From Haloferax marinisediminis (GTDB lineage: Archaea > Halobacteriota > Halobacteria > Halobacteriales > Haloferacaceae), in contig NZ_WKJP01000001.1 in NCBI RefSeq assembly GCF_009674585.1, positions 248,001 to 312,000 on the forward strand: a DNA stretch of 64,000 nucleotides, read 5' to 3'. The notes beneath the pieces were generated by a model, which saw only the letters and a list, made by a program, of their open reading frames with translations, did no database searches and was not told the DNA's origin. Position numbers and translations under genes: made by a program. Positions 1 through 64,000 of this stretch are shown in pieces. How positions within the stretch are numbered: position 1 is the stretch's first letter; each line of letters begins with the position of its first letter.

Positions 1-2
1 CC

Positions 3-1184
3 CGCGAGCGCGTCGAAGCGGTCGCTCGACGGACACCGCTCGAATACTCGCACACGTTCTCTGATATGACTGGCGCAGAGGTCCACCTGAAGTTGGAGAA
101 CTTCCAGCGGACCGGCTCGTTCAAGATTCGTGGGGCGATGAACCGCATCACGACGCTCTCGGAGGAGGAACAACGCGCAGGCGTGGTGACGGCGAGTGCC
201 GGCAACCACGCACAGGGTGTCGCACTCGCGGCGACACGGGCGGGCGTGGACTCGAAAATCGTGATGCCGGAGTACGCCCCCATCACGAAGGTAAAAGCGA
301 CAGAGCGCTACGGCGGTGACGTCGTCCTCCACGGCGCCGACTACGACGAAGCCCAAACGAAAGCCCACGAACTCGAAGCAGCAGAAGGACGCACCTACGT
401 CCACGCCTTCGACGACGAGTACGTGATGGCTGGACAGGGAACGATTGGTCTCGAAATCGTCGAAGACTGTCCTGACCTCGATACCGTCGTCGTTCCAATC
501 GGTGGGGGCGGCCTCATCTCCGGCATCGCCACCGCCATCAAAGAACAGCACCCCGACGTTCGCGTCGTCGGTGTGCAGGCAGAACAGGCGTCCAGCGCTG
601 CCGACTCGCTCACCAAAGGCTCCGTACAGGAGATCGACGAAGTAGACACCATCGCCGACGGTATCGCAGTTCGCCGGATGGGTGACAAGACGTTCGAGGT
701 CATCCAAGAGCGTGTCGACGAGGTCGTCACCGTCTCTGACGAGGAAATCGCCGTCGCGCTCATGTACTTACTCGAACGCTCGAAGACGTTGGTCGAAGGC
801 GCCGGTGCGGTGGCACTGGCGGCACTCATCTTCGAGAAATTCGACTACGAAGCAGACGAGGTTATCGTCCCGGCGCTGTGCGGTGGCAACATAGACATGA
901 ACACGCTCACAACCGTCGTGATGCGTGGTCTCGTCGAGACGGGGCGGTACCTGAAGATTCGCACCGAACTCAAAGACCGCCCGGGGTCGCTCGAACAACT
1001 CATTCAAATCATCGCCGAGAAGAAGGCGAACATCTACGCCGTCCGGCACGACCGGACCTCCCGGAAGATTGCACTGAACGCGACGGAAGTCGAAATCGAC
1101 CTCGAGATGCGTGGCCCCGAGCACGTCGATACGCTCCTCGCTGCACTCCGCGGCGAAGGCTACGAAGTCGAAGTCCTCGACTGA
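3..1184 (+). CDS. ilvA: threonine ammonia-lyase (threonine deaminase), 5' partial
   Basis: This PLP enzyme deaminates L-threonine to 2-oxobutyrate, the first step towards isoleucine. The frame is open from base 3 and reads RRTPLEYSHTFSDMTG before the ATG at 66. That is typical N-terminal sequence of the family, so the true start lies upstream of the window and the ATG at 66 is internal. The PLP lysine is in GSFKIRGA and the phosphate-binding glycine loop is PIGGGGLISG. A C-terminal ACT domain (about the last 80 residues, from KIRTELKDRPGSL) suggests allosteric control, as in short catabolic or archaeal deaminases with a single ACT unit. RidA follows 111 bases downstream and acts on this enzyme's reactive products. 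Confidence 0.93.
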   Translation, partial: RERVEAVARRTPLEYSHTFSDMTGAEVHLKLENFQRTGSFKIRGAMNRITTLSEEEQRAGVVTASAGNHAQGVALAATRAGVDSKIVMPEYAPITKVKATERYGGDVVLHGADYDEAQTKAHELEAAEGRTYVHAFDDEYVMAGQGTIGLEIVEDCPDLDTVVVPIGGGGLISGIATAIKEQHPDVRVVGVQAEQASSAADSLTKGSVQEIDEVDTIADGIAVRRMGDKTFEVIQERVDEVVTVSDEEIAVALMYLLERSKTLVEGAGAVALAALIFEKFDYEADEVIVPALCGGNIDMNTLTTVVMRGLVETGRYLKIRTELKDRPGSLEQLIQIIAEKKANIYAVRHDRTSRKIALNATEVEIDLEMRGPEHVDTLLAALRGEGYEVEVLD

Positions 1185-1262
1185 GGTCACGGGCGCGTCG
1201 TCGGACAACCTGAACGGAAAGCAGAACGTCGCCCCGACGCGACTGCCCCGACTGTTCCCGCC

Positions 1263-1270
1263 TATTTTAT
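1263..1270 (+). promoter_or_regulatory. TATA box for ridA
   Basis: TATTTTAT is centred about 29 bases before the ATG at 1296. This spacing predicts a leaderless transcript and supports that ATG over the TTG at 1287. Confidence 0.5.
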
Positions 1271-1295
1271 CACGTCGTGGCGAAACTTGCCGGGT

Positions 1296-1682
1296 ATGAA
1301 GCGCGTCATCTCGACAGACGAAGCGCCGGCTGCAGTCGGTGCGTACAGTCAAGCAACGACGAACGGGTCCCTCCTCTACACTGCCGGCCAGATTCCCCTG
1401 ACGCCGGACGGTGAACTCCTCGACGACGAGGACATCGCCACCCAGACCAAGCAGTCTCTCGACAACGTGATAGCCATCCTCGACGAGGCGGGCGCAGACG
1501 CAGGCGACGTGCTGAAGACGACCGTCTTCCTCGCCGACATCGACGACTTCGACGAGATGAACGAGACGTACGCGACGTACTTCGACGACGAACCACCGGC
1601 ACGGTCGGCCGTCGAGGTGGGTAACCTCCCGAAGGGCGTCGGCGTCGAAATCGAAGCGGTCGCCGTCCTCGACGAGGAGTGA
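1296..1682 (+). CDS. ridA: RidA/YjgF family enamine/imine deaminase
   Basis: RidA hydrolyses 2-aminoacrylate and 2-aminocrotonate or their imines, released by PLP enzymes such as threonine deaminase, and protects other PLP enzymes from damage. The 128-residue product matches the family length. It carries SQATTNGSLLYTAGQIPL near the N terminus and PPARSAVEV, which contains the conserved substrate-binding Arg. The ATG at 1296 was chosen over an in-frame TTG at 1287 because the homology begins at MKRVIST and a TATA element lies about 29 bases upstream. Its position after ilvA fits its chemistry. The next small gene overlaps the stop codon. Confidence 0.93.
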   Translation: MKRVISTDEAPAAVGAYSQATTNGSLLYTAGQIPLTPDGELLDDEDIATQTKQSLDNVIAILDEAGADAGDVLKTTVFLADIDDFDEMNETYATYFDDEPPARSAVEVGNLPKGVGVEIEAVAVLDEE

Positions 1683-1885
1683 ACCGTCGGGTTCGGTCGG
1701 CCCTCGCGTGGGGTGCAGTGAGCCTCCTCCTCGTGGGCGTTCTCGCGCAGGGTGCGACCCTCTTCGGCCTCGGTATCGAGGCGTCGTTTTGGGCGGTGGC
1801 AGCAGTGGCACTCACCGCAGGCATCGTCGTCACGTCTGTGACATACGTCACCGAGCCACGGCTCGAACGGAAAGGAAGGGCTTAA
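1679..1885 (+). CDS. small two-helix membrane protein
   Basis: I do not recognise this 68-residue protein. It starts with GTG in a GTGA overlap with the ridA stop, which suggests translational coupling. It has two hydrophobic segments (about residues 9-30 and 36-56) and ends in the charged tail EPRLERKGRA. Such tiny membrane proteins are common in haloarchaea. The stop codon overlaps the AT-rich element that probably serves as the tRNA-Ser promoter. The coding call rests on the overlap and the clean membrane profile. Confidence 0.6.
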   Translation: MNRRVRSALAWGAVSLLLVGVLAQGATLFGLGIEASFWAVAAVALTAGIVVTSVTYVTEPRLERKGRA

Positions 1886-1889
1886 ATTA
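1882..1889 (+). promoter_or_regulatory. TATA box for tRNA-Ser
   Basis: TTAAATTA lies 30-37 bases before the tRNA 5' end. It overlaps the end of the upstream small membrane protein gene. Confidence 0.45.
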
Positions 1890-1918
1890 TCGAGGCAGAA
1901 ACGTTGCGTTGTAAGCCA

Positions 1919-1999
1919 GCCAGGATGGCCGAGCGGTAAGGCGCACGCCTGGAAAGCGTGTTCCCTCTGGGATCGGGGGTTCAAATCCCTCTCCTGGCG
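1919..1999 (+). tRNA. tRNA-Ser (anticodon GGA)
   Basis: The acceptor stem pairs GCCAGGA (1919-1925) with TCCTGGC (1992-1998), followed by discriminator G at 1999. The anticodon arm is CACGC-CTGGAAA-GCGTG with GGA at 1951-1953. A long variable arm with a CCC/GGG stem follows, as expected for a class II serine tRNA. The T arm is GGGGG-TTCAAAT-CCCTC. No CCA is encoded, as is usual in haloarchaea. The gene reads UCC/UCU codons. Fragments resembling tRNA 3' ends lie just downstream. Confidence 0.95.
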
Positions 2000-2064
2000 C
2001 TTCTCTGAAAACTACACCTCCGAGCGATGCGTCTGGGCGCATCGCAGACAGCCGTTTTCGTGAA

Positions 2065-2085
2065 GCGCCCCAGTGGGATTCGAAC
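2065..2085 (-). repeat. tRNA 3'-half-like fragment
   Basis: On the minus strand this reads GTTCGAATCCCACTGGGGC, like a T loop plus 3' acceptor end. The sequence before it does not complete a T stem, so only a 3' half is present. Confidence 0.4.
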
Positions 2086-2113
2086 AAGCGAGCGAACGAA
2101 CGTGAGCGAGTGA

Positions 2114-2135
2114 GGTTCAAACCCCTCTCGTGGCG
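2114..2135 (+). repeat. near-copy of tRNA-Ser 3' end (possible att remnant)
   Basis: These 22 bases match 20 of 22 positions of the tRNA-Ser T arm and acceptor end at 1978-1999. The mismatches are at 2122 and 2130. The flanking 5' sequence does not form a T stem. A direct repeat of a tRNA 3' end downstream of the gene is the usual signature of a tRNA-targeting integrase attachment site. Confidence 0.5.
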
Positions 2136-2397
2136 GACTGACTCCGCTTTTCCCCTGAAGTCTCGCTTCTCAGTTGGCCGCGCTAGTACACACGGAGGCG
2201 GCAAAACACCGCTCGTGTTTTCTCGCTCCCCGGGAATCCCGAGTGGCGTATATTCTCACCGCAGTGCAACTGTCACTCACAGGCGACACGGCTACGTCGC
2301 CGGTTTCGGGAGCGTCGTCAGTCGGAGTTCGACGGCTCCTGTATCAGCATAGCGTCCAAAACATTCATCACCATGCGAAACAATACCACGTTTGACA

Positions 2398-2568
2398 ATG
2401 CCTGACACCAAAAGCGGCCGTGAGAAGAAGGGCCTCAACAAGCGGACCCAGCTTACCGAACGGCTGTACGAACGAGAGTTAGCGGTGTTAGACGGCGAAG
2501 ACGACGAGCCCGAGCTCGACGATCTCTCCGGGGAGTTCATCGCGGAGGAGCTTCCAGACGAAACCTGA
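2398..2568 (+). CDS. small acidic conserved-type protein
   Basis: This is a 56-residue open frame, MPDTKSGREKKGLNKRTQLT onwards, ending in EELPDET. I do not recognise a family. It has a basic N-terminal third (KSGREKKGLNKR) and a very acidic C-terminal half (GEDDEPELDD). Its codon choice is that of a coding frame, with strong third-position G/C. A T-run at 2605-2610 downstream could terminate it. No membrane segment or cysteine motif is present. It lies between the tRNA-Ser fragment cluster and the thermosome. Confidence 0.6.
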   Translation: MPDTKSGREKKGLNKRTQLTERLYERELAVLDGEDDEPELDDLSGEFIAEELPDET

Positions 2569-2955
2569 CGACTCGGTCTGTATCGAATATCTCGGCGACT
2601 CGAATTTTTTCGGCGGTATCGAACTCGGTGAGCGTGCCACACCGTGGGACTACCCGTGTGTATCGGTGCGCACCGCCACCCGGCGGACGTATTCTCCCTC
2701 GACTGGGTAGACGACAGCGGCGATTCGGTTGCCGTCCGGTAGTGACTGTGCTACTGAAACGGCAGGTGAAATACAGTATATAAACTATGTCGAAACAACA
2801 CCGATTGTGCCATATGGTGTCGTGGACCATGGCCGGTTGAAACCCGGGGAAGGTCGGTGCAGTCTCTCGATTCTGTGCAATTGCTGTGTCGCTGATGCAA
2901 ATTTCTCTCCGACACGTCGGCGACAGGTTTTTATAGAATCACAAACAATCAGGCG
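2569..2955. other. gene-free stretch upstream of the thermosome
   Basis: These 387 bases hold a T-run at 2605-2610 that may end the preceding small gene, and the thermosome promoter at the right end. Short frames such as the GTG frame from 2643 ending at a TAG near 2735 are too brief to call. The AT-rich part from about 2765 to 2950 is probably regulatory, since chaperonin genes of halophiles are heat-inducible. Confidence 0.5.
2928..2935 (+). promoter_or_regulatory. TATA box of the thermosome gene
   Basis: TTTTTATA is centred about 25 bases before the ATG at 2956. It is one of the strongest TATA elements in the window, as expected for a heavily expressed heat-shock gene, and it predicts a leaderless or nearly leaderless transcript. 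Confidence 0.6.
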
Positions 2956-4635
2956 ATGACTATGAGCCAGCGAATGCAACAGGGTCAGCCGATGATCATT
3001 CTCGGTGAAGACTCCCAGCGCGTCAAAGACCGCGACGCGCAGGCGTACAACATCCGCGCCGCACGAGCGGTCGCCGAAGCAGTACGCTCCACACTCGGTC
3101 CGAAAGGGATGGACAAGATGCTCGTCGATTCGATGGGCGACGTCACCATCACGAACGACGGTGTCACCATCCTCAAAGAGATGGACATCGACAACCCGAC
3201 GGCCGAGATGATCGTCGAAGTCGCCGAAACGCAGGAAGACGAAGCCGGCGACGGGACGACGACCGCAGTCGCGATTGCGGGTGAACTCCTGAAGAACGCC
3301 GAGGACCTCCTCGAACAGGACATCCACCCGACGGCCATCATTCGTGGCTTCAACCTCGCCTCGGAGAAGGCCCGTGCGGAGATTGACGACATCGCAGAGC
3401 ACGTCGAACCCGACGACGAAGAACTGCTGAAGAAGGTCGCCGAGACCTCGATGACCGGCAAGAGCTCCGAACTCAACAAGGAGCTTCTCGCAGAGCTCAT
3501 CGTCGGTGCCGTCAAGCAGGTCACCGTCGAAGCTGACGACGGTTCCTACGTCGTCGACCTCGAGAACATCGCCATCGAGACGCAGACCGGCCGCTCCGCG
3601 TCCGAGTCCGAACTGCTCACCGGCGCTGTCATCGACAAGGACCCCGTCCACGACGACATGCCGGTCCAGTTCGACGAGGCCGACGTCCTCCTCCTCAACG
3701 AGCCTGTCGAGGTCGAAGAGACGGACATCGACACGAACGTCTCCATCGAGAGCCCCGACCAGCTCCAGAAGTTCCTCGACCAGGAAGAGGCGCAGCTGAA
3801 GAAGAAGGTCGACCAGATCGTCGACTCCGGCGCAGACGTCGTCTTCTGCCAGAAGGGCATCGACGACCTCGCCCAGCACTTCCTCGCGAAGAAGGGCATC
3901 CTCGCGGTCCGCCGCACGAAGAAGTCCGACATCAAGTTCCTCAAGAACATCACGGGCGCGTCCATCGTCTCGGACCTCGACTCCATCGAGTCCGCCGACC
4001 TCGGCACGGCCTCCATCCGCCGTGACGACGACGACGAACTGTTCTACGTCGAAGGCATCGGCGAAGACGTCCACGGTGTCACGCTCCTCCTCCGTGGCTC
4101 GACCGACCACGTCGTCGACGAACTCGAACGCGGCGTGCAGGACGCCCTCGACGTCGTCGCCTCGACGGTCGCCGACGGCCGCGTTCTCGCTGGCGGCGGT
4201 GCCATCGAAGTCGAACTCGCCTCGCGCCTCCGCGACTACGCTGACTCCGTCTCCGGCCGCGAGCAACTCGCCGTCGAAGCGTTCGCCGACGCGCTCGAAC
4301 TCGTTCCGCGCGTCCTCGCAGAGAACGCTGGTCTCGACTCCATCGACACGCTCGTCGACCTCCGCTCGGCCCACGAGAACGGTCAGGTCCGCGCTGGCCT
4401 GAACGTCTTCACTGGCGACGTCGAAGACGCGTTCGAAGCTGGCGTCGTCGAGACGGCCCACGCGAAGGAGCAGGCAATCGCCTCCGCCTCCGAAGCTGCG
4501 AACCTCGTCCTCAAGATTGACGACATCATCGCTGCTGGTGACCTCTCCACCGGCGGCAACGACGACGAGGAAGGCGGCGCACCCGGCGGCATGGGTGGCA
4601 TGGGCGGTATGGGCGGCATGGGCGGTGCGATGTAA
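2956..4635 (+). CDS. cct1: thermosome subunit (group II chaperonin)
   Basis: This is an ATP-driven group II chaperonin that folds cytosolic proteins as a double ring, alone or mixed with other Cct subunits. The 559 residues are full length. The equatorial domain carries [11 protein letters not shown] and the ATP loop [15 protein letters not shown]. The apical domain lies in the middle, and a second equatorial part contains [16 protein letters not shown]. The C terminus ends in a GGM-repeat tail of the kind that lines the chamber in haloarchaeal Cct1 proteins. The start at 2956 fits the TATA spacing, with ATG at 2962 as an alternative. The symbol follows the Haloferax naming I recall for this locus. 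Confidence 0.95.
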
Positions 4636-4870
4636 GTCGCGCCCAGTTAGGCCACCATACACCCCATCCGACGCCTGCACCGCACGACAGACCGATTCTT
4701 TTTCGACAGACTGAGTCGACCTGAGTAGCGACAGCACCGCGTCTCACACCCTACCGAGTCAATCAGTCACATTCCGAACAACTTGGATGATTCTCTCACT
4801 TTCAGAGTAAGACTTGGATTTGCATCCAGAAATAGAACAAACTAAGTAGGTGCTACGGGAACGTGGCCCC

Positions 4871-5869
4871 ATGCGCAAGACGCTGCTGCTGAACAAAGAC
4901 GACGTCCACGAGAACGTCCAGATGCCGGAACTCATCTCGGCCATCGAGGACGCCTTCGCCGCCTACGAGTCTGGCGACGCCCAGATGCCACCGAAGTCGT
5001 ACATCGACCTTCCCCAGTACAACGGTGACTTCCGGTCGATGCCCGCATACCTCGACGCAGGCGACTGGGACGCAGCAGGCATCAAGTGGGTCAACGTCCA
5101 CCCCGACAACGGCGACAAGTTCGACCTTCCCACCGTCATGGGAACGATGATTTACTCCGACCCCGAGACCGCGTTCCCCCTCGCACTCCTCGACGGGACG
5201 GAACTGACGATGCTCCGCACGGGTGCGGCCGCGGCCGTCGCCACCGACTACCTCGCCGTCGAAGACGCCTCGTCGATGGGTATCGTCGGCGCCGGTGTCC
5301 AGTCGTACACGCAACTTCGCGCCATCAGCGAGGTCCGCGACATCGAGGAAGTCGTCATCTCCGACCTCGACGAAGAGCGCGTCGCCGACTTCATCGACGC
5401 CTTCGAGGACGACTTCGACATCCGCGCAGGCTCTATCGAAGAGGCCGCCCAGTGTGACGTCCTCTCGACGGTGACGCCCGTCGAATCACCCATCGTCCCG
5501 CGCGACGCCGTCGGCGAGCACACCCACATCAACGCGATGGGTGCCGACGCCGAAGGCAAACACGAACTCGCCGACGAGGTGCTCCTCGACGCGAAACTCG
5601 TCATCGACGACCACGCCCAGACGACCCACTCCGGCGAAATCAACGTCCCGTACCACGAGGGCGTCCTCTCTGACGACGACATCTACGGCGCAATCGGCGA
5701 AATCGTCGTTGGTGACAAAGACAGCCGAACCGAGGCAGACGGCCTCACCGTCTTCGACTCGACCGGACTCGCGATTCAGGACGTCGCGGCCGCTCACGTC
5801 GCCTACGAACACGCTATCGAAAACGACAACGGCTACGCCTTCGACCTGCTCGGCCTCGCCGACGAGTAA
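4871..5869 (+). CDS. ornithine cyclodeaminase / alanine dehydrogenase family protein
   Basis: This 332-residue NAD(P)-dependent enzyme belongs to the OCD/mu-crystallin family, whose members include archaeal alanine dehydrogenase, ornithine cyclodeaminase and ketimine reductases. The N-terminal substrate domain carries PPKSYIDLP and RSMPAYL with conserved Lys and Arg. The Rossmann fold starts at MGIVGAGVQSYTQL (GxGxxS). The ATG at 4871 was preferred to the GTG at 4850 because homology starts at MRKTLLLN. The gene stands alone with its own upstream region. The exact substrate cannot be told from sequence. Alanine dehydrogenase is the usual archaeal annotation. Confidence 0.88.
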   Translation: MRKTLLLNKDDVHENVQMPELISAIEDAFAAYESGDAQMPPKSYIDLPQYNGDFRSMPAYLDAGDWDAAGIKWVNVHPDNGDKFDLPTVMGTMIYSDPETAFPLALLDGTELTMLRTGAAAAVATDYLAVEDASSMGIVGAGVQSYTQLRAISEVRDIEEVVISDLDEERVADFIDAFEDDFDIRAGSIEEAAQCDVLSTVTPVESPIVPRDAVGEHTHINAMGADAEGKHELADEVLLDAKLVIDDHAQTTHSGEINVPYHEGVLSDDDIYGAIGEIVVGDKDSRTEADGLTVFDSTGLAIQDVAAAHVAYEHAIENDNGYAFDLLGLADE

Positions 5870-5894
5870 CGACGGCGAACCCCTGGCATTCTCT

Positions 5895-6113
5895 TTACTC
5901 TTCTGTCCCGCGTTCTGGCGTGACGTACTCGAACACCTTGGACACCACGTACACGATAGCGATGAACGGCAGGAGTGGAATGAAGAGCATCACGAGGATG
6001 AGAAACATGACCCACCCGATAGAGTCCATCTCCATGTCGGGCCGCATGCCTGTCCGCGGTGTGACGGTTCGGTAGGCCTTCTGTGGCAGGGAGAGTGACT
6101 CCTCTTCGCTCAT
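5895..6113 (-). CDS. small single-pass membrane protein, haloarchaeal
   Basis: This 72-residue protein begins MSEEESLSLPQKAYRTVTPR and has one long hydrophobic stretch (about residues 31-58, DSIGWVMFLILVMLFIPLLP onwards). A short charged tail ends PERGTEE. I believe similar small proteins are conserved in haloarchaea, but I cannot assign a function. The ATG at 6113 was chosen because the upstream frame lies within the leuS terminus and has no homology-like content. It sits 55 bases downstream of leuS on the same strand. Confidence 0.72.
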   Translation of the reverse strand: MSEEESLSLPQKAYRTVTPRTGMRPDMEMDSIGWVMFLILVMLFIPLLPFIAIVYVVSKVFEYVTPERGTEE

Positions 6114-6168
6114 AGGTTCCTGTACGTTCGCCGAAAGGATAAGATGACCGGCGAGCAGGGACTCGCGG

Positions 6169-9045
6169 TTATTCGAGGTGGACTGCGGGGCGGAACGGAA
6201 TCGCCTTCGACGCGCGGTCGGCCGGGTCGACGATGTCCGCGTCGTCTTCGACGTACACCTCGACGTCGGCGTCGAACTCACGCGCGAGGAAGTCGGCAGC
6301 ACGCTCGTAGGTCGCCGCCTCGTCGAGGTCGATCTGGGCGCGAAGCGCCGACTCGTCTCGGCCACGCGTCTGACTCACGAGGTCCTGTACGAGGTCGTTG
6401 ACGGCGTTCCCTTTCTCGCGGAGGTCGGGGTCCTGCATGACCTGTCCCATGATTGCGCCGACGTTGTCGCCGTTGTCGACGACCGTCTCGAACACGTCGC
6501 GCTTCCAGTCAGCGGCGACGTAGACACGGAGCGTCTCGGGGTCCGAGTCAGTAACGTCGATGATGTCACGGATGTCTTCGGTCAGGCGTTCGACCTGCTG
6601 TTCTTCGAGTTCGACGGTCTCGTCGTCGAACTCCGCGTCCGGTTCTGGCCACGGTGCGTCCTCGGCCGGCGTGCCGGTCAACTGCTCGTGGAGTTCGTTC
6701 GTCATGAACGGGATGAACGGTGCGAGCAGGCGCAGACGTGTCTCGAGGACGGTTCGAAGCGTCCACTTCGCGGCGGGGCGGTCGAGGTCGGTCCGACGGC
6801 GGTACCAGCGCAGGTCCTCTTCGAAGTTGTAGAAGGCGGCCTGACTGGCCGACCGGGTCTCGGATTCGTCCATCGCCTCGGTCACGTCACGGACCGTGTC
6901 CTGAAGCTTCGACAGGAGCCATCGGTCGATGGTCTCCAGTTCGGGTCGGTCTTCTGGACCGGGGTCGGCGATAATCTCCTGTGCGCGGTTCCAGAAGCGT
7001 TCGAGCTGGTTGTGGACCGACCCGACGAGGTCGTCGCGCCAGTCGTAATCCTGCCACGGTTCGGCGGAGTTGAGCAGGAAGAAGCGCACGGTGTCCGCAC
7101 CGTACGTGCTGATGGCCTCGCCGGGGAGGACGACGTGGCCCTTCGAGGACGACATCTTCTCGCCTTCGAGCAGGCCCATACCCATGATGACGATGCCCTG
7201 TGGCCACTGTGGCTGGTCGAACAGTTCTCCGTGGTGGAACTGGTAGAACGTCAGGTGGTTCGTGATGAGGTCGTTCGCGGAGAACCGGTAGTCCACTGGG
7301 TACCAGTAGTCCCACTCTTCACGCAGTTCGAGGGCGCGCTCGTCGGCCTCGTCGGCCGCTTCGGGGCCGTAGAACAGCGTGTCGAAGAAGTCCTGCGTGA
7401 GTTCTTCGGTCGGGATGTCCTGCAGGCGGTGGGCGATGGTGTAGTACGCCATGTAGATCGTCGAGTCCGAAAGCGGCTCGATGACGAACTGGTCGTCCCA
7501 CGGCAGGCGAGTGCCCAGACCGTAGTTGCGGATACACGGCCACCCGTTCAGCCAGTCGATGGTGTGGTGGTACTCGTCGCGAGTGTTCGACGGGATAGCG
7601 TCGAGGCCGTCGGCCACGTCGTGTGCAATCTGCTTCCAGTCTTCGTCGTCGTACGACAGGAACCACGTGTCCTGTTCGGCGACGACGACGTCGCCACCAC
7701 AGCGGCAGACGACTTCCTCGGAGAACTCCTGCATCACGTCGAACTGGCCGGCGTCGACGCCGTCGGCCTTGAACTCGTCGCGAACTTCCTCGACGAGGCC
7801 GCCGGCATAGTCGCCGTAGAACTCTTTCAGGCGACCAGCGTGGAACTCCTTGTTGTAGAGGTCCTTCGTCGCCTTCTCCAGTGCGGGGTCGTCAGACGAC
7901 TCGATGCCGCGGTTCTCGACTGCCGACTTCGCGGGAATCTCGCCGTACTCGTCGTCCTCGGAGTCGATGTCGAGGATTGGAATCGGCTCGATGTCGGCCA
8001 CGTCGGCGGCGTCGATGCCGAACGATTCGAGGTAGTCCGTGTCGGCTTTCGCCTCTTGCAGGGCGACGTAGTCGTCGGGGCTGTGTGCCGGGACGGACAT
8101 GACGACACCCGTCGCGTTGTCGGCGTCGACGAACTCTGCGGGCAGGACGAGTACCTCGTCACCAGTGACGGGGTTCTCGACGAACTGGCCGACGAGTTCG
8201 GAGCCTTCGACAGTGTCCAGAATCTCGACGTCGCGGGCCTGGTACTCCAGTTTCGCCGCTCCGTACTCGGAGAGGAACCACGTCTCGCCTTCCACGTCGG
8301 CGAAGACGTAGGTCGCTTCGGGGTCGATGTAGGCGTTCGTCACACCGTGGACCGTCTCGGGGCGCAGCGTCGCCATCGGGACGACGACGGACTCGCCGTC
8401 GCGCTCCCAACCGAAGCGGACGAGCGTGTACTCCTGGAACTCCGCCTCTTCGCCTTCGAGCAGGTCGTGGGTCGTAACTGGCTGTTCTTCGTTCGTACAG
8501 AACTTGACGGGGTGGAGGCCTTTCTCCAGTCGGCCGCGCTCGCGCAGTGTCCGGTACTGCCACTCGATGAACTTCGAGTAGCGCTCGTCGTTCGTCGTGA
8601 ACTCACGACGCCAGTCGACAGAGAGACCGAGCGACTGCATCCCCTTCTTGTAGTGCTCTTCGATGAAGTAGCGTGCCCACCCCATCGGCGTCTCCAGGTC
8701 AGAAAGCGTGTCTTCCGAGACGTTGTAGGTGTCTTTGAGGACGGACAGCTGCTTCTCTTCGCCCTTCTTCAGTCGCTCGACCGCGCCGATAATCGGCGTG
8801 CCGGTGACGTGCCAGGCGATGGGGAACAACACGTTGTCGCCCTGCTGACGCCGGTATCGAGCGTACACGTCGGGAACCGTGTAGGTTCGTGCGTGCCCGA
8901 TGTGCATCCCTCCGCTCGGATACGGATACGGAACTGTGACGAACGTCGCGTCGTCGGCATCTGCGTCCGGGTCGGCCTCGTATCGGCCGGACTCGGACCA
9001 GCGCTCCCGCCAACGCGCTTCGAGTTCCTGCGGGTCGTAGTCCAT
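6169..9045 (-). CDS. leuS: leucyl-tRNA synthetase
   Basis: This class I aminoacyl-tRNA synthetase charges tRNA-Leu. The 958-residue protein has the HIGH-type motif in PYPSGGMHIGHAR near residue 40. A large CP1 editing domain follows, then a Cys pair in VVCRCGG, and the KMSKS-type motif EKMSSSKG, followed by an anticodon-binding domain. The C terminus reads PFRPAVHLE. The ATG at 9045 (MDYDPQELE) fits the family and lies about 28 bases from a TATA-like element. The longer upstream frame is not credible. The frame on the other strand across this gene is a high-GC shadow. Confidence 0.96.
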   Translation of the reverse strand: MDYDPQELEARWRERWSESGRYEADPDADADDATFVTVPYPYPSGGMHIGHARTYTVPDVYARYRRQQGDNVLFPIAWHVTGTPIIGAVERLKKGEEKQLSVLKDTYNVSEDTLSDLETPMGWARYFIEEHYKKGMQSLGLSVDWRREFTTNDERYSKFIEWQYRTLRERGRLEKGLHPVKFCTNEEQPVTTHDLLEGEEAEFQEYTLVRFGWERDGESVVVPMATLRPETVHGVTNAYIDPEATYVFADVEGETWFLSEYGAAKLEYQARDVEILDTVEGSELVGQFVENPVTGDEVLVLPAEFVDADNATGVVMSVPAHSPDDYVALQEAKADTDYLESFGIDAADVADIEPIPILDIDSEDDEYGEIPAKSAVENRGIESSDDPALEKATKDLYNKEFHAGRLKEFYGDYAGGLVEEVRDEFKADGVDAGQFDVMQEFSEEVVCRCGGDVVVAEQDTWFLSYDDEDWKQIAHDVADGLDAIPSNTRDEYHHTIDWLNGWPCIRNYGLGTRLPWDDQFVIEPLSDSTIYMAYYTIAHRLQDIPTEELTQDFFDTLFYGPEAADEADERALELREEWDYWYPVDYRFSANDLITNHLTFYQFHHGELFDQPQWPQGIVIMGMGLLEGEKMSSSKGHVVLPGEAISTYGADTVRFFLLNSAEPWQDYDWRDDLVGSVHNQLERFWNRAQEIIADPGPEDRPELETIDRWLLSKLQDTVRDVTEAMDESETRSASQAAFYNFEEDLRWYRRRTDLDRPAAKWTLRTVLETRLRLLAPFIPFMTNELHEQLTGTPAEDAPWPEPDAEFDDETVELEEQQVERLTEDIRDIIDVTDSDPETLRVYVAADWKRDVFETVVDNGDNVGAIMGQVMQDPDLREKGNAVNDLVQDLVSQTRGRDESALRAQIDLDEAATYERAADFLAREFDADVEVYVEDDADIVDPADRASKAIPFRPAVHLE

Positions 9046-9069
9046 ATCCGTGGTAGTGGTACGCCGACC

Positions 9070-9077
9070 TAAAATAA
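9070..9077 (-). promoter_or_regulatory. TATA box for leuS
   Basis: The minus strand reads TTATTTTA here, 25-32 bases upstream of the leuS ATG, which predicts a leaderless transcript. Confidence 0.45.
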
Positions 9078-9330
9078 CTCCTATACTCGACTTCCCGCTC
9101 TGTCTGATTGCGGCACATATTGCCACAAGTTAGCACGTGTGAAAGGGCATGAATACTTCGCAGTGAAACGTCGAGCGTCGGCCAGCGAGCGTCAAACATC
9201 GGTGTGACGAGAGAAGCGTGACGACAGAACAGCGACGACAGCGTCGAAAAGAACAGAGACGACAGTCTCAGAAAATTGAACCCCCGTTCGGCGCGTCCCA
9301 ACCTGAACGAGCAGAACGACCCACCTCGTC

Positions 9331-9807
9331 TCAGTCGATGTCGATGCGGTGGGAGTCGTCGGGCGTCACGTCCATCTTTGGAAGCTCGACGGTGAGGACG
9401 CCGTTGTGGTACGAGGCCGAAGCGTTCTCTTCGTCGACCATCTCGGGGAGACGGAGCGTGCGTCGAGCGGACTGCTGGCGGCGTTCGCGGCGGAGGTATT
9501 CGCCCTCACCACGTTCTTCGGTCACTTCGCGCTTCGCGTCGATGGTCAGCGTGCGGTTGGCGATCGAGAGAGAGATGTCCTCTTTCTCGTAGCCGGGGAG
9601 GTCAGCAGAGAGCACGAGTTTGTCGTCGTAGTCCGAGATATCGACGGCCATGTCGTGCATGCGTGGGGTGGGCATCATGCCCGAGCGGTCGAACTGGTGG
9701 CCCATCTCGTCGAATTGGCGAGAGAGTCGTTCGAACAGTTCTTCGATGTCTTCGAATGGGTTAGTGCGGCGCATCATCGGTAATTCACCGAGAGATAGTG
9801 ACGCCAT
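9331..9807 (-). CDS. Hsp20/alpha-crystallin small heat-shock protein
   Basis: This is an ATP-independent holdase chaperone. The alpha-crystallin domain runs from about MAVDISDYDDKLVLSADLPG to GVLTVELPKMD, with the conserved GVLTVELPK near the end. The acidic N terminus reads NPFEDIEELFERLSRQFDEM. The start is uncertain. The ATG at 9807 (MASLSLGELP) suits the TATA at 9833-9840 as a leaderless start. Tandem ATGs at 9777/9774 (MMRRTNPFED) have a GGTGA-like ribosome site. A further in-frame start at 9843 would lie inside the promoter. A second Hsp20 gene lies upstream on the same strand. Confidence 0.92.
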   Translation of the reverse strand: MASLSLGELPMMRRTNPFEDIEELFERLSRQFDEMGHQFDRSGMMPTPRMHDMAVDISDYDDKLVLSADLPGYEKEDISLSIANRTLTIDAKREVTEERGEGEYLRRERRQQSARRTLRLPEMVDEENASASYHNGVLTVELPKMDVTPDDSHRIDID

Positions 9808-9832
9808 CTGAGGAGATAACCATTTCCGGAAA

Positions 9833-9840
9833 TAGTATAG
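9833..9840 (-). promoter_or_regulatory. TATA box for first hsp20
   Basis: The minus strand reads CTATACTA 26-33 bases before the ATG at 9807. It lies in an AT-rich pocket typical of heat-shock promoters. Confidence 0.45.
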
Positions 9841-9891
9841 CAAATAGCACGCTCAGCACCGCTACCCCTCGTTTTCAGAAAAACAGCGTCG

Positions 9892-10302
9892 TTATTCGAT
9901 GTCGATGCTGCGCGAGTCGTCGGCATCCGGTTCCGCCTTCGGCAGTGTGACGGTGAGAACGCCGTTTCGGTACGAGGCGGTGACCTCGTCGCGCTTGACT
10001 TCTGCCGGAAGGGTGAGCGACCGGGAAACCGACCGCTGGGTTCGCTCGTGTCGGATGTAGTTTTCTTCGTCCACGTCGGTGGATGCCTCGCGTTCGGCGG
10101 CGATAGAGAGCTGTCGGCCGCGCACGCTCACGTTGAGGTCGTCTTTTTCGAATCCGGGTAGGTCGGCGACGACTTCGATGGTCTCGTCGGCGTCGAGGAC
10201 GTCGATGGAGATGTCTTGGAATCGGGTGAGGCCGGAGTCCTCGAAGGAGCGGCCCATCCGGTCGAACAGGTCTTCTATCTCGTCGAATGGATTTCGTTGC
10301 AT
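9892..10302 (-). CDS. second Hsp20/alpha-crystallin small heat-shock protein
   Basis: This 136-residue paralogue of the neighbouring Hsp20 starts MQRNPFDEIEDLFDRMGRSF. It carries the alpha-crystallin core from ISIDVLDADETIEVVADLPG to GVLTVTLPKAEPD and the same SIDIE ending style. It differs from its neighbour in having a shorter N-terminal arm. The ATG at 10302 follows directly from family alignment, since the longer frame upstream is a shadow of pheA. The two genes are separated by about 85 bases that carry the other gene's own TATA element, so they are probably separately promoted. Confidence 0.93.
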   Translation of the reverse strand: MQRNPFDEIEDLFDRMGRSFEDSGLTRFQDISIDVLDADETIEVVADLPGFEKDDLNVSVRGRQLSIAAEREASTDVDEENYIRHERTQRSVSRSLTLPAEVKRDEVTASYRNGVLTVTLPKAEPDADDSRSIDIE

Positions 10303-10426
10303 ACGTCTCAGTGTACGGCTGGGACGGCAAAGAAAGATGTGGCCACCCTCACATGTTGGAGGCAAGCCAACGGATTGGGGAGACCACGCCACGGGAGCGA
10401 ACACCGCGAGCGATATCGGTCGCGTG

Positions 10427-11233
10427 TCAGTACAGGACGTGCCGCGTATCGTACGACCCGAGGACGCGAACCCACCCGTTCCGGGCGATACCTTCGACTT
10501 CCTCGACTGCCTTCTGCAGTCGTTCTTCGTAGAGCCCGGCGTCGGCGTCGATGTGGAAGAGATAGTCACCGAGACGGTTGCCGCTCGGCCGTGACTCGAT
10601 TCGCGAGAGGTTGATATCTCGCTCGGCGAACGCTTCGAGGAGTTCGAGGAGCAAGCCGGGGTAGTTGGCGTTCGGGTAGACCACGAGCGACGTCTTCCCA
10701 CCGGCGTCGGACCGTGCGGACTCGGGGGCGACGACGAGGAAGCGCGTCGCGTTCGACGACCGGTCCTGGATGTCTTCTGCGATAATCTTCAGGTCGTCGC
10801 CAGCATTATCAGGGTGGCCGATACCCGCGACCGTCGGGTCGGCACGTGCGCGTTCGACGCCACGAGCGGTACTCGCGACTGCTTCGAGCGTCACGTTGGG
10901 GTAGTTCTCGTCGAGGTAGGTGCGACACTGGGCGAGTGCCTGCGAGTGACTCGCGACGACGTCGAAGTCATCGCCCTGCGCCAAGAGCGCGTGGCGAATG
11001 GGCGTCACAATCTCTTGGACGACACTCACGTCGGAGTTTGCGACAGCGTCCAGACTCTCGGTGACACTGCCTTCGATACTGTTCTCGATGGGGACGACGC
11101 CTCGCTCGAACGAGCCATCGGCGACTGCATCGACGATGGAGGTGACCGATTCGCGGAAGGCGACGTCGTCGGCGACGGCGCGGGCGGCGCGGTGAGAGTA
11201 GGTGCCCGCCGGGCCGAGCGTGACTGCCTGCAT
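10427..11233 (-). CDS. pheA: prephenate dehydratase
   Basis: The enzyme converts prephenate to phenylpyruvate in phenylalanine biosynthesis. The 268-residue protein begins MQAVTLGPAGTYSHRAARAV. It has the catalytic-domain motif ATRFLVVA near residue 170 and a C-terminal ACT domain with the Phe-binding IESRPSG motif. The ACT domain usually gives feedback inhibition by phenylalanine. There is no fused chorismate mutase, which is the standard archaeal arrangement. The ATG at 11233 is followed at once by the homology. A weak TATA (CCTTTTG) lies about 25 bases upstream. Confidence 0.95.
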   Translation of the reverse strand: MQAVTLGPAGTYSHRAARAVADDVAFRESVTSIVDAVADGSFERGVVPIENSIEGSVTESLDAVANSDVSVVQEIVTPIRHALLAQGDDFDVVASHSQALAQCRTYLDENYPNVTLEAVASTARGVERARADPTVAGIGHPDNAGDDLKIIAEDIQDRSSNATRFLVVAPESARSDAGGKTSLVVYPNANYPGLLLELLEAFAERDINLSRIESRPSGNRLGDYLFHIDADAGLYEERLQKAVEEVEGIARNGWVRVLGSYDTRHVLY

Positions 11234-11316
11234 GGTGCCACCTTCACGCACGGACGACAAAAGGCCGTCGGGGGAGGCAGATTCGACCGACGGCCCTCAC
11301 AAAAGGCAGATTCGAC

Positions 11317-11976
11317 CTATCGGTCGGCGCAGAACTCGACGAAGTTGCGGAGGATAGTCAGTCCGGTCTCACCGGACTTCTCGGGGTGGAACTGGGTCCC
11401 GAAGACCGTCCCTTCCTCGTTGGCGACGACGGCCGGGAACTCGACGCCGTAATCTGTCGTGGCGACGATGGCGTTCTCGTCGTCCGGGTCGGCGTAGTAG
11501 GAGTGGACGAAGTACGCGTACTCGCCATCCACGCCCTCGACGATGGGGTGGTCGCGCTGAACGTTCAGTTCGTTCCATCCCATGTGCGGTACCTTCTGGC
11601 CTTCGGCGAAGCGGACGTTCCGGCCGGGGATGAAGTCGAGGCCTTCGACTTCGCCCTCGCCCGCGTGGTCTGCTTCCTCAGAAGAGGTGAGGAGCATCTG
11701 CATCCCGAGACAGATGCCGAATATCGGCGTACCAGCGTCGGCGGCCGCCGCGAGCGGTTCGCGGAACGGACCTGCGTTTTCCATCCCTTCAGAGAAGGCA
11801 CCGACGCCGGGGAGAACGATACCGTCTGCGTCTTCGAAGTCGGCCGGGTCGTCCGAGATGACGACGTTCGCGCCCGCACGTTCGAGGCCGCGCATGGCGC
11901 TTCGGAGGTTGCCGAGGCCGTAGTCGACCATCACCACGTCGGCGAGGGTCTCCTCAGACGCCTGTGTCGTGCTCAT
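11317..11976 (-). CDS. hisH: imidazole glycerol phosphate synthase subunit HisH
   Basis: This is the glutaminase subunit that feeds ammonia to HisF in histidine biosynthesis. The class I glutamine amidotransferase fold has nucleophile Cys89 in GICLGMQ, an oxyanion motif GVGAFSEGM, the family signature KVPHMGWNEL, and the catalytic His and Glu in QFHPEKSGE. The 219-residue length is normal. About ten extra N-terminal residues precede the first strand. His genes are scattered here, with hisE lying about 8 kb away on the other strand. Confidence 0.95.
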   Translation of the reverse strand: MSTTQASEETLADVVMVDYGLGNLRSAMRGLERAGANVVISDDPADFEDADGIVLPGVGAFSEGMENAGPFREPLAAAADAGTPIFGICLGMQMLLTSSEEADHAGEGEVEGLDFIPGRNVRFAEGQKVPHMGWNELNVQRDHPIVEGVDGEYAYFVHSYYADPDDENAIVATTDYGVEFPAVVANEEGTVFGTQFHPEKSGETGLTILRNFVEFCADR

Positions 11977-12099
11977 ACTCGTCTTTCGGAGGGCGTGGGC
12001 AAGTGAGTTTCCGTCTCGGCGACCGTCGCGGATTCGGCAGAATCGACCGACAGTTCTCTGTTTTCTTAGAGAGCAAGCGCTAGAATGTTGTATTTACAT

Positions 12100-12107
12100 A
12101 TTTATAC
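12100..12107 (+). promoter_or_regulatory. TATA box for the phnD-type operon
   Basis: ATTTATAC sits in a strongly AT-rich block (12088-12120). The expected transcription start is near 12130, leaving a short leader before the ATG at 12163. The AT-rich block is the likely place for regulator binding. Confidence 0.45.
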
Positions 12108-12162
12108 GTAGAAAAAATAGGAAGACTTAACCTCAAACTAACTGAGTTTCATCACGAACAAC

Positions 12163-13128
12163 ATGTCTTCACGGCGAAATTTCCTCAAGAAGGCTGGTGC
12201 CGCAGGGGCACTCGGCATGGCGGGGCTCAGTGGGTGTATCGGAAGCATCGGTGGCGGAGAAGACTCTGTGACGTTCCTTCTGACGCCATCAGAGTCGGAC
12301 GTCGACATCAAACAACAGTACCAACCGCTCTTCGAGTACCTCGAAAGTGAGGCGAGCGTCACGGTCGAATCCGAAGTCGCCGCCGACTACGCCGCCGTCT
12401 ATCAGGCGTTCAAGTCCGGACAGGCAGACCTCGCGGACTCGTCGCCGACGATTGCTATTCAGGGCGGAAACGAAGGCGTGACCGAGGTCATGGGCATCCG
12501 CGTCGCATACGGTGCGGCGAAGTACTTCTCGCTCATGACGACGACACCCGACAGCGGCATCGAAGAACTCACCGACCTCGAAGGAGAGACAGTCGCGTTC
12601 GCAGACCGACTCTCGACGAGTGGGTCGCTCTTCCCGCTGTACATGCTCAAGGAAGCGGGTCTGGACACGGGCAGCGCACCCGACGGCGAACCGGTCGACT
12701 TCACCGGCCAGTGGTCCGACCACTCCACTGCACGCGAGACGCTCGTCAACCGCGACGAAGTCGTCGCAGCGGGTACCGGCGCGTTCTCCGTCGCCCCACA
12801 CGTCCCCGAAGACCAGTTCCCACAGCAGTTCCTCGACATCTCCGCCGAAAACGACGGCGACCTGGGGACTGCCGAACCGCAACTCGACCTGCTCGCGGCA
12901 TCTGACCCGATTCCACGCGCACCCATAATCGTCCGCTCGGAACTCGAATCGGGGATGAAGTCGACCCTCACAGACGCCCTCACGAGCGTCACGCAGGACG
13001 ACCTCATCAACGAGGATCTCGGCGAGGACCAGCAGCTCTGGTTCACCGGCGTCGAGCCTGGCACGGTCGAAGACTACGAACCGATTCAGAACGTCATCGA
13101 CACGCTGGGCATCACGCTCGGACAGTAG
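12163..13128 (+). CDS. phnD: phosphonate/phosphite-type ABC transporter substrate-binding lipoprotein
   Basis: This periplasm-equivalent binding protein captures a phosphonate, phosphite or phosphate-like anion outside the membrane. The N terminus MSSRRNFLKKAG is a twin-arginine signal. LSGC forms a lipobox, so it is probably a Tat-exported lipoprotein anchored by Cys26. The PhnD-type fold follows, with TFLLTPSESDVDIKQQYQPL, DLADSSPTIAI and GETVAFADRLSTSGSLFPLY. It heads a three-gene importer with the ATPase and permease. No C-P lyase genes are in the window, so the substrate is inferred only. Confidence 0.88.
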   Translation: MSSRRNFLKKAGAAGALGMAGLSGCIGSIGGGEDSVTFLLTPSESDVDIKQQYQPLFEYLESEASVTVESEVAADYAAVYQAFKSGQADLADSSPTIAIQGGNEGVTEVMGIRVAYGAAKYFSLMTTTPDSGIEELTDLEGETVAFADRLSTSGSLFPLYMLKEAGLDTGSAPDGEPVDFTGQWSDHSTARETLVNRDEVVAAGTGAFSVAPHVPEDQFPQQFLDISAENDGDLGTAEPQLDLLAASDPIPRAPIIVRSELESGMKSTLTDALTSVTQDDLINEDLGEDQQLWFTGVEPGTVEDYEPIQNVIDTLGITLGQ

Positions 13129-13213
13129 TCAACAGACCAGAAATTCAATTGCAGTATTATTTTGGCGACTCCCCACCCACGATGGGAGAACGCGGGAAGT
13201 CCGCCGGCACACC

Positions 13214-13969
13214 ATGAGTACCATCGAAGTACGTAACCTCACGAAAGCGTTCGGCGACGTCCGAGCGTTGGACGACGTCTCCTTCACGATCGAGGACGGC
13301 GAATTCGCCGTGCTCCTCGGTCAGTCCGGGGCAGGGAAGTCCACGCTTCTTCGTTGTCTGAACGGGATAACAAAGCCCACGTCGGGCGAAATCCGAATCG
13401 ACGGTGAACCAGTCTCTGGCCCACGCAACGACGTTGCGATGATTTTCCAGCAACACTACGTCCTCGGGCAACTGAGCGCGTACGGAAACGCGCTCACTGG
13501 CGCACTCAACCGCACCTCGTTCCTGCGCAGTCTCGTCGGGTGGCACTCCCGACCCGACAAACTAGAAGCGCTCAACGCACTGGAGACGGTTGGACTGCTG
13601 GACAAGGCCAACCAGCGAACTCGAAACATGAGCGGTGGACAACAACAGCGCGTCGGCATCGCCCGTGCGCTCGTCCAACGACCGAGTCTCCTCCTCGCAG
13701 ACGAACCCGTCGCCAGTCTCGACCCAGCGAGCGCCGAGACAGTGATGGGCTACATCCGAAGCGCTGCCAAAGAGCGTGACCTCTCGACGCTCGCGAGTCT
13801 CCATCAGGTCAACCTCGCCCGCGAGTTCGGCGAACGGTTCCTCGCCCTCCGTGACGGGAAACTCGTCTTCGACGGCTACCGAGAAGACCTGACGGTCGAC
13901 ATCATCGACCGCATCTACGGCGACGTCCAGACACAGGACATCCGAGAAGGCACGGAGGCACACGTATGA
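13214..13969 (+). CDS. phnC: phosphonate-type ABC transporter ATP-binding protein
   Basis: This ATPase powers the importer. Walker A is GQSGAGKST, the Q loop is in IFQQHY, the signature is MSGGQQQR, Walker B is LLLADEP followed by the D loop SLDP, and the switch His is in LHQVNLA. The 251 residues are normal for PhnC. It follows the binding-protein gene after 85 bases. Its stop overlaps the permease start in ATGA, so the two are translationally coupled. Confidence 0.92.
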   Translation: MSTIEVRNLTKAFGDVRALDDVSFTIEDGEFAVLLGQSGAGKSTLLRCLNGITKPTSGEIRIDGEPVSGPRNDVAMIFQQHYVLGQLSAYGNALTGALNRTSFLRSLVGWHSRPDKLEALNALETVGLLDKANQRTRNMSGGQQQRVGIARALVQRPSLLLADEPVASLDPASAETVMGYIRSAAKERDLSTLASLHQVNLAREFGERFLALRDGKLVFDGYREDLTVDIIDRIYGDVQTQDIREGTEAHV

Positions 13970-14943
13970 GCGACCGAGACACCACCAACTCGGGCGCTCG
14001 AACCGATGGCGGAACTGCGACGAGCAGACTCGACAGCGCACTTCGAAACATCACACTCACGAAGCGCATCAAGTGGGGGATGGCGTTCGTCCTCTCGCTC
14101 GTCTTTGGGTTCTTCTTCTTCCAAGCGCTCGCCGAGGTCGGGTTTTCGATCGCAGAGATCATCTACTACTGGCCGGAGTTCCAGGAAGCACTCGGCGAGT
14201 TCTTCCCGCGAACGTCGCTGTTCGGCGTGCTCCCGTTCGTCGACTTCGGTTCGTACTGGCAGTTCATCCAAGAGCGCAACCTGTTCGGCGCGGCCATCGT
14301 CACGCTGGCGATGGGCTTTGCCGGCACGATTCTCGGCATTCCCGGCGCACTCCTCCTCGGCGTGCTCGGGTCTGAACGCGTGACACCCTACCCGTTCAAC
14401 TTCATCTTCCGCGGGACGATGAGCGTCATCCGCGCCATCCCGGCACTCGTCTGGGCGCTCATCTACATCCCACTCGGCGGTGTCTCGCCGTTCACGGCGA
14501 CGCTCGCCATCGGCACCGACACGATGGGGAACCTCGGGCGACTGTTCACTGACGCGCTCGAAGAGGTGGAAGACGGCCCCATCGAAGCAATCGAATCGAC
14601 CGGTGCGAACCGCCGACAGACCGTCGTCTTCGGGATGCTCTCGCAGGTGTTCACGCCCTTCATCGCGTGGACGATGTACATCCTCGAAATCAACACCCGG
14701 ATTGCGGTCACGATGGGTCTCATCGGCGGTGGCGGTATCGGCTACATCCTGCAGACCCAGCGGAGTCTGTTCAAATACACGAACATGATGGCGACGATTC
14801 TCGTCATCTTCCTGCTCGTGGTCTCCGTCGAGTTCGTGAGCCAGCGCGTCCGCTCGTACATCCGCGGTGAAGAAGAAGGAACGAGTTTCCTCAAACTCGT
14901 CGTGGAGTTCCCACAGCGGATGGCCCGTTCGCTCTGGGAGTAA
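13966..14943 (+). CDS. phnE: phosphonate-type ABC transporter permease
   Basis: This is the membrane channel of the importer, 325 residues long. A soluble N-terminal segment precedes the first membrane helix (about residues 35-55). The binding-protein-dependent permease domain includes VIRAIPALVWALIY and the coupling region IEAIESTGANRRQTVVFGML. About six membrane helices are visible. The start codon overlaps the phnC stop. The downstream gene begins 70 bases later with its own T-rich element and looks unrelated. Confidence 0.92.
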   Translation: MSDRDTTNSGARTDGGTATSRLDSALRNITLTKRIKWGMAFVLSLVFGFFFFQALAEVGFSIAEIIYYWPEFQEALGEFFPRTSLFGVLPFVDFGSYWQFIQERNLFGAAIVTLAMGFAGTILGIPGALLLGVLGSERVTPYPFNFIFRGTMSVIRAIPALVWALIYIPLGGVSPFTATLAIGTDTMGNLGRLFTDALEEVEDGPIEAIESTGANRRQTVVFGMLSQVFTPFIAWTMYILEINTRIAVTMGLIGGGGIGYILQTQRSLFKYTNMMATILVIFLLVVSVEFVSQRVRSYIRGEEEGTSFLKLVVEFPQRMARSLWE

Positions 14944-15013
14944 CCTCGCACGACGAGAATCACCTCCCATCTCGCGGTACAGTTTTTTCGTCGTTGCGTA
15001 CGTCACCGAGCGT

Positions 15014-15760
15014 ATGTCGTGGTCACCACGTGCTGTCTCGTCGCCACTCGCACTCGCGGCGTTGGTGGCCGCAAACGTCGTTCCGCTCGTTGGCGTCGTC
15101 TGGTTCGACTGGAGTCTCAAGGCGCTCTTGGTCGCCTACTGGCTCGAAAGCGGCGTCGTCGGACTGCTGAACGTCCCGAAGATTCTCGCCGCCAGCGGGT
15201 CCGGCGAAGGCGGGTCATCGATAACTGCGACTATCAACGGGCGACAGGTGGACCTCTCGCCGCCCGAGAACCCCAGAGACGAACTTCACTTCTACGTCTC
15301 GAACGCTCCCATCGCGGGCTTCTTCGCCATGCACTACGGCGTCTTCTGGGTCGTCCACGGCGTGTTCGTCTGGACGTTCGACGCCTTCGCCGTCGGCGAC
15401 GTGGGCGGTGTTCCGCTCGTTCCCGTCGGCATCGCCGCGGGTGCGACGCTCCTCAGCCACGGCGGGTCGTTCGTCGTCAACTTCGTCGGTCACGAGGAGT
15501 ACCGGACTATCTCACCCGGGGCACAGATGTCCGAACCGTACCGCCGCGTCATCGTCCTCCACCTGACGATTATCCTCGGCGCGTTTCTCGTTGCCGCCTC
15601 CGGCGCACCCGCGGCGGCGCTCGTCGTCATGGTCGTCGTCAAGACAGCACTCGACGTTGGGGCACACCTCAGAGAGCATGCTCGGGCGAACAAACGGGCG
15701 GAGAAGCGAGAACGAGGTGGGACGCCGACCGACCGGGACGCACGCGACGCGTCGGCGTGA
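15014..15760 (+). CDS. polytopic membrane protein, DUF6498-like
   Basis: This 248-residue integral membrane protein has about six hydrophobic helices. The first ones are SPLALAALVAANVVPLVGVV and LLVAYWLESGVVGLL. A hydrophilic loop (residues 60-95) and the HYGVFWVVHGVFVW segment follow. The tail is charged (EHARANKRAEKRERGG). The WFDWSLKALLVAYWLESGVVG region recalls proteins annotated DUF6498 in haloarchaea. Function unknown. The ATG at 15014 follows a T-run promoter-like element at 14982-14988. Confidence 0.8.
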   Translation: MSWSPRAVSSPLALAALVAANVVPLVGVVWFDWSLKALLVAYWLESGVVGLLNVPKILAASGSGEGGSSITATINGRQVDLSPPENPRDELHFYVSNAPIAGFFAMHYGVFWVVHGVFVWTFDAFAVGDVGGVPLVPVGIAAGATLLSHGGSFVVNFVGHEEYRTISPGAQMSEPYRRVIVLHLTIILGAFLVAASGAPAAALVVMVVVKTALDVGAHLREHARANKRAEKRERGGTPTDRDARDASA

Positions 15761-15787
15761 GACTGGGGTCCGAAGAAGTGAACGTTC

Positions 15788-16384
15788 TCAGAAGTCGTCG
15801 AGACTGGCCTGTCCGTCTGTTGAATCCGCGAGACCAGAAAGGTCGGCAGCGCGGGCGATGGTCTCGAAGAAGCCTTCGCGTTGACTCCGGTCGTAGAGCG
15901 TCGCGGCCGGGTGAACAGACAGGAGTACGCGGTACGATTCGTCGCCGAGGCGGGCATCGACGATGGACCCTGCCTCGTTCGTGATGGCGACGTTCCGGTC
16001 GAGTAGATGCTGTGAGGGGACCTTCCCGAGCGTGACGACGAGTTCGGGGTCGACGAGTTCGAACTCTCGGGCGAGGTAGCCACGGCAGTTGGCCAACTCC
16101 TCCGTCTTCGGGTCGCGGTTGTCCGGCGGGCGGCAGCGAACGCAGTTGGTGATACGAACGTCGGCGCGGGCGAGGCCTGCCTCGCGGAGCGCATCGTCGA
16201 GGACAGAGCCAGACCGCCCCACGAACGGTTCGCCGCCTTCGTCTTCTTTCGCGCCGGGTGCTTCGCCGAGGAAGAGCAGGTCGGCGTCGTCGGGGCCGAC
16301 CCCGTTGACGATGCGACTTCGTGACTCGACCAGTTCGGGACACTGCTCGCAGTCGGTCACGCAGAGGCCCTCCATGTGTTCCAT
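15788..16384 (-). CDS. udg: type IV uracil-DNA glycosylase (Fe-S)
   Basis: This base-excision repair enzyme removes uracil from DNA. Family 4 features are clear. Motif A is GEAPGAKEDEGGEPFVGRSG, motif B is LLSVHPAAT, and four cysteines could bind a 4Fe-4S cluster (C12, C15, one in ITNCVRC and one in LANCRG). The protein is 198 residues. ATG at 16384 or 16375 is possible, and the TATA-like AATTAA at about 16409-16414 favours 16384. It converges with the DUF6498-like gene, 27 bases apart. Confidence 0.93.
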   Translation of the reverse strand: MEHMEGLCVTDCEQCPELVESRSRIVNGVGPDDADLLFLGEAPGAKEDEGGEPFVGRSGSVLDDALREAGLARADVRITNCVRCRPPDNRDPKTEELANCRGYLAREFELVDPELVVTLGKVPSQHLLDRNVAITNEAGSIVDARLGDESYRVLLSVHPAATLYDRSQREGFFETIARAADLSGLADSTDGQASLDDF

Positions 16385-16408
16385 ACCCGCTTCGAGGAGG
16401 GCGACGGC

Positions 16409-17023
16409 TTAATTCCCAACGAACTGCCGCGCGGCACGGGCAGCCATCCGCGCTACACGAATCGGTTCGGGACGGCCCCCGGTCGGTGTGAACGCGCGAA
16501 GTACTCGAACCGCCTCGTCGTCGTCACACCCAGCGGCCCGCACGAAGAGCCGCTCGCCGTTTACCTCGACGGCATGCCGGGGTGGCGCATCGCGATAGAC
16601 GTCGAGGCGGTGCGTGAGCGCGTCGCCGGAGAAGTGTTCCGAAAGCGCAGGTTCGAGGCCCTCACTCGCTTCGAACGAGACGGAGAGAACAGGCCTGTCG
16701 AGTTCGTCCGCGAGACGACCGATGTCGACGAGGTTGAACCACGCCGGTGCGATGCCCGAGACGAGGAGGTACCGAACGTCTTCGCGGCCGAGCGACGTGT
16801 ACAGCGAGGCGATAGCGTCGGTTGCGTCGACACCGCCGACAGTGCACGTCTCGAAGGCCAGTCCGTCGACGACGCGGTCAGCGCGGACGACGGCACCGCA
16901 GAGGATGCTCTCTGGCGGTGAATCTCCCGAAAAATGAGTCGAGTCAGTCGGTCCGTCTGTTGGTACACGCGCCGTCCCCGGGTACGACTCTGCAATCCCG
17001 AGCGCGCGAGTCCCAGACTTCAC
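16409..17023 (-). CDS. DUF99 (UPF0215) family protein
   Basis: This 204-residue protein has the DUF99 pattern, including KSGTRALGIAES at the N terminus, SILCGAVVRADRVVDG and YLLVSGIAPAWFNLVD. DUF99 proteins resemble nuclease V/RNase H-like folds and are of unproven function, although some are annotated as endonuclease-like. The start is GTG at 17023, overlapping the upstream stop in GTGA. The stop codon is part of the TATA element likely used by the udg gene downstream. Confidence 0.85.
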   Translation of the reverse strand: MKSGTRALGIAESYPGTARVPTDGPTDSTHFSGDSPPESILCGAVVRADRVVDGLAFETCTVGGVDATDAIASLYTSLGREDVRYLLVSGIAPAWFNLVDIGRLADELDRPVLSVSFEASEGLEPALSEHFSGDALTHRLDVYRDAPPRHAVEVNGERLFVRAAGCDDDEAVRVLRAFTPTGGRPEPIRVARMAARAARQFVGN

Positions 17024-17190
17024 TCGTCTTTGATTTCCTGCAGGCGGTCGAGTAACTCGTCGTTCGATGCGCCAATCTCGAAGTCGACTTCGCCCTCGTG
17101 TTTCTCTTTACTCGTCTCTACGCCGTCCTCTTCGTCGAAATCGACGTTCTGGTCGCCCTGCTCAGACTCGTCGTAGCTCCCGAATCCCAT
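17020..17190 (-). CDS. small acidic protein, probable DUF5786
   Basis: This 56-residue protein starts MGFGSYDESEQGDQNVDFDE and ends LLDRLQEIKDE. I associate that opening with the haloarchaeal DUF5786 family of unknown function. The middle is very acidic, and the last 20 residues could form a short coiled coil. The ATG at 17190 lies about 27 bases from a CATTTTTC TATA-like element. The GTGA overlap with the next gene makes a two-gene unit with the DUF99 protein. Confidence 0.82.
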   Translation of the reverse strand: MGFGSYDESEQGDQNVDFDEEDGVETSKEKHEGEVDFEIGASNDELLDRLQEIKDE

Positions 17191-17384
17191 ACATTCACTA
17201 CTACACGACCGAGACTGAAAAATGGTTTGCCGCACGAATTCCGGCGTTCGTGCGTCGTTACGCTGTAACAACGTGGAGTTCGTCCTCCAGAACCGGTCGT
17301 CTCTCCACTCGAAGGGTCGTCGCTCGCGTCGGCGTCCGTCTCTCTCCCCTCCGGTTTTTTTCGTTCGGACACGTACTGTGGCGC

Positions 17385-18011
17385 ATGGAAGTCATCTCTG
17401 TCACCGAAGACGCCGACGTCTTCACCTGTAACGCCTATCTCGTCCTCGGCGACCGGACCGTCCTCGTCGACGCCGGGACGATGGACGGCGTCGAAGCTGT
17501 CGTCGCCGAACACACAGACCATCTCGATGCCGTGGTCCTCACACACCAACACTCCGACCACGTCGGGGAGTTAGCTGCAGTCGTCGAGGAGTTCGACCCG
17601 GACGTGTACGCCTACGCGGACCATCCGTTGCGGACCCACGAAATCGAAGACGGCGACGAAGTCGCCATGGGTGACGAGACGTTCGAAGTGGTCTACACGC
17701 CGGGGCACGCCGCCGACCACGTCTCGCTCGTGAGTGGTCGTTCGCTGTTCTCGGGCGACGTCGTCGTGTACAACGACGGCGCGTTCGACGACGGGAGTTT
17801 CGGCCGGACCGATCTCCCGGGACAGTCTCGCGAGCGCCTCATCACGAGCCTGCAGACGCTCCTCGACAGACTCCCGGAGACCGTCGAATCGATGTACGCA
17901 GGACACGGTGACGTGTTCGAGAACGAGACGGGCGGAGACACCGTCCGCGACGTCGTCGCGCGGGCCCTCGAACGGGCCGAGCGACGGAAACCAAAGTACC
18001 CGGAGGACTGA
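17385..18011 (+). CDS. metallo-beta-lactamase fold hydrolase
   Basis: This 208-residue MBL-fold protein has the metal motif THQHSDHVGE, a further His in YTPGHAADHV, the Asp in FSGDVVVYNDG, and a final His in MYAGHGDVF. Members hydrolyse thioesters such as S-lactoylglutathione-like compounds or other small esters. The substrate is not determinable here. The ATG at 17385 follows a GGTTTTTTTC element by about 28 bases, so the longer frame upstream is not used. A small membrane protein gene starts 1 base after the stop. Confidence 0.9.
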   Translation: MEVISVTEDADVFTCNAYLVLGDRTVLVDAGTMDGVEAVVAEHTDHLDAVVLTHQHSDHVGELAAVVEEFDPDVYAYADHPLRTHEIEDGDEVAMGDETFEVVYTPGHAADHVSLVSGRSLFSGDVVVYNDGAFDDGSFGRTDLPGQSRERLITSLQTLLDRLPETVESMYAGHGDVFENETGGDTVRDVVARALERAERRKPKYPED

Positions 18012-18012
18012 G

Positions 18013-18384
18013 ATGGCGACATCGGCCGCGCGACCCGACCTGACGCGACTCGATTACCTCGGTGTCGTGCTCGCAGCCATCACCGGCCTCCTCCACCTCG
18101 TCCTCGGTGCAGTCGCCCTCTCGTCGAACCTCGCCGACCCGTTCGGTCTCGCCTTCATCGCGGCGGCTGCAGGATTCGCAGCAGGAATCGTCACCGTCCT
18201 CCGCGGGTCCGAACAGACCCGTCGGCGAGCGATTCTTCTCGGGATTCCGTTTACTGCCGGGCAAATCGTCCTCTACGTCGCGCTGAACTGGCCAAACATC
18301 TTCGGCGTCACTGGCGTCGTCGACAAACTCGTCCAGCTCGCGCTGGTCGCAGTGCTCGTCGTGCTATACCGGCGAGAATCGTAG
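18013..18384 (+). CDS. four-helix membrane protein, haloarchaeal
   Basis: This 123-residue protein has four hydrophobic helices: around YLGVVLAAITGLLHLVLGAV, FGLAFIAAAAGFAAGIVTVL, AILLGIPFTAGQIVLYVALN and LVQLALVAVLVVLY. It has short loops and the C-terminal tail RRES. It starts immediately after the MBL gene, so the two are probably cotranscribed. I do not recognise a function. Confidence 0.78.
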   Translation: MATSAARPDLTRLDYLGVVLAAITGLLHLVLGAVALSSNLADPFGLAFIAAAAGFAAGIVTVLRGSEQTRRRAILLGIPFTAGQIVLYVALNWPNIFGVTGVVDKLVQLALVAVLVVLYRRES

Positions 18385-18400
18385 AAGAAAACGGGCGATT

Positions 18401-18547
18401 TTACGCAGCGCGGCGCTCTTTCGACTTCGGTCGAAGGTGCTTGTATCCGCACTTGCGGCACGATTTTGCTTTCTTCGGGTTTCGCGCGTTGCAGCGCATG
18501 CAAATCTGCTTCTCGAGCGTCCGCTTCGTCGCAGCGTCACTAGCCAT
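18401..18547 (-). CDS. rpl40e: 50S ribosomal protein L40e
   Basis: This 48-residue basic protein begins [20 protein letters not shown]. It has a zinc ribbon of C16, C19, C30 and C33 in a C-x2-C...C-x2-C pattern and the conserved ending [12 protein letters not shown]. It belongs to the large ribosomal subunit. It is too short for most gene finders and is one of the few clearly basic proteins in the window. The thioredoxin-like gene lies 99 bases upstream on the same strand. Confidence 0.95.
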
Positions 18548-18646
18548 GCATACGAGTCCCGTCTACGCCTGTATAACGCTTGCGAGACACATCGCTGCCG
18601 CTCACGGTCGATACGGTTCGGTCGAAGAAACGCAGTAGGAGTGTGC

Positions 18647-18913
18647 TTACGCGCCTGCCTGCTTCAGCGCTGCTTCGATGTCGTCACGCTGGGTCACGCC
18701 CACGAATCGGTCGACGATTCCGTCGTCGTTCTCGATGATGAGCGTGGGAAGCGAACGCACCTGGTACTGGTTGGCCACGTCTTGTTCTTCGTCGACGTCG
18801 ACCTTCTCGAACTCGACACTCTCGTAGTCGCCTTCGAGGTCGTCGAGGATTGGGTCCTGCGTCTTACACGGGCCGCACCAGTCTGCGTAAAAGTCCAAGA
18901 GTCGAACAGTCAT
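18647..18913 (-). CDS. trxA: thioredoxin-like protein
   Basis: This 88-residue thioredoxin fold carries the active site W12-C13-G14-P15-C16 in [11 protein letters not shown] and the cis-Pro loop VRSLPTLII. It reduces protein disulfides in the cytosol. It is about 15-20 residues shorter than classical thioredoxins because the first beta strand and helix are missing, which is common in archaeal mini-thioredoxins. The ATG at 18913 was preferred to an in-frame GTG at 18928. Confidence 0.93.
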
Positions 18914-19033
18914 CGTATCCCGACGCACCTTGCTTGCCCCCGCGCATAAGGATTACTCATGCGGCGGACGACCCGTGGATTTCCCTGCTCCAAACGGACG
19001 CCATACACGTCGCTGCTGGGTACGAGCCGAAAC

Positions 19034-19040
19034 GTTTAGG
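19034..19040 (+). promoter_or_regulatory. TATA-like box for the Sec61-beta gene
   Basis: GTTTAGG lies 25-31 bases before the ATG at 19065, consistent with a leaderless transcript. Confidence 0.4.
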
Positions 19041-19064
19041 CGGCGGACGCACAGACGGTGGGGT

Positions 19065-19229
19065 ATGAGCAAGGGCCAGAACAGTGGCGGTCTGATGTCG
19101 AGCGCAGGTCTCGTCCGCTACTTCGACGCGGAAGACCGCAATGCAATTCGAGTCGACCCGAAGACCGTCGTCGCGTTGGGAACGCTGTTCGGCATCGGTA
19201 TCTTGGTGCTGAACGCCCTCGCGTTCTGA
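19065..19229 (+). CDS. secG: preprotein translocase subunit Sec61-beta (SecG)
   Basis: This 54-residue tail-anchored subunit of the SecYE-beta channel starts [20 protein letters not shown] and has [10 protein letters not shown] before a single membrane helix ([16 protein letters not shown]) at the very C terminus. The [15 protein letters not shown] motif is the hallmark of archaeal Sec61-beta. It stabilises the translocon. The gene stands alone and precedes pdxT by 56 bases. Confidence 0.95.
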
Positions 19230-19285
19230 CGACAGCGCACCGAACGAACGGTCGATTTTTCTTCTCGCATTCCCGAGACTCGTCT

Positions 19286-19888
19286 ATGGATACGCTACGC
19301 GCCGGTGTCATCGCCGTACAGGGTGACGTCACCGAGCACGCCGACGCCATCGAACGGGCCGCCGACGCCCACGGCGTCGCCGCGGAAATCGTCGAAATTC
19401 GACAGGCTGGACTCGTCCCCGACTGCGACGTGCTTCTCATGCCCGGCGGCGAGTCGACGACGATTTCGCGCCTCCTCAAACGTGAGGGTATCGACGACGA
19501 AATCAAGGCACACGTCGACGCTGGAAAACCGGTTCTCGCCACCTGTGCCGGCCTCATCGTCGCATCCAGTGACGCAAAAGACGAACGTGTCGAGACGCTC
19601 GACCTCGTCGACGTAACTGTCGACCGCAACGCCTTCGGCCGGCAAGTCGACAGTTTCGAAGCCCCACTCGACGTGGCAGGCCTCGACTCGCCGTTCCCGT
19701 CGGTGTTCATCCGCGCACCACTCATCGACGAGGTTGGCGGCGGTGTCGAGGTTCTCGCCGAGTGGGATGGCAACCCGGTCGCGGTCCGCGATGGCCCCGT
19801 CGTCGGAACGTCGTTCCACCCCGAACTGACCGCAGACAGTCGAATCCACGACCTCGCGTTCTTCAGCGAACTGGAAGTCGAGGTCTGA
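19286..19888 (+). CDS. pdxT: pyridoxal 5'-phosphate synthase glutaminase subunit
   Basis: PdxT hydrolyses glutamine and passes ammonia to PdxS for PLP synthesis. The 200-residue protein has AVQGDVTEHADAI, the oxyanion region MPGGESTTISRLL, the nucleophile Cys in ATCAGLIVA, and the His-Glu pair in GTSFHPEL. The ATG at 19286 was chosen from homology (MDTLRAGVIAVQG). PdxS is not in the window, and hisE follows on the same strand 92 bases later. Confidence 0.95.
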   Translation: MDTLRAGVIAVQGDVTEHADAIERAADAHGVAAEIVEIRQAGLVPDCDVLLMPGGESTTISRLLKREGIDDEIKAHVDAGKPVLATCAGLIVASSDAKDERVETLDLVDVTVDRNAFGRQVDSFEAPLDVAGLDSPFPSVFIRAPLIDEVGGGVEVLAEWDGNPVAVRDGPVVGTSFHPELTADSRIHDLAFFSELEVEV

Positions 19889-19980
19889 GGCGTCTCGAAC
19901 CAGCACGACGAATCGGCACGGCACCCGCGACGGCCGCCGGAATCAGAGGGTCTTTTTCCGTTCCCGTCCGTCGTCCGACC

Positions 19981-20283
19981 ATGGACGCGGACACGCCGAC
20001 CGACGAGGTTCTCGACGAACTCTTTTCGACCATCGAGTCCCGGAAAGCCGAGCTGCCCGAGGACTCCTACACGACGACGCTGTTCACCCACGAGAAAGGC
20101 GAGAACTACGCTCTCGAAAAACTCGGTGAGGAAGTGACAGAGACCATCCTCGCCGCGAAAGACGACGACCGAGAGGAACTCCTCTACGAGAGCGCGGACC
20201 TCGTCTACCACTTGCTCGTCGTGCTCGCGATGAACGACGCGTCGCTCGACGACTTGCGCGACGAACTGAAAAACCGATTCTGA
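19981..20283 (+). CDS. hisE: phosphoribosyl-ATP pyrophosphatase
   Basis: HisE catalyses the second step of histidine biosynthesis, hydrolysing phosphoribosyl-ATP to phosphoribosyl-AMP. The 100-residue MazG-like helical protein has the metal-binding pattern KLGEEVTETILAAK and YESADLVYHLLVVL. It is not fused to HisI. The ATG at 19981 gives the expected length. It converges with the NpdG-like gene, 34 bases away. Confidence 0.95.
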   Translation: MDADTPTDEVLDELFSTIESRKAELPEDSYTTTLFTHEKGENYALEKLGEEVTETILAAKDDDREELLYESADLVYHLLVVLAMNDASLDDLRDELKNRF

Positions 20284-20317
20284 GCGGCGAGCGCGGGCGA
20301 GCGCGCTACTCGGCGGC

Positions 20318-20986
20318 CTACTGGAACCGGACGCCGAGGTCGTTCAAGCCCTCGTTGTTGTTCGCGACGTTGATGAGAAGCGGCGTGAGCGCCTCGATTT
20401 CGGCCGCGTTTGCGAGGCCACCGCCATCGAGCGCACGGAGTCCGTCGATTCCCTCGGCGAGGAGGCGGACCGTCTCTTTGGCGTCGGGGTCGTCGGCGAC
20501 GAGGAGGGTGTCGACACCGAGTTCTGCGTCGAGGTCGGCGAGGCGACCGGCCGCGAGGTTGTGGAAGGCACCGACGATCGGGATATCCTCGGGTGCCGCC
20601 TCGGTGACGAGCGCCGTCACACTGCCAGCCTTCGGCGGGTGGTAGTGGAACCCGTCGTCGTCGCGTTTGATACCGGTCGCGGGGGTGACGAGGATGTCCC
20701 CCTCGTCCAACGAGTCGGCGACGGCTTCGATGGTGTCGGCGACGTGGTACGGCGGCACGGCGAGGACGACGACCGAGGCGCGGTCGGCGGCCATCTCGTT
20801 CGTGAATCCGTTTACCTTGACGTCACGTCCGCGACTGGAGAGTTCGGTCTCGTACTCTTCTGCCTTCGCGCGAGCCTTCTCGGGGTCGCGCGAACCGATG
20901 ATGACCTCGTGGTCGGTGTGGTAAGCCCAGCGGAGGGCGAGTCCTTCGCCGATGTCACCAGTCCCACCGAGGAGTGCGATTCGCAT
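20318..20986 (-). CDS. npdG: NADPH-dependent F420 reductase (F420H2:NADP oxidoreductase)
   Basis: The enzyme transfers hydride between reduced coenzyme F420 and NADP. The 222-residue protein starts MRIALLGGTGDIGEGLALRW, with a Rossmann GxGxxG-type loop. It has the NADP phosphate-binding IIGSRDPEKA and the downstream VPPYHVADTIEAV and ATGIKRD segments of the family. The start is ATG at 20986, or GTG two codons upstream at 20992. A CCCTTTACG TATA-like element sits about 30 bases upstream. Confidence 0.9.
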   Translation of the reverse strand: MRIALLGGTGDIGEGLALRWAYHTDHEVIIGSRDPEKARAKAEEYETELSSRGRDVKVNGFTNEMAADRASVVVLAVPPYHVADTIEAVADSLDEGDILVTPATGIKRDDDGFHYHPPKAGSVTALVTEAAPEDIPIVGAFHNLAAGRLADLDAELGVDTLLVADDPDAKETVRLLAEGIDGLRALDGGGLANAAEIEALTPLLINVANNNEGLNDLGVRFQ

Positions 20987-21067
20987 ACTCACATGTGCGA
21001 ACTGCGGTGACGTAAAGGGTTACGCGACCGGTGGGTTCTGCCTACTATCCAACGACAGTGGCGCGCT

Positions 21068-21277
21068 TCACTCGTCGTCGGGTTCGAAGAGGTTCTGGAC
21101 CTTCACGAACCCGTCGAGGTAGACGAGCCACCACGCCACGGCCGGCGCGAGCAACAGCGCGGGACCGACCAAGAGGAGTTGCGTGAACGGGTCCGGCGGG
21201 GCGAAGACCGACCCGACGACGAACACGACGGCATCGAGCGCGAGCAGCGTGACGATGAACGCGCGGAAGTCACCCAT
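21068..21277 (-). CDS. small two-helix membrane protein
   Basis: This 69-residue protein starts MGDFRAFIVTLLALDAVVFV and has a second helix QLLLVGPALLLAPAVAWWLV. It ends LDGFVKVQNLFEPDDE. I do not recognise a family. It lies 13 bases downstream of the HAD phosphatase gene on the same strand and is probably cotranscribed with it. The upstream in-frame residues belong to the phosphatase region, so the ATG at 21277 is the likely start. Confidence 0.7.
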   Translation of the reverse strand: MGDFRAFIVTLLALDAVVFVVGSVFAPPDPFTQLLLVGPALLLAPAVAWWLVYLDGFVKVQNLFEPDDE

Positions 21278-21290
21278 CAGCGACCCTCCA

Positions 21291-22145
21291 TCAGTCGAGC
21301 AGTCCCGGCACGTCGTTGACGTCTTCGACGACCGCCGAGGCACCGATTTCGGCGAACTTCTGTCGTCCGTCGTCGCCGGTCAAGCCACCCGAGAGGACGC
21401 CGATACCGTAGTAGACGCGGTCTGGGTCGGCCGCGTCGGCGTTCAGCGCCGTCTTCACGTCGTCGAGCGTGTCGCCGACGAAGACGATGGACCGAGCGTC
21501 GAGTCGTTCGGCGACGGTCACGAGTGCCGCTGGGTGCGGCTTTCCTTCGTCCCAGTCGTCCATCGTAAAGCGGTGGTCGTCGTCGACCTCGAGTGCGACG
21601 CGGTCGAGCGCGATGTCCGCCTCCGCCGACGGTCGGCCGGTGACGACGCCGATTTCACGGTCGCCAACTGCGTCGAGTGTCTCGGGACGGAGGATGACGG
21701 GTTCGTCGTGGATGTAGCCCGACGCCTCGAACGGCGGGTCGCCACCTTCGAGGTCACGGTAGAGGTCAGAGCCGAGGTAGAGTGCCTGAAACGTCTCTCG
21801 AAGCTGTTCGGGGTTCCACTGGTCGAAGACGACAGCAGGGTCGTCGAGCGTGGCTTCGACCACGGCCTCGGCCGCGTCGAGGCCGCCGCCGCGTTCGGCA
21901 ATCTCGTCTGTGAACTCGCCGAGCGAGAGGTCGGCCTCACGGGCGGCGAGAACGTACAGTGCCGCCGCGTAGGTCAGTTCCCAGTCGTTGTTGAACCCGC
22001 CGGCGTCCTTGAACTGCTGGACGTCGTCACGGGAGATGGTCGTGCCGTAGGTTCGGTCGACCGACTCGACGATGGCGCGCCGATAGGAGTCGGCGACGTC
22101 TACGAGTACCCCGTCGATGTCGAAGACGACAGCGTCCGCGTGCAT
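21291..22145 (-). CDS. HAD superfamily IA phosphatase (TIGR01548-type)
   Basis: This 284-residue HAD hydrolase has motif [19 protein letters not shown], motif II VVTGRP and motif III/IV KPHPAAL followed by [13 protein letters not shown] long cap domain contains [17 protein letters not shown], which I associate with the TIGR01548 subgroup found in archaea and sometimes linked to histidine-pathway annotation. It is probably a small-molecule phosphatase of unknown substrate. The ATG at 22145 follows from motif I being ten residues in. Confidence 0.87.
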
Positions 22146-22182
22146 ACGTGAACGGTGTAACGGGGAGGCAAGTGCCTTACTC

Positions 22183-22626
22183 TTATCGACGGGAACCCGG
22201 TCCATCCTCGGCGACGAAGACCGTATCTCCGGGAAGCGACTCGCGACGGACCGGAATCGACGGTTCGTCGTACCCGAGTGTCGTAAAACAGAACGCTGCA
22301 CCGGCACGGCGTGCGACTTTGGCTGCCGAGCTGTGCAGTTCGACCGGAAAATTCAGTGCATAGACGGCATCGACACCCTCGTAGGGACCGAGGTCGGGTG
22401 CGTCCGACCGAGCGACGACGTCGTCACGAACGAACCGTACCCCGTCGGGAACTGGAACGTCGTAGACGTCGACAGCGACCACGTCGACGCCACGGGCGGC
22501 GAGTTCTGCGGCGACGTCAGTTTCCCGACCGATTCCGACTTCGACCACTCGGTCGTAACCCGTCAATCGAGTTACGAGAGCGTCGCGCAACGAACCTCTC
22601 ACGTCGGGATATTTATGAAGCGCCAC
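22183..22626 (-). CDS. UPF0146 family protein
   Basis: This 147-residue protein has a methyltransferase-like Rossmann start ([20 protein letters not shown]) and the UPF0146 pattern [18 protein letters not shown]0146 proteins look like SAM-dependent methyltransferases that have lost their C-terminal half, and their role is unknown. The start is GTG at 22626 ([11 protein letters not shown]), only 15 bases from the divergent archaemetzincin ATG. That gene's TATA element falls inside this coding sequence. Confidence 0.85.
22609..22617 (+). promoter_or_regulatory. TATA box for archaemetzincin
   Basis: ATATTTATG is centred about 29 bases before the ATG at 22642. It overlaps the first codons of the divergent UPF0146 gene. 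Confidence 0.55.
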
Positions 22627-22641
22627 CGCTTAATCCCTCGC

Positions 22642-23163
22642 ATGCTTGTCGATATCGTGCCTATCGGGGATATCTCTGCTGCAGTTAAGCGAGAGGCGTC
22701 CGCGGGGCTGCGGTCCGTCTACGATTGCGACGTGACCGTGCAGTCGAATCAGGCCATCCCGGAAGGTGCGTTCGATAGAAGCCGAAATCAGTACCGCGCT
22801 GAACAATTTATCGAACTCACGAGTCGGGTCGGGCGCGGCGAAAAGAACATCGGCATCACGGCGCAGGACCTCTACTACCGCCGCCGAAACTACGTCTTTG
22901 GTCTCGCCTACCTCAACGGGAACGGCTCTGTCATCTCGACGTACCGACTCCAAACGTCCACCGACGGTGGCATCACGAACAAACCCGCCGACGAAGTGCT
23001 CTCCGACCGCGTGCGAAAGGAAGTCGTCCACGAGATCGGGCACACACTCGGCCTCGAACACTGTGACAACAACAAGTGCGTGATGTCGTTCTCGCCGACG
23101 GTGCGAGAAGTCGACGTCAAAGAAGAGAACCTCTGCGGAACCTGTAGCCGACTCATCCACTAA
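22642..23163 (+). CDS. amzA: archaemetzincin family zinc metalloprotease
   Basis: This 173-residue metzincin peptidase has the zinc site H130-E-I-G-H134...H140 in HEIGHTLGLEH. A second metal site is formed by four Cys, two in CDNNKCVMSF and two in LCGTCSRL, as is diagnostic for archaemetzincins. The Met of VMSF is the Met-turn. No signal peptide is present, so it acts in the cytosol on unknown substrates. The ATG at 22642 matches the TATA spacing. The much longer upstream frame runs through the antisense of UPF0146. Confidence 0.95.
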   Translation: MLVDIVPIGDISAAVKREASAGLRSVYDCDVTVQSNQAIPEGAFDRSRNQYRAEQFIELTSRVGRGEKNIGITAQDLYYRRRNYVFGLAYLNGNGSVISTYRLQTSTDGGITNKPADEVLSDRVRKEVVHEIGHTLGLEHCDNNKCVMSFSPTVREVDVKEENLCGTCSRLIH

Positions 23164-23222
23164 TTCTCCCGGCACGATAGCCGTCTCCTCCCTTTTTCTC
23201 GTCACGGCACGTGTATTCGTAC

Positions 23223-23672
23223 ATGAACTTTGTCGTTGCAGTAGATGGGTCTGAGGCCGCTGGTCGCGCACTCGACTACGCACTCACTATGCTCGAACCA
23301 CTGGGCGCGACGGTCACCATCGTGCACTCTGTGGAACCACACGTCGTCGTGGAAGGAGGGACCGAACCGGTGACTGGAATCGGTGACACGGGTGACCGAC
23401 TCACCGCCGAGAGTCTCGAAGATGCAGAAGCACGCGGCGAACGTATCCTCGAAGAGGCGCTCGAACACGTCACGTCGGCCGGCATCGAGGCGACGACGGA
23501 ACTCCTCTACGGCGACCCCGTCGAAGCACTTCCCGAGTACGCTACGGACGTCGGTGCAGATGGCCTCTTCGTCGGACACCGAGGTATCTCGAAGCGCTAC
23601 GAGGGCCTCGTCGGCAGCGTCGCCAAAGAAATCGTCGAGCGGGCAACCTGCCCAGTCACCGTCGTCCGCTGA
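23223..23672 (+). CDS. universal stress protein (UspA family)
   Basis: This 149-residue UspA-fold protein starts MNFVVAVDGSEAAGRALDYA and ends ERATCPVTVVR. The ATP-binding consensus appears as VGHRGISKRYEGLVGSVAKE, with a GHRG rather than the usual GSRG, followed by the conserved GSVAKEIVE. ATP binding is therefore likely but not certain. The ATG at 23223 lies about 29 bases from CCTTTTTC. The rtcA ATG begins directly after its TGA. Confidence 0.92.
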   Translation: MNFVVAVDGSEAAGRALDYALTMLEPLGATVTIVHSVEPHVVVEGGTEPVTGIGDTGDRLTAESLEDAEARGERILEEALEHVTSAGIEATTELLYGDPVEALPEYATDVGADGLFVGHRGISKRYEGLVGSVAKEIVERATCPVTVVR

Positions 23673-24689
23673 ATGCTCCACCTCGACGGGGGCGCAGGCG
23701 GCGGCCAACTCATTCGAACGGCACTCTCACTCTCGCTCGTGACTGGCGAGGCGTTCGAGATGAAGAACATCCGCGGGAACCGTTCGACGCCGGGACTCAA
23801 AGCACAACACGTCGCGTGTGTCTCCGTCGCCGAGTCAGTCGCCGACGCCGACGTGGACGGCGGGGTCGAAGGCGCGTCGACACTGCAGTTCGACCCCGGA
23901 CCGGTGACGAGTGACCCCGTCGACGTGGCGGTCGGAACGGCCGGGAGCACGACACTCGTCAGCGAGACGCTTCTCCCCGTCGCCGTCGCCCTCGACGACT
24001 CGCTCACGCTCACCGTCACCGGCGGGACCGACGTTCGGTGGTCACCGCCCGCAGACTACCTCCGATACGTGAAACGCCCACTGTGCGCGACGTTCGGCGT
24101 CTCGTTCGACGTCGACGTGAATCGCCGCGGGTTCTACCCCGCAGGTGGTGGACGACTGGCGGTTCGCATCGACCCTGCAGACCCGAACCCAGTCGAGTTC
24201 CTCAGTCGGCCGCCGCTCGATAGCCTCGACGTCTACTCCGTCGCCGGAAAGGCACTCGCCGACGCGTCGGTCGCCGACCGACAGGTCGAAGGCGTCCGCG
24301 ACGGTCTCGCGACGGCAGGCATCGACGTTCCGATTCGGACGTCTGCGACCTACGCCGAGAGCACCTCTCCGGGCACGGCCGTCGTCCTCGTTGCCCGATG
24401 TGGTGAGATTGTCGCGGGGTTCGACGCATACGGGGAACGTGGCGTACGCGCAGAAGCAGTCGGGGCACAGGCCGCCGAGGCGTTCACCGACTGGTGCCGC
24501 AGTGATGCGCCCGTCGACCGCCACATGGCCGACCAACTGCTCGTCTGGGTGGCCCTCGCCGGGGGCCGTGTCCGGATTCCGGCGGTGACAGAACACGTCC
24601 AGACCAACCTCGACGTGATTCGAGCCTTCGGCTACGATATCGACGTGCGAGAACGCGACGACGGTTCCGTCGTCGAGCGAATCGACTAG
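23673..24689 (+). CDS. rtcA: RNA 3'-terminal phosphate cyclase
   Basis: RtcA converts RNA 3'-phosphates to 2',3'-cyclic phosphates using ATP through a covalent adenylyl-histidine. The 338-residue protein begins MLHLDGGAGGGQLIRTALSL and has NIRGNRSTPGLKAQH, GRLAVRI and the catalytic His in DRHMADQLL near residue 288. The start codon abuts the UspA stop (TGAATG), so the two genes form one unit with coupled translation. No RtcB ligase or tRNA-splicing gene is nearby. Confidence 0.95.
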   Translation: MLHLDGGAGGGQLIRTALSLSLVTGEAFEMKNIRGNRSTPGLKAQHVACVSVAESVADADVDGGVEGASTLQFDPGPVTSDPVDVAVGTAGSTTLVSETLLPVAVALDDSLTLTVTGGTDVRWSPPADYLRYVKRPLCATFGVSFDVDVNRRGFYPAGGGRLAVRIDPADPNPVEFLSRPPLDSLDVYSVAGKALADASVADRQVEGVRDGLATAGIDVPIRTSATYAESTSPGTAVVLVARCGEIVAGFDAYGERGVRAEAVGAQAAEAFTDWCRSDAPVDRHMADQLLVWVALAGGRVRIPAVTEHVQTNLDVIRAFGYDIDVRERDDGSVVERID

Positions 24690-24805
24690 GTCACCCGACC
24701 GCTTCTTGCGCGAACAGTTGATAAATGTTAACACTACACACGACCAAGAGAACATCGTAGACGCTCGTCGACACCGAGTCGAGAAGCAGTGCTGAGTTGG
24801 GCAAG

Positions 24806-26071
24806 GTGGTCAGGGTGGGATACGTCACAACGAGCGATATCGGTGAGTTGGTCGAGAGTCCTCCCTCGAACCGGTGGCAAGTTCTCGTGGTTCTCTCTGC
24901 CGGCGTCCTGCTCGCGATGTCGCTGTGGTTCAGTGCGACCGCTGTCGCACCCGAACTCGCCGCGGAGTGGAATCTCACCGCATCTGAAACAGCGTGGTTG
25001 ACGACGGCGGTACAGTTCGGTTTCGTTACTGGGGCACTGCTGTCGGCGATTTTCACCGTTGCGGACGTGGTTCGGCCACGGCACCTATTTGCGGGATCCG
25101 CAGTCGCCGGGGCCATCGCAACGAGCCTGATTGCCGTTGCTGTCGACTCGTTCGTCCCCGCGGTCTTCCTCAGGTTCGTCACCGGGATGGCGATGGCTGG
25201 TGTGTACCCACCCGGAATGAAGCTCCTTGCGGGGTGGTTCAAAGAAGACCGTGGGCTAGCGATTGGGATACTCGCGGGGGCAATTGCCGTCGGGTCAGCC
25301 TTGCCCCACCTGATTCGTATCGGTGGTGGAATTGGCCGTCCCAGACTCGTCCTCATCGCAGCATCCACGATTGCAGTCCTCGGCGGACTCCTCGTCATCC
25401 GTGTCGACGAGGGGCCGTATCAGTCACCTGTCGCGCCATTCGACCCGGGAGCAGTGCGGCGAATCCTGCGCGACCGTGGAACACTGCTCGCGAATCTCGG
25501 CTATTTCGGACACATGTGGGAACTGTTCGGTGTCTGGACGTGGATTCCCCTCTATCTCGTCGCGAGCCTTCAGCTCTCAGGAACCGTTGAATTCCCGGCG
25601 GCCGCAGCGGGTATCCTCACGTTCGGAACGATTGCAATCGGTGGTGTGGGGTCAGCGGTTGCAGGCTTCGGTTCCGACCGCTGGGGGCGAACGACGGTGA
25701 CGAGCCTCAGTTTGATAGTCAGTGGCCTCTGTTGTCTCGCTGCTGGGTTCGTCTTCGGTGCGTCGCCACTCCTGTTAGTTCCGTTCTGTCTCATCTGGGG
25801 ATTCGCAATCGTCGCCGACTCGGCCCAGTTCTCCACGTGTGTCACGGAACTCGCCGAGGTGAGTTACGTGGGAACCGCGCTGACGCTCCAGACCGCCCTC
25901 GGATTCCTCCTCACGACGGTTTCGATTCAACTCGTCCCCATCCTCGTCGATACCGTCGGGTGGCGGTGGGCGTTCGCACCCCTCGCAATCGGACCAGTGG
26001 TCGGAACACTCGCGATGCTCCGACTTCGCTCACTTCCTGAATCCCAAAAACTCGCTGGGGGACGGGGATAA
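24806..26071 (+). CDS. major facilitator superfamily transporter
   Basis: This roughly 420-residue carrier has 12 predicted helices. The first is near VLVVLSAGVLLAMSLWFSAT. It has the mid-protein GVYPPGMKLLAGWFKEDRGL and the motif-A-like GSDRWGRTTVTS. The substrate is unknown. No ATG precedes the first helix. GTG at 24806 or 24815, or TTG at 24797, must serve, and I chose 24806. An AT-rich GATAAATGTTA (about 24719-24729) may be the promoter. Codon use looks slightly less GC-biased than its neighbours, and the gene belongs to no evident operon. Confidence 0.85.
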   Translation: MVRVGYVTTSDIGELVESPPSNRWQVLVVLSAGVLLAMSLWFSATAVAPELAAEWNLTASETAWLTTAVQFGFVTGALLSAIFTVADVVRPRHLFAGSAVAGAIATSLIAVAVDSFVPAVFLRFVTGMAMAGVYPPGMKLLAGWFKEDRGLAIGILAGAIAVGSALPHLIRIGGGIGRPRLVLIAASTIAVLGGLLVIRVDEGPYQSPVAPFDPGAVRRILRDRGTLLANLGYFGHMWELFGVWTWIPLYLVASLQLSGTVEFPAAAAGILTFGTIAIGGVGSAVAGFGSDRWGRTTVTSLSLIVSGLCCLAAGFVFGASPLLLVPFCLIWGFAIVADSAQFSTCVTELAEVSYVGTALTLQTALGFLLTTVSIQLVPILVDTVGWRWAFAPLAIGPVVGTLAMLRLRSLPESQKLAGGRG

Positions 26072-26122
26072 TCGTCAGTCGCCGCGACGGGGAAACCGGT
26101 CGTGCGCATCCTAGAAGCGTTT

Positions 26123-26605
26123 TTACGGCGCGTACGTCCCAGTCAGTCGTGTCTCCGCGACGACGTGCCCGTCGATGAACCGTTCGAGGTGGGCTTTCGT
26201 CGCGCCCGGTTCGAGGTCGAGTTCCGTGTCGAGTGCGTACAGCGCGAATCGGTAGGTGTGTTCACCGTCCGGTGGGTTCGGACCGCCGTACCCACGTGAC
26301 CCGTAACTGTTCGTCCCTTCGACGGCACCGGCAGGCACGTCTCCGTCGGCGATATCGGTCGTGTCGGGGTCGATGTTCCAGACGACCCAGTGGTCCCACA
26401 CCTTCCCCGCCGGTTTCATCGCGTCGGGGTCGTCCATCACGAGCGCCAGCGACGCGGCGTCCGCCGGGACGCCACTTATTTCGAGTGGAGGACTCCGATT
26501 CTGCTTCGTGTAGCCGTACTGTCGTGGAATCTCCGTTCCGTCGTCGAACGCCGGACTCCGGAGAGCGAACTCGTCCGACGCGTCGCGCTGTTCGTCGGGT
26601 GCCAT
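26123..26605 (-). CDS. PEBP/YbhB family (Raf kinase inhibitor-like) protein
   Basis: This 160-residue protein has the phosphatidylethanolamine-binding protein fold. PPLEISGVP is followed by the ligand site DDPDAMKPAGKVWDHWVVWN with conserved Asp and His, then SYGSRGYGGPNPPDGEHTY. Prokaryotic YbhB proteins have no settled function. The ATG at 26605 (MAPDEQRD) was chosen over the upstream codon at 26632. No signal peptide is seen, so it is cytosolic. Confidence 0.93.
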   Translation of the reverse strand: MAPDEQRDASDEFALRSPAFDDGTEIPRQYGYTKQNRSPPLEISGVPADAASLALVMDDPDAMKPAGKVWDHWVVWNIDPDTTDIADGDVPAGAVEGTNSYGSRGYGGPNPPDGEHTYRFALYALDTELDLEPGATKAHLERFIDGHVVAETRLTGTYAP

Positions 26606-26671
26606 ACACAGTACTTGGTAGAGTAGTGACAAAACGATTCGTTCAGGTGACGCGACTGGTTTCGCGCTCAG

Positions 26672-27529
26672 TTACGCCGCGACAGTCACGTGAATCTCGA
26701 TTCCGTCGGGGTCAGAGACGACGAGCGTGTCGCCCGACGCCTCGACGGTGTGACCGGCCTGTTCCAGCGAGTCGCGGACGCCATCGAGTGTGTCGGTGTC
26801 GGGGACGACGACTTCGAACGACTCGATGCCGCGGCTCTTGCCGGCCGGTGCGGTTCGCTCGTTCCAGCGGTTCAGTCCGACGTGATGGTGGTACTCGCCC
26901 GCGGCGACGAATGTAGCGCCGGGATAGCCGTCGTCACGGAGGTTCATCCCGAGCGCATCGGTGTAGAAGTCGACAGAGCGAGCGAGGTCAGCCGATTCGA
27001 GGTGGACGTGCCCGAGGTCGGTTCCTGCTGGCGCGTGGTCGTCACCGTGAGCGGCGATGAGGAGTGGTTCGAGGTCTAGATGGAGCGTGTCCATCGCTAC
27101 GCGACCATCGTGTTTTCGTGGCCACTCTTCGCGCGGTCGGTCGCGATAGATTTCGACGCCGTTGCCTTCTGGGTCGCGGAGGTACAGCGCCTCACTGACG
27201 AGGTGGTCCGACGCTCCGGAGAGCGACGCGCCGTCTCGGATTCGGGTGAGCGCGTCACCGAGTGCACCCCGGTCGGGGACGCGGATGGCGAGGTGAAACA
27301 ACCCGGCCTGCTCTCGTGTCCGACGAGGGGCGTCCGGGTCTTCGTCGAGGACGACGAGTGGGTCGCCACCGGCAGAACAGACTGCTCGTGACCCATCACG
27401 GTCGACGCTGAGTCCGACGATATCGCGATAGAACGGGACGACACTGTCGAGTGAGCCAACGCGGAGCGTGACGCGTCCGAGGTGTGTCGCATCCGAGAGC
27501 GCCGCCGTCTCGGAGGATGTGTCAGTCAT
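26672..27529 (-). CDS. double VOC/glyoxalase-domain protein (extradiol dioxygenase-like)
   Basis: This 285-residue protein holds two vicinal-oxygen-chelate modules. The first starts THLGRVTLRVGSLDSVVPFY and has GLFHLAIRV and GNGVEIYRDRP. The second starts DLGHVHLESADLARSVDFYT and ends DPDGIEIHVTVAA. The His and Glu ligand pattern (H of HLAIRV, E of GVEIY, H of GHVHL, E of GIEIH) is kept. This suggests a metal enzyme such as a catechol dioxygenase-like or lyase member. The ATG at 27529 precedes MTDTSSET. Substrate unknown. Confidence 0.9.
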   Translation of the reverse strand: MTDTSSETAALSDATHLGRVTLRVGSLDSVVPFYRDIVGLSVDRDGSRAVCSAGGDPLVVLDEDPDAPRRTREQAGLFHLAIRVPDRGALGDALTRIRDGASLSGASDHLVSEALYLRDPEGNGVEIYRDRPREEWPRKHDGRVAMDTLHLDLEPLLIAAHGDDHAPAGTDLGHVHLESADLARSVDFYTDALGMNLRDDGYPGATFVAAGEYHHHVGLNRWNERTAPAGKSRGIESFEVVVPDTDTLDGVRDSLEQAGHTVEASGDTLVVSDPDGIEIHVTVAA

Positions 27530-27667
27530 CGTCTTCACTTCGAGCGTGAGCGTCAAAATGGTCGTAGTATCACCGGTGTAACCAATCGCATGCGTCGGTG
27601 GCGAGCGAGGCAGAGACGTGTCGGTGACGCCCGAGGTGTGAGAAAAGGACGGAAACGCGAGGGTTGT

Positions 27668-29482
27668 CTACTCGGCGTAGTAGTACTCGCCGGAACGCTT
27701 CTGTTCGCGGTCGAGTTGCGAATCAGGCTTGTTGATGCGCGGGCGCTGGGTGCGCTCGTCGCGGCGGAACGTGATGTCGAGGTCCGACAGGAAGTCGTTC
27801 ATGCCGTCGCGCATCTCCTGTGGTTTCGAGGCGTGACCCTCGATGGAGGGTTCGCCGTCGAACACCATCAGGCGGTCTGCGAGCAGGTCCATCATGTAGA
27901 TATCGTGGTCGATGACCATGACCGTCGCGTCGTGGTTCTCGGCGTAGCGGCGAATCGCCGACGTGGCCTGCACACGCTGTTCGACGTCGAGGTGGGCCGA
28001 CGGTTCGTCCAGCAGGTAGAGGTCGGCGTCCTGCGAGAGACACGCCGCGATGGCGACGCGCTGGCGCTCACCGCCGGAGAGGTCGGTGAGGTTGCGCTCC
28101 ATGATGCGGTTGAGTTGCAGCGGGTTCGCAATCTCGGTGTTCCAGTACGACGACCCGAACTGGTCGGTGATGGACGACAAGAATGCGTCCACACGCATCG
28201 GTTGGTCGATATCGATGTACTGGGGCTTGTACGAGATGTCGAGTGCGAAGTCGAGTTCGCCCGTGTCGGGCGTCAGGTCGCCCGTGAAAAGCTGAGCGAG
28301 CGTGGATTTACCAATCCCGTTCGGACCGACGATACCGAGCACTTCGCCGTTGTAGATGGTCCCCGCGTCCACGTCGAGGGAGAACTCACCCTCGCCGTAG
28401 GACTTCCGAATCTCGGGGTACTCGATGAGCGGTTCGGCCTTCGACGTCTCACGAGGTGCGTGTTCCTCGAAGGTGATCGCCCCCGGACGGATACGCATGT
28501 TCTCGTTCGTGAGGTACCCTTTCAGGTACTCGTTGATGCCGTTCCTGACGGATTTGGGGTCGGTGACGACACCGTACGCCCCGGGTTCACCGTACGCGAC
28601 GTGGAGCGTGTCGGCGAGTAAGTCGAGAATCGCAAGGTCGTGTTCGACCACGAGGACCGCTCGGTCCTCTTCTTCGGCGAGTTCGCGGATGAGACGCGCC
28701 GCGGTGACGCGCTGACCGATGTCGAGGTACGGCGAAATCTCGTCGAGGAAGTAGAAGTCGCGGTCACGAGCGAGCGTCGCTGCGAGCGCGACGCGCTGGA
28801 GTTCACCGCCGGAGAGCGTGTCGATGTCGTTGTCGACGACGGGTCCGATGTCGAGGCGGTCGATGTAGGAGTCGAGTGCGCCGCGTTCGTCGGTGGCCTC
28901 CAGCAGTTCGCGCGCCTTCCCGTCGAACTGCTTGGGAATCTGGTCGACGTACTGCGGTTTCCGTGCGATAGAAACGTCGCCCGTTTGCACGCGCTCGATG
29001 TAGTTCTGAAGTTCGGTGCCGCGGAATCGGTCGAGGACGGCTTCCCACGATGGTTCGTCCTCGTAGTTGCCGAGGTTCGGCACCATCTCGCCAGCGAGGG
29101 CGCGGACGGCCGTCGTCTTCCCGATACCGTTCGGTCCGAGGATACCGGTGACAGCCCCGGGTTCGGGGACTGGAAGTCCGTACAGCGAGAAGGCGTTCTC
29201 ACCGTACCGGTGGGTCGGGTCTTCGTTGAGCTCAGACGGGAGGTTGATGATTTCGATGGCGTCGAACGGACATTTCTCGACGCAGATACCACAGGTCTCA
29301 CCGAGACAGATCTCCTCGGAGATACGGACCTGGTCGGGGCCCCCCTGTTCGGCGTCCTCGCCGCGGAGCGTGATGCACTCTTTTCCCGTCCGGTTCGGCG
29401 GACAGAAGTTCGAGCACTCGTAGCTACAGCGGTCCGGAGAACACCGGTCTAAGTCGACGACTGCGATACTATCGTCCGCCAT
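27668..29482 (-). CDS. rli1: ribosome-recycling ATPase ABCE1 (Rli1)
   Basis: ABCE1 splits terminated 70S ribosomes in archaea. The 604-residue protein has an N-terminal twin 4Fe-4S domain (CSPDRCSYECSNFC and CLGETCGICVEKC). Two ABC domains follow, with Walker A GPNGIGKTT and GPNGIGKST and signatures LSGGELQRVAL and LSGGERQRVAI. The DEISPYLDI and DEPSAHLDV Walker B/D-loop regions are intact. Its ATG begins 2 bases after the EMC6-like gene upstream on the same strand, so the two form an operon. Confidence 0.97.
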   Translation of the reverse strand: MADDSIAVVDLDRCSPDRCSYECSNFCPPNRTGKECITLRGEDAEQGGPDQVRISEEICLGETCGICVEKCPFDAIEIINLPSELNEDPTHRYGENAFSLYGLPVPEPGAVTGILGPNGIGKTTAVRALAGEMVPNLGNYEDEPSWEAVLDRFRGTELQNYIERVQTGDVSIARKPQYVDQIPKQFDGKARELLEATDERGALDSYIDRLDIGPVVDNDIDTLSGGELQRVALAATLARDRDFYFLDEISPYLDIGQRVTAARLIRELAEEEDRAVLVVEHDLAILDLLADTLHVAYGEPGAYGVVTDPKSVRNGINEYLKGYLTNENMRIRPGAITFEEHAPRETSKAEPLIEYPEIRKSYGEGEFSLDVDAGTIYNGEVLGIVGPNGIGKSTLAQLFTGDLTPDTGELDFALDISYKPQYIDIDQPMRVDAFLSSITDQFGSSYWNTEIANPLQLNRIMERNLTDLSGGERQRVAIAACLSQDADLYLLDEPSAHLDVEQRVQATSAIRRYAENHDATVMVIDHDIYMMDLLADRLMVFDGEPSIEGHASKPQEMRDGMNDFLSDLDITFRRDERTQRPRINKPDSQLDREQKRSGEYYYAE

Positions 29483-29484
29483 GA

Positions 29485-29793
29485 TTAGAGCTGAACACCC
29501 GAGGTCAGCAGGATCGCGTACGAGATGAACCAGAGCGCGAACGTCATGAAGACGACGTAGAGGTAGTCTTTCGCCCCGGAGATGTCGATGCCGATGACGC
29601 TGAGCACCGGGAACTGGACGAGGACGAACGCGCCGAGGATACCCACGGCCAACTGATTGGTCGCGGCCTCGACCGTCGTCCCCACCACCACACCGGAGAT
29701 CATCGCCGCGGCGATGCCGGAGAGGCAGGCGAGTGTCGTGACCGTCACTCCGCGAAGGTGGCCGGAGAGTTCGGTCTGCGTTTCCGTGGCCAT
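29485..29793 (-). CDS. EMC6-like small membrane protein
   Basis: This 102-residue protein has three hydrophobic helices: TLACLSGIAAAMISGVVVG, LAVGILGAFVLVQFPVLSVI and YLYVVFMTFALWFISYAILL. The size, topology and the NQLAVGILG region recall archaeal EMC6-like proteins, relatives of a core subunit of the eukaryotic ER membrane insertase complex. This is from memory and not verified. The ATG at 29793 fits a TATA at 29818-29824, and an upstream ATG at 29817 does not. It is the first gene of a two-gene unit with ABCE1. Confidence 0.75.
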   Translation of the reverse strand: MATETQTELSGHLRGVTVTTLACLSGIAAAMISGVVVGTTVEAATNQLAVGILGAFVLVQFPVLSVIGIDISGAKDYLYVVFMTFALWFISYAILLTSGVQL

Positions 29794-29817
29794 GTGTCTC
29801 CCTGCGATAGCCGGCAT

Positions 29818-29824
29818 CAAAAGG
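29818..29824 (-). promoter_or_regulatory. TATA-like box for EMC6-like/rli1 unit
   Basis: The minus strand reads CCTTTTG 25-31 bases before the ATG at 29793. Confidence 0.4.
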
Positions 29825-29884
29825 CGTTCGTTCCTCCGGCAGCGCCTGGCGATAAAGCGTTGTCGGCTAATCACAGCCAACAAG

Positions 29885-29891
29885 GTTTATG
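29885..29891 (+). promoter_or_regulatory. TATA box for the winged-helix gene
   Basis: GTTTATG lies 27-33 bases before the ATG at 29918, consistent with a leaderless transcript. Confidence 0.5.
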
Positions 29892-29917
29892 CTGGTCGCG
29901 CGTCTCGATTCGTAACG

Positions 29918-30211
29918 ATGGCTGGAACAGAAGAGGAGAGTCTAGACGACCTCCCACCGAGTGCGAAGCTCGTTTTCAAAGTACTCGAATACAACGGCCC
30001 ACTCACCCAGAAAGGCATCGTGCAAGAGTCTATGCTCTCTGCGCGAACCGTTCGGTACGCGCTCGAACGACTGGAGGGCATCGGAATTGTCGACGAAGAC
30101 GTCTACTTTGCTGACGCTCGACAGAATCTCTATCAGTTGACGGACCTTGCGCCCCAGCAAGCGCAGGCGAAAGCCGACGGCGGAAAAGAGAAAGCCTGCT
30201 GCGCCGAGTAG
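29918..30211 (+). CDS. winged helix-turn-helix transcriptional regulator
   Basis: This 97-residue protein consists of one winged-helix domain. Its segments are SAKLVFKVLEYNGPLTQKGI, a recognition-helix region MLSARTVRYALERLEGIGIV, and a wing VYFADARQNLYQL. It resembles MarR/TrmB-type DNA-binding modules without an effector domain. The C terminus ends KEKACCAE, and this Cys pair could be a redox or metal switch. It is transcribed divergently from the EMC6-like/ABCE1 unit, and the intergenic space is only 124 bases, so it may regulate that unit or itself. Confidence 0.88.
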   Translation: MAGTEEESLDDLPPSAKLVFKVLEYNGPLTQKGIVQESMLSARTVRYALERLEGIGIVDEDVYFADARQNLYQLTDLAPQQAQAKADGGKEKACCAE

Positions 30212-30311
30212 GGACGAACCGCACACTGCTTCGCAGTTGGTCTTTTCAAAAGCCCCGTTGCGACGTGTCGAAACAGTCGAACCCCCGGGACGGTTCAGTC
30301 GCGCGCCAACG

Positions 30312-32177
30312 TCAGGCCGGGACGACCGTGATTTGCTGCTTTTTGTCGATCGCGTTCTCGAGTTCCTCAGCGATTGCGCTCCCGCGTGAGACCTGAATGT
30401 CGCCGCCGCGGCTGACGGTCGCCGTGAACAGATACTCGTCGTTCGCTCGGACTTCGACCGTCTCGCCGACGTGGCCGTCCATCCGGACGACGACGTGCCG
30501 AGAGGTCACTTCGGGCGTGACGACGACACCCTCTTTGGACTGACCGCCAGCAGACTGTCCACCGGAGGACTGTCCAGTTGCCCCGCCTTGCGACGGTTTC
30601 TCGTCGTGGGTTCGCACGTCGATGTCGATGCCGAGGCGGTCTTCGACGTCCGAGATACGACCGCCGCCTTTCCCGATGACGTACGAGATGTCGTCTTCTT
30701 CGACGTAGACGACCGCGCGGTTCTGCCCCTTGAGGTCGACGTCGACGTGGCCACGGGCGATGGAACGAATCTCGCGCTCGATTTCCTGTTTGGCGAGACG
30801 GGAGACGCCGCTTTCTTTCTTGTCGCGTTCCTTGCCGAGCGGAACCGTGACGACCTGCCGGTTGAACGTGTAAATCTCGTACTTCGGCGTACCGGTCTCG
30901 AAGTCGCGAATCTGGATGACCGGGCGGGCGAGGTCCTCGGCGAAGAGACCCTCGGGGACCTTCACCTCGGTACTCACGTCGTACACCGTGTGAACCGCAC
31001 CGTCTTCGATGTAGACGACGGTGTCGACCACCTGCGGAATCATCCCGAGTTCGACGCGGCCGACGAGACGCTGGAGTGCGTCGATAGCACGAGTCGCGTG
31101 GACGACGCCGACCATACCGACGCCGGCGAGGCGCATGTCGGAGAAGACGGAGAAGTCCGCGGTCTTTCTGACCTCGTCGTAGATGGTGTAGTCGGGGCGG
31201 ACGAGCAGGAGCGAGTCGGCCGTCTTGGCCATGTCGCCACCGAGTGCCGTGTACTGCGTAATCTCCGGACCGACCTGCAAGTCACGCGGTTTCTCCATCG
31301 TCTTGACCGCGTAGTCGCTGTCGTTGAGGAACTCGGCGACGGCCTGCGCGAACGTGGACTTCCCAGCACCGGGCGACCCGGCGATGAGAACACCGCGCTG
31401 GCGCTCGGCGAGGCGGTCACGGAGTTCGTCGGCGAACTCGTAGTCGTCGAGTTCGGTCTTGACGATGGGCCGAACGGCCGTGATTTCGATGCCGTCGGCG
31501 AACGGCGGGCGAGCGACGGCGATACGGTAGTCGCGGAACTGGACGATGTTCATCCCGGGCTCCGAGAGTTCGATGAAGCCGTCGGACGACGCGCGAGCGG
31601 AGTTGACGATGTCGTCGGCCCACTCTTTCATCGTCGCCTCGTCTGTCACCTCGTCGTCGATAATCTGGTAGTGCATCTCGCCGACTGCGCCCCGTTTGGC
31701 CTTCGGCTTGGTGTCCGTCTTGAGGTGGACGGACATCGTCTCGTCGTCGAAGAACTGCTCGATGATGAGGCCGCCGGACCCACGGATGGCGGGTTCGACG
31801 TACTCGACGGAGAGGCCCTTCGCCTTGGCCACTTCGGCTTGGACGACGTCGCTCGTGAGGAGCGTCGCCGAGCGTTCGGCAGCGATGTCGCGGATGAGCG
31901 CGTCGATGTCGCCCTCGTGGGCGCCTTTCGTCTCGCCGGAACTCGGCCGGCGACCGATGTATCTGAGTTCGATGACGCCGTCGTCGGCAAACTCGGCGAG
32001 ACGCTGGAGTTCGGAGAGTCCCTCCCACCCCGTATCGCGGCCATCGTTGGCCTGCGATTCGAGTTCGCTCACGACTGCTTCGGGGACGAGTACGTCGGCA
32101 CCGTCGTAGGTGCCGTCGTCGACTCGCTCGGACACACGGCCGTCGATGACCGCGCTCGTGTCCGGCACTATCTTCAT
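30312..32177 (-). CDS. PINA-type PIN domain / VirB11-like ATPase / KH protein
   Basis: This 621-residue archaeal three-part protein begins with a PIN nuclease-like domain (PDTSAVIDGR, DALIRDIAAE, LLTSDVVQAEVAKA). A VirB11/PilT-like ATPase follows, with Walker A GSPGAGKST near residue 270, an Asp-box region DYTIYDEVRKTADF and GMVGVVHATRA. It ends with KH/R3H-like RNA- or DNA-binding sequence (VIGKGGGRISDVE) and a Gln/Gly-rich linker. The Sulfolobus homologue PINA is a hexameric ATPase tied to Holliday-junction branch migration. By family it is a DNA-repair motor. Confidence 0.93.
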   Translation of the reverse strand: MKIVPDTSAVIDGRVSERVDDGTYDGADVLVPEAVVSELESQANDGRDTGWEGLSELQRLAEFADDGVIELRYIGRRPSSGETKGAHEGDIDALIRDIAAERSATLLTSDVVQAEVAKAKGLSVEYVEPAIRGSGGLIIEQFFDDETMSVHLKTDTKPKAKRGAVGEMHYQIIDDEVTDEATMKEWADDIVNSARASSDGFIELSEPGMNIVQFRDYRIAVARPPFADGIEITAVRPIVKTELDDYEFADELRDRLAERQRGVLIAGSPGAGKSTFAQAVAEFLNDSDYAVKTMEKPRDLQVGPEITQYTALGGDMAKTADSLLLVRPDYTIYDEVRKTADFSVFSDMRLAGVGMVGVVHATRAIDALQRLVGRVELGMIPQVVDTVVYIEDGAVHTVYDVSTEVKVPEGLFAEDLARPVIQIRDFETGTPKYEIYTFNRQVVTVPLGKERDKKESGVSRLAKQEIEREIRSIARGHVDVDLKGQNRAVVYVEEDDISYVIGKGGGRISDVEDRLGIDIDVRTHDEKPSQGGATGQSSGGQSAGGQSKEGVVVTPEVTSRHVVVRMDGHVGETVEVRANDEYLFTATVSRGGDIQVSRGSAIAEELENAIDKKQQITVVPA

Positions 32178-32200
32178 GCGCGGATTTTCGCAGTGGGGAC

Positions 32201-32208
32201 GGATAAGG
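32201..32208 (-). promoter_or_regulatory. TATA box for the PIN-ATPase gene
   Basis: The minus strand reads CCTTATCC 24-31 bases before the ATG at 32177, with a further ATCTATAT just upstream. Confidence 0.45.
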
Positions 32209-32301
32209 ATATAGATGGAGAGGGTCGCTCGGGATGCGAATTAGTGGCACGTCGGGGCGCCCGTGACCGGGAGACGTGCGCTCCGTGGCACGAGCCGAGG
32301 G

Positions 32302-32310
32302 CTATAGTTA
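32302..32310 (+). promoter_or_regulatory. TATA box for the amidase gene
   Basis: CTATAGTTA is centred about 31 bases before the ATG at 32337, in an AT-rich patch running to 32335. Confidence 0.45.
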
Positions 32311-32336
32311 ATAGAATGACACGAATATAATACAGT

Positions 32337-33779
32337 ATGTCAGGCGAACGCTCCAGTCGGGCCATCCGACACGCAGCCGAAGTGTACGGCTTTACCCTCG
32401 ACGATGAGGGGGTCGAACGATACGTGGCGGAACTCGAAGCGACGGCCGATGCACTCGGTATGCTCGACGCAACCGACCCCACCGACGAACCGGCGGTCGA
32501 CGTAGCGGAGGCAGACGACGCGTACAACGCCCTCCTGTACACGTTCTCCATCCCCGGAAACGACACAGCTGGCGGGGCGCTCTCGGGGTACCGACTCGGC
32601 GTGAAGGACAACCTCGCCGTCGCTGGCGTTCCGATGACCTGCGGGTCTGCGGCGCTGTCGTACACTCCCGAGTTCCACGCGACGGTCGTCCAGCGTCTCG
32701 TCGACGCCGGCGGCGACGTCAGCGCGACGACCAACATGGACGAGTTCGCGTACTTCACGACTGGTGAAACCTGCGCACACGGGCCCATCAGGAACCCCGC
32801 CGTCGATGGAGCGGTTCCCGGCGGGTCGTCGAGCGGCAGTGGTGCGGCCGTCGCCGCGGGAACCCTCGACGCTGCGCTCGGCAGCGACACAGGCGGGAGC
32901 GTCCGCATCCCCGCGTCGTACTGCGGCGTCGTTGGTCTGAAACCAACTCATCGGTCCGTCCCCCGGTTCGGATTCGTCGACCTCGCACCTTCGCTCGACC
33001 ACGTCGGCGTCCTGTCGAAATCGGTCGCACTTGCAGGAGAGGTATTCGAGACGATTGCCGGGCCAGACCCCAGAGACCCCTCGACGCTGGGGATGCCAAC
33101 GCCAGACGTCACCGTCGCGGATACCGTCGATGGTCTTCAGGTAGGCGTCGTCGAAGAGGCGATGGACGACGCCGACGAAGGCGTTCGGGAACAGGTAGAC
33201 GCCACCATAGAGGCACTCGCAGACGCTGGCGTGGCCGTCGAGCGTGTCTCACTCCCGACGTTCAGAGTCACACCGTTAGCGCTCCTGGCGACCTCTAACG
33301 TCGAATTCGCCCGCCTCATCGCTGACGACGGACAGGTGTACGGGACCGGAACTGGGTACAGTGAGGGCCTCCGGACGGCACTGAGTGACCTCGACCCCAC
33401 CCGACTCGGTGACAACGCGGCTGGTCAACTTCTCGTGGGAGGTGGACTGCTCGAAACGACGGGCGGAAACCACTACGTGGCCGCCCAGCGTATCCGCGAG
33501 GCATTCACCCGAGAGGTCGACGAAGCACTCGCGACGTACGACGCGCTCGTGCTCCCGACGACACCGACGACCGCGCCGTCGTTCGGAACCGTGACTGACC
33601 AAGAGGCGTTCGTCCGAACGATTTCGCACACAGCACCGTTCAACTTCACGGGGAATCCCGCGCTGTCGGTCCCCTGCGGAAAGGCGGACGGCCGGCCCGT
33701 CGGGTGTCAGTTCGTGACCGCCCGCCACGACGAGTCGACCGCGCTCACGCTCGGATCGGCCGTCGAGCAGTCATCGTAA
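32337..33779 (+). CDS. amidase signature family hydrolase
   Basis: This 480-residue serine amidase has the family triad: Lys in GVKDNLAVAG, the cis-Ser in GSDTGGSVRIP, and the signature GGSSSGSGAAVAAG. The segment MDEFAYFTTGETCAHGPIRN recalls GatA. However, the long N-terminal helical region (about 90 residues) and the absence of gatB/gatC nearby argue for a general amidase rather than the tRNA amidotransferase subunit. The substrate is unknown. The start fits a leaderless transcript. Confidence 0.88.
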   Translation: MSGERSSRAIRHAAEVYGFTLDDEGVERYVAELEATADALGMLDATDPTDEPAVDVAEADDAYNALLYTFSIPGNDTAGGALSGYRLGVKDNLAVAGVPMTCGSAALSYTPEFHATVVQRLVDAGGDVSATTNMDEFAYFTTGETCAHGPIRNPAVDGAVPGGSSSGSGAAVAAGTLDAALGSDTGGSVRIPASYCGVVGLKPTHRSVPRFGFVDLAPSLDHVGVLSKSVALAGEVFETIAGPDPRDPSTLGMPTPDVTVADTVDGLQVGVVEEAMDDADEGVREQVDATIEALADAGVAVERVSLPTFRVTPLALLATSNVEFARLIADDGQVYGTGTGYSEGLRTALSDLDPTRLGDNAAGQLLVGGGLLETTGGNHYVAAQRIREAFTREVDEALATYDALVLPTTPTTAPSFGTVTDQEAFVRTISHTAPFNFTGNPALSVPCGKADGRPVGCQFVTARHDESTALTLGSAVEQSS

Positions 33780-33814
33780 CAGCTGCGGTCTCCACCAACG
33801 ACTGGTTCAGAAAG

Positions 33815-35449
33815 TCAGTCGTCGGCTGGCGCTGTGTGCATCGCGTCTTCGTCGATGACTTCGAACGACCCGACGAGGTCCTCCAAATTCGCCGCCCGCG
33901 ACGAGAGAATCGTGGCCTGTTCTGAGAGATCTCCGATAGACGCTGACTGAGTGTTTGCTGTCTCGACGACCGTCTGTGACTGGCCAGCGGTCTCTTCGGA
34001 GATGTTGGCAACGTCGTCGACTCGGACGGCGATGTCCTGTGCCGACTGCGCTTGTTGGTCCGTCGCGTCGCTCACTTCGGCCACGCTCGCGTCGATGTCG
34101 GTCACCATGTCGACGATGGTCTCGAACTCCTCGATTGCCTCGCTGACGGTGTCGAGACTGTCGGTGACTTGCTGGTTCATGTTCCGGACGTCGGCCAGCG
34201 TCTCCTCGGAGTGGTCGGTGATGTCGGCGATGAGCGTCGACACTTCGTCGGCCGAATCCCGAGTCTCCTCGGCGAGCGACTTGACTTCCTCTGCGACGAC
34301 GCCGAATCCGTCGCCTGCCTCACCGGCGTGGGCCGCTTCGATGGCCGCGTTGATGGCCAACAGGTCTGTCTGCGACCCGACGTGGTCGATGAAGGCAGCA
34401 ATCTCGTCAATCTCCTCGATTCCATCTGCGAGTTCTGCGACCGCTGCTGCGGTGTCGTCGATACGCTCTTCGACGGCGTCTAACGCTTCCATCGCTGCCG
34501 TGGCAGCGTCTCGTCCGACTTCGCCGCGTTTGGAGGCCGTCTCCGCCGTTCGGGCAACTTCGTCGGCGGACGCAGCAATCTCTTCGACCGTCGCCGAGAG
34601 CGTGTTGAGTTCGGTGGCGACCGTCTGGAGGTGGGCCGTCTGCGTGCTCGCGCCGTCGGAGATCTCGGTGACAGAGGCGGCGACTTCTTCGCTTGCCGCG
34701 TTCGCCTGTTCGACGTGTTCTTGCGCAGATGCGCTCATCTGTGAGACTTCCTCGGCGAACCGCTGCACCTCTCCGAGCGTCGTCGAGAGCGTGTAGACGA
34801 GGTCGTTGTACGTCTCGGCGACCGCCTCGTAGCGCTCGTCGTCGACGCCCCACTCGCTCGTGTCGATGGTCGCAGTGAGGTCACCACTCTGTGCTTGTGC
34901 GGTCGCCTCGGCGAACGCGTCGACCAAGTGTTGGAGGTTACGCGTGTAGTCAGCGAGGTCCCGCTGCATCCGATCTAAGGCGTCACCGAACTCGCCCGGG
35001 AGTTCTTCGTCGAACGAGTGGTGGTCGAAGTTCTGGTCGGCGAGTGCCGTCGCCTGCGAGGCGACGGTACAGAGGTGGTCGTGCATCGAACCGAAGTCCC
35101 CGGCGAGTCGTGCGACTTCGTCGTCGCCGTCGACGGTCGGTGGTGTCGCAGAGAGGTCTCCTGCGGCGACGCCAGCGGCCGACGTAGAGAGTCGCTCGAT
35201 TGGTTCGACGATGTCTGTGCGAGTGATGAGAACGGTGTTCACGAACGCGAGGGTCGCGCCGAGGAACAGGGCGCCCGACAGAACGAGGCGCGTGGTTCCG
35301 GTCGCAACCCACGGTAACGCGGCCTGCCCGAGTGACACCACGAACTGGATGCCGACCGCCGCGACGATTTTTCGTTCGACTGAGTCCGAGACACCGAGTA
35401 CGTCCATGCTTCTCCAGAGCAACCGTTGGTACGCCGAGACGAGTCGCAT
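33815..35449 (-). CDS. methyl-accepting chemotaxis (halobacterial transducer) protein
   Basis: This 544-residue transducer has two membrane helices (about residues 29-48 and 55-75) joined by a loop of only about six residues. A HAMP region follows (from [20 protein letters not shown]), then a long coiled-coil signalling domain whose hairpin tip is [20 protein letters not shown]. Gln/Glu methylation-type sites are plausible in the flanking coils. With no external ligand domain, it probably senses membrane state, a partner protein or a cytosolic cue. The ATG at 35449 matches the TATA at 35471-35478. Confidence 0.93.
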
Positions 35450-35470
35450 ACACGAACGTTCACAGAATCT

Positions 35471-35478
35471 GGTATAGT
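35471..35478 (-). promoter_or_regulatory. TATA box for the transducer gene
   Basis: The minus strand reads ACTATACC 22-29 bases before the ATG at 35449. Confidence 0.45.
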
Positions 35479-35593
35479 CCTGGTACTGTATTCCCGAGAG
35501 CTGAGAACAAAGTTGTCGAATCAGTGGAATGTGACCGCCTCGTCGCCCGTCGTCACGATACACGCTTTTCTAGTGGTACCGTGACAGGGCGTC

Positions 35594-36688
35594 ATGAACG
35601 AACTCGACCTGCTGACGGCTGACCTCGTCTCGATTCCTAGCCACGAGGACGAAACCGCCGCTGGCGACTTCATCGAGGCGTGGCTTCGCGACCAGACTGA
35701 CGCAGACGTGACCAGAGACGACGTAGGAAACGTGCTCGCCCGTGTCAACGCCGGCGTCGGTGAATCACTCGCACTCGTCGGCCACCACGACGTCGTCCCG
35801 CCAGCACCCCGACAACTGACCGACGACGGCGAATACATCGTCGAGACGGCGGATGGCCGCCTCTACGGGCGCGGGAGCGCAGACATGAAAGGTGCGGTCG
35901 CTGCGTCGATGCTGGCCTTCAGAGACGCCGCGGAATCAGCATCGCAGGAAGTCGTCTTCGCCTCGTTCGTCGACGAAGAACTCGGAGGGAATGGTGTCCG
36001 TTCAGCACTCGAAGAAGGACTCTCGCTCGATTACGCCGTCGTCGCCGAAGGGTCGACCAACTACTCGGGCCCCGACCGAACTGACGTCGTCGTCGCCCAC
36101 CGTGGTCGTCGCGCGAGCGTCCTCGAAGTCTCTGGAACTGCGTGCCACGCCAGCGAACCTGAGCGGGGTGAAAACGCAGTGTATCGCGCGTGCGACGCGG
36201 TGGACGTGGTGCGCGAACTGACGTTCCCCGAAACTGAGGTGCTGGGACACACCGTCTCGGGAAGCATCGCAGTCACCGAGATTGACGGCGGGAGCGCGTG
36301 GAACGTCATTCCCGACTACTGTGAAGTGACCATCGACGAGCGAACCGTCCCCGGTGGGTACGCCGACCTCGCCCAGACTGAATCCATCGACGGCGTCGAG
36401 TGGGTTGTCGAACAGGACCTTCCGCCGATGGCCTGTGACGACGCCGACTTCGCCGAGCGAGTGTTCGAGGCGGCCCAGCGAGTTCACGAGGACCGCGGTG
36501 ACGACGCGCCCGAACAGGTGACGAAACCACACGCTACCGACGCAGGGTGGCTTGCTCAGGAGGGAACGACCTGTATCGTCTACGGTCCATCAGAGCCCGG
36601 CGAGGCCCACACGAAGAACGAGAGCGTCTCACTCGACGTGCTGGAGCGGTGTTACGAGACGTACCGTGACCTCGTGGAGGGGTGGTAA
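35594..36688 (+). CDS. M20 family metallopeptidase (ArgE/DapE-like)
   Basis: This 364-residue zinc deacylase or peptidase has the family ligands: His in LVGHHDVVPP, Asp in GRGSADMKG, Glu in FVDEELGGNG, Glu in VVAEGSTN and His in GEAHTKNES. The dimerisation insert contains ACHASEPERGENA. Family members remove N-acyl groups from amino acids (ArgE, DapE, LysK) or cleave dipeptides, and nothing nearby fixes the substrate. The ATG at 35594 follows a CTTTTCT element by about 25 bases. Confidence 0.92.
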   Translation: MNELDLLTADLVSIPSHEDETAAGDFIEAWLRDQTDADVTRDDVGNVLARVNAGVGESLALVGHHDVVPPAPRQLTDDGEYIVETADGRLYGRGSADMKGAVAASMLAFRDAAESASQEVVFASFVDEELGGNGVRSALEEGLSLDYAVVAEGSTNYSGPDRTDVVVAHRGRRASVLEVSGTACHASEPERGENAVYRACDAVDVVRELTFPETEVLGHTVSGSIAVTEIDGGSAWNVIPDYCEVTIDERTVPGGYADLAQTESIDGVEWVVEQDLPPMACDDADFAERVFEAAQRVHEDRGDDAPEQVTKPHATDAGWLAQEGTTCIVYGPSEPGEAHTKNESVSLDVLERCYETYRDLVEGW

Positions 36689-36810
36689 CGAGAGACCTGA
36701 AAGAGCGTCCGTCTCGAAGACGAGAGTGGTGGGAGGAAGTAGAGTCTTCTTCTCTGTCCTGTCCGGGTTTGACTCGTCAGAAATCCCACCGAAATCACCG
36801 TCTCCTGCGA

Positions 36811-36818
36811 TTTAATAC
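36811..36818 (+). promoter_or_regulatory. TATA box for the M32 carboxypeptidase gene
   Basis: TTTAATAC lies 25-32 bases before the ATG at 36843, the canonical spacing for a leaderless transcript. Confidence 0.55.
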
Positions 36819-36842
36819 GCACCCGACCCGACCCGACATCAT

Positions 36843-38351
36843 ATGGCACAATCCTCCACAGAAGAGGCATCGGCGTACGACCGACTACTCGCGAAGTACA
36901 AGCGAATCGCCAACGTCGAAAACGCCGGTGGCATCCTCTCGTGGGACCAGCAGGTCATGATGCCCGACGAGGGGACGCCCGCGCGGTCCCAACAGATGTC
37001 GGCGCTCTCGGCGCTCAGTCACGAACTGCTCACCGACGACGAGTTCGGTGAACTCCTCGAAGCGGCGGAAGCGGACGACCCGACCGACGAACAGGCCGAC
37101 GTGCTCCGCGAACTTCGGCGTGACTACGAACGTGCCGTACGCGTCCCGAACGACCTCGTCGAGCAGATTTCGGCGGCGGCGTCCGAGGCGATTCCCGCGT
37201 GGAAGCAGGCCAAGGCCGAAGACGACTTCGAGACGTTCGCCCCGCATCTGGAGAAACACGTCGAACTGAAGCGGCAGTACGCCGAGCACATCGACCCGGA
37301 CCGCGACCCCTACGAAGTGCTGTTCGAAGACTACGAACCGTGCCTGCCGCTCGAACAGGCCGAAGAGATTCTCGACGAAGTTCGCGAGGTCCTCGTCGAG
37401 ATGATTGCAGACATCCGCGAATCGGAGACCGAACTCGCCGTCGACGCCTTCGAAGGCGAGTTCCCGGCCGACGACCAGGAAGCACTCGTCCGCGACGCGC
37501 TGTCGACGCTCGGCTATCCGTGGGAACGTGGCCGTCTCGACACCGCACCACACCCGTTCTCGTCGGGGACGCAGTTCGACGCTCGCGTGACCACCCGCTA
37601 CGACGAGTCCGACCCACTCGGGTCGCTCTTTTCGACCATCCACGAGTTCGGTCACGCGCTCTACACGCTCGGCCTGCCGGACGAACACTACGCGACGCCG
37701 CTCGGTGAGGACCGAAACCTCTCCGTCCACGAGTCGCAGTCCCGTCTCTGGGAGAACCACGTCGGCCGTTCGCGTGCCTTCTGGCAGCACTTCCTTCCCA
37801 CGTTCACCGAACACTTCTCGGACGTCGATGCGACCGTCGAGGAGGCGTACGAGGCAGCGAATCAGGTGTACGAGGACAACCTCATCCGCGTCGAAGCGGA
37901 CGAACTGACCTACCACCTGCACATCGTCATCCGGTTCGAACTCGAACGCGCGCTCATCTCGGGTGACCTCGACGTCGAAGACGTGCCGGAGGCGTGGAAC
38001 GACAAGTACGAAGAGTACCTCGGCATCCGCCCGGAGACCGACTCCGAAGGCTGTCTGCAGGACATCCACTGGGCCTACGGCAACTTCGGCTACTTCCCGA
38101 CGTACTCTCTCGGGTCGATTATGTCCGCGCAGTTGTTCGACGCGGCCGACGACGACATCGAGAACCTCGACGAGAAGATTGCTGACGGTGAGTTCGCCGA
38201 CCTGCGCGAGTGGCTCCGCGAGAACGTCCACCAGTACGGCCGTCGCTACGAGACGAACGACCTAGTCAAACGCGCCACCGGGAAGGACTTCGCCGCCGAC
38301 GACTTCCTCGACTACGTCGAAGCGAAGTACACCGAGCTGTACGACCTGTAA
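36843..38351 (+). CDS. carboxypeptidase M32 (Taq/Pfu type)
   Basis: This 502-residue metal carboxypeptidase removes C-terminal residues from peptides. It has the HExxH site in TIHEFGHALYTLGLP, the third ligand region HESQSRLWENHVGRS, the substrate-binding DELTYHLHIVIRFELE and the end motif GRRYETNDLVKRATG. It is close to the family's usual 500 residues. It lacks a signal peptide, so it works in the cytosol in peptide turnover. It follows the M20 peptidase by 154 bases but has its own promoter. Confidence 0.95.
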   Translation: MAQSSTEEASAYDRLLAKYKRIANVENAGGILSWDQQVMMPDEGTPARSQQMSALSALSHELLTDDEFGELLEAAEADDPTDEQADVLRELRRDYERAVRVPNDLVEQISAAASEAIPAWKQAKAEDDFETFAPHLEKHVELKRQYAEHIDPDRDPYEVLFEDYEPCLPLEQAEEILDEVREVLVEMIADIRESETELAVDAFEGEFPADDQEALVRDALSTLGYPWERGRLDTAPHPFSSGTQFDARVTTRYDESDPLGSLFSTIHEFGHALYTLGLPDEHYATPLGEDRNLSVHESQSRLWENHVGRSRAFWQHFLPTFTEHFSDVDATVEEAYEAANQVYEDNLIRVEADELTYHLHIVIRFELERALISGDLDVEDVPEAWNDKYEEYLGIRPETDSEGCLQDIHWAYGNFGYFPTYSLGSIMSAQLFDAADDDIENLDEKIADGEFADLREWLRENVHQYGRRYETNDLVKRATGKDFAADDFLDYVEAKYTELYDL

Positions 38352-38404
38352 GTTCACGAGAGAGTCTGAATCCCCTGTTCTCAGGGATTCGCAAGCGCCG
38401 CAGG

Positions 38405-38413
38405 AACTAAATA
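38405..38413 (+). promoter_or_regulatory. TATA-like box for the micro zinc-finger gene
   Basis: AACTAAATA lies 25-33 bases before the ATG at 38438. Confidence 0.4.
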
Positions 38414-38437
38414 CAGCCATGGCATAGCATACCATGT

Positions 38438-38614
38438 ATGGCCTCAGCACCCAGTGACGACTTGTTCGACCAGTTCTTGGCCGACCGCGGTCACGAGACA
38501 GAACCGGCACGCTGGGATCGATCCTATAACAAACTGCAGTGCCCCGATTGTGGGGCGTTGCACGACATGGGCGCGGCGACATGCTCCGTCTGTGGGTGGT
38601 CGCCGGAGGCCTAA
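38438..38614 (+). CDS. zinc finger micro-protein (HVO_0416-like)
   Basis: This 58-residue protein starts MASAPSDDLFDQFLADRGHE and ends with a zinc ribbon of C35, C38, C49 and C52 (QCPDCG and CSVCGW). The order of genes and the sequence recall the HVO_0416 family of Haloferax micro-zinc-finger proteins, whose roles are largely unproven. The start ATG at 38438 is preceded by another ATG at 38434 in a different frame. It sits upstream of the helicase gene on the same strand, but 159 bases separate them. Confidence 0.88.
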   Translation: MASAPSDDLFDQFLADRGHETEPARWDRSYNKLQCPDCGALHDMGAATCSVCGWSPEA

Positions 38615-38773
38615 CGCGTCCGTAACGTACTGACCAAGCCACAGCACCTGTTCTCGACGCACCCACACAGGAGGGTGCGCCCGCGAACGCCCGGCACGTC
38701 GAATCGACTCCGGGCGCGTTCGCCCTCGTCGGAAGCACGTCGCTTATCACAGAGAAGGCCGTGAACGTCCACA

Positions 38774-40624
38774 ATGAGCGAATCCGACGTGACCGTCACC
38801 CGCCTATTTGGGGGTCCGGGTAGCGGGAAGACCACGGCCTTACTCAACAAGGTCGAGGAAATTCTCGAACAAGACGACGTCAGTATCCGCGATATCCTCG
38901 TTGTCTCGTACACTCGTGCCGCAGCGGCAGAGATTCGGGACCGACTCGCTGACCGACTCGACATCAATCCGCGTTCGTTGAAAGGCAACGTCTCGACGAT
39001 GCACGCGAAGGCGTACGAACTACTCAGCCTCTCGCGCAACGACGTCGTCGGCGAGAAGGACAAACAGGAGTTCTGTGAAGAGTACGGACTGGAGTTCCAA
39101 GACGAGTACAGCGGCGCCGGCCGTCGAACGGCCCGTTCGACCACCATCGGGAACAAGGTTATCGCTACGAGTCAGTGGCTTCAGCGGACCCGCCGCGATG
39201 TCGCCGACTGGTACGACGTCCCGTTCCAGTGGAACGTCGAAGAGGTTCGTCTTCCGCCAGAAATCGACCCCAACGCACAGGAAGGCAACAAGTACACGCC
39301 GACGTGGCCCTCTGACGACGACCGAATCGACATCCCCGAAGCCATCCGCGCGTGGCGCGCCTACAAGGGAGAAAACGGACTCGTCGGATTCGCAGACATG
39401 CTCGAACGAGTCAAGCAGCGCGCTCTCGTCCCGAACGTCGACTACCTCGTCATCGACGAGTTCCAGGACATCACCACACTCCAGTACGACGTGTACGAAG
39501 AGTGGAAACCGCACATGACGGGCGTCCTCATCGCCGGCGACGACGACCAGGTCGTCTACGCGTGGCAGGGTGCAGACCCGAACCTGCTCCTCGACGCCGA
39601 GCGTGACCACGACGAGGTTCTGCCGAACTCCTACCGTCTCCCGTCGAACGTCCTCAACGTCGTCAACCGTGAGATTCGACACATCGACAAGCGGCAGGAG
39701 AAGGACCTCAAACCCCGCAAAGAAGGTGGGTCCGTCGAAGCAGTCGAGAGTCCGTCGATGCTCGAACTCGCCCGGAACGTTCGCTACACCGTCGAACAAG
39801 ACGACGGGACCATCATGGTGCTGTTCCGTGCCCGGTACCAGATGTTCCAGTTCATCGACGAGTTCCTCCCCTCGGGCATCCCGTTCTCGACGCTCACTGA
39901 CCAGCGCATGTGGACCGACCGCCTCACGCAGTACGTCCGCGCCGTCGAGGCGATGGAGGCCGACGAACCCGTCGATGGGTTGCAGGCTCGCCGCCTCGCC
40001 GACATGCTTCAGGACTCGGCGTTCGGGACCAACGACCGCGACGACCTGTTCGACGCGATCGACGAGCGGAAAGAAGAACAGGGTGCCGAGGACATCACGG
40101 AACTCGAGTTCACCCCGAAGGAGATCAAGAACTTCGCCCCGTTCGCGCCGAACGGAAGCGCCGCTTCGGACATGGTCCGCAAAGTGACCAGTTTCCAGCG
40201 CAAGTCCGTCGACGCGTACTTCTCCGGCGACTACGCCGGCATGGACCCGAGTCGCGTCCGCGTCGGAACCATCCACTCTGCGAAGGGTCGTGAAGCAGAC
40301 CACGTGTTCATGGCGACCGACCTGACCGAGAAGGTCGTCGAGCAGATGGCCGCCTCCGTCTCCGAAGAGGAACTCGAAGCCCGCGGCATCGACGAGTTCA
40401 CCTCGGCGACGAGTCCGGTCCCGCTCATCACGGACAACGAGCGCCGTGTCTTCTACGTCGGGATGTCCCGTGCGCGTGAGCGCCTCATCATCCTCGAAAA
40501 CCTCGTCAACGGAGCACCGACGCTCCCAATCAGCGTCCTCCTCCACAACGAGATTCGCGACGAAGACACCCAAGCACTCGTCGAGGCAGCCCAAGAACCA
40601 CCCGCGCCCGAACCCGAGGCGTAA
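38774..40624 (+). CDS. UvrD/Rep superfamily I DNA helicase
   Basis: This 616-residue superfamily 1A helicase has motif I GGPGSGKTT, Ia VVSYTRAAAAEIRDRL, II VIDEFQD, III AGDDDQVVYAWQGAD, IV NSYRLPSNVLNVV, V VGTIHSAKGREADHVF and VI RRVFYVGMSRARERL. It unwinds DNA in repair or restart. It is shorter than bacterial UvrD and ends with an unstructured acidic/Pro tail (EPPAPEPEA). The stop is 7 bases before the GTG of the M24-like gene, so they are cotranscribed. Confidence 0.93.
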   Translation: MSESDVTVTRLFGGPGSGKTTALLNKVEEILEQDDVSIRDILVVSYTRAAAAEIRDRLADRLDINPRSLKGNVSTMHAKAYELLSLSRNDVVGEKDKQEFCEEYGLEFQDEYSGAGRRTARSTTIGNKVIATSQWLQRTRRDVADWYDVPFQWNVEEVRLPPEIDPNAQEGNKYTPTWPSDDDRIDIPEAIRAWRAYKGENGLVGFADMLERVKQRALVPNVDYLVIDEFQDITTLQYDVYEEWKPHMTGVLIAGDDDQVVYAWQGADPNLLLDAERDHDEVLPNSYRLPSNVLNVVNREIRHIDKRQEKDLKPRKEGGSVEAVESPSMLELARNVRYTVEQDDGTIMVLFRARYQMFQFIDEFLPSGIPFSTLTDQRMWTDRLTQYVRAVEAMEADEPVDGLQARRLADMLQDSAFGTNDRDDLFDAIDERKEEQGAEDITELEFTPKEIKNFAPFAPNGSAASDMVRKVTSFQRKSVDAYFSGDYAGMDPSRVRVGTIHSAKGREADHVFMATDLTEKVVEQMAASVSEEELEARGIDEFTSATSPVPLITDNERRVFYVGMSRARERLIILENLVNGAPTLPISVLLHNEIRDEDTQALVEAAQEPPAPEPEA

Positions 40625-40631
40625 TCCGCCC

Positions 40632-41741
40632 GTGCCGTCCGGTCCCCGCGGCGGTTCGGCCATCGACGCCGCCATCGACGAGAGAACTGCGGTCGGATTC
40701 GTCGCCATCTGCCGCGCTGACGACCCACTCGGCAGGTATCTGACCGGCCGCGACCTCGGTGTCGATGTCGTGTACGTCCGCGTCGCCGGCGAGACGCATC
40801 TTCGCGTTCCCTCGACGGTCGACGTTCCAGAGGTTCCAAACGCGTCTGTCCGCGTGGACGACAGACCAGCAGGCCAAGCCGCCGCGGCGATTCTGGCCGA
40901 CCACGCACCCGATGGAACGGTGCTGGCACCGCGAACGATTCCCCACGACACCGCACTCCACCTCGAATCGGCGGGCTACGAACTATCGTCGACGACAGCA
41001 GTGCGAGACGCTCGGGCAATCAAGGACACCGAAGAAATCGATGCTATCGAAGGGGTTCAGCGGGCCGCAAAGCGCGGCATCACCGCCGCCGCCGTCATCC
41101 TTGCCGATGCGCACGTCGAAGACGAGACGCTCGTCTGGGGCGACGCACCCCTCTCGACGGAGCGTATTCGGCGGCAAGTGAACGCGACACTCGCCGTCGA
41201 AGGTGTCGACTCGGTGGGAGCGACGACAGTGACGACAGGCACTCGCGGCGGACGAGACGCGGCGGTCGAACTCGTGCCGGGCGAACCAATCGTTGTCTCG
41301 GTGTCGCCGCGTGGTCCCGCAGGATACCGCGGGGCGCTCGCGCGAACCTTCGTCGTCGACGCGGACGGCGGATGGGAACGACGGGCTCACGTGGCCTGTG
41401 ACGCCGCCCGAGACGTTTCGCTCGTGGAGGCGAACGCCGGTGCCGATGCCGGCTTCGTCGGGAGCGAGATTCGCGCCGAGACGGCCGCGTTCGGCTTCTC
41501 GATGAACGACGAAGTGACGAGAGACGTCGGGGGCGGCATCGGACTGGCCGCCCGAGAAGCCCCACAACTAGACGGAGACACCGAACTCGTCGAAGGAAAC
41601 GTCGTCAGAGTTCGTGCTGCAATCTCCCACGCAGACAACGGCCGGGTAGAACTGACCGACGTGCTCGTCGTCGGTGAAGACGGCCCACGGATGCTCGGTG
41701 ACGCGCCGACCGGTCTCGACCCGTCTCGCTGGAGCGAGTGA
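40632..41741 (+). CDS. M24 (Xaa-Pro aminopeptidase-like) fold protein lacking metal ligands
   Basis: This 369-residue protein has a creatinase-like N-terminal domain and a C-terminal pita-bread domain. Compared with the M24 pattern, all five metal ligands look changed. The DxG region reads SVSPRGPAGY and the second Asp position reads RGALARTF. The HxxGH region reads DVGGGIGLAAREAP, and the two Glu regions read NVVRVRAAISH and VELTDVLVV. It should therefore be a non-catalytic binding module. It starts with GTG at 40632, 7 bases after the UvrD-like helicase stop, and no better ATG fits. Confidence 0.82.
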   Translation: MPSGPRGGSAIDAAIDERTAVGFVAICRADDPLGRYLTGRDLGVDVVYVRVAGETHLRVPSTVDVPEVPNASVRVDDRPAGQAAAAILADHAPDGTVLAPRTIPHDTALHLESAGYELSSTTAVRDARAIKDTEEIDAIEGVQRAAKRGITAAAVILADAHVEDETLVWGDAPLSTERIRRQVNATLAVEGVDSVGATTVTTGTRGGRDAAVELVPGEPIVVSVSPRGPAGYRGALARTFVVDADGGWERRAHVACDAARDVSLVEANAGADAGFVGSEIRAETAAFGFSMNDEVTRDVGGGIGLAAREAPQLDGDTELVEGNVVRVRAAISHADNGRVELTDVLVVGEDGPRMLGDAPTGLDPSRWSE

Positions 41742-41758
41742 CGCCGCAGACCGGGTCG

Positions 41759-42001
41759 CTACTCTTCTTCGTCTGGCTCTTTTGCGATGCCGCCCATGAC
41801 TTTCTCGGCCGCGAGCATCGGAATGTCCTGCGGCGTGGTGAGATACTTCGGAAGCGCGACCATGAGGACGGCGAGGAAGACCATCGCGCCGCCGAAGACG
41901 GTCCGACCGTCCATCAGGAGTGTGAGACCGAAGACGCCGAGCGGAATAGCGAAGATGAGCGACGCTCCGAGTCCGATCATTTCTAAGATTCCGAGTCGCA
42001 T
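41759..42001 (-). CDS. small two-helix membrane protein, haloarchaeal
   Basis: This 80-residue protein starts MRLGILEMIGLGASLIFAIP, has a second helix VFGGAMVFLAVLMVALPKYL, and ends with EKVMGGIAKEPDEEE. I do not recognise a named function, though the PKYLTTPQDIP motif looks conserved in character. The ATG at 42001 was chosen because the residues before it form no sensible helix. It converges with the M24-like gene and is divergent from the SLC13 gene. Confidence 0.75.
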   Translation of the reverse strand: MRLGILEMIGLGASLIFAIPLGVFGLTLLMDGRTVFGGAMVFLAVLMVALPKYLTTPQDIPMLAAEKVMGGIAKEPDEEE

Positions 42002-42125
42002 CGAGCGCGGATAGTCTTCGGGTGGACAAAAGCGTCGCGGCATCGTCGGTGAGGCGCGTCGAGAGAGGTGCCCCACCGACAGTGAGTTCGTCGTGCTCTC
42101 GCCGACGTGACAATCAGCCAAGGAA

Positions 42126-42135
42126 CCATTAAGCC
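42126..42135 (+). promoter_or_regulatory. TATA-like box for the SLC13 transporter
   Basis: CCATTAAGCC lies 22-31 bases before the ATG at 42157. Confidence 0.4.
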
Positions 42136-42156
42136 GTCTCCGAATCGACGTGCCCT

Positions 42157-43983
42157 ATGGTCGCGGTTACGCCCGGCATGCTCGTCGTCTTCGCCCTCGT
42201 GGTGGTCACGATGACGTTGTTCGTGACAGAGGCGGCACCGCCAGACGTGACTGCAATCGGCGTCATCGTCGCACTCATCGTCCTCGAACCGTGGACACAG
42301 GTCGACCTCCAGACCGGTCTCTCGGGGTTCTCGAACGCTGCGACCATCACGATTCTCGCGATGTACGCGCTCAGCGAAGGAGTCAGACAGACCGGCGCGA
42401 TTCGCGTCCTCGGAGACGCACTCGCCCGATTCACCCATGGGAGTGAGAGTCGACTGCTCGGCTCGATTGTCGGACTCACGGGGCCGATTGCCGGCGTCAT
42501 CAACAACACACCGGTCGTCGCGGTGTTCATCCCGATGGTCTCCGACCTCGCAGACCAGACGAACGTTTCGCCGTCGAAACTCCTCATCCCGCTCTCGTAC
42601 GCGTCGATGCTCGGGGGGACGCTCACGCTCATCGGAACCGCCACGAACCTCGTCGCGAGTGAAGCCTACGCCACCGCCACGGGCAACCCTCCCTTTTCGA
42701 TGTTCGTGTTCACACCCCTCGGAATCATCGTGTTCGGCGTCGGCGCGGTCTACCTGTTGACGATTGCCCCCCGACTCCTCCCCGAACGAATCGAAGCGGG
42801 GAACCGGACGGCTAACTACGGTGTCCAACCGTTCCTCGCCCGTGTGTTAGTCCCCTCGCGGTCCCCCCTCGTCGGCAACCCGGCGCGAGAAGTCGCTGAC
42901 GACGCCCACCGGGACCTCAACATCGACATCCTCGACGTCCTCCGTGGGGGCGAACACTTCGTCGCGGCCGACACAGACCGCGACATCAAAGGCCGTGACC
43001 TCCTCACGATTCGCGGCGACCCGGCGACGATTCGGCAGTTCTGCGACCTCGTCGACCTCCGGTATCTCCCACGAACGGCCCTCACGGACATCGAACTCGA
43101 CCAGCCAGACCGCGTGGCACTCCTCGAAATCGTCGTCCCACGCGAGTCGGGACTCATCGGCGACACCATCGGCGAGACGCGACTGCGAGAACGGTACGAC
43201 GCGACAGTCCTCGCTGTTCGCCGCCGTGGTGGTGGACTCATCCGCGAACACTTCCGCGACGTCGACCTTCGCGCCGGTGACTCGCTCCTCCTCCAGACGA
43301 CCTACGAGACGGCCCAGTATCTCAAGGAGACGGGTGACTTCATCGTGACGAGCGAGGTTTCCGAGAGGGTGATGAAGCGAAACGGCGGGCTGTCGCCGAC
43401 GGCGTTTCGGGCGTTCGCCATCATCGCAGCGGTCATCGGATTAGCCGCACTCGGCGTCGTCCCAATCGCCGTCGCCGCCCTCGGTGGCGTCGTCGCCATG
43501 GTTGTGACGGACTGCCTCTCGGTGAGTGACGCCTACGACGCCGTGAGTTGGAACGTCATCTTCCTCCTCGCAGGCGTGATTCCGCTGGGTCGCGCACTCC
43601 AACTGACCGGAGGTGTCGCGCTCATCGGAGACCTCGTCGGTGAGGCCACCGTGTTTCTTCCACTCGTCGCCGTGCTCGCTGCGTTCTACCTCTTGACGGG
43701 GCTCTTGGCGAACGTCATCACGCCCGTCGCGAGCGTCGTCCTCATCTTACCCATCGCTATCGACACGGCACAGCGACTCGGGGCAGACCCGTTCGGATTC
43801 GCCATCGCCGTCACGTTCGCGGGGAGCACGGCCTTCATGACGCCCATCGGCTACCAGACGAACCTCATGGTGTACGGCCCGGGCGGCTACCGCTTTTCTG
43901 ACTATCTTCGGGTGGGCGGGCCACTCCAACTACTCTTGGCCGTCGTCACGACGTTCGGAATCGTGTTGCTGTGGGGCCTCTGA
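42157..43983 (+). CDS. SLC13/DASS-type anion transporter with TrkA-C domains
   Basis: This 608-residue carrier has the two-half Na+/anion symporter fold. The first half ends with GVINNTPVVAVFIPMVSDLA and GTATNLVASEA, and the second half holds TPIGYQTNLMVYGPGGY. Between them lie two cytosolic TrkA-C (RCK-C) domains (about residues 205-385, including GRDLLTIRGDPATIRQF and LRAGDSLLLQTTYETA). The architecture matches bacterial YfbS/SdcL-like proteins that move sulfate or dicarboxylates. The TrkA-C pair probably gives ligand-gated control. Confidence 0.92.
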   Translation: MVAVTPGMLVVFALVVVTMTLFVTEAAPPDVTAIGVIVALIVLEPWTQVDLQTGLSGFSNAATITILAMYALSEGVRQTGAIRVLGDALARFTHGSESRLLGSIVGLTGPIAGVINNTPVVAVFIPMVSDLADQTNVSPSKLLIPLSYASMLGGTLTLIGTATNLVASEAYATATGNPPFSMFVFTPLGIIVFGVGAVYLLTIAPRLLPERIEAGNRTANYGVQPFLARVLVPSRSPLVGNPAREVADDAHRDLNIDILDVLRGGEHFVAADTDRDIKGRDLLTIRGDPATIRQFCDLVDLRYLPRTALTDIELDQPDRVALLEIVVPRESGLIGDTIGETRLRERYDATVLAVRRRGGGLIREHFRDVDLRAGDSLLLQTTYETAQYLKETGDFIVTSEVSERVMKRNGGLSPTAFRAFAIIAAVIGLAALGVVPIAVAALGGVVAMVVTDCLSVSDAYDAVSWNVIFLLAGVIPLGRALQLTGGVALIGDLVGEATVFLPLVAVLAAFYLLTGLLANVITPVASVVLILPIAIDTAQRLGADPFGFAIAVTFAGSTAFMTPIGYQTNLMVYGPGGYRFSDYLRVGGPLQLLLAVVTTFGIVLLWGL

Positions 43984-44013
43984 CGAGGCGGCCATCCCGG
44001 GCTGAAAACGCAC

Positions 44014-44751
44014 TCAGTTCGAGCTTTGTTCGTGTTCGCCGCGAGTGTCGACATCCGTGTTCGTCTGGGCGCCATCGACACCGTTTGCGGGGTCGTAGCC
44101 TGCCGGACCAGACGGCAACGTTTCGGGGTCGTTCACGCTCAACCCCGTGGTGACGAGGAGACGCAGCCCGCGACGAACCGGCATGTCGAGTTCGCGGATT
44201 TCGTCCGGCGAGAGCATGACGAGTGCGCCGGCAGTCGGATTGGGACTGTTGGGGACGAACACCGTGTACAGGTCGTCGTCGGTCGCTTTCGACACCGATT
44301 CGGGCGCCTCGTTGGTGACGAACCCGATAGAAAACAGTCCCTCACGAGGGAACTCGACGAGAACGACACGGTCGTACCCAGCAGTGGGTTCTGTGAGCGA
44401 CTCGGAAACTTGCCGGACGCCGAAGTAGATGGTTCGGACGAGCGGGAGGAGTTCGACGCCGCGCTCGAAACTTCCGAAGAGGCGCTGACCGAGACTCATC
44501 GATGCGAGATAGCCGACGAGTGCGATGGTCACCGCGATGATGAGCGCCGCCAGGAGTTGTGAGATGAGCACGATATCGCCCGAGTAGTTGAGCGCGTCCG
44601 CGAGGAAGGGGGTTATCTCTCGAACTAACGGGCGGAGCGCTGCCGTGATGCGGTTGAAGAGAAACTGGAGGACGAACACGGTCACGGCGAGCGGTGCGAC
44701 GAGAATGAGACCCGTGACGAAACTACTTCGAAGCCGAGCGAGCACGTCCAT
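44014..44751 (-). CDS. DUF502 family membrane protein
   Basis: This 245-residue protein has the DUF502 layout: two N-terminal membrane helices (FVTGLILVAPLAVTVFVLQF and LAALIIAVTIALVGYLA) and then a soluble domain. That domain contains TIYFGVRQVSESL, VEFPREGLFSIGFVT and FVPNSPNPTAGALVML. The C terminus is hydrophilic and acidic. Function is unknown. DUF502 proteins are widespread and membrane-bound. The ATG at 44751 (MDVLARLRSSF) fits the TATA-like element at 44775-44782. Confidence 0.9.
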   Translation of the reverse strand: MDVLARLRSSFVTGLILVAPLAVTVFVLQFLFNRITAALRPLVREITPFLADALNYSGDIVLISQLLAALIIAVTIALVGYLASMSLGQRLFGSFERGVELLPLVRTIYFGVRQVSESLTEPTAGYDRVVLVEFPREGLFSIGFVTNEAPESVSKATDDDLYTVFVPNSPNPTAGALVMLSPDEIRELDMPVRRGLRLLVTTGLSVNDPETLPSGPAGYDPANGVDGAQTNTDVDTRGEHEQSSN

Positions 44752-44774
44752 ACGGCTTTTGAGTCCGACGGCGA

Positions 44775-44782
44775 CTAAATTG
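44775..44782 (-). promoter_or_regulatory. TATA-like box for the DUF502 gene
   Basis: The minus strand reads CAATTTAG 24-31 bases before the ATG at 44751. Confidence 0.42.
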
Positions 44783-44834
44783 TATGGGCGACGGAAATCA
44801 TCACGAAATCGTGATGGTGACCACAAACGATAGC

Positions 44835-44842
44835 CATTAAGG
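44835..44842 (+). promoter_or_regulatory. TATA-like box for riboflavin synthase
   Basis: CATTAAGG lies 23-30 bases before the ATG at 44865. No riboswitch-like leader is possible in the short gap. Confidence 0.42.
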
Positions 44843-44864
44843 CCCACCTCCCGAAGCCGTCGGT

Positions 44865-45521
44865 ATGTTCACAGGAATCGTGGAGGGGCCGGGCGAAATC
44901 GTCGGTGTGACCGACACCGCGAGTGGTTTCTCCGCAGGAGAGATTACGTCGGATGACTCATCCGACGGTGGTCGCCGCCTTCGAATCAGAACCGACCTCG
45001 AGTTCGACGACCTCCACCACGGCCAATCTATCGCCGTCTCTGGCGTCTGTCTGACGGTCGAGGAGTTCGGCGACGACTGGTTCGAAGTCTTCCTCGCCGC
45101 AGAGACGGTCGAGAAGACCTACCTCGGCGAGGTCGGTGAAGGCGACCGAGTCAACCTCGAACGCGCGCTCGCGGCGAGTGACCGCTTCGACGGACACATC
45201 GTACAGGGTCACGTCGACGGGACGACCACGGTCAGCAACGTCGAACAAGTCGGTGACGACTGGTTCTTCGAGTTCGACCTGCCCGAGTCGCTCGCGAAGT
45301 ACGTCGTCCAGAAAGGCTCTGTCTGTCTCGACGGCATCAGTCTCACCGTGGCCGACCGCCGTGACGACTCGTTCGCCGTGGCAATCATCCCGACGACCTA
45401 CGACCTGACAACGCTCTCGGAGAAAGACCCCGGCGACCCGATTCACGTCGAGGTCGACGTGGTTGCAAAGTACGTCGAGTCGATGCTCGACGGCTACGTC
45501 GACGGGTTGCGCGCGGAGTAG
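44865..45521 (+). CDS. ribE: riboflavin synthase, bacterial-type alpha subunit
   Basis: The enzyme dismutates two lumazines to riboflavin. The 218-residue protein has the two tandem lumazine-binding repeats. The first starts MFTGIVEGPGEIV and contains GVCLTVEEFG. The second starts DGHIVQGHVDG and contains GISLTVADRR. It is the trimeric bacterial-type enzyme, which haloarchaea use in place of the archaeal RibC found in methanogens. An acidic insertion of about 15 residues (GFSAGEITSDDSSDGG) interrupts the first barrel near its start. Confidence 0.94.
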   Translation: MFTGIVEGPGEIVGVTDTASGFSAGEITSDDSSDGGRRLRIRTDLEFDDLHHGQSIAVSGVCLTVEEFGDDWFEVFLAAETVEKTYLGEVGEGDRVNLERALAASDRFDGHIVQGHVDGTTTVSNVEQVGDDWFFEFDLPESLAKYVVQKGSVCLDGISLTVADRRDDSFAVAIIPTTYDLTTLSEKDPGDPIHVEVDVVAKYVESMLDGYVDGLRAE

Positions 45522-45551
45522 AAAACGACTCGTTCTGCGCCCCGACGCGCC

Positions 45552-46595
45552 TCAGTCTTCGAACTCAGTCACTTCCGACGTGAACGACGACGCGGGCTGG
45601 CTTGGTTCGTATGCCGCGTGGTACGCCTGACTGTAGCGACGAATCTTCCGGATGAGGTAGAGGCCGAAGATACCGTCGTAGATGAGTACGTACACGAGGA
45701 ACGACGGGAGGGAACCCAGTCCCGTCAGCGACGCGATGGCGAACGACCCGATGCCGACCGTCGAGTTGTACGTTGCGTGGACGACCGACGCGAGGATGAG
45801 GCCCTTGACGACGATTGGGCCGGCGTTTTCTTTGTTGAACTTCGCGAGGCCAAGGTAGTAGCCTGCGATAGCAGAGTAGATGACGTGACCCGGGCCGGCG
45901 AGTGCGCGAACCGCCGTGATGGTGCTGCCAGCACCGATGATCGCGGCGCCATCGGCGACACCGACGTCGAGTCCCGACATCATGATGTTGCGAGTGATGT
46001 AGAGGGCGTTCTCGATGGTGGCGAAGCCGAGACCAGCCATCGCGCCGTAGACTGCGCCGTCGACGACGGAGTTGAAACTACTGTTGGAGTACGCGTACAG
46101 ACGAACCGCGAGCAACTTCACCGTCTCTTCGACGGGGCCGACGACGAGGAAGAAGAAGATAATCGACCCGAAGAACCCGATGCTGAGCGATAGTTCGGTC
46201 GCAATCGTCTGCCCGACGTTGCCCAAGAGCGAGTTGAGAACGGCCGCAAACGTGGCCGTCAGAACGCCGAGGAGGAACGTGACCACGAGAACCGAGAGTG
46301 GTTCGTTATCGGTCACGTCGGTGTAGTAGACGTACCCTGCGAGGCCGAGTGCCGGCAACGCCGACAGCAACGTGAGTGCGCCAATCTGTGGGTCGGTAAT
46401 CGCTGTGAGTCCACCGATACCGACGAGAATGAGGAGCGCGGTGAGGATGACGATTGCGCGGGTAGACGCGACCAACAGTCGGTAGAGTGCGACGGCTAAT
46501 CCGTCGACGGACGTCCGTTCCTCCCACGTCGCGATGTCGTAGAGGTCCGCCTTTCCATCGGACCCACGTTCGACCGGGTCTCGGCTCTGGTCCAT
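45552..46595 (-). CDS. PrsW family intramembrane metalloprotease
   Basis: This 347-residue polytopic protein has about eight helices. The PrsW/CAAX-type catalytic residues include the EE pair in VGPVEETVKLLAVR, the Glu in GFATIENALYIT, the His in GPGHVIYSAIAGYY and the second His in SVVHATYNST. Bacterial PrsW cleaves anti-sigma factors, so the archaeal substrate must differ. The ATG at 46595 was chosen because the next TATA-like GAATTACG lies about 26 bases upstream. It is divergent from the small gene at 46694. Confidence 0.9.
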   Translation of the reverse strand: MDQSRDPVERGSDGKADLYDIATWEERTSVDGLAVALYRLLVASTRAIVILTALLILVGIGGLTAITDPQIGALTLLSALPALGLAGYVYYTDVTDNEPLSVLVVTFLLGVLTATFAAVLNSLLGNVGQTIATELSLSIGFFGSIIFFFLVVGPVEETVKLLAVRLYAYSNSSFNSVVDGAVYGAMAGLGFATIENALYITRNIMMSGLDVGVADGAAIIGAGSTITAVRALAGPGHVIYSAIAGYYLGLAKFNKENAGPIVVKGLILASVVHATYNSTVGIGSFAIASLTGLGSLPSFLVYVLIYDGIFGLYLIRKIRRYSQAYHAAYEPSQPASSFTSEVTEFED

Positions 46596-46693
46596 CACCT
46601 GACGAATAGAGGGCGTGGGGCGTAATTCCTTCGGCGAGGGCTGTTGCTGTGCCCGACCGAGTGAAGTTAAACCCTCCACGCCGAAGGGCCGAT

Positions 46694-47068
46694 ATGCATT
46701 TCGACCCACGCGAACAGGCGGCGCTCCGCGAGGTCGGTCTCGACACTGACGACCTCCGTGAAGCGTCCGAGCACGTCAGCGCGGCCGTCGACGCAGACGC
46801 CGACCGTCTCGCAGCGTTCTTCGGCGACGGCGGAACGTTCTATTCGGATATGGAGATGGCACACAGTGCCAGCGACGTACAGGAACACACGGTCGACCAC
46901 ATCGACCTCTACACGCACGGGGCGTCACTCCGTGGCTACCTCAAGTTCGACTCGTGGGGCGTTCCCATCGAGGGTGGACGCATCCTCTCTGAGGAGACGG
47001 TCGAACTCTCGCTCGGCCCGACCGTCGACGCGCGCGTGAAGTTCGCCCGCGACCCCGACGACCTATGA
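46694..47068 (+). CDS. conserved haloarchaeal protein upstream of FAU-1
   Basis: This 124-residue soluble protein starts MHFDPREQAALREVGLDTDD and has a central TFYSDMEMAHSASDV and a C-terminal beta-rich part. I believe it is a haloarchaea-restricted DUF but cannot name it with certainty. Its stop overlaps the FAU-1 start in ATGA, a strong hint of a shared job with that RNase. The ATG at 46694 follows GTTAAACC by about 28 bases. Confidence 0.8.
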   Translation: MHFDPREQAALREVGLDTDDLREASEHVSAAVDADADRLAAFFGDGGTFYSDMEMAHSASDVQEHTVDHIDLYTHGASLRGYLKFDSWGVPIEGGRILSEETVELSLGPTVDARVKFARDPDDL

Positions 47069-48471
47069 ACGTCCGCGTTCGCGGCATCTACACCACGGCA
47101 CTGACGCGGTTGTTCCTCGAATCCGGACACGACGTGGTGCAGGCGTCCGGCCCGATTCGAGACCGGTTCGACGCCGAGTTCGAGTCTGCCGACCACGACG
47201 TCGCCATCGAGACGACGCGCGACCGACAGGGTGTCGGCGTGGCCGGAACGCCCAGCGCAGTCGAAGCGGCCACCGAACACCTGGTCGACCTCGGTCTGGA
47301 CACGTTCGACTGGGACGACCCCGCCCCGACGGGCGCGGTGTTCGACGCTCGCGTGACCGAGACACTCGGCGGCGGTGCAATCTGCGACCTCGGTGAGACT
47401 GACGGCTACCTCTCGTACGGCGACATCGACGGTCGAGTCGAAGTCGGCGACGAGGTCAGAGTCCAAGTCTCCGAGTCGTCTCCACCGTGGGCGGACCGAC
47501 GCCCCGACCTGACGGGGGAGATTCGCGCCATCGCCGGCCTCGCCACACTCGAACCGGGTGCAGAGGGCGTCCGTGTGGACACCAGAGACGAGGCGGCCGC
47601 TCGCGAACTCGCCGGGATGACCGACCTCCTCGGCGGCGACCCACCAGACGGGTGGGGCATTCGCTGGCACCGAGACGCCGTCGACGCCGACATGAGCGCA
47701 CTGAACGACGCTCTCGACCGAGCGGCGGATATCGCCGCCGAACTCGACGGGGTCCTCGACGAACCGGTCGACGCACCGCGGGCAGTCGCATCACCGACGG
47801 CGACGACGTGGGTCTGGTTCGGGCGCGAGACACGCTTCGAACTCGACGAACACCGTCGTGCTGTCGAGACGACGATGCCCGGCCACCACCGGACGAAAGC
47901 AGCATCACCGAAAGCATCCGCGGGTGTGGACCTCGCAGAAGCGCTCTGTTCGTCGGCCGAAGACGGCGAGTTCCCCTTCGACGTGGTGACCGCACAGTTC
48001 GGCCCGCTCGAAGGCGACGACGTGGGTATCGGCCACGGGAAACCCGACGGCCGACTCATCGAACTCGGGTCGGGTGAAGTCTCAGAACGAGACCCGGATG
48101 GGACCATCGAGGTTCGCCGACAGATGAGCGGCGGCGGCACCTACGACGCCCTCGGCGTCGAACGCGATTCGGGCGACGTCGCAGTCACAAAATTCCGCGA
48201 AGGCCGCTGGTGGTACCCGACGGTCTACCGCGATTCCGAAGGACAGGTCAAAGGCACCTACGTCAACATCTGCACGCCGGTCGAGTGTTTCCCGGACCAG
48301 ATTCGCTACGTGGACTTGCACGTCGACGTGGTGAAACACGCAGACGGGACGGTCGAACGCGTCGACGACGACGAGTTAGACGAGGCGGTCGACGCGGGGA
48401 ACATCTCTGAAGAACTCGCCGAGAAAGCGCGGTCGGTTGCGTCGAGTCTGGAGTCGGCGCTGTCGAATTAA
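47065..48471 (+). CDS. FAU-1 RNA-binding/RNase protein (RNase E/G-like S1 with DUF402)
   Basis: This 468-residue protein has an RNase E/G-like N-terminal part. It opens MNVRVRGIYTTALTRLFLES and has an S1-type barrel around GAVFDARVTETLGGGAICDL to GDEVRVQVSESSPPWADRRP. The C-terminal DUF402 domain contains TKFREGRWWYPTVYRD and GTYVNICTPVECFPDQIRYV. The Pyrococcus homologue FAU-1 binds AU-rich RNA and takes part in 5S rRNA maturation. By family it is a cytosolic RNA-processing factor. It overlaps its upstream gene by four bases. Confidence 0.9.
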   Translation: MNVRVRGIYTTALTRLFLESGHDVVQASGPIRDRFDAEFESADHDVAIETTRDRQGVGVAGTPSAVEAATEHLVDLGLDTFDWDDPAPTGAVFDARVTETLGGGAICDLGETDGYLSYGDIDGRVEVGDEVRVQVSESSPPWADRRPDLTGEIRAIAGLATLEPGAEGVRVDTRDEAAARELAGMTDLLGGDPPDGWGIRWHRDAVDADMSALNDALDRAADIAAELDGVLDEPVDAPRAVASPTATTWVWFGRETRFELDEHRRAVETTMPGHHRTKAASPKASAGVDLAEALCSSAEDGEFPFDVVTAQFGPLEGDDVGIGHGKPDGRLIELGSGEVSERDPDGTIEVRRQMSGGGTYDALGVERDSGDVAVTKFREGRWWYPTVYRDSEGQVKGTYVNICTPVECFPDQIRYVDLHVDVVKHADGTVERVDDDELDEAVDAGNISEELAEKARSVASSLESALSN

Positions 48472-48504
48472 ATCAGAGTCACTGCCGCGGTACGAGGTCA
48501 CTGA

Positions 48505-48537
48505 CCGAACCGAGCGAAGCGAGGTTCGGAACTTTTT
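48505..48537 (+). terminator. hairpin plus T-run after FAU-1
   Basis: CCGAACC (48505-48511) pairs with GGTTCGG (48523-48529), followed by TTTTT at 48533-48537. It lies 34 bases past the FAU-1 stop in a convergent intergenic region. Archaeal termination needs mainly the T-run, so the hairpin may instead stabilise the 3' end. Confidence 0.5.
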
Positions 48538-48545
48538 GGTCCAGC

Positions 48546-48584
48546 TTTTTCGAGGATGGTTCCCGCAGGACAGCGAAGCTGTCC
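48546..48584 (-). terminator. hairpin plus T-run after the NifU-domain gene
   Basis: On the minus strand, GGACAGC-TTC-GCTGTCC (48568-48584) follows the NifU-domain gene. Poly-T runs occur on either side, one of them near 48602-48606. The stem-loop is perfect over seven pairs. Confidence 0.45.
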
Positions 48585-48613
48585 GAGGAAACCGGACGAC
48601 GAAAAAGGTGGTT

Positions 48614-50528
<1,915 letters not shown>

Positions 50529-50821
50529 GGTTCTAGTCAGGGTGGAGAGGACAAAAGTCGGACGGCGCTTCGCGTCCTCGGGTCGGTGATATCGCGTGAG
50601 AATCGAAGTGACGCCGACGTGGGGAATTCGGGTGGGTGGGGTGGGTGGGAGATTCCCCATCGGCGTCGACGGACGAAAGTCCGTCTACCCGCCGAAGAGA
50701 CTTCGGCGAGGTCGATCGGTCGGTAGTGTGGTGGGGGGGTACCGACCAGTTCCCGTTCGTCGCTTCCGGTGGAACGCCCGTGCACCGACTGAGTCGACGC
50801 GAACGGGAGGCGTCGACCGAC

Positions 50822-50840
50822 GTGCCCACGAGGTGGGCAC
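50822..50840. repeat. perfect inverted repeat (hairpin)
   Basis: GTGCCCAC, a GAG spacer, then GTGGGCAC. The eight-base arms match perfectly. It could be an operator or the hairpin of a small RNA. It is not close to any gene end. Confidence 0.5.
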
Positions 50841-50874
50841 CGCCGGGTGCACGTCATCGGATTTTCTGAGGACC

Positions 50875-50883
50875 ACTATAAGA
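50875..50883 (+). promoter_or_regulatory. orphan TATA-like element
   Basis: ACTATAAGA predicts transcription starting near 50905 although no ordinary gene follows. An 18-codon ATG frame begins at 50901. Confidence 0.35.
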
Positions 50884-50963
50884 GTACGCAACCGAATATC
50901 ATGCGAGATAACCAAGTAGTCACGACAGTCAGTTCGCAGTGCAGTCTTTCGAAGTAAAATCAG

Positions 50964-50988
50964 GATTCGAGTATCTGATTTGCGAATC
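50964..50988. repeat. inverted repeat GATTCG/CGAATC
   Basis: GATTCG (50964-50969) and CGAATC (50983-50988) are separated by 13 bases. This could be an operator-like dyad in the gene-free stretch. Confidence 0.3.
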
Positions 50989-51092
50989 GTCGTCAGTATC
51001 GACGGTGCAGTGACCGTCGAATCGTCTACGGACAGAAAGCCGAGACTGGTCGCCGGTTCCAGAAACGCCGAAACTGGTGAATCCTCGCGACC

Positions 51093-52061
51093 TTACAGTC
51101 GCGACCGGTCACCAGTTCCGGCGGTCATCGCACTCGCGAGCGCACCCTCGACGACGACTTCGTCGCCGAGCGTGGTGAGTTGAATCTCGGGAATGTTCGA
51201 CATCACCATGTCACTCATCTGCTCGCGGATTGGTTCTAAAATCAGTTCGGGGTTGTTGAGAGCGACGGCGCCGCCGACGTAGATGATGAGCGGCGCGTAC
51301 GCGTGGACGATGTTGGCGACACCCATCGCGTTCCAGTGGCCCAGTTGGGCGATGACGTGGTCGGCGAACTCGTCGTCGCCGGCGTGTTCGAACACGTCGA
51401 CCGCCGAGAAGTCAGCGTCGTCGATGGGGAGTGCAGTCTCGACGGGGTCTTCTTCGTGGAGTTCACGGGCGTACTTCGGGATGTTGTTCCCCGAGCAGTA
51501 GCCTTCCCAATGACCGTCGTGGCCACACCCACACGTCATGAATCCGTTCGGGTCGAGCGTCATGTGACCGACTTCACCGGCGTTACCGTCCCATCCGGAG
51601 ATGACGTGCCCATCGACACAGACGCCCGCACCGACACCCGACGAGATGGTGAGATAGACCATGTCGTCGGGGTTCCGGTCGGAGTGGAACCGCTCGCCGA
51701 TGACACCGGCGTTCGTGTCGTTGTGGAGGTACACGTTGTCCGTGTCCAAGAGGACCGAAATCGGACCAGTCAGTGGAATGCGGTCGATGGTGTCCGGAAG
51801 GTTCGCCGGATTCTCGACTGCACCCTCGGCTAGGTCCAACGGTCCAATCGCGCCGATACCTGCCGCAGTTGCGTCGCTCGGTTCGATACCCGCCTCCTCA
51901 CATGCCCGCCTGACGACGCCGAGAACCGCCTCGGTGACCGCGATACCGGTCGGCCCGCGGGGTGTACCATCCCGGGCCTGTCCGAGGATTTCTCCCTCGT
52001 CGTCGGCGACGACCGAGCGGACGTTCGTCGCCCCAAGGTCGACACCCACGTAGTACGCCAT
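51093..52061 (-). CDS. ROK family kinase (probable glucokinase)
   Basis: This 322-residue sugar kinase has the phosphate-1 loop GVDLGATNVRSVVADD, the catalytic Asp in LHNDTNAGVIGE, and the zinc-binding ROK motif. That motif reads GHMTLDPNGFMTCGCGHDGH followed by WEGYCSG. The third Cys of the usual CxCGxxGC pattern is His here. Haloarchaeal ROK proteins of this sort are annotated as ATP-dependent glucokinases, which feed the semi-phosphorylative pathways. The ATG at 52061 fits the TATA-like CTTAGTTAAG, and ATG at 52070 is possible. Confidence 0.9.
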   Translation of the reverse strand: MAYYVGVDLGATNVRSVVADDEGEILGQARDGTPRGPTGIAVTEAVLGVVRRACEEAGIEPSDATAAGIGAIGPLDLAEGAVENPANLPDTIDRIPLTGPISVLLDTDNVYLHNDTNAGVIGERFHSDRNPDDMVYLTISSGVGAGVCVDGHVISGWDGNAGEVGHMTLDPNGFMTCGCGHDGHWEGYCSGNNIPKYARELHEEDPVETALPIDDADFSAVDVFEHAGDDEFADHVIAQLGHWNAMGVANIVHAYAPLIIYVGGAVALNNPELILEPIREQMSDMVMSNIPEIQLTTLGDEVVVEGALASAMTAGTGDRSRL

Positions 52062-52086
52062 TGTCACCATAGGGATTCGCACGCCA

Positions 52087-52096
52087 CTTAACTAAG
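52087..52096 (-). promoter_or_regulatory. TATA-like box for the ROK kinase
   Basis: The minus strand reads CTTAGTTAAG 26-35 bases before the ATG at 52061. Confidence 0.42.
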
Positions 52097-52143
52097 CGGG
52101 ATTTGGTGCTGATTTACTCGCTCGGCGGTAGCGATTCCCACGC

Positions 52144-52824
52144 TCACTGGGGCGAGTTCGTCGTCGGGAGTTTGGGGATGAGCCACGACAGGAACGAGTC
52201 CATACTCCGAGACTGTAGCCAGACGGTTCCCGGTCCCGTGAACGTGCAGACGAGTCCTTCACCACTGAACAGCGTCGATTTGAGTCCGCCCACGCGCTCG
52301 ACGGTGAAGTCGGTCGTCCCGTCGAAGGCGACGATGTGGCCAGTGTCGACCGTGTAGCGCTCGCCTTCGGTGAGTTCGACTTCGTGGATAGCCCCGTAAC
52401 TCGACAGGAAACTGTCGCCGGTCCCCTCCAGTTTCAAGAGAAAGAGCCCTTCACTGCCGAAGAACGTCTTGGCGCCGCCGAAGGAAGTGTCGAGGTCGAG
52501 GTCGACGGCGGATGCGAGGTACGACCCGGATTGGACGTACATCGTCTCGTCGTCGAGAGAGTGGTGGACGATGTCGCCCGGGAGGGGTGGTGCAAACGAA
52601 ACCTCACCCGCTTCTCTCGCGTTGAACGTGTTCTGGAAGAACGACTCGCCACCGAGGACGCTCCGTTTGAGCGACCCGAAGATGCCACCCCGTGCGGTCG
52701 TCTCGATGTCGATACCGTCGGCGTAACTCACCATGGCGCCAGCCTCAGAACGTATCGACTCACCTTGGTCGAGAGAGACGGTGAGGAGGGCAAACGACGG
52801 GCGATATTCGATGGTGTGGTCCAT
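52144..52824 (-). CDS. TIGR00266/AIM24 family protein
   Basis: This 226-residue beta-rich protein of the AIM24/TryP-like fold includes SIRSEAGAMVSYADGIDIET, LGGESFFQNTFNA, GLFLLKLEGTGDSFLSSYGA and the terminal VWLQSRSM. The family is widespread and of poorly known function. The yeast member acts in mitochondrial organisation, which may not transfer to archaea. The ATG at 52824 gives MDHTIEYRPSFA. There is no signal or membrane segment. Confidence 0.92.
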   Translation of the reverse strand: MDHTIEYRPSFALLTVSLDQGESIRSEAGAMVSYADGIDIETTARGGIFGSLKRSVLGGESFFQNTFNAREAGEVSFAPPLPGDIVHHSLDDETMYVQSGSYLASAVDLDLDTSFGGAKTFFGSEGLFLLKLEGTGDSFLSSYGAIHEVELTEGERYTVDTGHIVAFDGTTDFTVERVGGLKSTLFSGEGLVCTFTGPGTVWLQSRSMDSFLSWLIPKLPTTNSPQ

Positions 52825-52887
52825 ACCGGCTAGAACAACTCACGGCAGTATGAACATATTCCACAGAGAACAGTTCGCACACGCTCG

Positions 52888-53346
52888 TTACTTCGTGTCG
52901 GCACGAACGAACGTCACAGGGCACGGCGATTCGAGCATGACTTCTTGGGCGAGACTCCCGAAGACGGCCTTCCCGGCCGGCGAGCGCTTGCGCCCACCGA
53001 CGATGAGACGGTCGGCATCGACCTCGTTCGTGAGTTCGACGAGTTTCTTTCCGTGGTCGCCGACGGGGCCGCGGACCTCGTACGTGAGGCCTGCCGCGTC
53101 GAACTTCTGGGCGAGTTCGCGGACCGACGCGTGTCGGCGCGCGACGTCGTCGCCTGATACCTCTTCGGCCTCGATGTCGAAGTCGAGGTTGTCGAGCGCG
53201 TCGGTGTACTCGTCTTTGGTGAAGACGTGACCGATGACGACGGTCGCACCAGTCGGTCCGGCGACGTCGATCGTCTCTTCGGCGAGTCGGTCGAGTCGGT
53301 CGGCGTCACCCGCGCCAACGGCGAGTAAGATGGTTTCGATGGCCAT
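52888..53346 (-). CDS. universal stress protein (UspA family)
   Basis: This 152-residue UspA-fold protein starts MAIETILLAVGAGDADRLDR and carries the ATP-binding type motif VGGRKRSPAGKAVFGSLAQE followed by VMLESPCPVTFV. The ATG at 53346 is about 28 bases from CGTTAAG. It is the second Usp protein of the window, distinct in sequence from the one at 23 kb. It is likely a nucleotide-binding stress protein. Confidence 0.92.
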   Translation of the reverse strand: MAIETILLAVGAGDADRLDRLAEETIDVAGPTGATVVIGHVFTKDEYTDALDNLDFDIEAEEVSGDDVARRHASVRELAQKFDAAGLTYEVRGPVGDHGKKLVELTNEVDADRLIVGGRKRSPAGKAVFGSLAQEVMLESPCPVTFVRADTK

Positions 53347-53576
53347 AGCAGGCCGTTCGGCCCGACGACACTTAACGATGGTGGAAGATTTACTCAATTT
53401 CGAAAAAATATTTCTGCAGTATCGAACGCTGTCGCTCGTGTGTCGTGACACGCGTTGCCACATTCGCTCCGCCGAAATCGCGGGTGTCCAGGGAAGCATG
53501 CACGACGAAACGGCCGAGCGCCCCGCTCTGCGTGTGGTGGGTACACGAGAAAAAGCCGAACTGCGATGCTGACGCT

Positions 53577-53957
53577 CTAGTAGTCGGGTGCGTCGTCTTC
53601 GACTGCGCGCTTCATCGAGTCACGGCGCGACTTCGCGTCGCGGCCCGTCGCTTCGAGCAGGAAGTCGTTTTTCGCGCTGACGGCCTCACCGGCCGCTTCG
53701 AGGTCTTCAGGTGCGAGGTCCGTCGGGTCGGCCTCTTCGAAGTTGACCGCGAGACGGTCCTTCTTCCCGCTGTACTTGACAGCGCCGACGACGACGCGCT
53801 TGAACACCGGGTTCTTCGGTTCGCCGACCACGAAGAGGTCGCTCCCCTTGAAGTCCTCGGTGCCCGTGATGGGTCCGAAGTACTCTTCGACGGTCGCTTC
53901 CATGTCTGGTATTCGCTCTTCGAGCGTCTCCCCACGACGCATCTTGTACTCCTTCAT
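53577..53957 (-). CDS. conserved haloarchaeal protein, probable DUF5611
   Basis: This 126-residue soluble protein starts MKEYKMRRGETLEERIPDME and has ITGTEDFKGSDLFVVGEPKN and AVKYSGKKDRLAVNFEE. I associate it with the DUF5611 family of haloarchaea. It is a compact beta-rich protein of unknown role. No membrane segment or Cys motif is present. It lies just downstream of the larger zinc-ribbon protein on the same strand. Confidence 0.83.
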   Translation of the reverse strand: MKEYKMRRGETLEERIPDMEATVEEYFGPITGTEDFKGSDLFVVGEPKNPVFKRVVVGAVKYSGKKDRLAVNFEEADPTDLAPEDLEAAGEAVSAKNDFLLEATGRDAKSRRDSMKRAVEDDAPDY

Positions 53958-54027
53958 GCGGGCACTTTCGATAGGGGATGGTTTACCTGTTTCGCGACTC
54001 TACCACGCCTGTGATGGCGTGACGCGG

Positions 54028-54987
54028 TTAGGCTTCGCGCTCTGCGATGTATCCCTTTTTACACTCGGGGCAGATGTCGCCCGCCCGCATCGACGAGGAG
54101 GACGCACCGCGCGAGTGCCCGCAGTTCGGGCAGTAGTACTCGATGGCTTCGTCGGGCGCCTCGCTTCCGAGGTTCGCCTCGTCGGCACGAACGAAGTCGT
54201 CTGCGTCGTCCGCTTCGATATATTCGCCATTCGCCGCCGCGTTCACAGACCCGTTCGACTCGGGCGTCAGTCCGCCACCGAACGAGACGGAGGCCGGTTC
54301 ACCGTCGTCAGGCTTGGCATCCCATCCGTGGTCTTCGCCGGGGGCCTCGGGCCATGCACCGTGTTCGCGCGCTGGCTTGGATTCGCTCTCAGTGCCGGCC
54401 GCCGCGTCGGCGTCGATGAACTCCGCGTCGTCGGCGTCGCCGGTCGGGGCGGGTGCCGGGTCTTCCGTGTCGACGTCGGAGACGTCGTCGGGCCACTGCG
54501 TCCGGTCACGCGGGGCGTCGTCGTCCGCATCGTCTTCGAGGATGATGCCGTCGTCGGTGACGGCGGGTTCGGGTTCGAGTTCCTCGTCGGCGTCGTCAGT
54601 GGCCGGGTGGTCGGGCGCCGGTTGTGCATCCGAGGCGGCCTCGGTCTGCGGGTCCGGAGCCGTCTCGATGTCGGGCGCGGCCTCGGCATCTGGTGCTGGT
54701 TCCGCCTCGACAACTGACTCGTCAGAGTCGGTCGCACCCGGTTTCGGGTCGGCGGGTTCGAATCCGGCCGCGGCCGTCTCGACTTCGCCTTCCGTCATCC
54801 CGACTTCTTCGGGCGTCCGGATGGCCGTCACTTCCTTGTTCTCGCTGATTACCTGCTCGTGCCCGCATCGGCTACACACTTGCAGTTCTCTAATCGACAC
54901 AACCACCTCGTCACCGCGTTCCTCGCGCTCCCGTTCCGTCTCGGGGTCACTGTACGAGTGCCCGAGAAGACGGCAAGTAAGTCCCAT
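54028..54987 (-). CDS. zinc-ribbon protein with long acidic Pro/Ala-rich linker (probable DUF7093)
   Basis: This 319-residue protein has an N-terminal metal-type motif C5, H10 and CSRCGHEQ and a C-terminal zinc ribbon (YYCPNCGHSRGASSSSMRAG then CPECKKGY). About 200 residues between them are Asp/Glu/Pro/Ala-rich with short repeats such as PAPDAEAAPDIETAPDPQTE. The linker is probably disordered. The protein looks like a zinc-finger adaptor of unknown role. The start at 54987 (MGLTCRLLGHSY) is clear. Confidence 0.8.
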   Translation of the reverse strand: MGLTCRLLGHSYSDPETEREREERGDEVVVSIRELQVCSRCGHEQVISENKEVTAIRTPEEVGMTEGEVETAAAGFEPADPKPGATDSDESVVEAEPAPDAEAAPDIETAPDPQTEAASDAQPAPDHPATDDADEELEPEPAVTDDGIILEDDADDDAPRDRTQWPDDVSDVDTEDPAPAPTGDADDAEFIDADAAAGTESESKPAREHGAWPEAPGEDHGWDAKPDDGEPASVSFGGGLTPESNGSVNAAANGEYIEADDADDFVRADEANLGSEAPDEAIEYYCPNCGHSRGASSSSMRAGDICPECKKGYIAEREA

Positions 54988-55091
54988 TACGCGAGGATTC
55001 CGGGATTCTGCACCAAAAAGCTACCCCCTGACCGTCGGACGTCTGTCAGACGGGCGGTACAGGTAAACGGGAGGCGAACGATGTATCGACT

Positions 55092-55391
55092 ATGAGAGCG
55101 AGGCGGGAGTTTCGGAATCGCCGCGACATCGAAGTCGCGGTACTCGACGCGCTCGTCGACCGCCACGACGAAGGGATGACGGTATTCGAACTCCGTGCTG
55201 CCGTCGACGCCGACATCGACACCATCGAAGACGCCCTCTCGGTGTTGAAGTCGGAAGACCTCATCGTGGTCGAAGAGGCGCAACGGCGCGTCCTCATCCA
55301 CCCAGACGAGCGAGTCGTTCCAGATCCGAGTGAAGAGATGAAGCCCGATGCAACGTTGATAGACCGTCTTCGCAAACGCCTCGGACTGTAG
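55092..55391 (+). CDS. winged-helix-like protein, probable DUF6432
   Basis: This 99-residue protein begins MRARREFRNRRDIEVAVLDA and has a winged-helix shape: VFELRAAVDADIDTIEDALS followed by VLKSEDLIVVEEAQRRVLIH. I associate it with the DUF6432 family of haloarchaea. It may bind nucleic acid. It is divergent from the zinc-ribbon gene and lies 76 bases upstream of the YgfZ-like gene. Confidence 0.82.
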   Translation: MRARREFRNRRDIEVAVLDALVDRHDEGMTVFELRAAVDADIDTIEDALSVLKSEDLIVVEEAQRRVLIHPDERVVPDPSEEMKPDATLIDRLRKRLGL

Positions 55392-55467
55392 CCAGACCAC
55401 CGAGTGAATCGCGGAAGCGTGACCGCGGAGTGTGAGGGTTTTACCCGCTGAGGCCAAACGGGGAGTT

Positions 55468-56577
55468 ATGACACTCGTCGCCGACATCCACGAGGCCCAC
55501 GGTGCGACGTTCGAGACGCGCGGTGGAGTCGAGGTTGTGAGCCACTACGGCCGACCGGACCGGACGCACCGCGCCGTCCGCAACGGTGTCGGAGTCATCG
55601 AACACGGCTACGGCGTCGTCGCCGTCGAAGGCGAGGACCGAATCGAGTACGTCGACAACGCGGTGACGAACAACGTCCCTGCAGACGACGGACACGGCGT
55701 CTACGCCTTCCTCCTCGACCCCGATGGCCGTATCGAGACCGACATGTACATCTACAACGCTGGCGAGCGACTGCTCCTCTTCACGCCGCGCGACCGTGCA
55801 GAACCGCTCGTCGAAGAGTGGCGCTCGAAGACGTTCCTCCAGCGCGTCCGCATCCGCGACGCCTCCGAAGAGTTCGCCGTCTTCGGTGTCCACGGGTCGA
55901 AGTCGACTGAAAAAGTCGCGAGCATCCTCTCGGGGGCGGGCGCGCCCGAACCCGAACTCACCTTCGTCCGTGGCTCTATCGGCGGCGAGTACGGTGTGAC
56001 GGTCATCGCGTCGGACAACCCAACTGGTGAGGAAGGCTACGACCTCATCTGCCGGGCCAAAGACGCCGAAGACGTGTTCGAGGCGCTCTTGTTCTACGGG
56101 AACCCCGCGATACCCGTCGGCTACCAGACGTGGGACAGCCTCACCGCCGAGGCCGGAACACCACTGTTCGAGACCGAACTGCGCGGGAACATCCCGAACG
56201 TCGTCGGCGCACGCAACGCACTCGACTTCGACAAAGGCTGTTTCGTCGGGCAGGAAGTCGTCTCGAAGGTCGAAAACCGCGGACGTCCGTCGCGTCGCCT
56301 CGTCGGCTTCCGTGCCGACTCAATCCCCGACGCGGGTGTGGACGCGTTTGGCGACTCCGAGGTCCGCGCGGACGGTGACGCCGTCGGAACGGTAACGCGC
56401 GCTGTCGAGAGTCCCCTCGTCGAGTCACCCATCGGGTTCGCACTCGTGAACTACGACCTCGGAGCCGACGAGCTCACCGTCGCCGTCGACGGAGAACAGA
56501 TTTCGGCCACCGTCGAGTCACTCCCGTTCGTGGACGGAACTGCTCGCTCGGCACGGATTCCGTCGTACCCAGAGTAA
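55468..56577 (+). CDS. ygfZ: YgfZ/GcvT-like folate-binding domain protein
   Basis: This 369-residue protein has the GcvT fold with the YgfZ signature K-G-C-F-V-G-Q-E in DKGCFVGQEVVSKVENRGRP. GVHGSKSTEKVA and GIPNVVGARN-like segments are weaker. YgfZ/IBA57-type proteins bind tetrahydrofolate and help 4Fe-4S protein assembly. True GcvT lacks the KGCxxGQE motif, so the YgfZ assignment is preferred. The ATG at 55468 is close to a GTTTTAC TATA-like element. Confidence 0.88.
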   Translation: MTLVADIHEAHGATFETRGGVEVVSHYGRPDRTHRAVRNGVGVIEHGYGVVAVEGEDRIEYVDNAVTNNVPADDGHGVYAFLLDPDGRIETDMYIYNAGERLLLFTPRDRAEPLVEEWRSKTFLQRVRIRDASEEFAVFGVHGSKSTEKVASILSGAGAPEPELTFVRGSIGGEYGVTVIASDNPTGEEGYDLICRAKDAEDVFEALLFYGNPAIPVGYQTWDSLTAEAGTPLFETELRGNIPNVVGARNALDFDKGCFVGQEVVSKVENRGRPSRRLVGFRADSIPDAGVDAFGDSEVRADGDAVGTVTRAVESPLVESPIGFALVNYDLGADELTVAVDGEQISATVESLPFVDGTARSARIPSYPE

Positions 56578-56613
56578 GGAGTGACGAGCACGGTCGTTGG
56601 ACCGTACTCCCGG

Positions 56614-57696
56614 TCAGAACAGTTTCTTCAGGTGTTCGCGCGAGAAGAACGAGCTCGGCTTGTCCATGTGGACACCAATCTCACCGGAAAGCGACCGGAG
56701 GCCGACGTGCTGGAGCCACTCGGGGAACGAGTAGCACTTGCGGACGAGATGCCCGAGTCGAATCTCCGTCGAGAGTTCGTCACGCCACGCAGACTCGTAC
56801 TCCGAGAGGCTCTCGGGGTCGTCGGGGTCGATAGTCTCGGCCGCGATGTCCGCGGCGGTCATTCCGTAGAGGATGCCGCCACCGGTGAACGGCTTCGTCT
56901 GCGCGGCGGCGTCACCGACGAGGAACGCGCGTCGCGTCGTCGTGCGCGCCGGTGGACCGATTGGAATCGCCCCAGAGCAGAAGTGCTCGGTCTCCACGTC
57001 GTAGGTGTCGGTGAGCGCGTCGAACATCTCGTTGACTTCCGCACCCGGTGGGGCCGCAAGTCCGTACTCGACACCTGCATCGCCGCGCGGGATACGCCAG
57101 GCGAAGAACCGCGGGACTGTGAGGTGAACGTCCACGAAGTCACCGTGGTCAGGTTCCGGGTCGAACGCGAGGACGCCGTGGAGCGTCTCTGACGGTTCCG
57201 GGAGGTCGAGTGAGCGGCGGACCCGTGAGGTTGGGCCGTCGCACCCGGCGACCATCTTGGCGTCGAACGAGACGGTTCCAGACTCGCCCGCGACACTCAC
57301 GGTCAGTTCCACTCGGTCGTCGAGTTCCTCGATTGCCGTGACCGTGTGGCCTTCGCGGACGTCCGCGCCGGCCTCGCGCGCGCAGTCGGCGAGCGTTCGG
57401 TCGAGTTCGACACGGTCGATGACGTTCGAGACTTCCGTCTGTTTGTAGAACGGATACGCCTTCGAGTTCGGGCCGCCGACGTGGAAGTCTGCGCCGTAGA
57501 TACGGTTCTGGAAGAGGTGGTCACGTGCCTCGTCGGGGACGTACTCCCAGATGTCGGTACTCACGTGCCCAGAGCACGCGAGCGGCGTTCCGACTGTCCC
57601 CTTTTCGAGGGCGAGCACGTCGTATCCCGCTTCGGCCGCACGACGGGCGAACCGCGCGCCGGCAGGACCAACGCCGACGACGGCGAAATCGTACAT
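56614..57696 (-). CDS. geranylgeranyl reductase family protein
   Basis: This 360-residue FAD protein saturates double bonds of geranylgeranyl chains in archaeal lipid or quinone biosynthesis. The FAD loop GVGPAGARFARRAAEAGYDV is at the N terminus, and FLVGDAAAQTKPFTGGGILY is the second FAD motif. PLACSGHVSTDIWEYVPDEA is a family-specific segment. The end EHLKKLF is typical. It converges with the YgfZ-like gene, 36 bases away. The start at 57696 is unambiguous. Confidence 0.92.
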   Translation of the reverse strand: MYDFAVVGVGPAGARFARRAAEAGYDVLALEKGTVGTPLACSGHVSTDIWEYVPDEARDHLFQNRIYGADFHVGGPNSKAYPFYKQTEVSNVIDRVELDRTLADCAREAGADVREGHTVTAIEELDDRVELTVSVAGESGTVSFDAKMVAGCDGPTSRVRRSLDLPEPSETLHGVLAFDPEPDHGDFVDVHLTVPRFFAWRIPRGDAGVEYGLAAPPGAEVNEMFDALTDTYDVETEHFCSGAIPIGPPARTTTRRAFLVGDAAAQTKPFTGGGILYGMTAADIAAETIDPDDPESLSEYESAWRDELSTEIRLGHLVRKCYSFPEWLQHVGLRSLSGEIGVHMDKPSSFFSREHLKKLF

Positions 57697-57765
57697 ACTC
57701 GGGCGTTGACGCGACGGCCAATGAATCTTCTCGCTTCGGTCGAACGGGCCGGAACCAGACCGGGG

Positions 57766-58758
57766 TTACCCGACGACGGCGAGTCCTGCTGCGGTTCGCC
57801 GCGCTTCACCCCACGGGATATCGAGTTTGGTCCACGAGTCGCCGAAGTCGGCCGTTCGGAAGAGCCCGTGGTCGTTGACTGCGTAGCACTCGCCACCAAC
57901 CAGGCCGGATGCCAAGACGGCGCGCGTCGCACCCGCTCCCGTCGGCAGGCCGATGTCGTCGAGGCGCTCCCACGGGTCACCGTCGCGTGAGCGGTACAGG
58001 TAGCTCTCCGCAGCCCCAACGTTGTGGGCCCGCATCGGACTCCGTGCGGAAGTCAAGAGGACCGACCCGGGGTCTGCCGGGTCGACGACGACGCTCCAGC
58101 AGTACCCGTGGCCGAGTCCCTCGGTCGGTGTCGTCCACGACGTACCGCCGTCGTCGCTCTCGGCGTAGCCGTCGCCAGCGGCGTCCCAGACGTGTCCCGG
58201 TCGGTCGGGGTGCGTCGCCATCGAGTGGGTGTCTCGTTTGCTCCTGGGGACGCGGTCCTGCCACGTCCCGCCGCCGTCGAGCGAACGAACGAGCGCGCCC
58301 GCCTCAATGGCGACGAAGAGTCGGTCCGGGTCCACGGGGTCGACTTCTATCCAGCGAACGTGGTGGGTGTGTGGCCGCGGCGGGAACGCCCACGACGACG
58401 CAGAAGGGAGGTCCGTCAGCGACGGGAGTTCGGCCCACGTCTCTCCGCCGTCAGTCGACCGAAACACCGTCGACGGTTCCGTGCCGGCGTAGACCACGTC
58501 CGGGTCGGCGGGTGAGATTGCGAGACTCGTCACGGAGTCGATGACCGTCTCAGCCCCACTCTCGTGCCACGTCTCACCGCCGTCTGTCGTCCGGAAGAGA
58601 CCAGCGTCGAAGGTGCCACAGAAGGCACGCGCTGGGACACGCGGGTCGCCCGCGACACACTCGATTCGGTGGTCGCCGAGGCGACGACGAGTCCGAAGGT
58701 CATCCGGTGGGCCAGTGACGGCGAGTACTGCGCCGTCTGCTGCTGCGTAGAGATGCAT
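57766..58758 (-). CDS. BNR/sortilin-like repeat beta-propeller protein (YCF48-like)
   Basis: This 330-residue propeller has Asp-box repeats: FRTTDGGETWHES, FRSTDGGETWAELP, VRSLDGGGTWQDR, YAESDDGGTSWTTP and FRTADFGDSWTKLD. Each lies on one blade. There is no signal peptide, so it is probably cytosolic, unlike most sialidase-like proteins. Plant/cyanobacterial YCF48 and sortilin share the fold. The ATG at 58758 (MHLYAAADGAVLAV) was chosen because the upstream frame is not protein-like. Function unknown. Confidence 0.88.
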   Translation of the reverse strand: MHLYAAADGAVLAVTGPPDDLRTRRRLGDHRIECVAGDPRVPARAFCGTFDAGLFRTTDGGETWHESGAETVIDSVTSLAISPADPDVVYAGTEPSTVFRSTDGGETWAELPSLTDLPSASSWAFPPRPHTHHVRWIEVDPVDPDRLFVAIEAGALVRSLDGGGTWQDRVPRSKRDTHSMATHPDRPGHVWDAAGDGYAESDDGGTSWTTPTEGLGHGYCWSVVVDPADPGSVLLTSARSPMRAHNVGAAESYLYRSRDGDPWERLDDIGLPTGAGATRAVLASGLVGGECYAVNDHGLFRTADFGDSWTKLDIPWGEARRTAAGLAVVG

Positions 58759-58837
58759 AGGGAAACTACGGCCTCCACACGCAAAAGGACGACAGCGCGT
58801 CGTAGGGCGCGTCGTGACTCCAACGGGGCGAAGAGGC

Positions 58838-59641
58838 CTACGACAGGTCGCGGCGCTCGAACACCTCGGCGGCGAGCACCACGAGGACACACGCAGTGAC
58901 GAAGAGGACGGCCACGCCACCCCAGTCGACGTCGCCAGCAACGAGGAGTTCGCCGGGGTCGATGTAGCGCGTGAGCGAGAGCGACCCGAGGAACTCGTAG
59001 TCGGTGTCCGTCGTCAGCGAGTCGAGGAGGAACGTTCCGAAGATGACGCCGATGGCGGCGCCTTGGGCCCGGCGGACTCGTTGGAAGAACGCCGATGCGA
59101 GCAGGCCGACGGCGACGCAGTCCACGAGGTAGAGCGCGCCAACCGCGTGGACCAAGACGAGCCGAGACACCCGAATCTCCTCGTCGATGAGGCCAGCACC
59201 GAGGATAACGGATGCGAAGACGACGATATTGACGAGTGCGATTGCCGGGAGCATCGCGAGGAACTTGCCGATGACGAACCGGGTTCGAGAGATGGGGCGG
59301 ACGAGGACGAACTCGATCGACTTGCGGTCGACCTCACCGGCGATGAGCGACCCTGCGGCGTAGGCGAAGTAACTCCCGACGATGAGCAACCAGACGAGTT
59401 GGTAGAGTTCGATGACGAGGTAGCCTTCGAGCGACGAGATGTCGGTGACGCTCCCGACGAACGCCGTTCTGAACTCTTCGGGATACGACTCCAGCAGTTC
59501 GTTGAAATCGACGTCTGCCTCCCCGAACGAGGGGAACACGGCGATGGTGAGACCGACTGTCGCGACGAGTAGCGCGGTGACGATGAGAATCCCGCGCCGG
59601 CGCTGGTCGAACTCGAACAACGCGATGTCGAGTTCACGCAT
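58838..59641 (-). CDS. ABC-2 type transporter permease
   Basis: This 267-residue membrane protein has six helices (ILIVTALLVATVGLTIAVFP, LVWLLIVGSYFAYAAGSLIA and others). It is a permease of the ABC-2 export class. The segment IAGEVDRKSIEFVLVRPISR (residues about 100-119) is the coupling region typical of the family. It overlaps the upstream ATPase gene by eight bases. The cargo is unknown. Confidence 0.9.
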   Translation of the reverse strand: MRELDIALFEFDQRRRGILIVTALLVATVGLTIAVFPSFGEADVDFNELLESYPEEFRTAFVGSVTDISSLEGYLVIELYQLVWLLIVGSYFAYAAGSLIAGEVDRKSIEFVLVRPISRTRFVIGKFLAMLPAIALVNIVVFASVILGAGLIDEEIRVSRLVLVHAVGALYLVDCVAVGLLASAFFQRVRRAQGAAIGVIFGTFLLDSLTTDTDYEFLGSLSLTRYIDPGELLVAGDVDWGGVAVLFVTACVLVVLAAEVFERRDLS

Positions 59642-60578
59642 CGGCGACCTCTTCGGGCAGGTCTGTCTCTCCAGCCTCCTCGCTCTCGTCCTCGTCGGCG
59701 TCGTAGAAGTGCATGAACACGTCTTCGATGGCCGTCTCGCGCACTTCGAGGTCGTCGATACGATAGGCTTCGAGTGCGTCCACGAGGCCGTCGTAGTTCC
59801 CCGAGATGACGAGGCGAAGTGAGCCGTCGGGTTCGAGTCTCGCGTCGATGGTCTCGTCGAAGTCGAAGTCGGCGAGGTCGATGGCGTCGGGCGACTGGAG
59901 CGTGACGACCTTCCCACTCCGTTCGAGGAGGTCGTCGATGTGTTCGACGGCGACGAGTCGGCCGTTTCTGATGATGCCGACCTGGTCGCACACCTGCCGA
60001 ACCTCGCTGAGGATGTGGGTCGAAAAGAACACCGAGACACCCCGGTCACGCTCCTCGCGGAGGAAGTCGTAGAACTCCTGTTGGACCAGCGGGTCCAACC
60101 CGGACGTGGGTTCGTCCATCACGACGAGGCGCGGTTCGTGCATGAACGCCTGGACGATGGCGAGTTTCTGTCGGTTCCCTCGTGAGTAGCCTCGAACTGG
60201 GCGGTCGAGTGGAACCGGAAAGCGTTCGAGGAGTTCGTCGCGTCGTTCGTCACCGGAGAGACTCGCAAGGTAGTCGAGGGTCTTCCGGCCCGTCACGTCG
60301 TCGTAGAACTGGGGGTCTCCGGGGATGTGCCCAATCTGGTCACGAACGCCGAGGAAGGCGTCCCGGTCGTCGATTGGGACGCCGAGAATGCTCGCGGTTC
60401 CAGCAGTCGGCGTGAGAAATCCCAAGAGAAGTCGGATCGTCGTCGACTTCCCGGCCCCGTTCGGCCCGAGAAAGCCGAACAGCTCGCCCTCGGGAACCGT
60501 GAGGTCGAGTTCTTCGATGCCGCGAACGTCCCCGTAAAATTTGGTCAACCCTTCGATGTTGATGGCGGGGACAGTCAT
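59634..60578 (-). CDS. ABC-2 exporter ATP-binding protein
   Basis: This 314-residue ATPase has Walker A GPNGAGKSTT, Q loop GHIPGDPQFYD, signature YSRGNRQKLAI, Walker B VVMDEPTSGLDP and switch His STHILSEV. The C-terminal extension (about 90 residues, LEPDGSLRLVISGNYDGLVD) is the DUF4162-type domain seen in export ATPases. It starts at 60578 and overlaps the permease gene. The CARDB surface protein is divergent from it. Confidence 0.93.
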   Translation of the reverse strand: MTVPAINIEGLTKFYGDVRGIEELDLTVPEGELFGFLGPNGAGKSTTIRLLLGFLTPTAGTASILGVPIDDRDAFLGVRDQIGHIPGDPQFYDDVTGRKTLDYLASLSGDERRDELLERFPVPLDRPVRGYSRGNRQKLAIVQAFMHEPRLVVMDEPTSGLDPLVQQEFYDFLREERDRGVSVFFSTHILSEVRQVCDQVGIIRNGRLVAVEHIDDLLERSGKVVTLQSPDAIDLADFDFDETIDARLEPDGSLRLVISGNYDGLVDALEAYRIDDLEVRETAIEDVFMHFYDADEDESEEAGETDLPEEVADA

Positions 60579-60715
60579 GCTACGAGGTAGGCGTGCCGCC
60601 AACCTATCCCTTGCGTGCAATTACCAACTGATGAGAGTTGGAGCGGCGGTTAATATTACAGCCGACTAATATGAATTGACCGAGCGAGGTACCGCCCCGC
60701 CGGTTGGTACCTACC

Positions 60716-62668
60716 ATGATTCGACGTACTCGGCGACTGAGCGCTGCACTCCTCGCGACACTGCTCGTGCTGTCGGCTCTCCTCGGAGCGACAGGGAGCG
60801 CAGCGACCGCAACACGCGTCTCAGGGAGTCCCGACCTCACGCTCGTCGCACCGGAGAACCGCCTCGTTGCCGGCAGCGAGACGGTCGTCGAGGTGTTCGT
60901 CGTCAATACAGGGACCGTCACTGACGACGGTCCCGAGCAGTACGAAGCGCTCGTCCAGACTGCGCGGGCGCTGACGTTCGAAGCGGAGTCGGAAGGACCG
61001 ATAACGGTCGCCAGTGGTGAGATACCAGTCGGAACCGTCCCCGAGGGCGTCTCCGGGCCGGTGTCACTCAGACTCCGGGTCGCAGAAGGTGCCAAACCGG
61101 GAACCTACGAAATCCCAGTCAAGTTCTCCTACGACTACACGTCGTCTGTCTTCATCGATGGCGAGTCTGTCCAGACGACACACCGAAGTCGGACCATCAC
61201 GCGAGACCTCGAAGTCGTCGTCGAGCGCCGCCCCGCGTTCGACGTCGAGGCGGTCGACTCCGAACTCGCCGTCGGCGACACCGGAACCATCGCGCTCAAC
61301 GTGACGAACGTCGGCCCCGTCGATGCCGAAGACGCCACCGTGACGGTCACCTCGACCGACCCAGAGATTTCCTTCGGAGATGGCGTGCCGACCGCCGAGA
61401 GTTTCGTCGGGGACTGGGAAGCCGGAGAGACCCAGCGCGTCGAGTTCCGGACCCGCGTCGCCGACGACGCCATCGTCCGGAACTACTCGGTGGACGTGAC
61501 GGTGACGTACCGAGACGAAGACGGACAAGAACGGACCTCTCGTACGCTCGTCGCAGGCGTCAGTCCGACTCGTGGCGCAACCTTCGAACTCGTAGACGTC
61601 GATGCGGCCGTCGCCGTCGGAGATACCGGAACACTGACACTCGAACTCCAGAACGTCGGCGACGCGACGGCCACAGGAACCACCGTCGGCATCGAATCGA
61701 CGGACTCCGAGATTACGTTCGGTGCCGGTGCACCCGCCGCAGAGGCGTACGTCGGCGCGTGGGAACCCGGCGAGACGAAGCGCGTGAGTTTCCGGACGCG
61801 TGTCGCCGACGACGCCCTCGACCGTCCCTACTCGCTCGACGTGGGTGTCACGTTCCGCAATCCCGGCGGCGACCGAAAGACCGAGTCGCTCGTCGCCGGC
61901 CTCGACCCCGGCGCTGGGCCAGCGTTCAGCATCACCGTCGAAGAGAGTGACCTCCGCGTCGGCGGCGTCGGCCGTGTCTCCGGAACTGTCCAGAACGTCG
62001 GTGAGAGCGAGGCCCGTGACGTGGTGCTTCGCCTCGACGCGAACGGAACGGGGATGACACCGACCGACCTCGAAGTCACCCTCGGCACGCTCGGCCCGGG
62101 TGAGTCAGCCGAGTACGAGTACGCGATCGCACTCGCCGAAGGGACGACACCCGGACCACGGCGACTCCCGTTCGTCGTCGAGTACCGACCGCCGGGCGAC
62201 GAGATGCGGGCGTTCGACCGAACCGACGTCCTCGCCACGGTGAGCGCGCGCAATCCCGCGATTGCAGTCGAACCGCGAGATGCGGTGTTCGAAGTCGACT
62301 CGAACGGCCGTCTCGTCCTCGCGGTGACGAACACCGAAGACACACCGCAGACTGACGTGACGGTCCGACTCGCCGCCGAAGAACCACTCTCCAGCGAGGA
62401 CGCCGTGGCGTTCATCCCGCGGATGGAAGCGGGCGAGACGAGACTCGTCGTCTTCGACCTCGAAGTGAGCGACAACGCCGTTCCGAAGACACAGGCCGTC
62501 GTCGTCAACGTGAGTTATCAGGACGACGCTGGCCGGCAACTGACAACCGGACCCCAACAGGTCGCTGTCGAAATAATCGAACCGTCGACGACGTTCCCCA
62601 TCATTCCGGCCGCCGTCGCCATTCTCGCACTCGCCGGCGTTGGCTACTGGTGGTACCGACGGCGGTAA
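60716..62668 (+). CDS. CARDB/COG1361-type surface protein with tandem repeats
   Basis: This 650-residue exported protein has a Sec signal peptide (RRLSAALLATLLVLSALLGA). Several CARDB/NPCBM-like Ig-fold repeats follow. The strongest repeat pair is AVGDTGTIALNVTNVGPVDA and AVGDTGTLTLELQNVGDATA, with EAGETQRVEFRTRVADDAIV and EPGETKRVSFRTRVADDALD. A C-terminal helix IIPAAVAILALAGVGYWWYR anchors it. N-glycosylation sequons are visible (NVT, NGT). It is likely a cell-surface protein. It is divergent from the ABC-2 exporter, with a 137-base gap. Confidence 0.9.
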   Translation: MIRRTRRLSAALLATLLVLSALLGATGSAATATRVSGSPDLTLVAPENRLVAGSETVVEVFVVNTGTVTDDGPEQYEALVQTARALTFEAESEGPITVASGEIPVGTVPEGVSGPVSLRLRVAEGAKPGTYEIPVKFSYDYTSSVFIDGESVQTTHRSRTITRDLEVVVERRPAFDVEAVDSELAVGDTGTIALNVTNVGPVDAEDATVTVTSTDPEISFGDGVPTAESFVGDWEAGETQRVEFRTRVADDAIVRNYSVDVTVTYRDEDGQERTSRTLVAGVSPTRGATFELVDVDAAVAVGDTGTLTLELQNVGDATATGTTVGIESTDSEITFGAGAPAAEAYVGAWEPGETKRVSFRTRVADDALDRPYSLDVGVTFRNPGGDRKTESLVAGLDPGAGPAFSITVEESDLRVGGVGRVSGTVQNVGESEARDVVLRLDANGTGMTPTDLEVTLGTLGPGESAEYEYAIALAEGTTPGPRRLPFVVEYRPPGDEMRAFDRTDVLATVSARNPAIAVEPRDAVFEVDSNGRLVLAVTNTEDTPQTDVTVRLAAEEPLSSEDAVAFIPRMEAGETRLVVFDLEVSDNAVPKTQAVVVNVSYQDDAGRQLTTGPQQVAVEIIEPSTTFPIIPAAVAILALAGVGYWWYRRR

Positions 62669-62713
62669 TCGGCGTCTCGACTGGTGGTACCGACGGCGGT
62701 AACCGGTGTCTCG
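62646..62713. repeat. 34-bp tandem duplication over the gene end
   Basis: Two adjacent 34-base units, 62646-62679 and 62680-62713, differ at only two positions. Each contains the sequence encoding WWYRRR and a stop. The first copy ends the surface protein gene, and the second is an out-of-use duplicate. Confidence 0.75.
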
Positions 62714-62768
62714 AACGTTCTGGTCAGGTGTGAATTCGAGCTATTGTCATGGGGTGAGTGTGTCTATC

Positions 62769-63341
62769 ATGGATCTCCCAAGAACGATAACGAGTCCAGT
62801 CACCGGTGGACGGCGCGAGTTTCTGAAACTCCCGGAGGAAACAGACGGCGCGTATCTGCAGTTCGAGACGACGTTGCAAGCGCAGACACCAGGTCCGCCG
62901 ATGCACTATCACCCGACGGCGACAGAGCAGTTCGAGATTCGAGCAGGGTCACTGTACGTCACCATCGACGGCGACGACGACGTTCTCGGGAGGGGTAAGA
63001 CAGTCGTCGTTCCTGCACGAACACCGCACACGTTTCGCATCGGCCCTCTCGGCGTGCGAATCATCGTGACGGTCACCCCGCCGGGTCGATTCGCGGAGTT
63101 CCTCGTGAGTGAGTACGCGCTGATGCACGCCGGGAAACTCGAGAACTGGAGCGATGGTGACATCCTCGCCGTCGCACCGTGGCTCCACGAGTTTCGAGAC
63201 GTGACGCGACCAGCCAGTCCGATACAGTACGTCATCTGGATGCTCGCACCAGTCGGACGCGCGTTCGGGAACCCGCCGGTACCAGCGTATCCGGTCGGCG
63301 ACGAGAGAGAAACAGGGGAGACAGCCGAAACAGCGGAGTGA
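62769..63341 (+). CDS. cupin domain protein
   Basis: This 190-residue cupin has the metal-site pattern HYHPTATEQFEIRAGSLYV (His, His, Glu) and a second motif VPARTPHTFRIGP (His). The cupin barrel occupies residues 30-110, and a helical C-terminal part follows (EYALMHAGKLENWSDGDILA). It is a small-molecule-binding or dioxygenase-like protein of unknown substrate. The ATG at 62769 (MDLPRTITSP) was chosen, since the longer upstream start overlaps the tandem repeat region. Confidence 0.87.
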   Translation: MDLPRTITSPVTGGRREFLKLPEETDGAYLQFETTLQAQTPGPPMHYHPTATEQFEIRAGSLYVTIDGDDDVLGRGKTVVVPARTPHTFRIGPLGVRIIVTVTPPGRFAEFLVSEYALMHAGKLENWSDGDILAVAPWLHEFRDVTRPASPIQYVIWMLAPVGRAFGNPPVPAYPVGDERETGETAETAE

Positions 63342-63353
63342 GAAACGAACGGC

Positions 63354-64000
63354 TCAGTCGTCGTTCGGCACTTTCGCCGGTTTGCGACGGTCCGAGCGCG
63401 GTCCCTCTTTGTCAATGTCCGGGAGATAGTCGCGGAGGTACCGACCCGTGTGTGAGTCGGGGTTCGTCGCAATCTCCTCTGGCGTTCCGCTGGCGACGAT
63501 GGTCCCACCGTTTTCGCCGCCCTCGGGGCCGAGGTCGATGATGCGGTCTGCGTTCTTCACGAGGTCGAGTTCGTGTTCGACCACGAGGACCGTGTTGCCG
63601 TTATCGACCAGGCGCTGGAGCACGTCGATGAGTTTCCGCTCGTCCTCTTTGTGGAGTCCCGTCGTCGGTTCGTCCAGCAGGTAGAGCGTGTCGCCGGTCT
63701 GTTTCTTGCCGAGTTCCTCTGCGAGTTTGACACGCTGGGCCTCGCCACCGGAGAGCGTCGTCGATGGCTGCCCGAGTTGCATGTAGCCGAGGCCGACGTC
63801 GTGGAGCAGTTGGAGGCGACGGCGAATCTGCGAGTTCGCCTCGAAGAATTCGAGCGCCTCGTCGACTTCCATCTGGAGCACGTCCGCGATGGTCTTGTCC
63901 TTGTAGCGAACGTCGAGCGTCTCGGCGTTGTAGCGGGCGCCGTTACACTCCTCACAGGGGACGTACACGTCCGAGAGGAAGTTCATCTCGATTTTGACGT
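63354..64000 (-). CDS. uvrA: UvrABC excinuclease subunit A, 3' part (cut by window)
   Basis: This is the C-terminal third of UvrA, the damage-recognition ATPase of nucleotide excision repair. Visible are the zinc-finger half [10 protein letters not shown], the signature [12 protein letters not shown], Walker [13 protein letters not shown], and [20 protein letters not shown] followed by [13 protein letters not shown]. The frame stays open to the window end (reading [14 protein letters not shown]), so the start lies beyond 64000 and the ATG near 63986 is internal. The C-terminal tail KVPNDD is basic and acidic mixed. Confidence 0.95.

Follow-up and report, generated by a model that had tools for sequence, protein, structure and literature searches.

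A metal-less M24 protein encoded next to the UvrD helicase in Haloferax, a candidate pseudo-prolidase with a proposed binding role

Introduction

Two kinds of described protein come closest to the M24 protein analyzed here, namely archaeal prolidases of the PepQ type (PF00557, M24B) and M24 folds that serve as binders. Spt16-N of the FACT complex is a catalytically dead M24 fold with a DNA-linked role, followed in Spt16 by further domains, and Arx1 is an M24-fold protein used as a binder. To our knowledge, dead M24 folds acting as binders are known from eukaryotes, with Spt16 and Arx1 as examples. Ebp1 is described, in a passage of the source, as a MetAP-fold binder without catalytic activity (PMC7005732). 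The turning of M24 folds into binders is thus already known (Spt16, Ebp1), and a search of open-licence full texts, without supplements, found no description of a UvrD-linked family, of the helicase-M24 gene pair or of HVO_0414, the gene that would correspond in Haloferax volcanii.

The helicase side of the locus is better described. According to the passages on these genes in the cited sources, H. volcanii HVO_0415 is UvrD (PMC7776575) and HVO_0416 is a small zinc finger with one CPXCG motif (PMC6490895; PMC6560208), for which a single transcript of its own has been observed (PMC6490895) and whose deletion is listed with a gain in biofilm (PMC6562870). In the part of the source that concerns it, deletion of UvrD gave no sensitivity to UV or MMC (PMC7776575), and a passage elsewhere states that UvrD co-purified with Cas1 (PMC9051519). 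Here we analyzed a stretch of 64,000 nucleotides from Haloferax marinisediminis (contig NZ_WKJP01000001.1, positions 248,001 to 312,000), called the window below and used for all coordinates, together with related loci from the family, the class and a sample of the phylum.

Results

The helicase gene (38774..40624, + strand) encodes a UvrD-type SF1 helicase of 616 aa (PF00580, 107 bits, cut-off 23). Its stop codon TAA (40622-40624) is followed, after a 7-nt gap, by the GTG start at 40632 of an M24-like gene on the same strand (40632..41741, 369 aa). PF00557 is the sole Pfam domain of the 369-aa protein, and its score of 45.4 bits exceeds the cut-off of 23, so that the original prediction of an M24 homologue seven bases 3' of a UvrD-like helicase describes the locus correctly. 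The short gap suggests that the two genes may be cotranscribed. Upstream of the helicase lies a small zinc-finger gene of the HVO_0416 type (38438..38614, + strand, 58 aa, CPDC..CSVC); such a gene was found 5' of the helicase, on the same strand and at most 700 nt away, in 70 of 76 named loci. Because an SF1 UvrD-type helicase here stands beside an HVO_0416-type zinc finger, in the same gene order as HVO_0415 and HVO_0416, we take it to be the UvrD/HVO_0415 orthologue, by synteny rather than by comparison with the volcanii sequence. By numbering, the M24 gene should then correspond to HVO_0414. The unit is a three-gene neighbourhood of zinc finger, UvrD and M24, within which the zinc finger need not share a transcript with uvrD, since HVO_0416 has one of its own. 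The HVO_0416-type gene was also seen beside UvrD in several genomes with no adjoining M24 gene.

The closest named matches, at 82% identity, are to H. profundi and H. marinum. Another contig of the genome carries a further UvrD-type frame, longer than the first (1067 aa; G000:C6:22383-23315, L198). Upstream of the three genes are two peptidase genes, which by eye we take to be of the M20 type (35594-36688) and the M32 type (36843-38351). Downstream, a small gene on the reverse strand (41759-42121), matched in 52 of 68 named loci, forms a conserved block with a presumed riboflavin-synthase-like gene (RibE, named by eye; 44865-45521, + strand). Among the named loci, which had been retrieved by M24 patterns, 68 reach 10.8 kb or more; of these, 68 have the helicase, 54 RibE, 24 M32 and 14 M20. 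We therefore rejected the view that the unit is really a cluster of peptidases, M32 and M20 being far rarer than the helicase.

We then asked how widely the helicase-M24 pair is conserved. A close homologue of the helicase was found in 168 of 170 genomes of the family and 288 of 292 of the class, and the M24 protein had a match, paralogues included, in 169 of the 170. Among the 130 family genomes with both genes among the matches listed, the M24 gene was directly downstream of the helicase on the same strand in 129; in the sole exception (G138) the two genes are on different contigs. A further 20 genomes had the helicase but no M24 gene among the matches listed. Several of these carry divergent, truncated or broken adjoining copies, one region (G144) ends at a contig edge, and three genomes (G004, G005 and G097) show no M24 copy beside the helicase. 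The idea of an orphan pair restricted to this genome was thus rejected, and the conservation in haloarchaea on which the original prediction depended was found, within the family and in others. In other families, the M24 gene was 3' of the helicase in 15/15 (f4), 6/6 (f7), 3/3 (f9) and 4/5 (f2) of the regions read, rates that are biased, as an M24 match already seen had guided the choice of the regions from f9, of most from f7, and of three from f2 and four from f4. UvrD had no adjoining M24 gene in the regions from f3 (0/10), f8 (0/4), f10 (0/2) and f6 (0/2) or in one of the five f2 regions, part of the other-family regions having been read to about 1.5 kb past the helicase. Since several families keep UvrD without it, the M24 protein is not an obligate UvrD subunit. 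None of the 328 conserved helicase columns met the criterion for tracking the presence of the M24 gene. Outside the class, the best score among 163 genomes of the phylum sample was about 240 bits, in the range of unlinked prolidases.

To compare the active site, the M24 protein was aligned to the P. furiosus prolidase 1pv9 and in multiple alignments, one of which left out L001, L002 and L006 (a duplicate). All five metal ligands are replaced. S223 (codon 41298..41300) stands at the first Asp position, A235 (41334..41336) at the second, G301 (41532..41534) at the His, R328 (41613..41615) at the first Glu and T342 (41655..41657) at the second Glu, all on the + strand. We take these to be D209, D220, H284, E313 and E327 of PepQ; the residues themselves were checked in 1pv9. 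By the residue comparison and the tree, R308 (41553..41555, + strand) occupies the place of a further active-site His, the second, in the motif GLxxHE, and no PepQ-H192-type His is present either. The prediction that each canonical ligand position had been replaced therefore survives a correct alignment, in which D-D-H-E-E is not intact, and the protein lacks the signature of an active M24 metallopeptidase. It also scored only 29.6 bits against the archaeal PepQ equivalog NF040821, whose cut-off is 630. All 15 Haloferax genomes examined lack the five ligands, with S/A, A/S, G, R and T/V in their places, and keep the frame open. The loss of the ligands is neither chance nor a frame error, and a frameshift or mis-called start as its source was rejected on these grounds.

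The predicted structure is that of a whole prolidase. The AF2 model (pLDDT 96.3, pTM 0.92) has 1wy2, 1pv9, 4ege and 5giu as best Foldseek matches, and VIA-align placed the prolidases 1wy2, 1pv9 and 5cde at Z of about 34-36. The two-domain fold is shared with PepQ of P. horikoshii (1wy2, Z 36.0 over 334 residues) and P. furiosus (1pv9, Z 34.5 over 326 residues), and an intact orthologue from Haloprofundus has the same predicted fold (pLDDT 95.3). Together with the PF00557 score, the pita-bread fold of the model and of the fold-search matches agrees with the predicted creatinase/aminopeptidase fold. The suggested parallel to Spt16 was upheld only in part. Spt16-N of chickpea (5ce6) does resemble the model (VIA-align Z 31.3, rank 45), but active prolidases are closer, and Spt16 as the nearest relative was rejected.

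The creatinases 1chm, 1kp0 and 7yto were also among the structural matches. Creatinase is active without metal, and the pita-bread fold of this protein could in principle have become an enzyme of a new kind that needs no metal, a reading to which the frequent R308 and E309 of dead copies might also be fitted. We consider this improbable, since the former catalytic positions, with S, A, R, H, G, E and others, differ from one dead lineage to the next and so offer no common new active site. In addition, only 3 of 47 dead copies retain the PepQ-H192-type His, which may be equivalent to the creatinase His; the rest have a gap or another residue there.

While the old site varies, another part of the protein is retained. 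The motif GGWERR (residues 246-251, 41367..41384, + strand) comes after strand two of the former metal site, and its GG..RR pattern was present in 170 of 170 helicase-linked rows, dead or intact. None of the 12 other M24s compared had it; seven of these are intact and unlinked, and five are additional ones. The 170 rows include same-species duplicates and leave out L050 from the 171 linked rows (149 when distinct), and part of the loci had been found by a pattern including GGW, which biases the count toward GG..RR. In helicase-anchored regions, which are free of that bias, GG..RR was found in 55 of 56 M24 matches, the exception being the broken copy L050. Specific to linked copies are the segment RTxVVDxxGGWxRRA, located where helix 248-266 starts, and E283. 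In a comparison of 47 dead and 29 intact rows, spread over genera and drawn from the 171 linked rows (those left out include the g26 rows, the truncated copies of g17, and L050 and L051, both broken), R250, R251, E283, H105, Y232, R238 and T239 were invariant. Secondary structure in the AF2 model suggests that R250 and R251 would lie on one helical face.

At position 308, the same rows carry His in 29 of 29 intact copies and Arg in 32 of 47 dead ones. In a larger set, His308 had become Arg in 40 of 59 dead rows versus 0 of 42 intact rows, by 16 changes on the helicase tree, of which 12 are forced. His to Arg is a one-step change. The preference for Arg nevertheless looks specific to this site in these alignments, because the metal-ligand His became Arg in just 3 of the same 47 rows.

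The helicase-linked M24 gene is found in both intact and dead form. D-D-H-E-E is kept at the uvrD locus in Haloprofundus, Halogeometricum, Halobaculum, Halolamina and many Halorubrum, and two to five ligands are lost in Haloferax, Halobellus, Halogranum, Halegenticoccus, Halohasta, Haloarchaeobius, Natribaculum and part of Halorubrum. The 149 linked copies that are distinct comprise 61 intact ones, 4 lacking a single ligand and 84 lacking two or more. The intact copies at the same locus in so many genera indicate that the gene belongs to an enzyme lineage that lost its site. Seven unlinked intact M24s (L180-L184, L186, L187) are related to the linked family and lack GG..RR, and some unlinked intact copies share a genome with a dead linked copy (G200, G137).

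How often the site was lost depends on the tree. The helicase tree was built from 109 loci, comprising L008 and every locus of L078-L196 whose helicase stretch reaches 1300 nt, and leaving out L009-L077. On it, switches between the intact and the dead state number 13, or 14 when the other labels are used, and 8 or more fall on well-supported, starred branches. The M24 tree requires only 6, since 47 of its 59 dead rows form one clade (support 99). Taken at face value, this clade and the lower count would mean that the metal-less state arose once or a few times and was then spread or differentially kept, as an ancient duplicate or by in-place replacement. Such a history, which would concern the past of the gene alone and is compatible with a binding role, seems to us rather unlikely. 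For the dead group, no fewer than 4 changes are forced on the M24 tree too, the dead rows are long branches, and the residues standing in for the ligands vary from lineage to lineage (SAGRT, RFHTS, EHHTS, DAREG, SRYHA). In AU tests on 51 rows, with the longest branches left out, species-like groupings were not rejected (p-AU 0.188, 0.59 and 0.391), and holding Halogeometricum and Halobellus as a clade fitted slightly better than the free tree (4.9 lnL, p 0.59). Inside Halorubrum there is a hint of repeated loss (L102, L109, L110, L118). Given the long dead branches and the AU tests, we favour loss on repeated occasions, for which the two trees give different numbers.

The main rival to a retained function is slow decay. 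The gene would then be a former peptidase that stands behind uvrD by chance, with an activity made dispensable by other prolidases, and its dead copies would be disappearing. Several observations fit this account. M24 copies in genus g17 (L045-L048, L070) are shortened to about 250-330 aa beside the helicase, with GG..RR kept, and those of L050 and L051 are split over two frames; the gene is absent beside UvrD in f3, f6, f8 and f10; and intact paralogues occur in the same genome, two of the seven PF00557 matches of H. marinisediminis (L001 and L002) having D-D-H-E-E. By NG86, on gap-free columns alone and with pairs that are not independent, dN/dS was 0.352, 0.390 and 0.367 in three other dead groups, above the intact groups (0.131, 0.249 and 0.240), and these dead groups look somewhat relaxed. 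The Haloferax copy behaves differently. Its median dN/dS is 0.233 over 105/105 pairs (maximum 0.341), within the range of the intact groups, with 0.200 for its pita-bread domain and 0.112 for the helicase, and the frame is open at full length in every Haloferax genome examined. The dead M24 gene of Haloferax is under purifying selection. The retention of GG..RR in every linked copy tested, truncated ones included, and the recurrence of Arg at the old His position also speak against decay, which may be true in some lineages and is unlikely as the general explanation.

Discussion

We lean, with moderate confidence, toward the view that the Haloferax M24 protein is a pseudo-prolidase retained for a non-catalytic, binding role beside UvrD. 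The loss of all ligands, the purifying selection and the conserved adjacency agree with the original prediction of a pseudo-peptidase beside a helicase. Alignments and trees suggest that the ancestor would have been a metal-dependent M24 peptidase with its site intact, encoded next to uvrD, and that this site would have been lost in several lineages, completely so in Haloferax. The fold, the place next to uvrD and the segment specific to linked copies were kept. Since Haloferax keeps other M24s with D-D-H-E-E, peptidase chemistry could be spared. The protein, expected to be inactive in vitro, may bind through the predicted helical face of R250 and R251 and perhaps also through the former substrate pocket. 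Its partner would most likely be either UvrD itself or a protein of DNA repair with which UvrD comes into contact. In that case the M24 protein would serve the UvrD motor as an adaptor or regulator and not as a peptidase.

The comparison with described systems sets this proposal in context. Same-locus orthologues in other genera keep the D-D-H-E-E of PepQ, whereas in the Haloferax protein all five ligands and two active-site His are replaced. With Spt16-N (5ce6, 3cb6, 5umt) it shares a link to DNA and an M24 fold that, in the Haloferax protein, is predicted to be without catalysis. It differs from Spt16 in consisting of the prolidase fold alone, with no further domains in the AF2 model, the fold search or Pfam, and the link to histones and chaperones belongs to Spt16, the Haloferax protein being known here from its gene and predicted fold. 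Ebp1/PA2G4 and Arx1, as MetAP-fold proteins serving as binders, resemble the role proposed here, but are MetAP-2-like, ribosomal and eukaryotic and belong to another branch of the M24 clan.

A broader reading of the alignments, which we offer tentatively and hold less firmly than the role in Haloferax, is that haloarchaea several times turned a prolidase into a dedicated UvrD accessory, dismantling the metal site, often with a change of His to Arg, and keeping the helical face of GG..RR. The locus presents a prokaryotic example: next to a helicase central to DNA repair, related genera carry an M24 protein at the same place, living in some and dead in others. If the proposal is true, an archaeal repair helicase would have a pseudo-peptidase partner that parallels the M24 domain of FACT but arose independently of it. 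The function and partners of haloarchaeal UvrD, and the way in which an enzyme turns into a scaffold, would become testable in a tractable organism.
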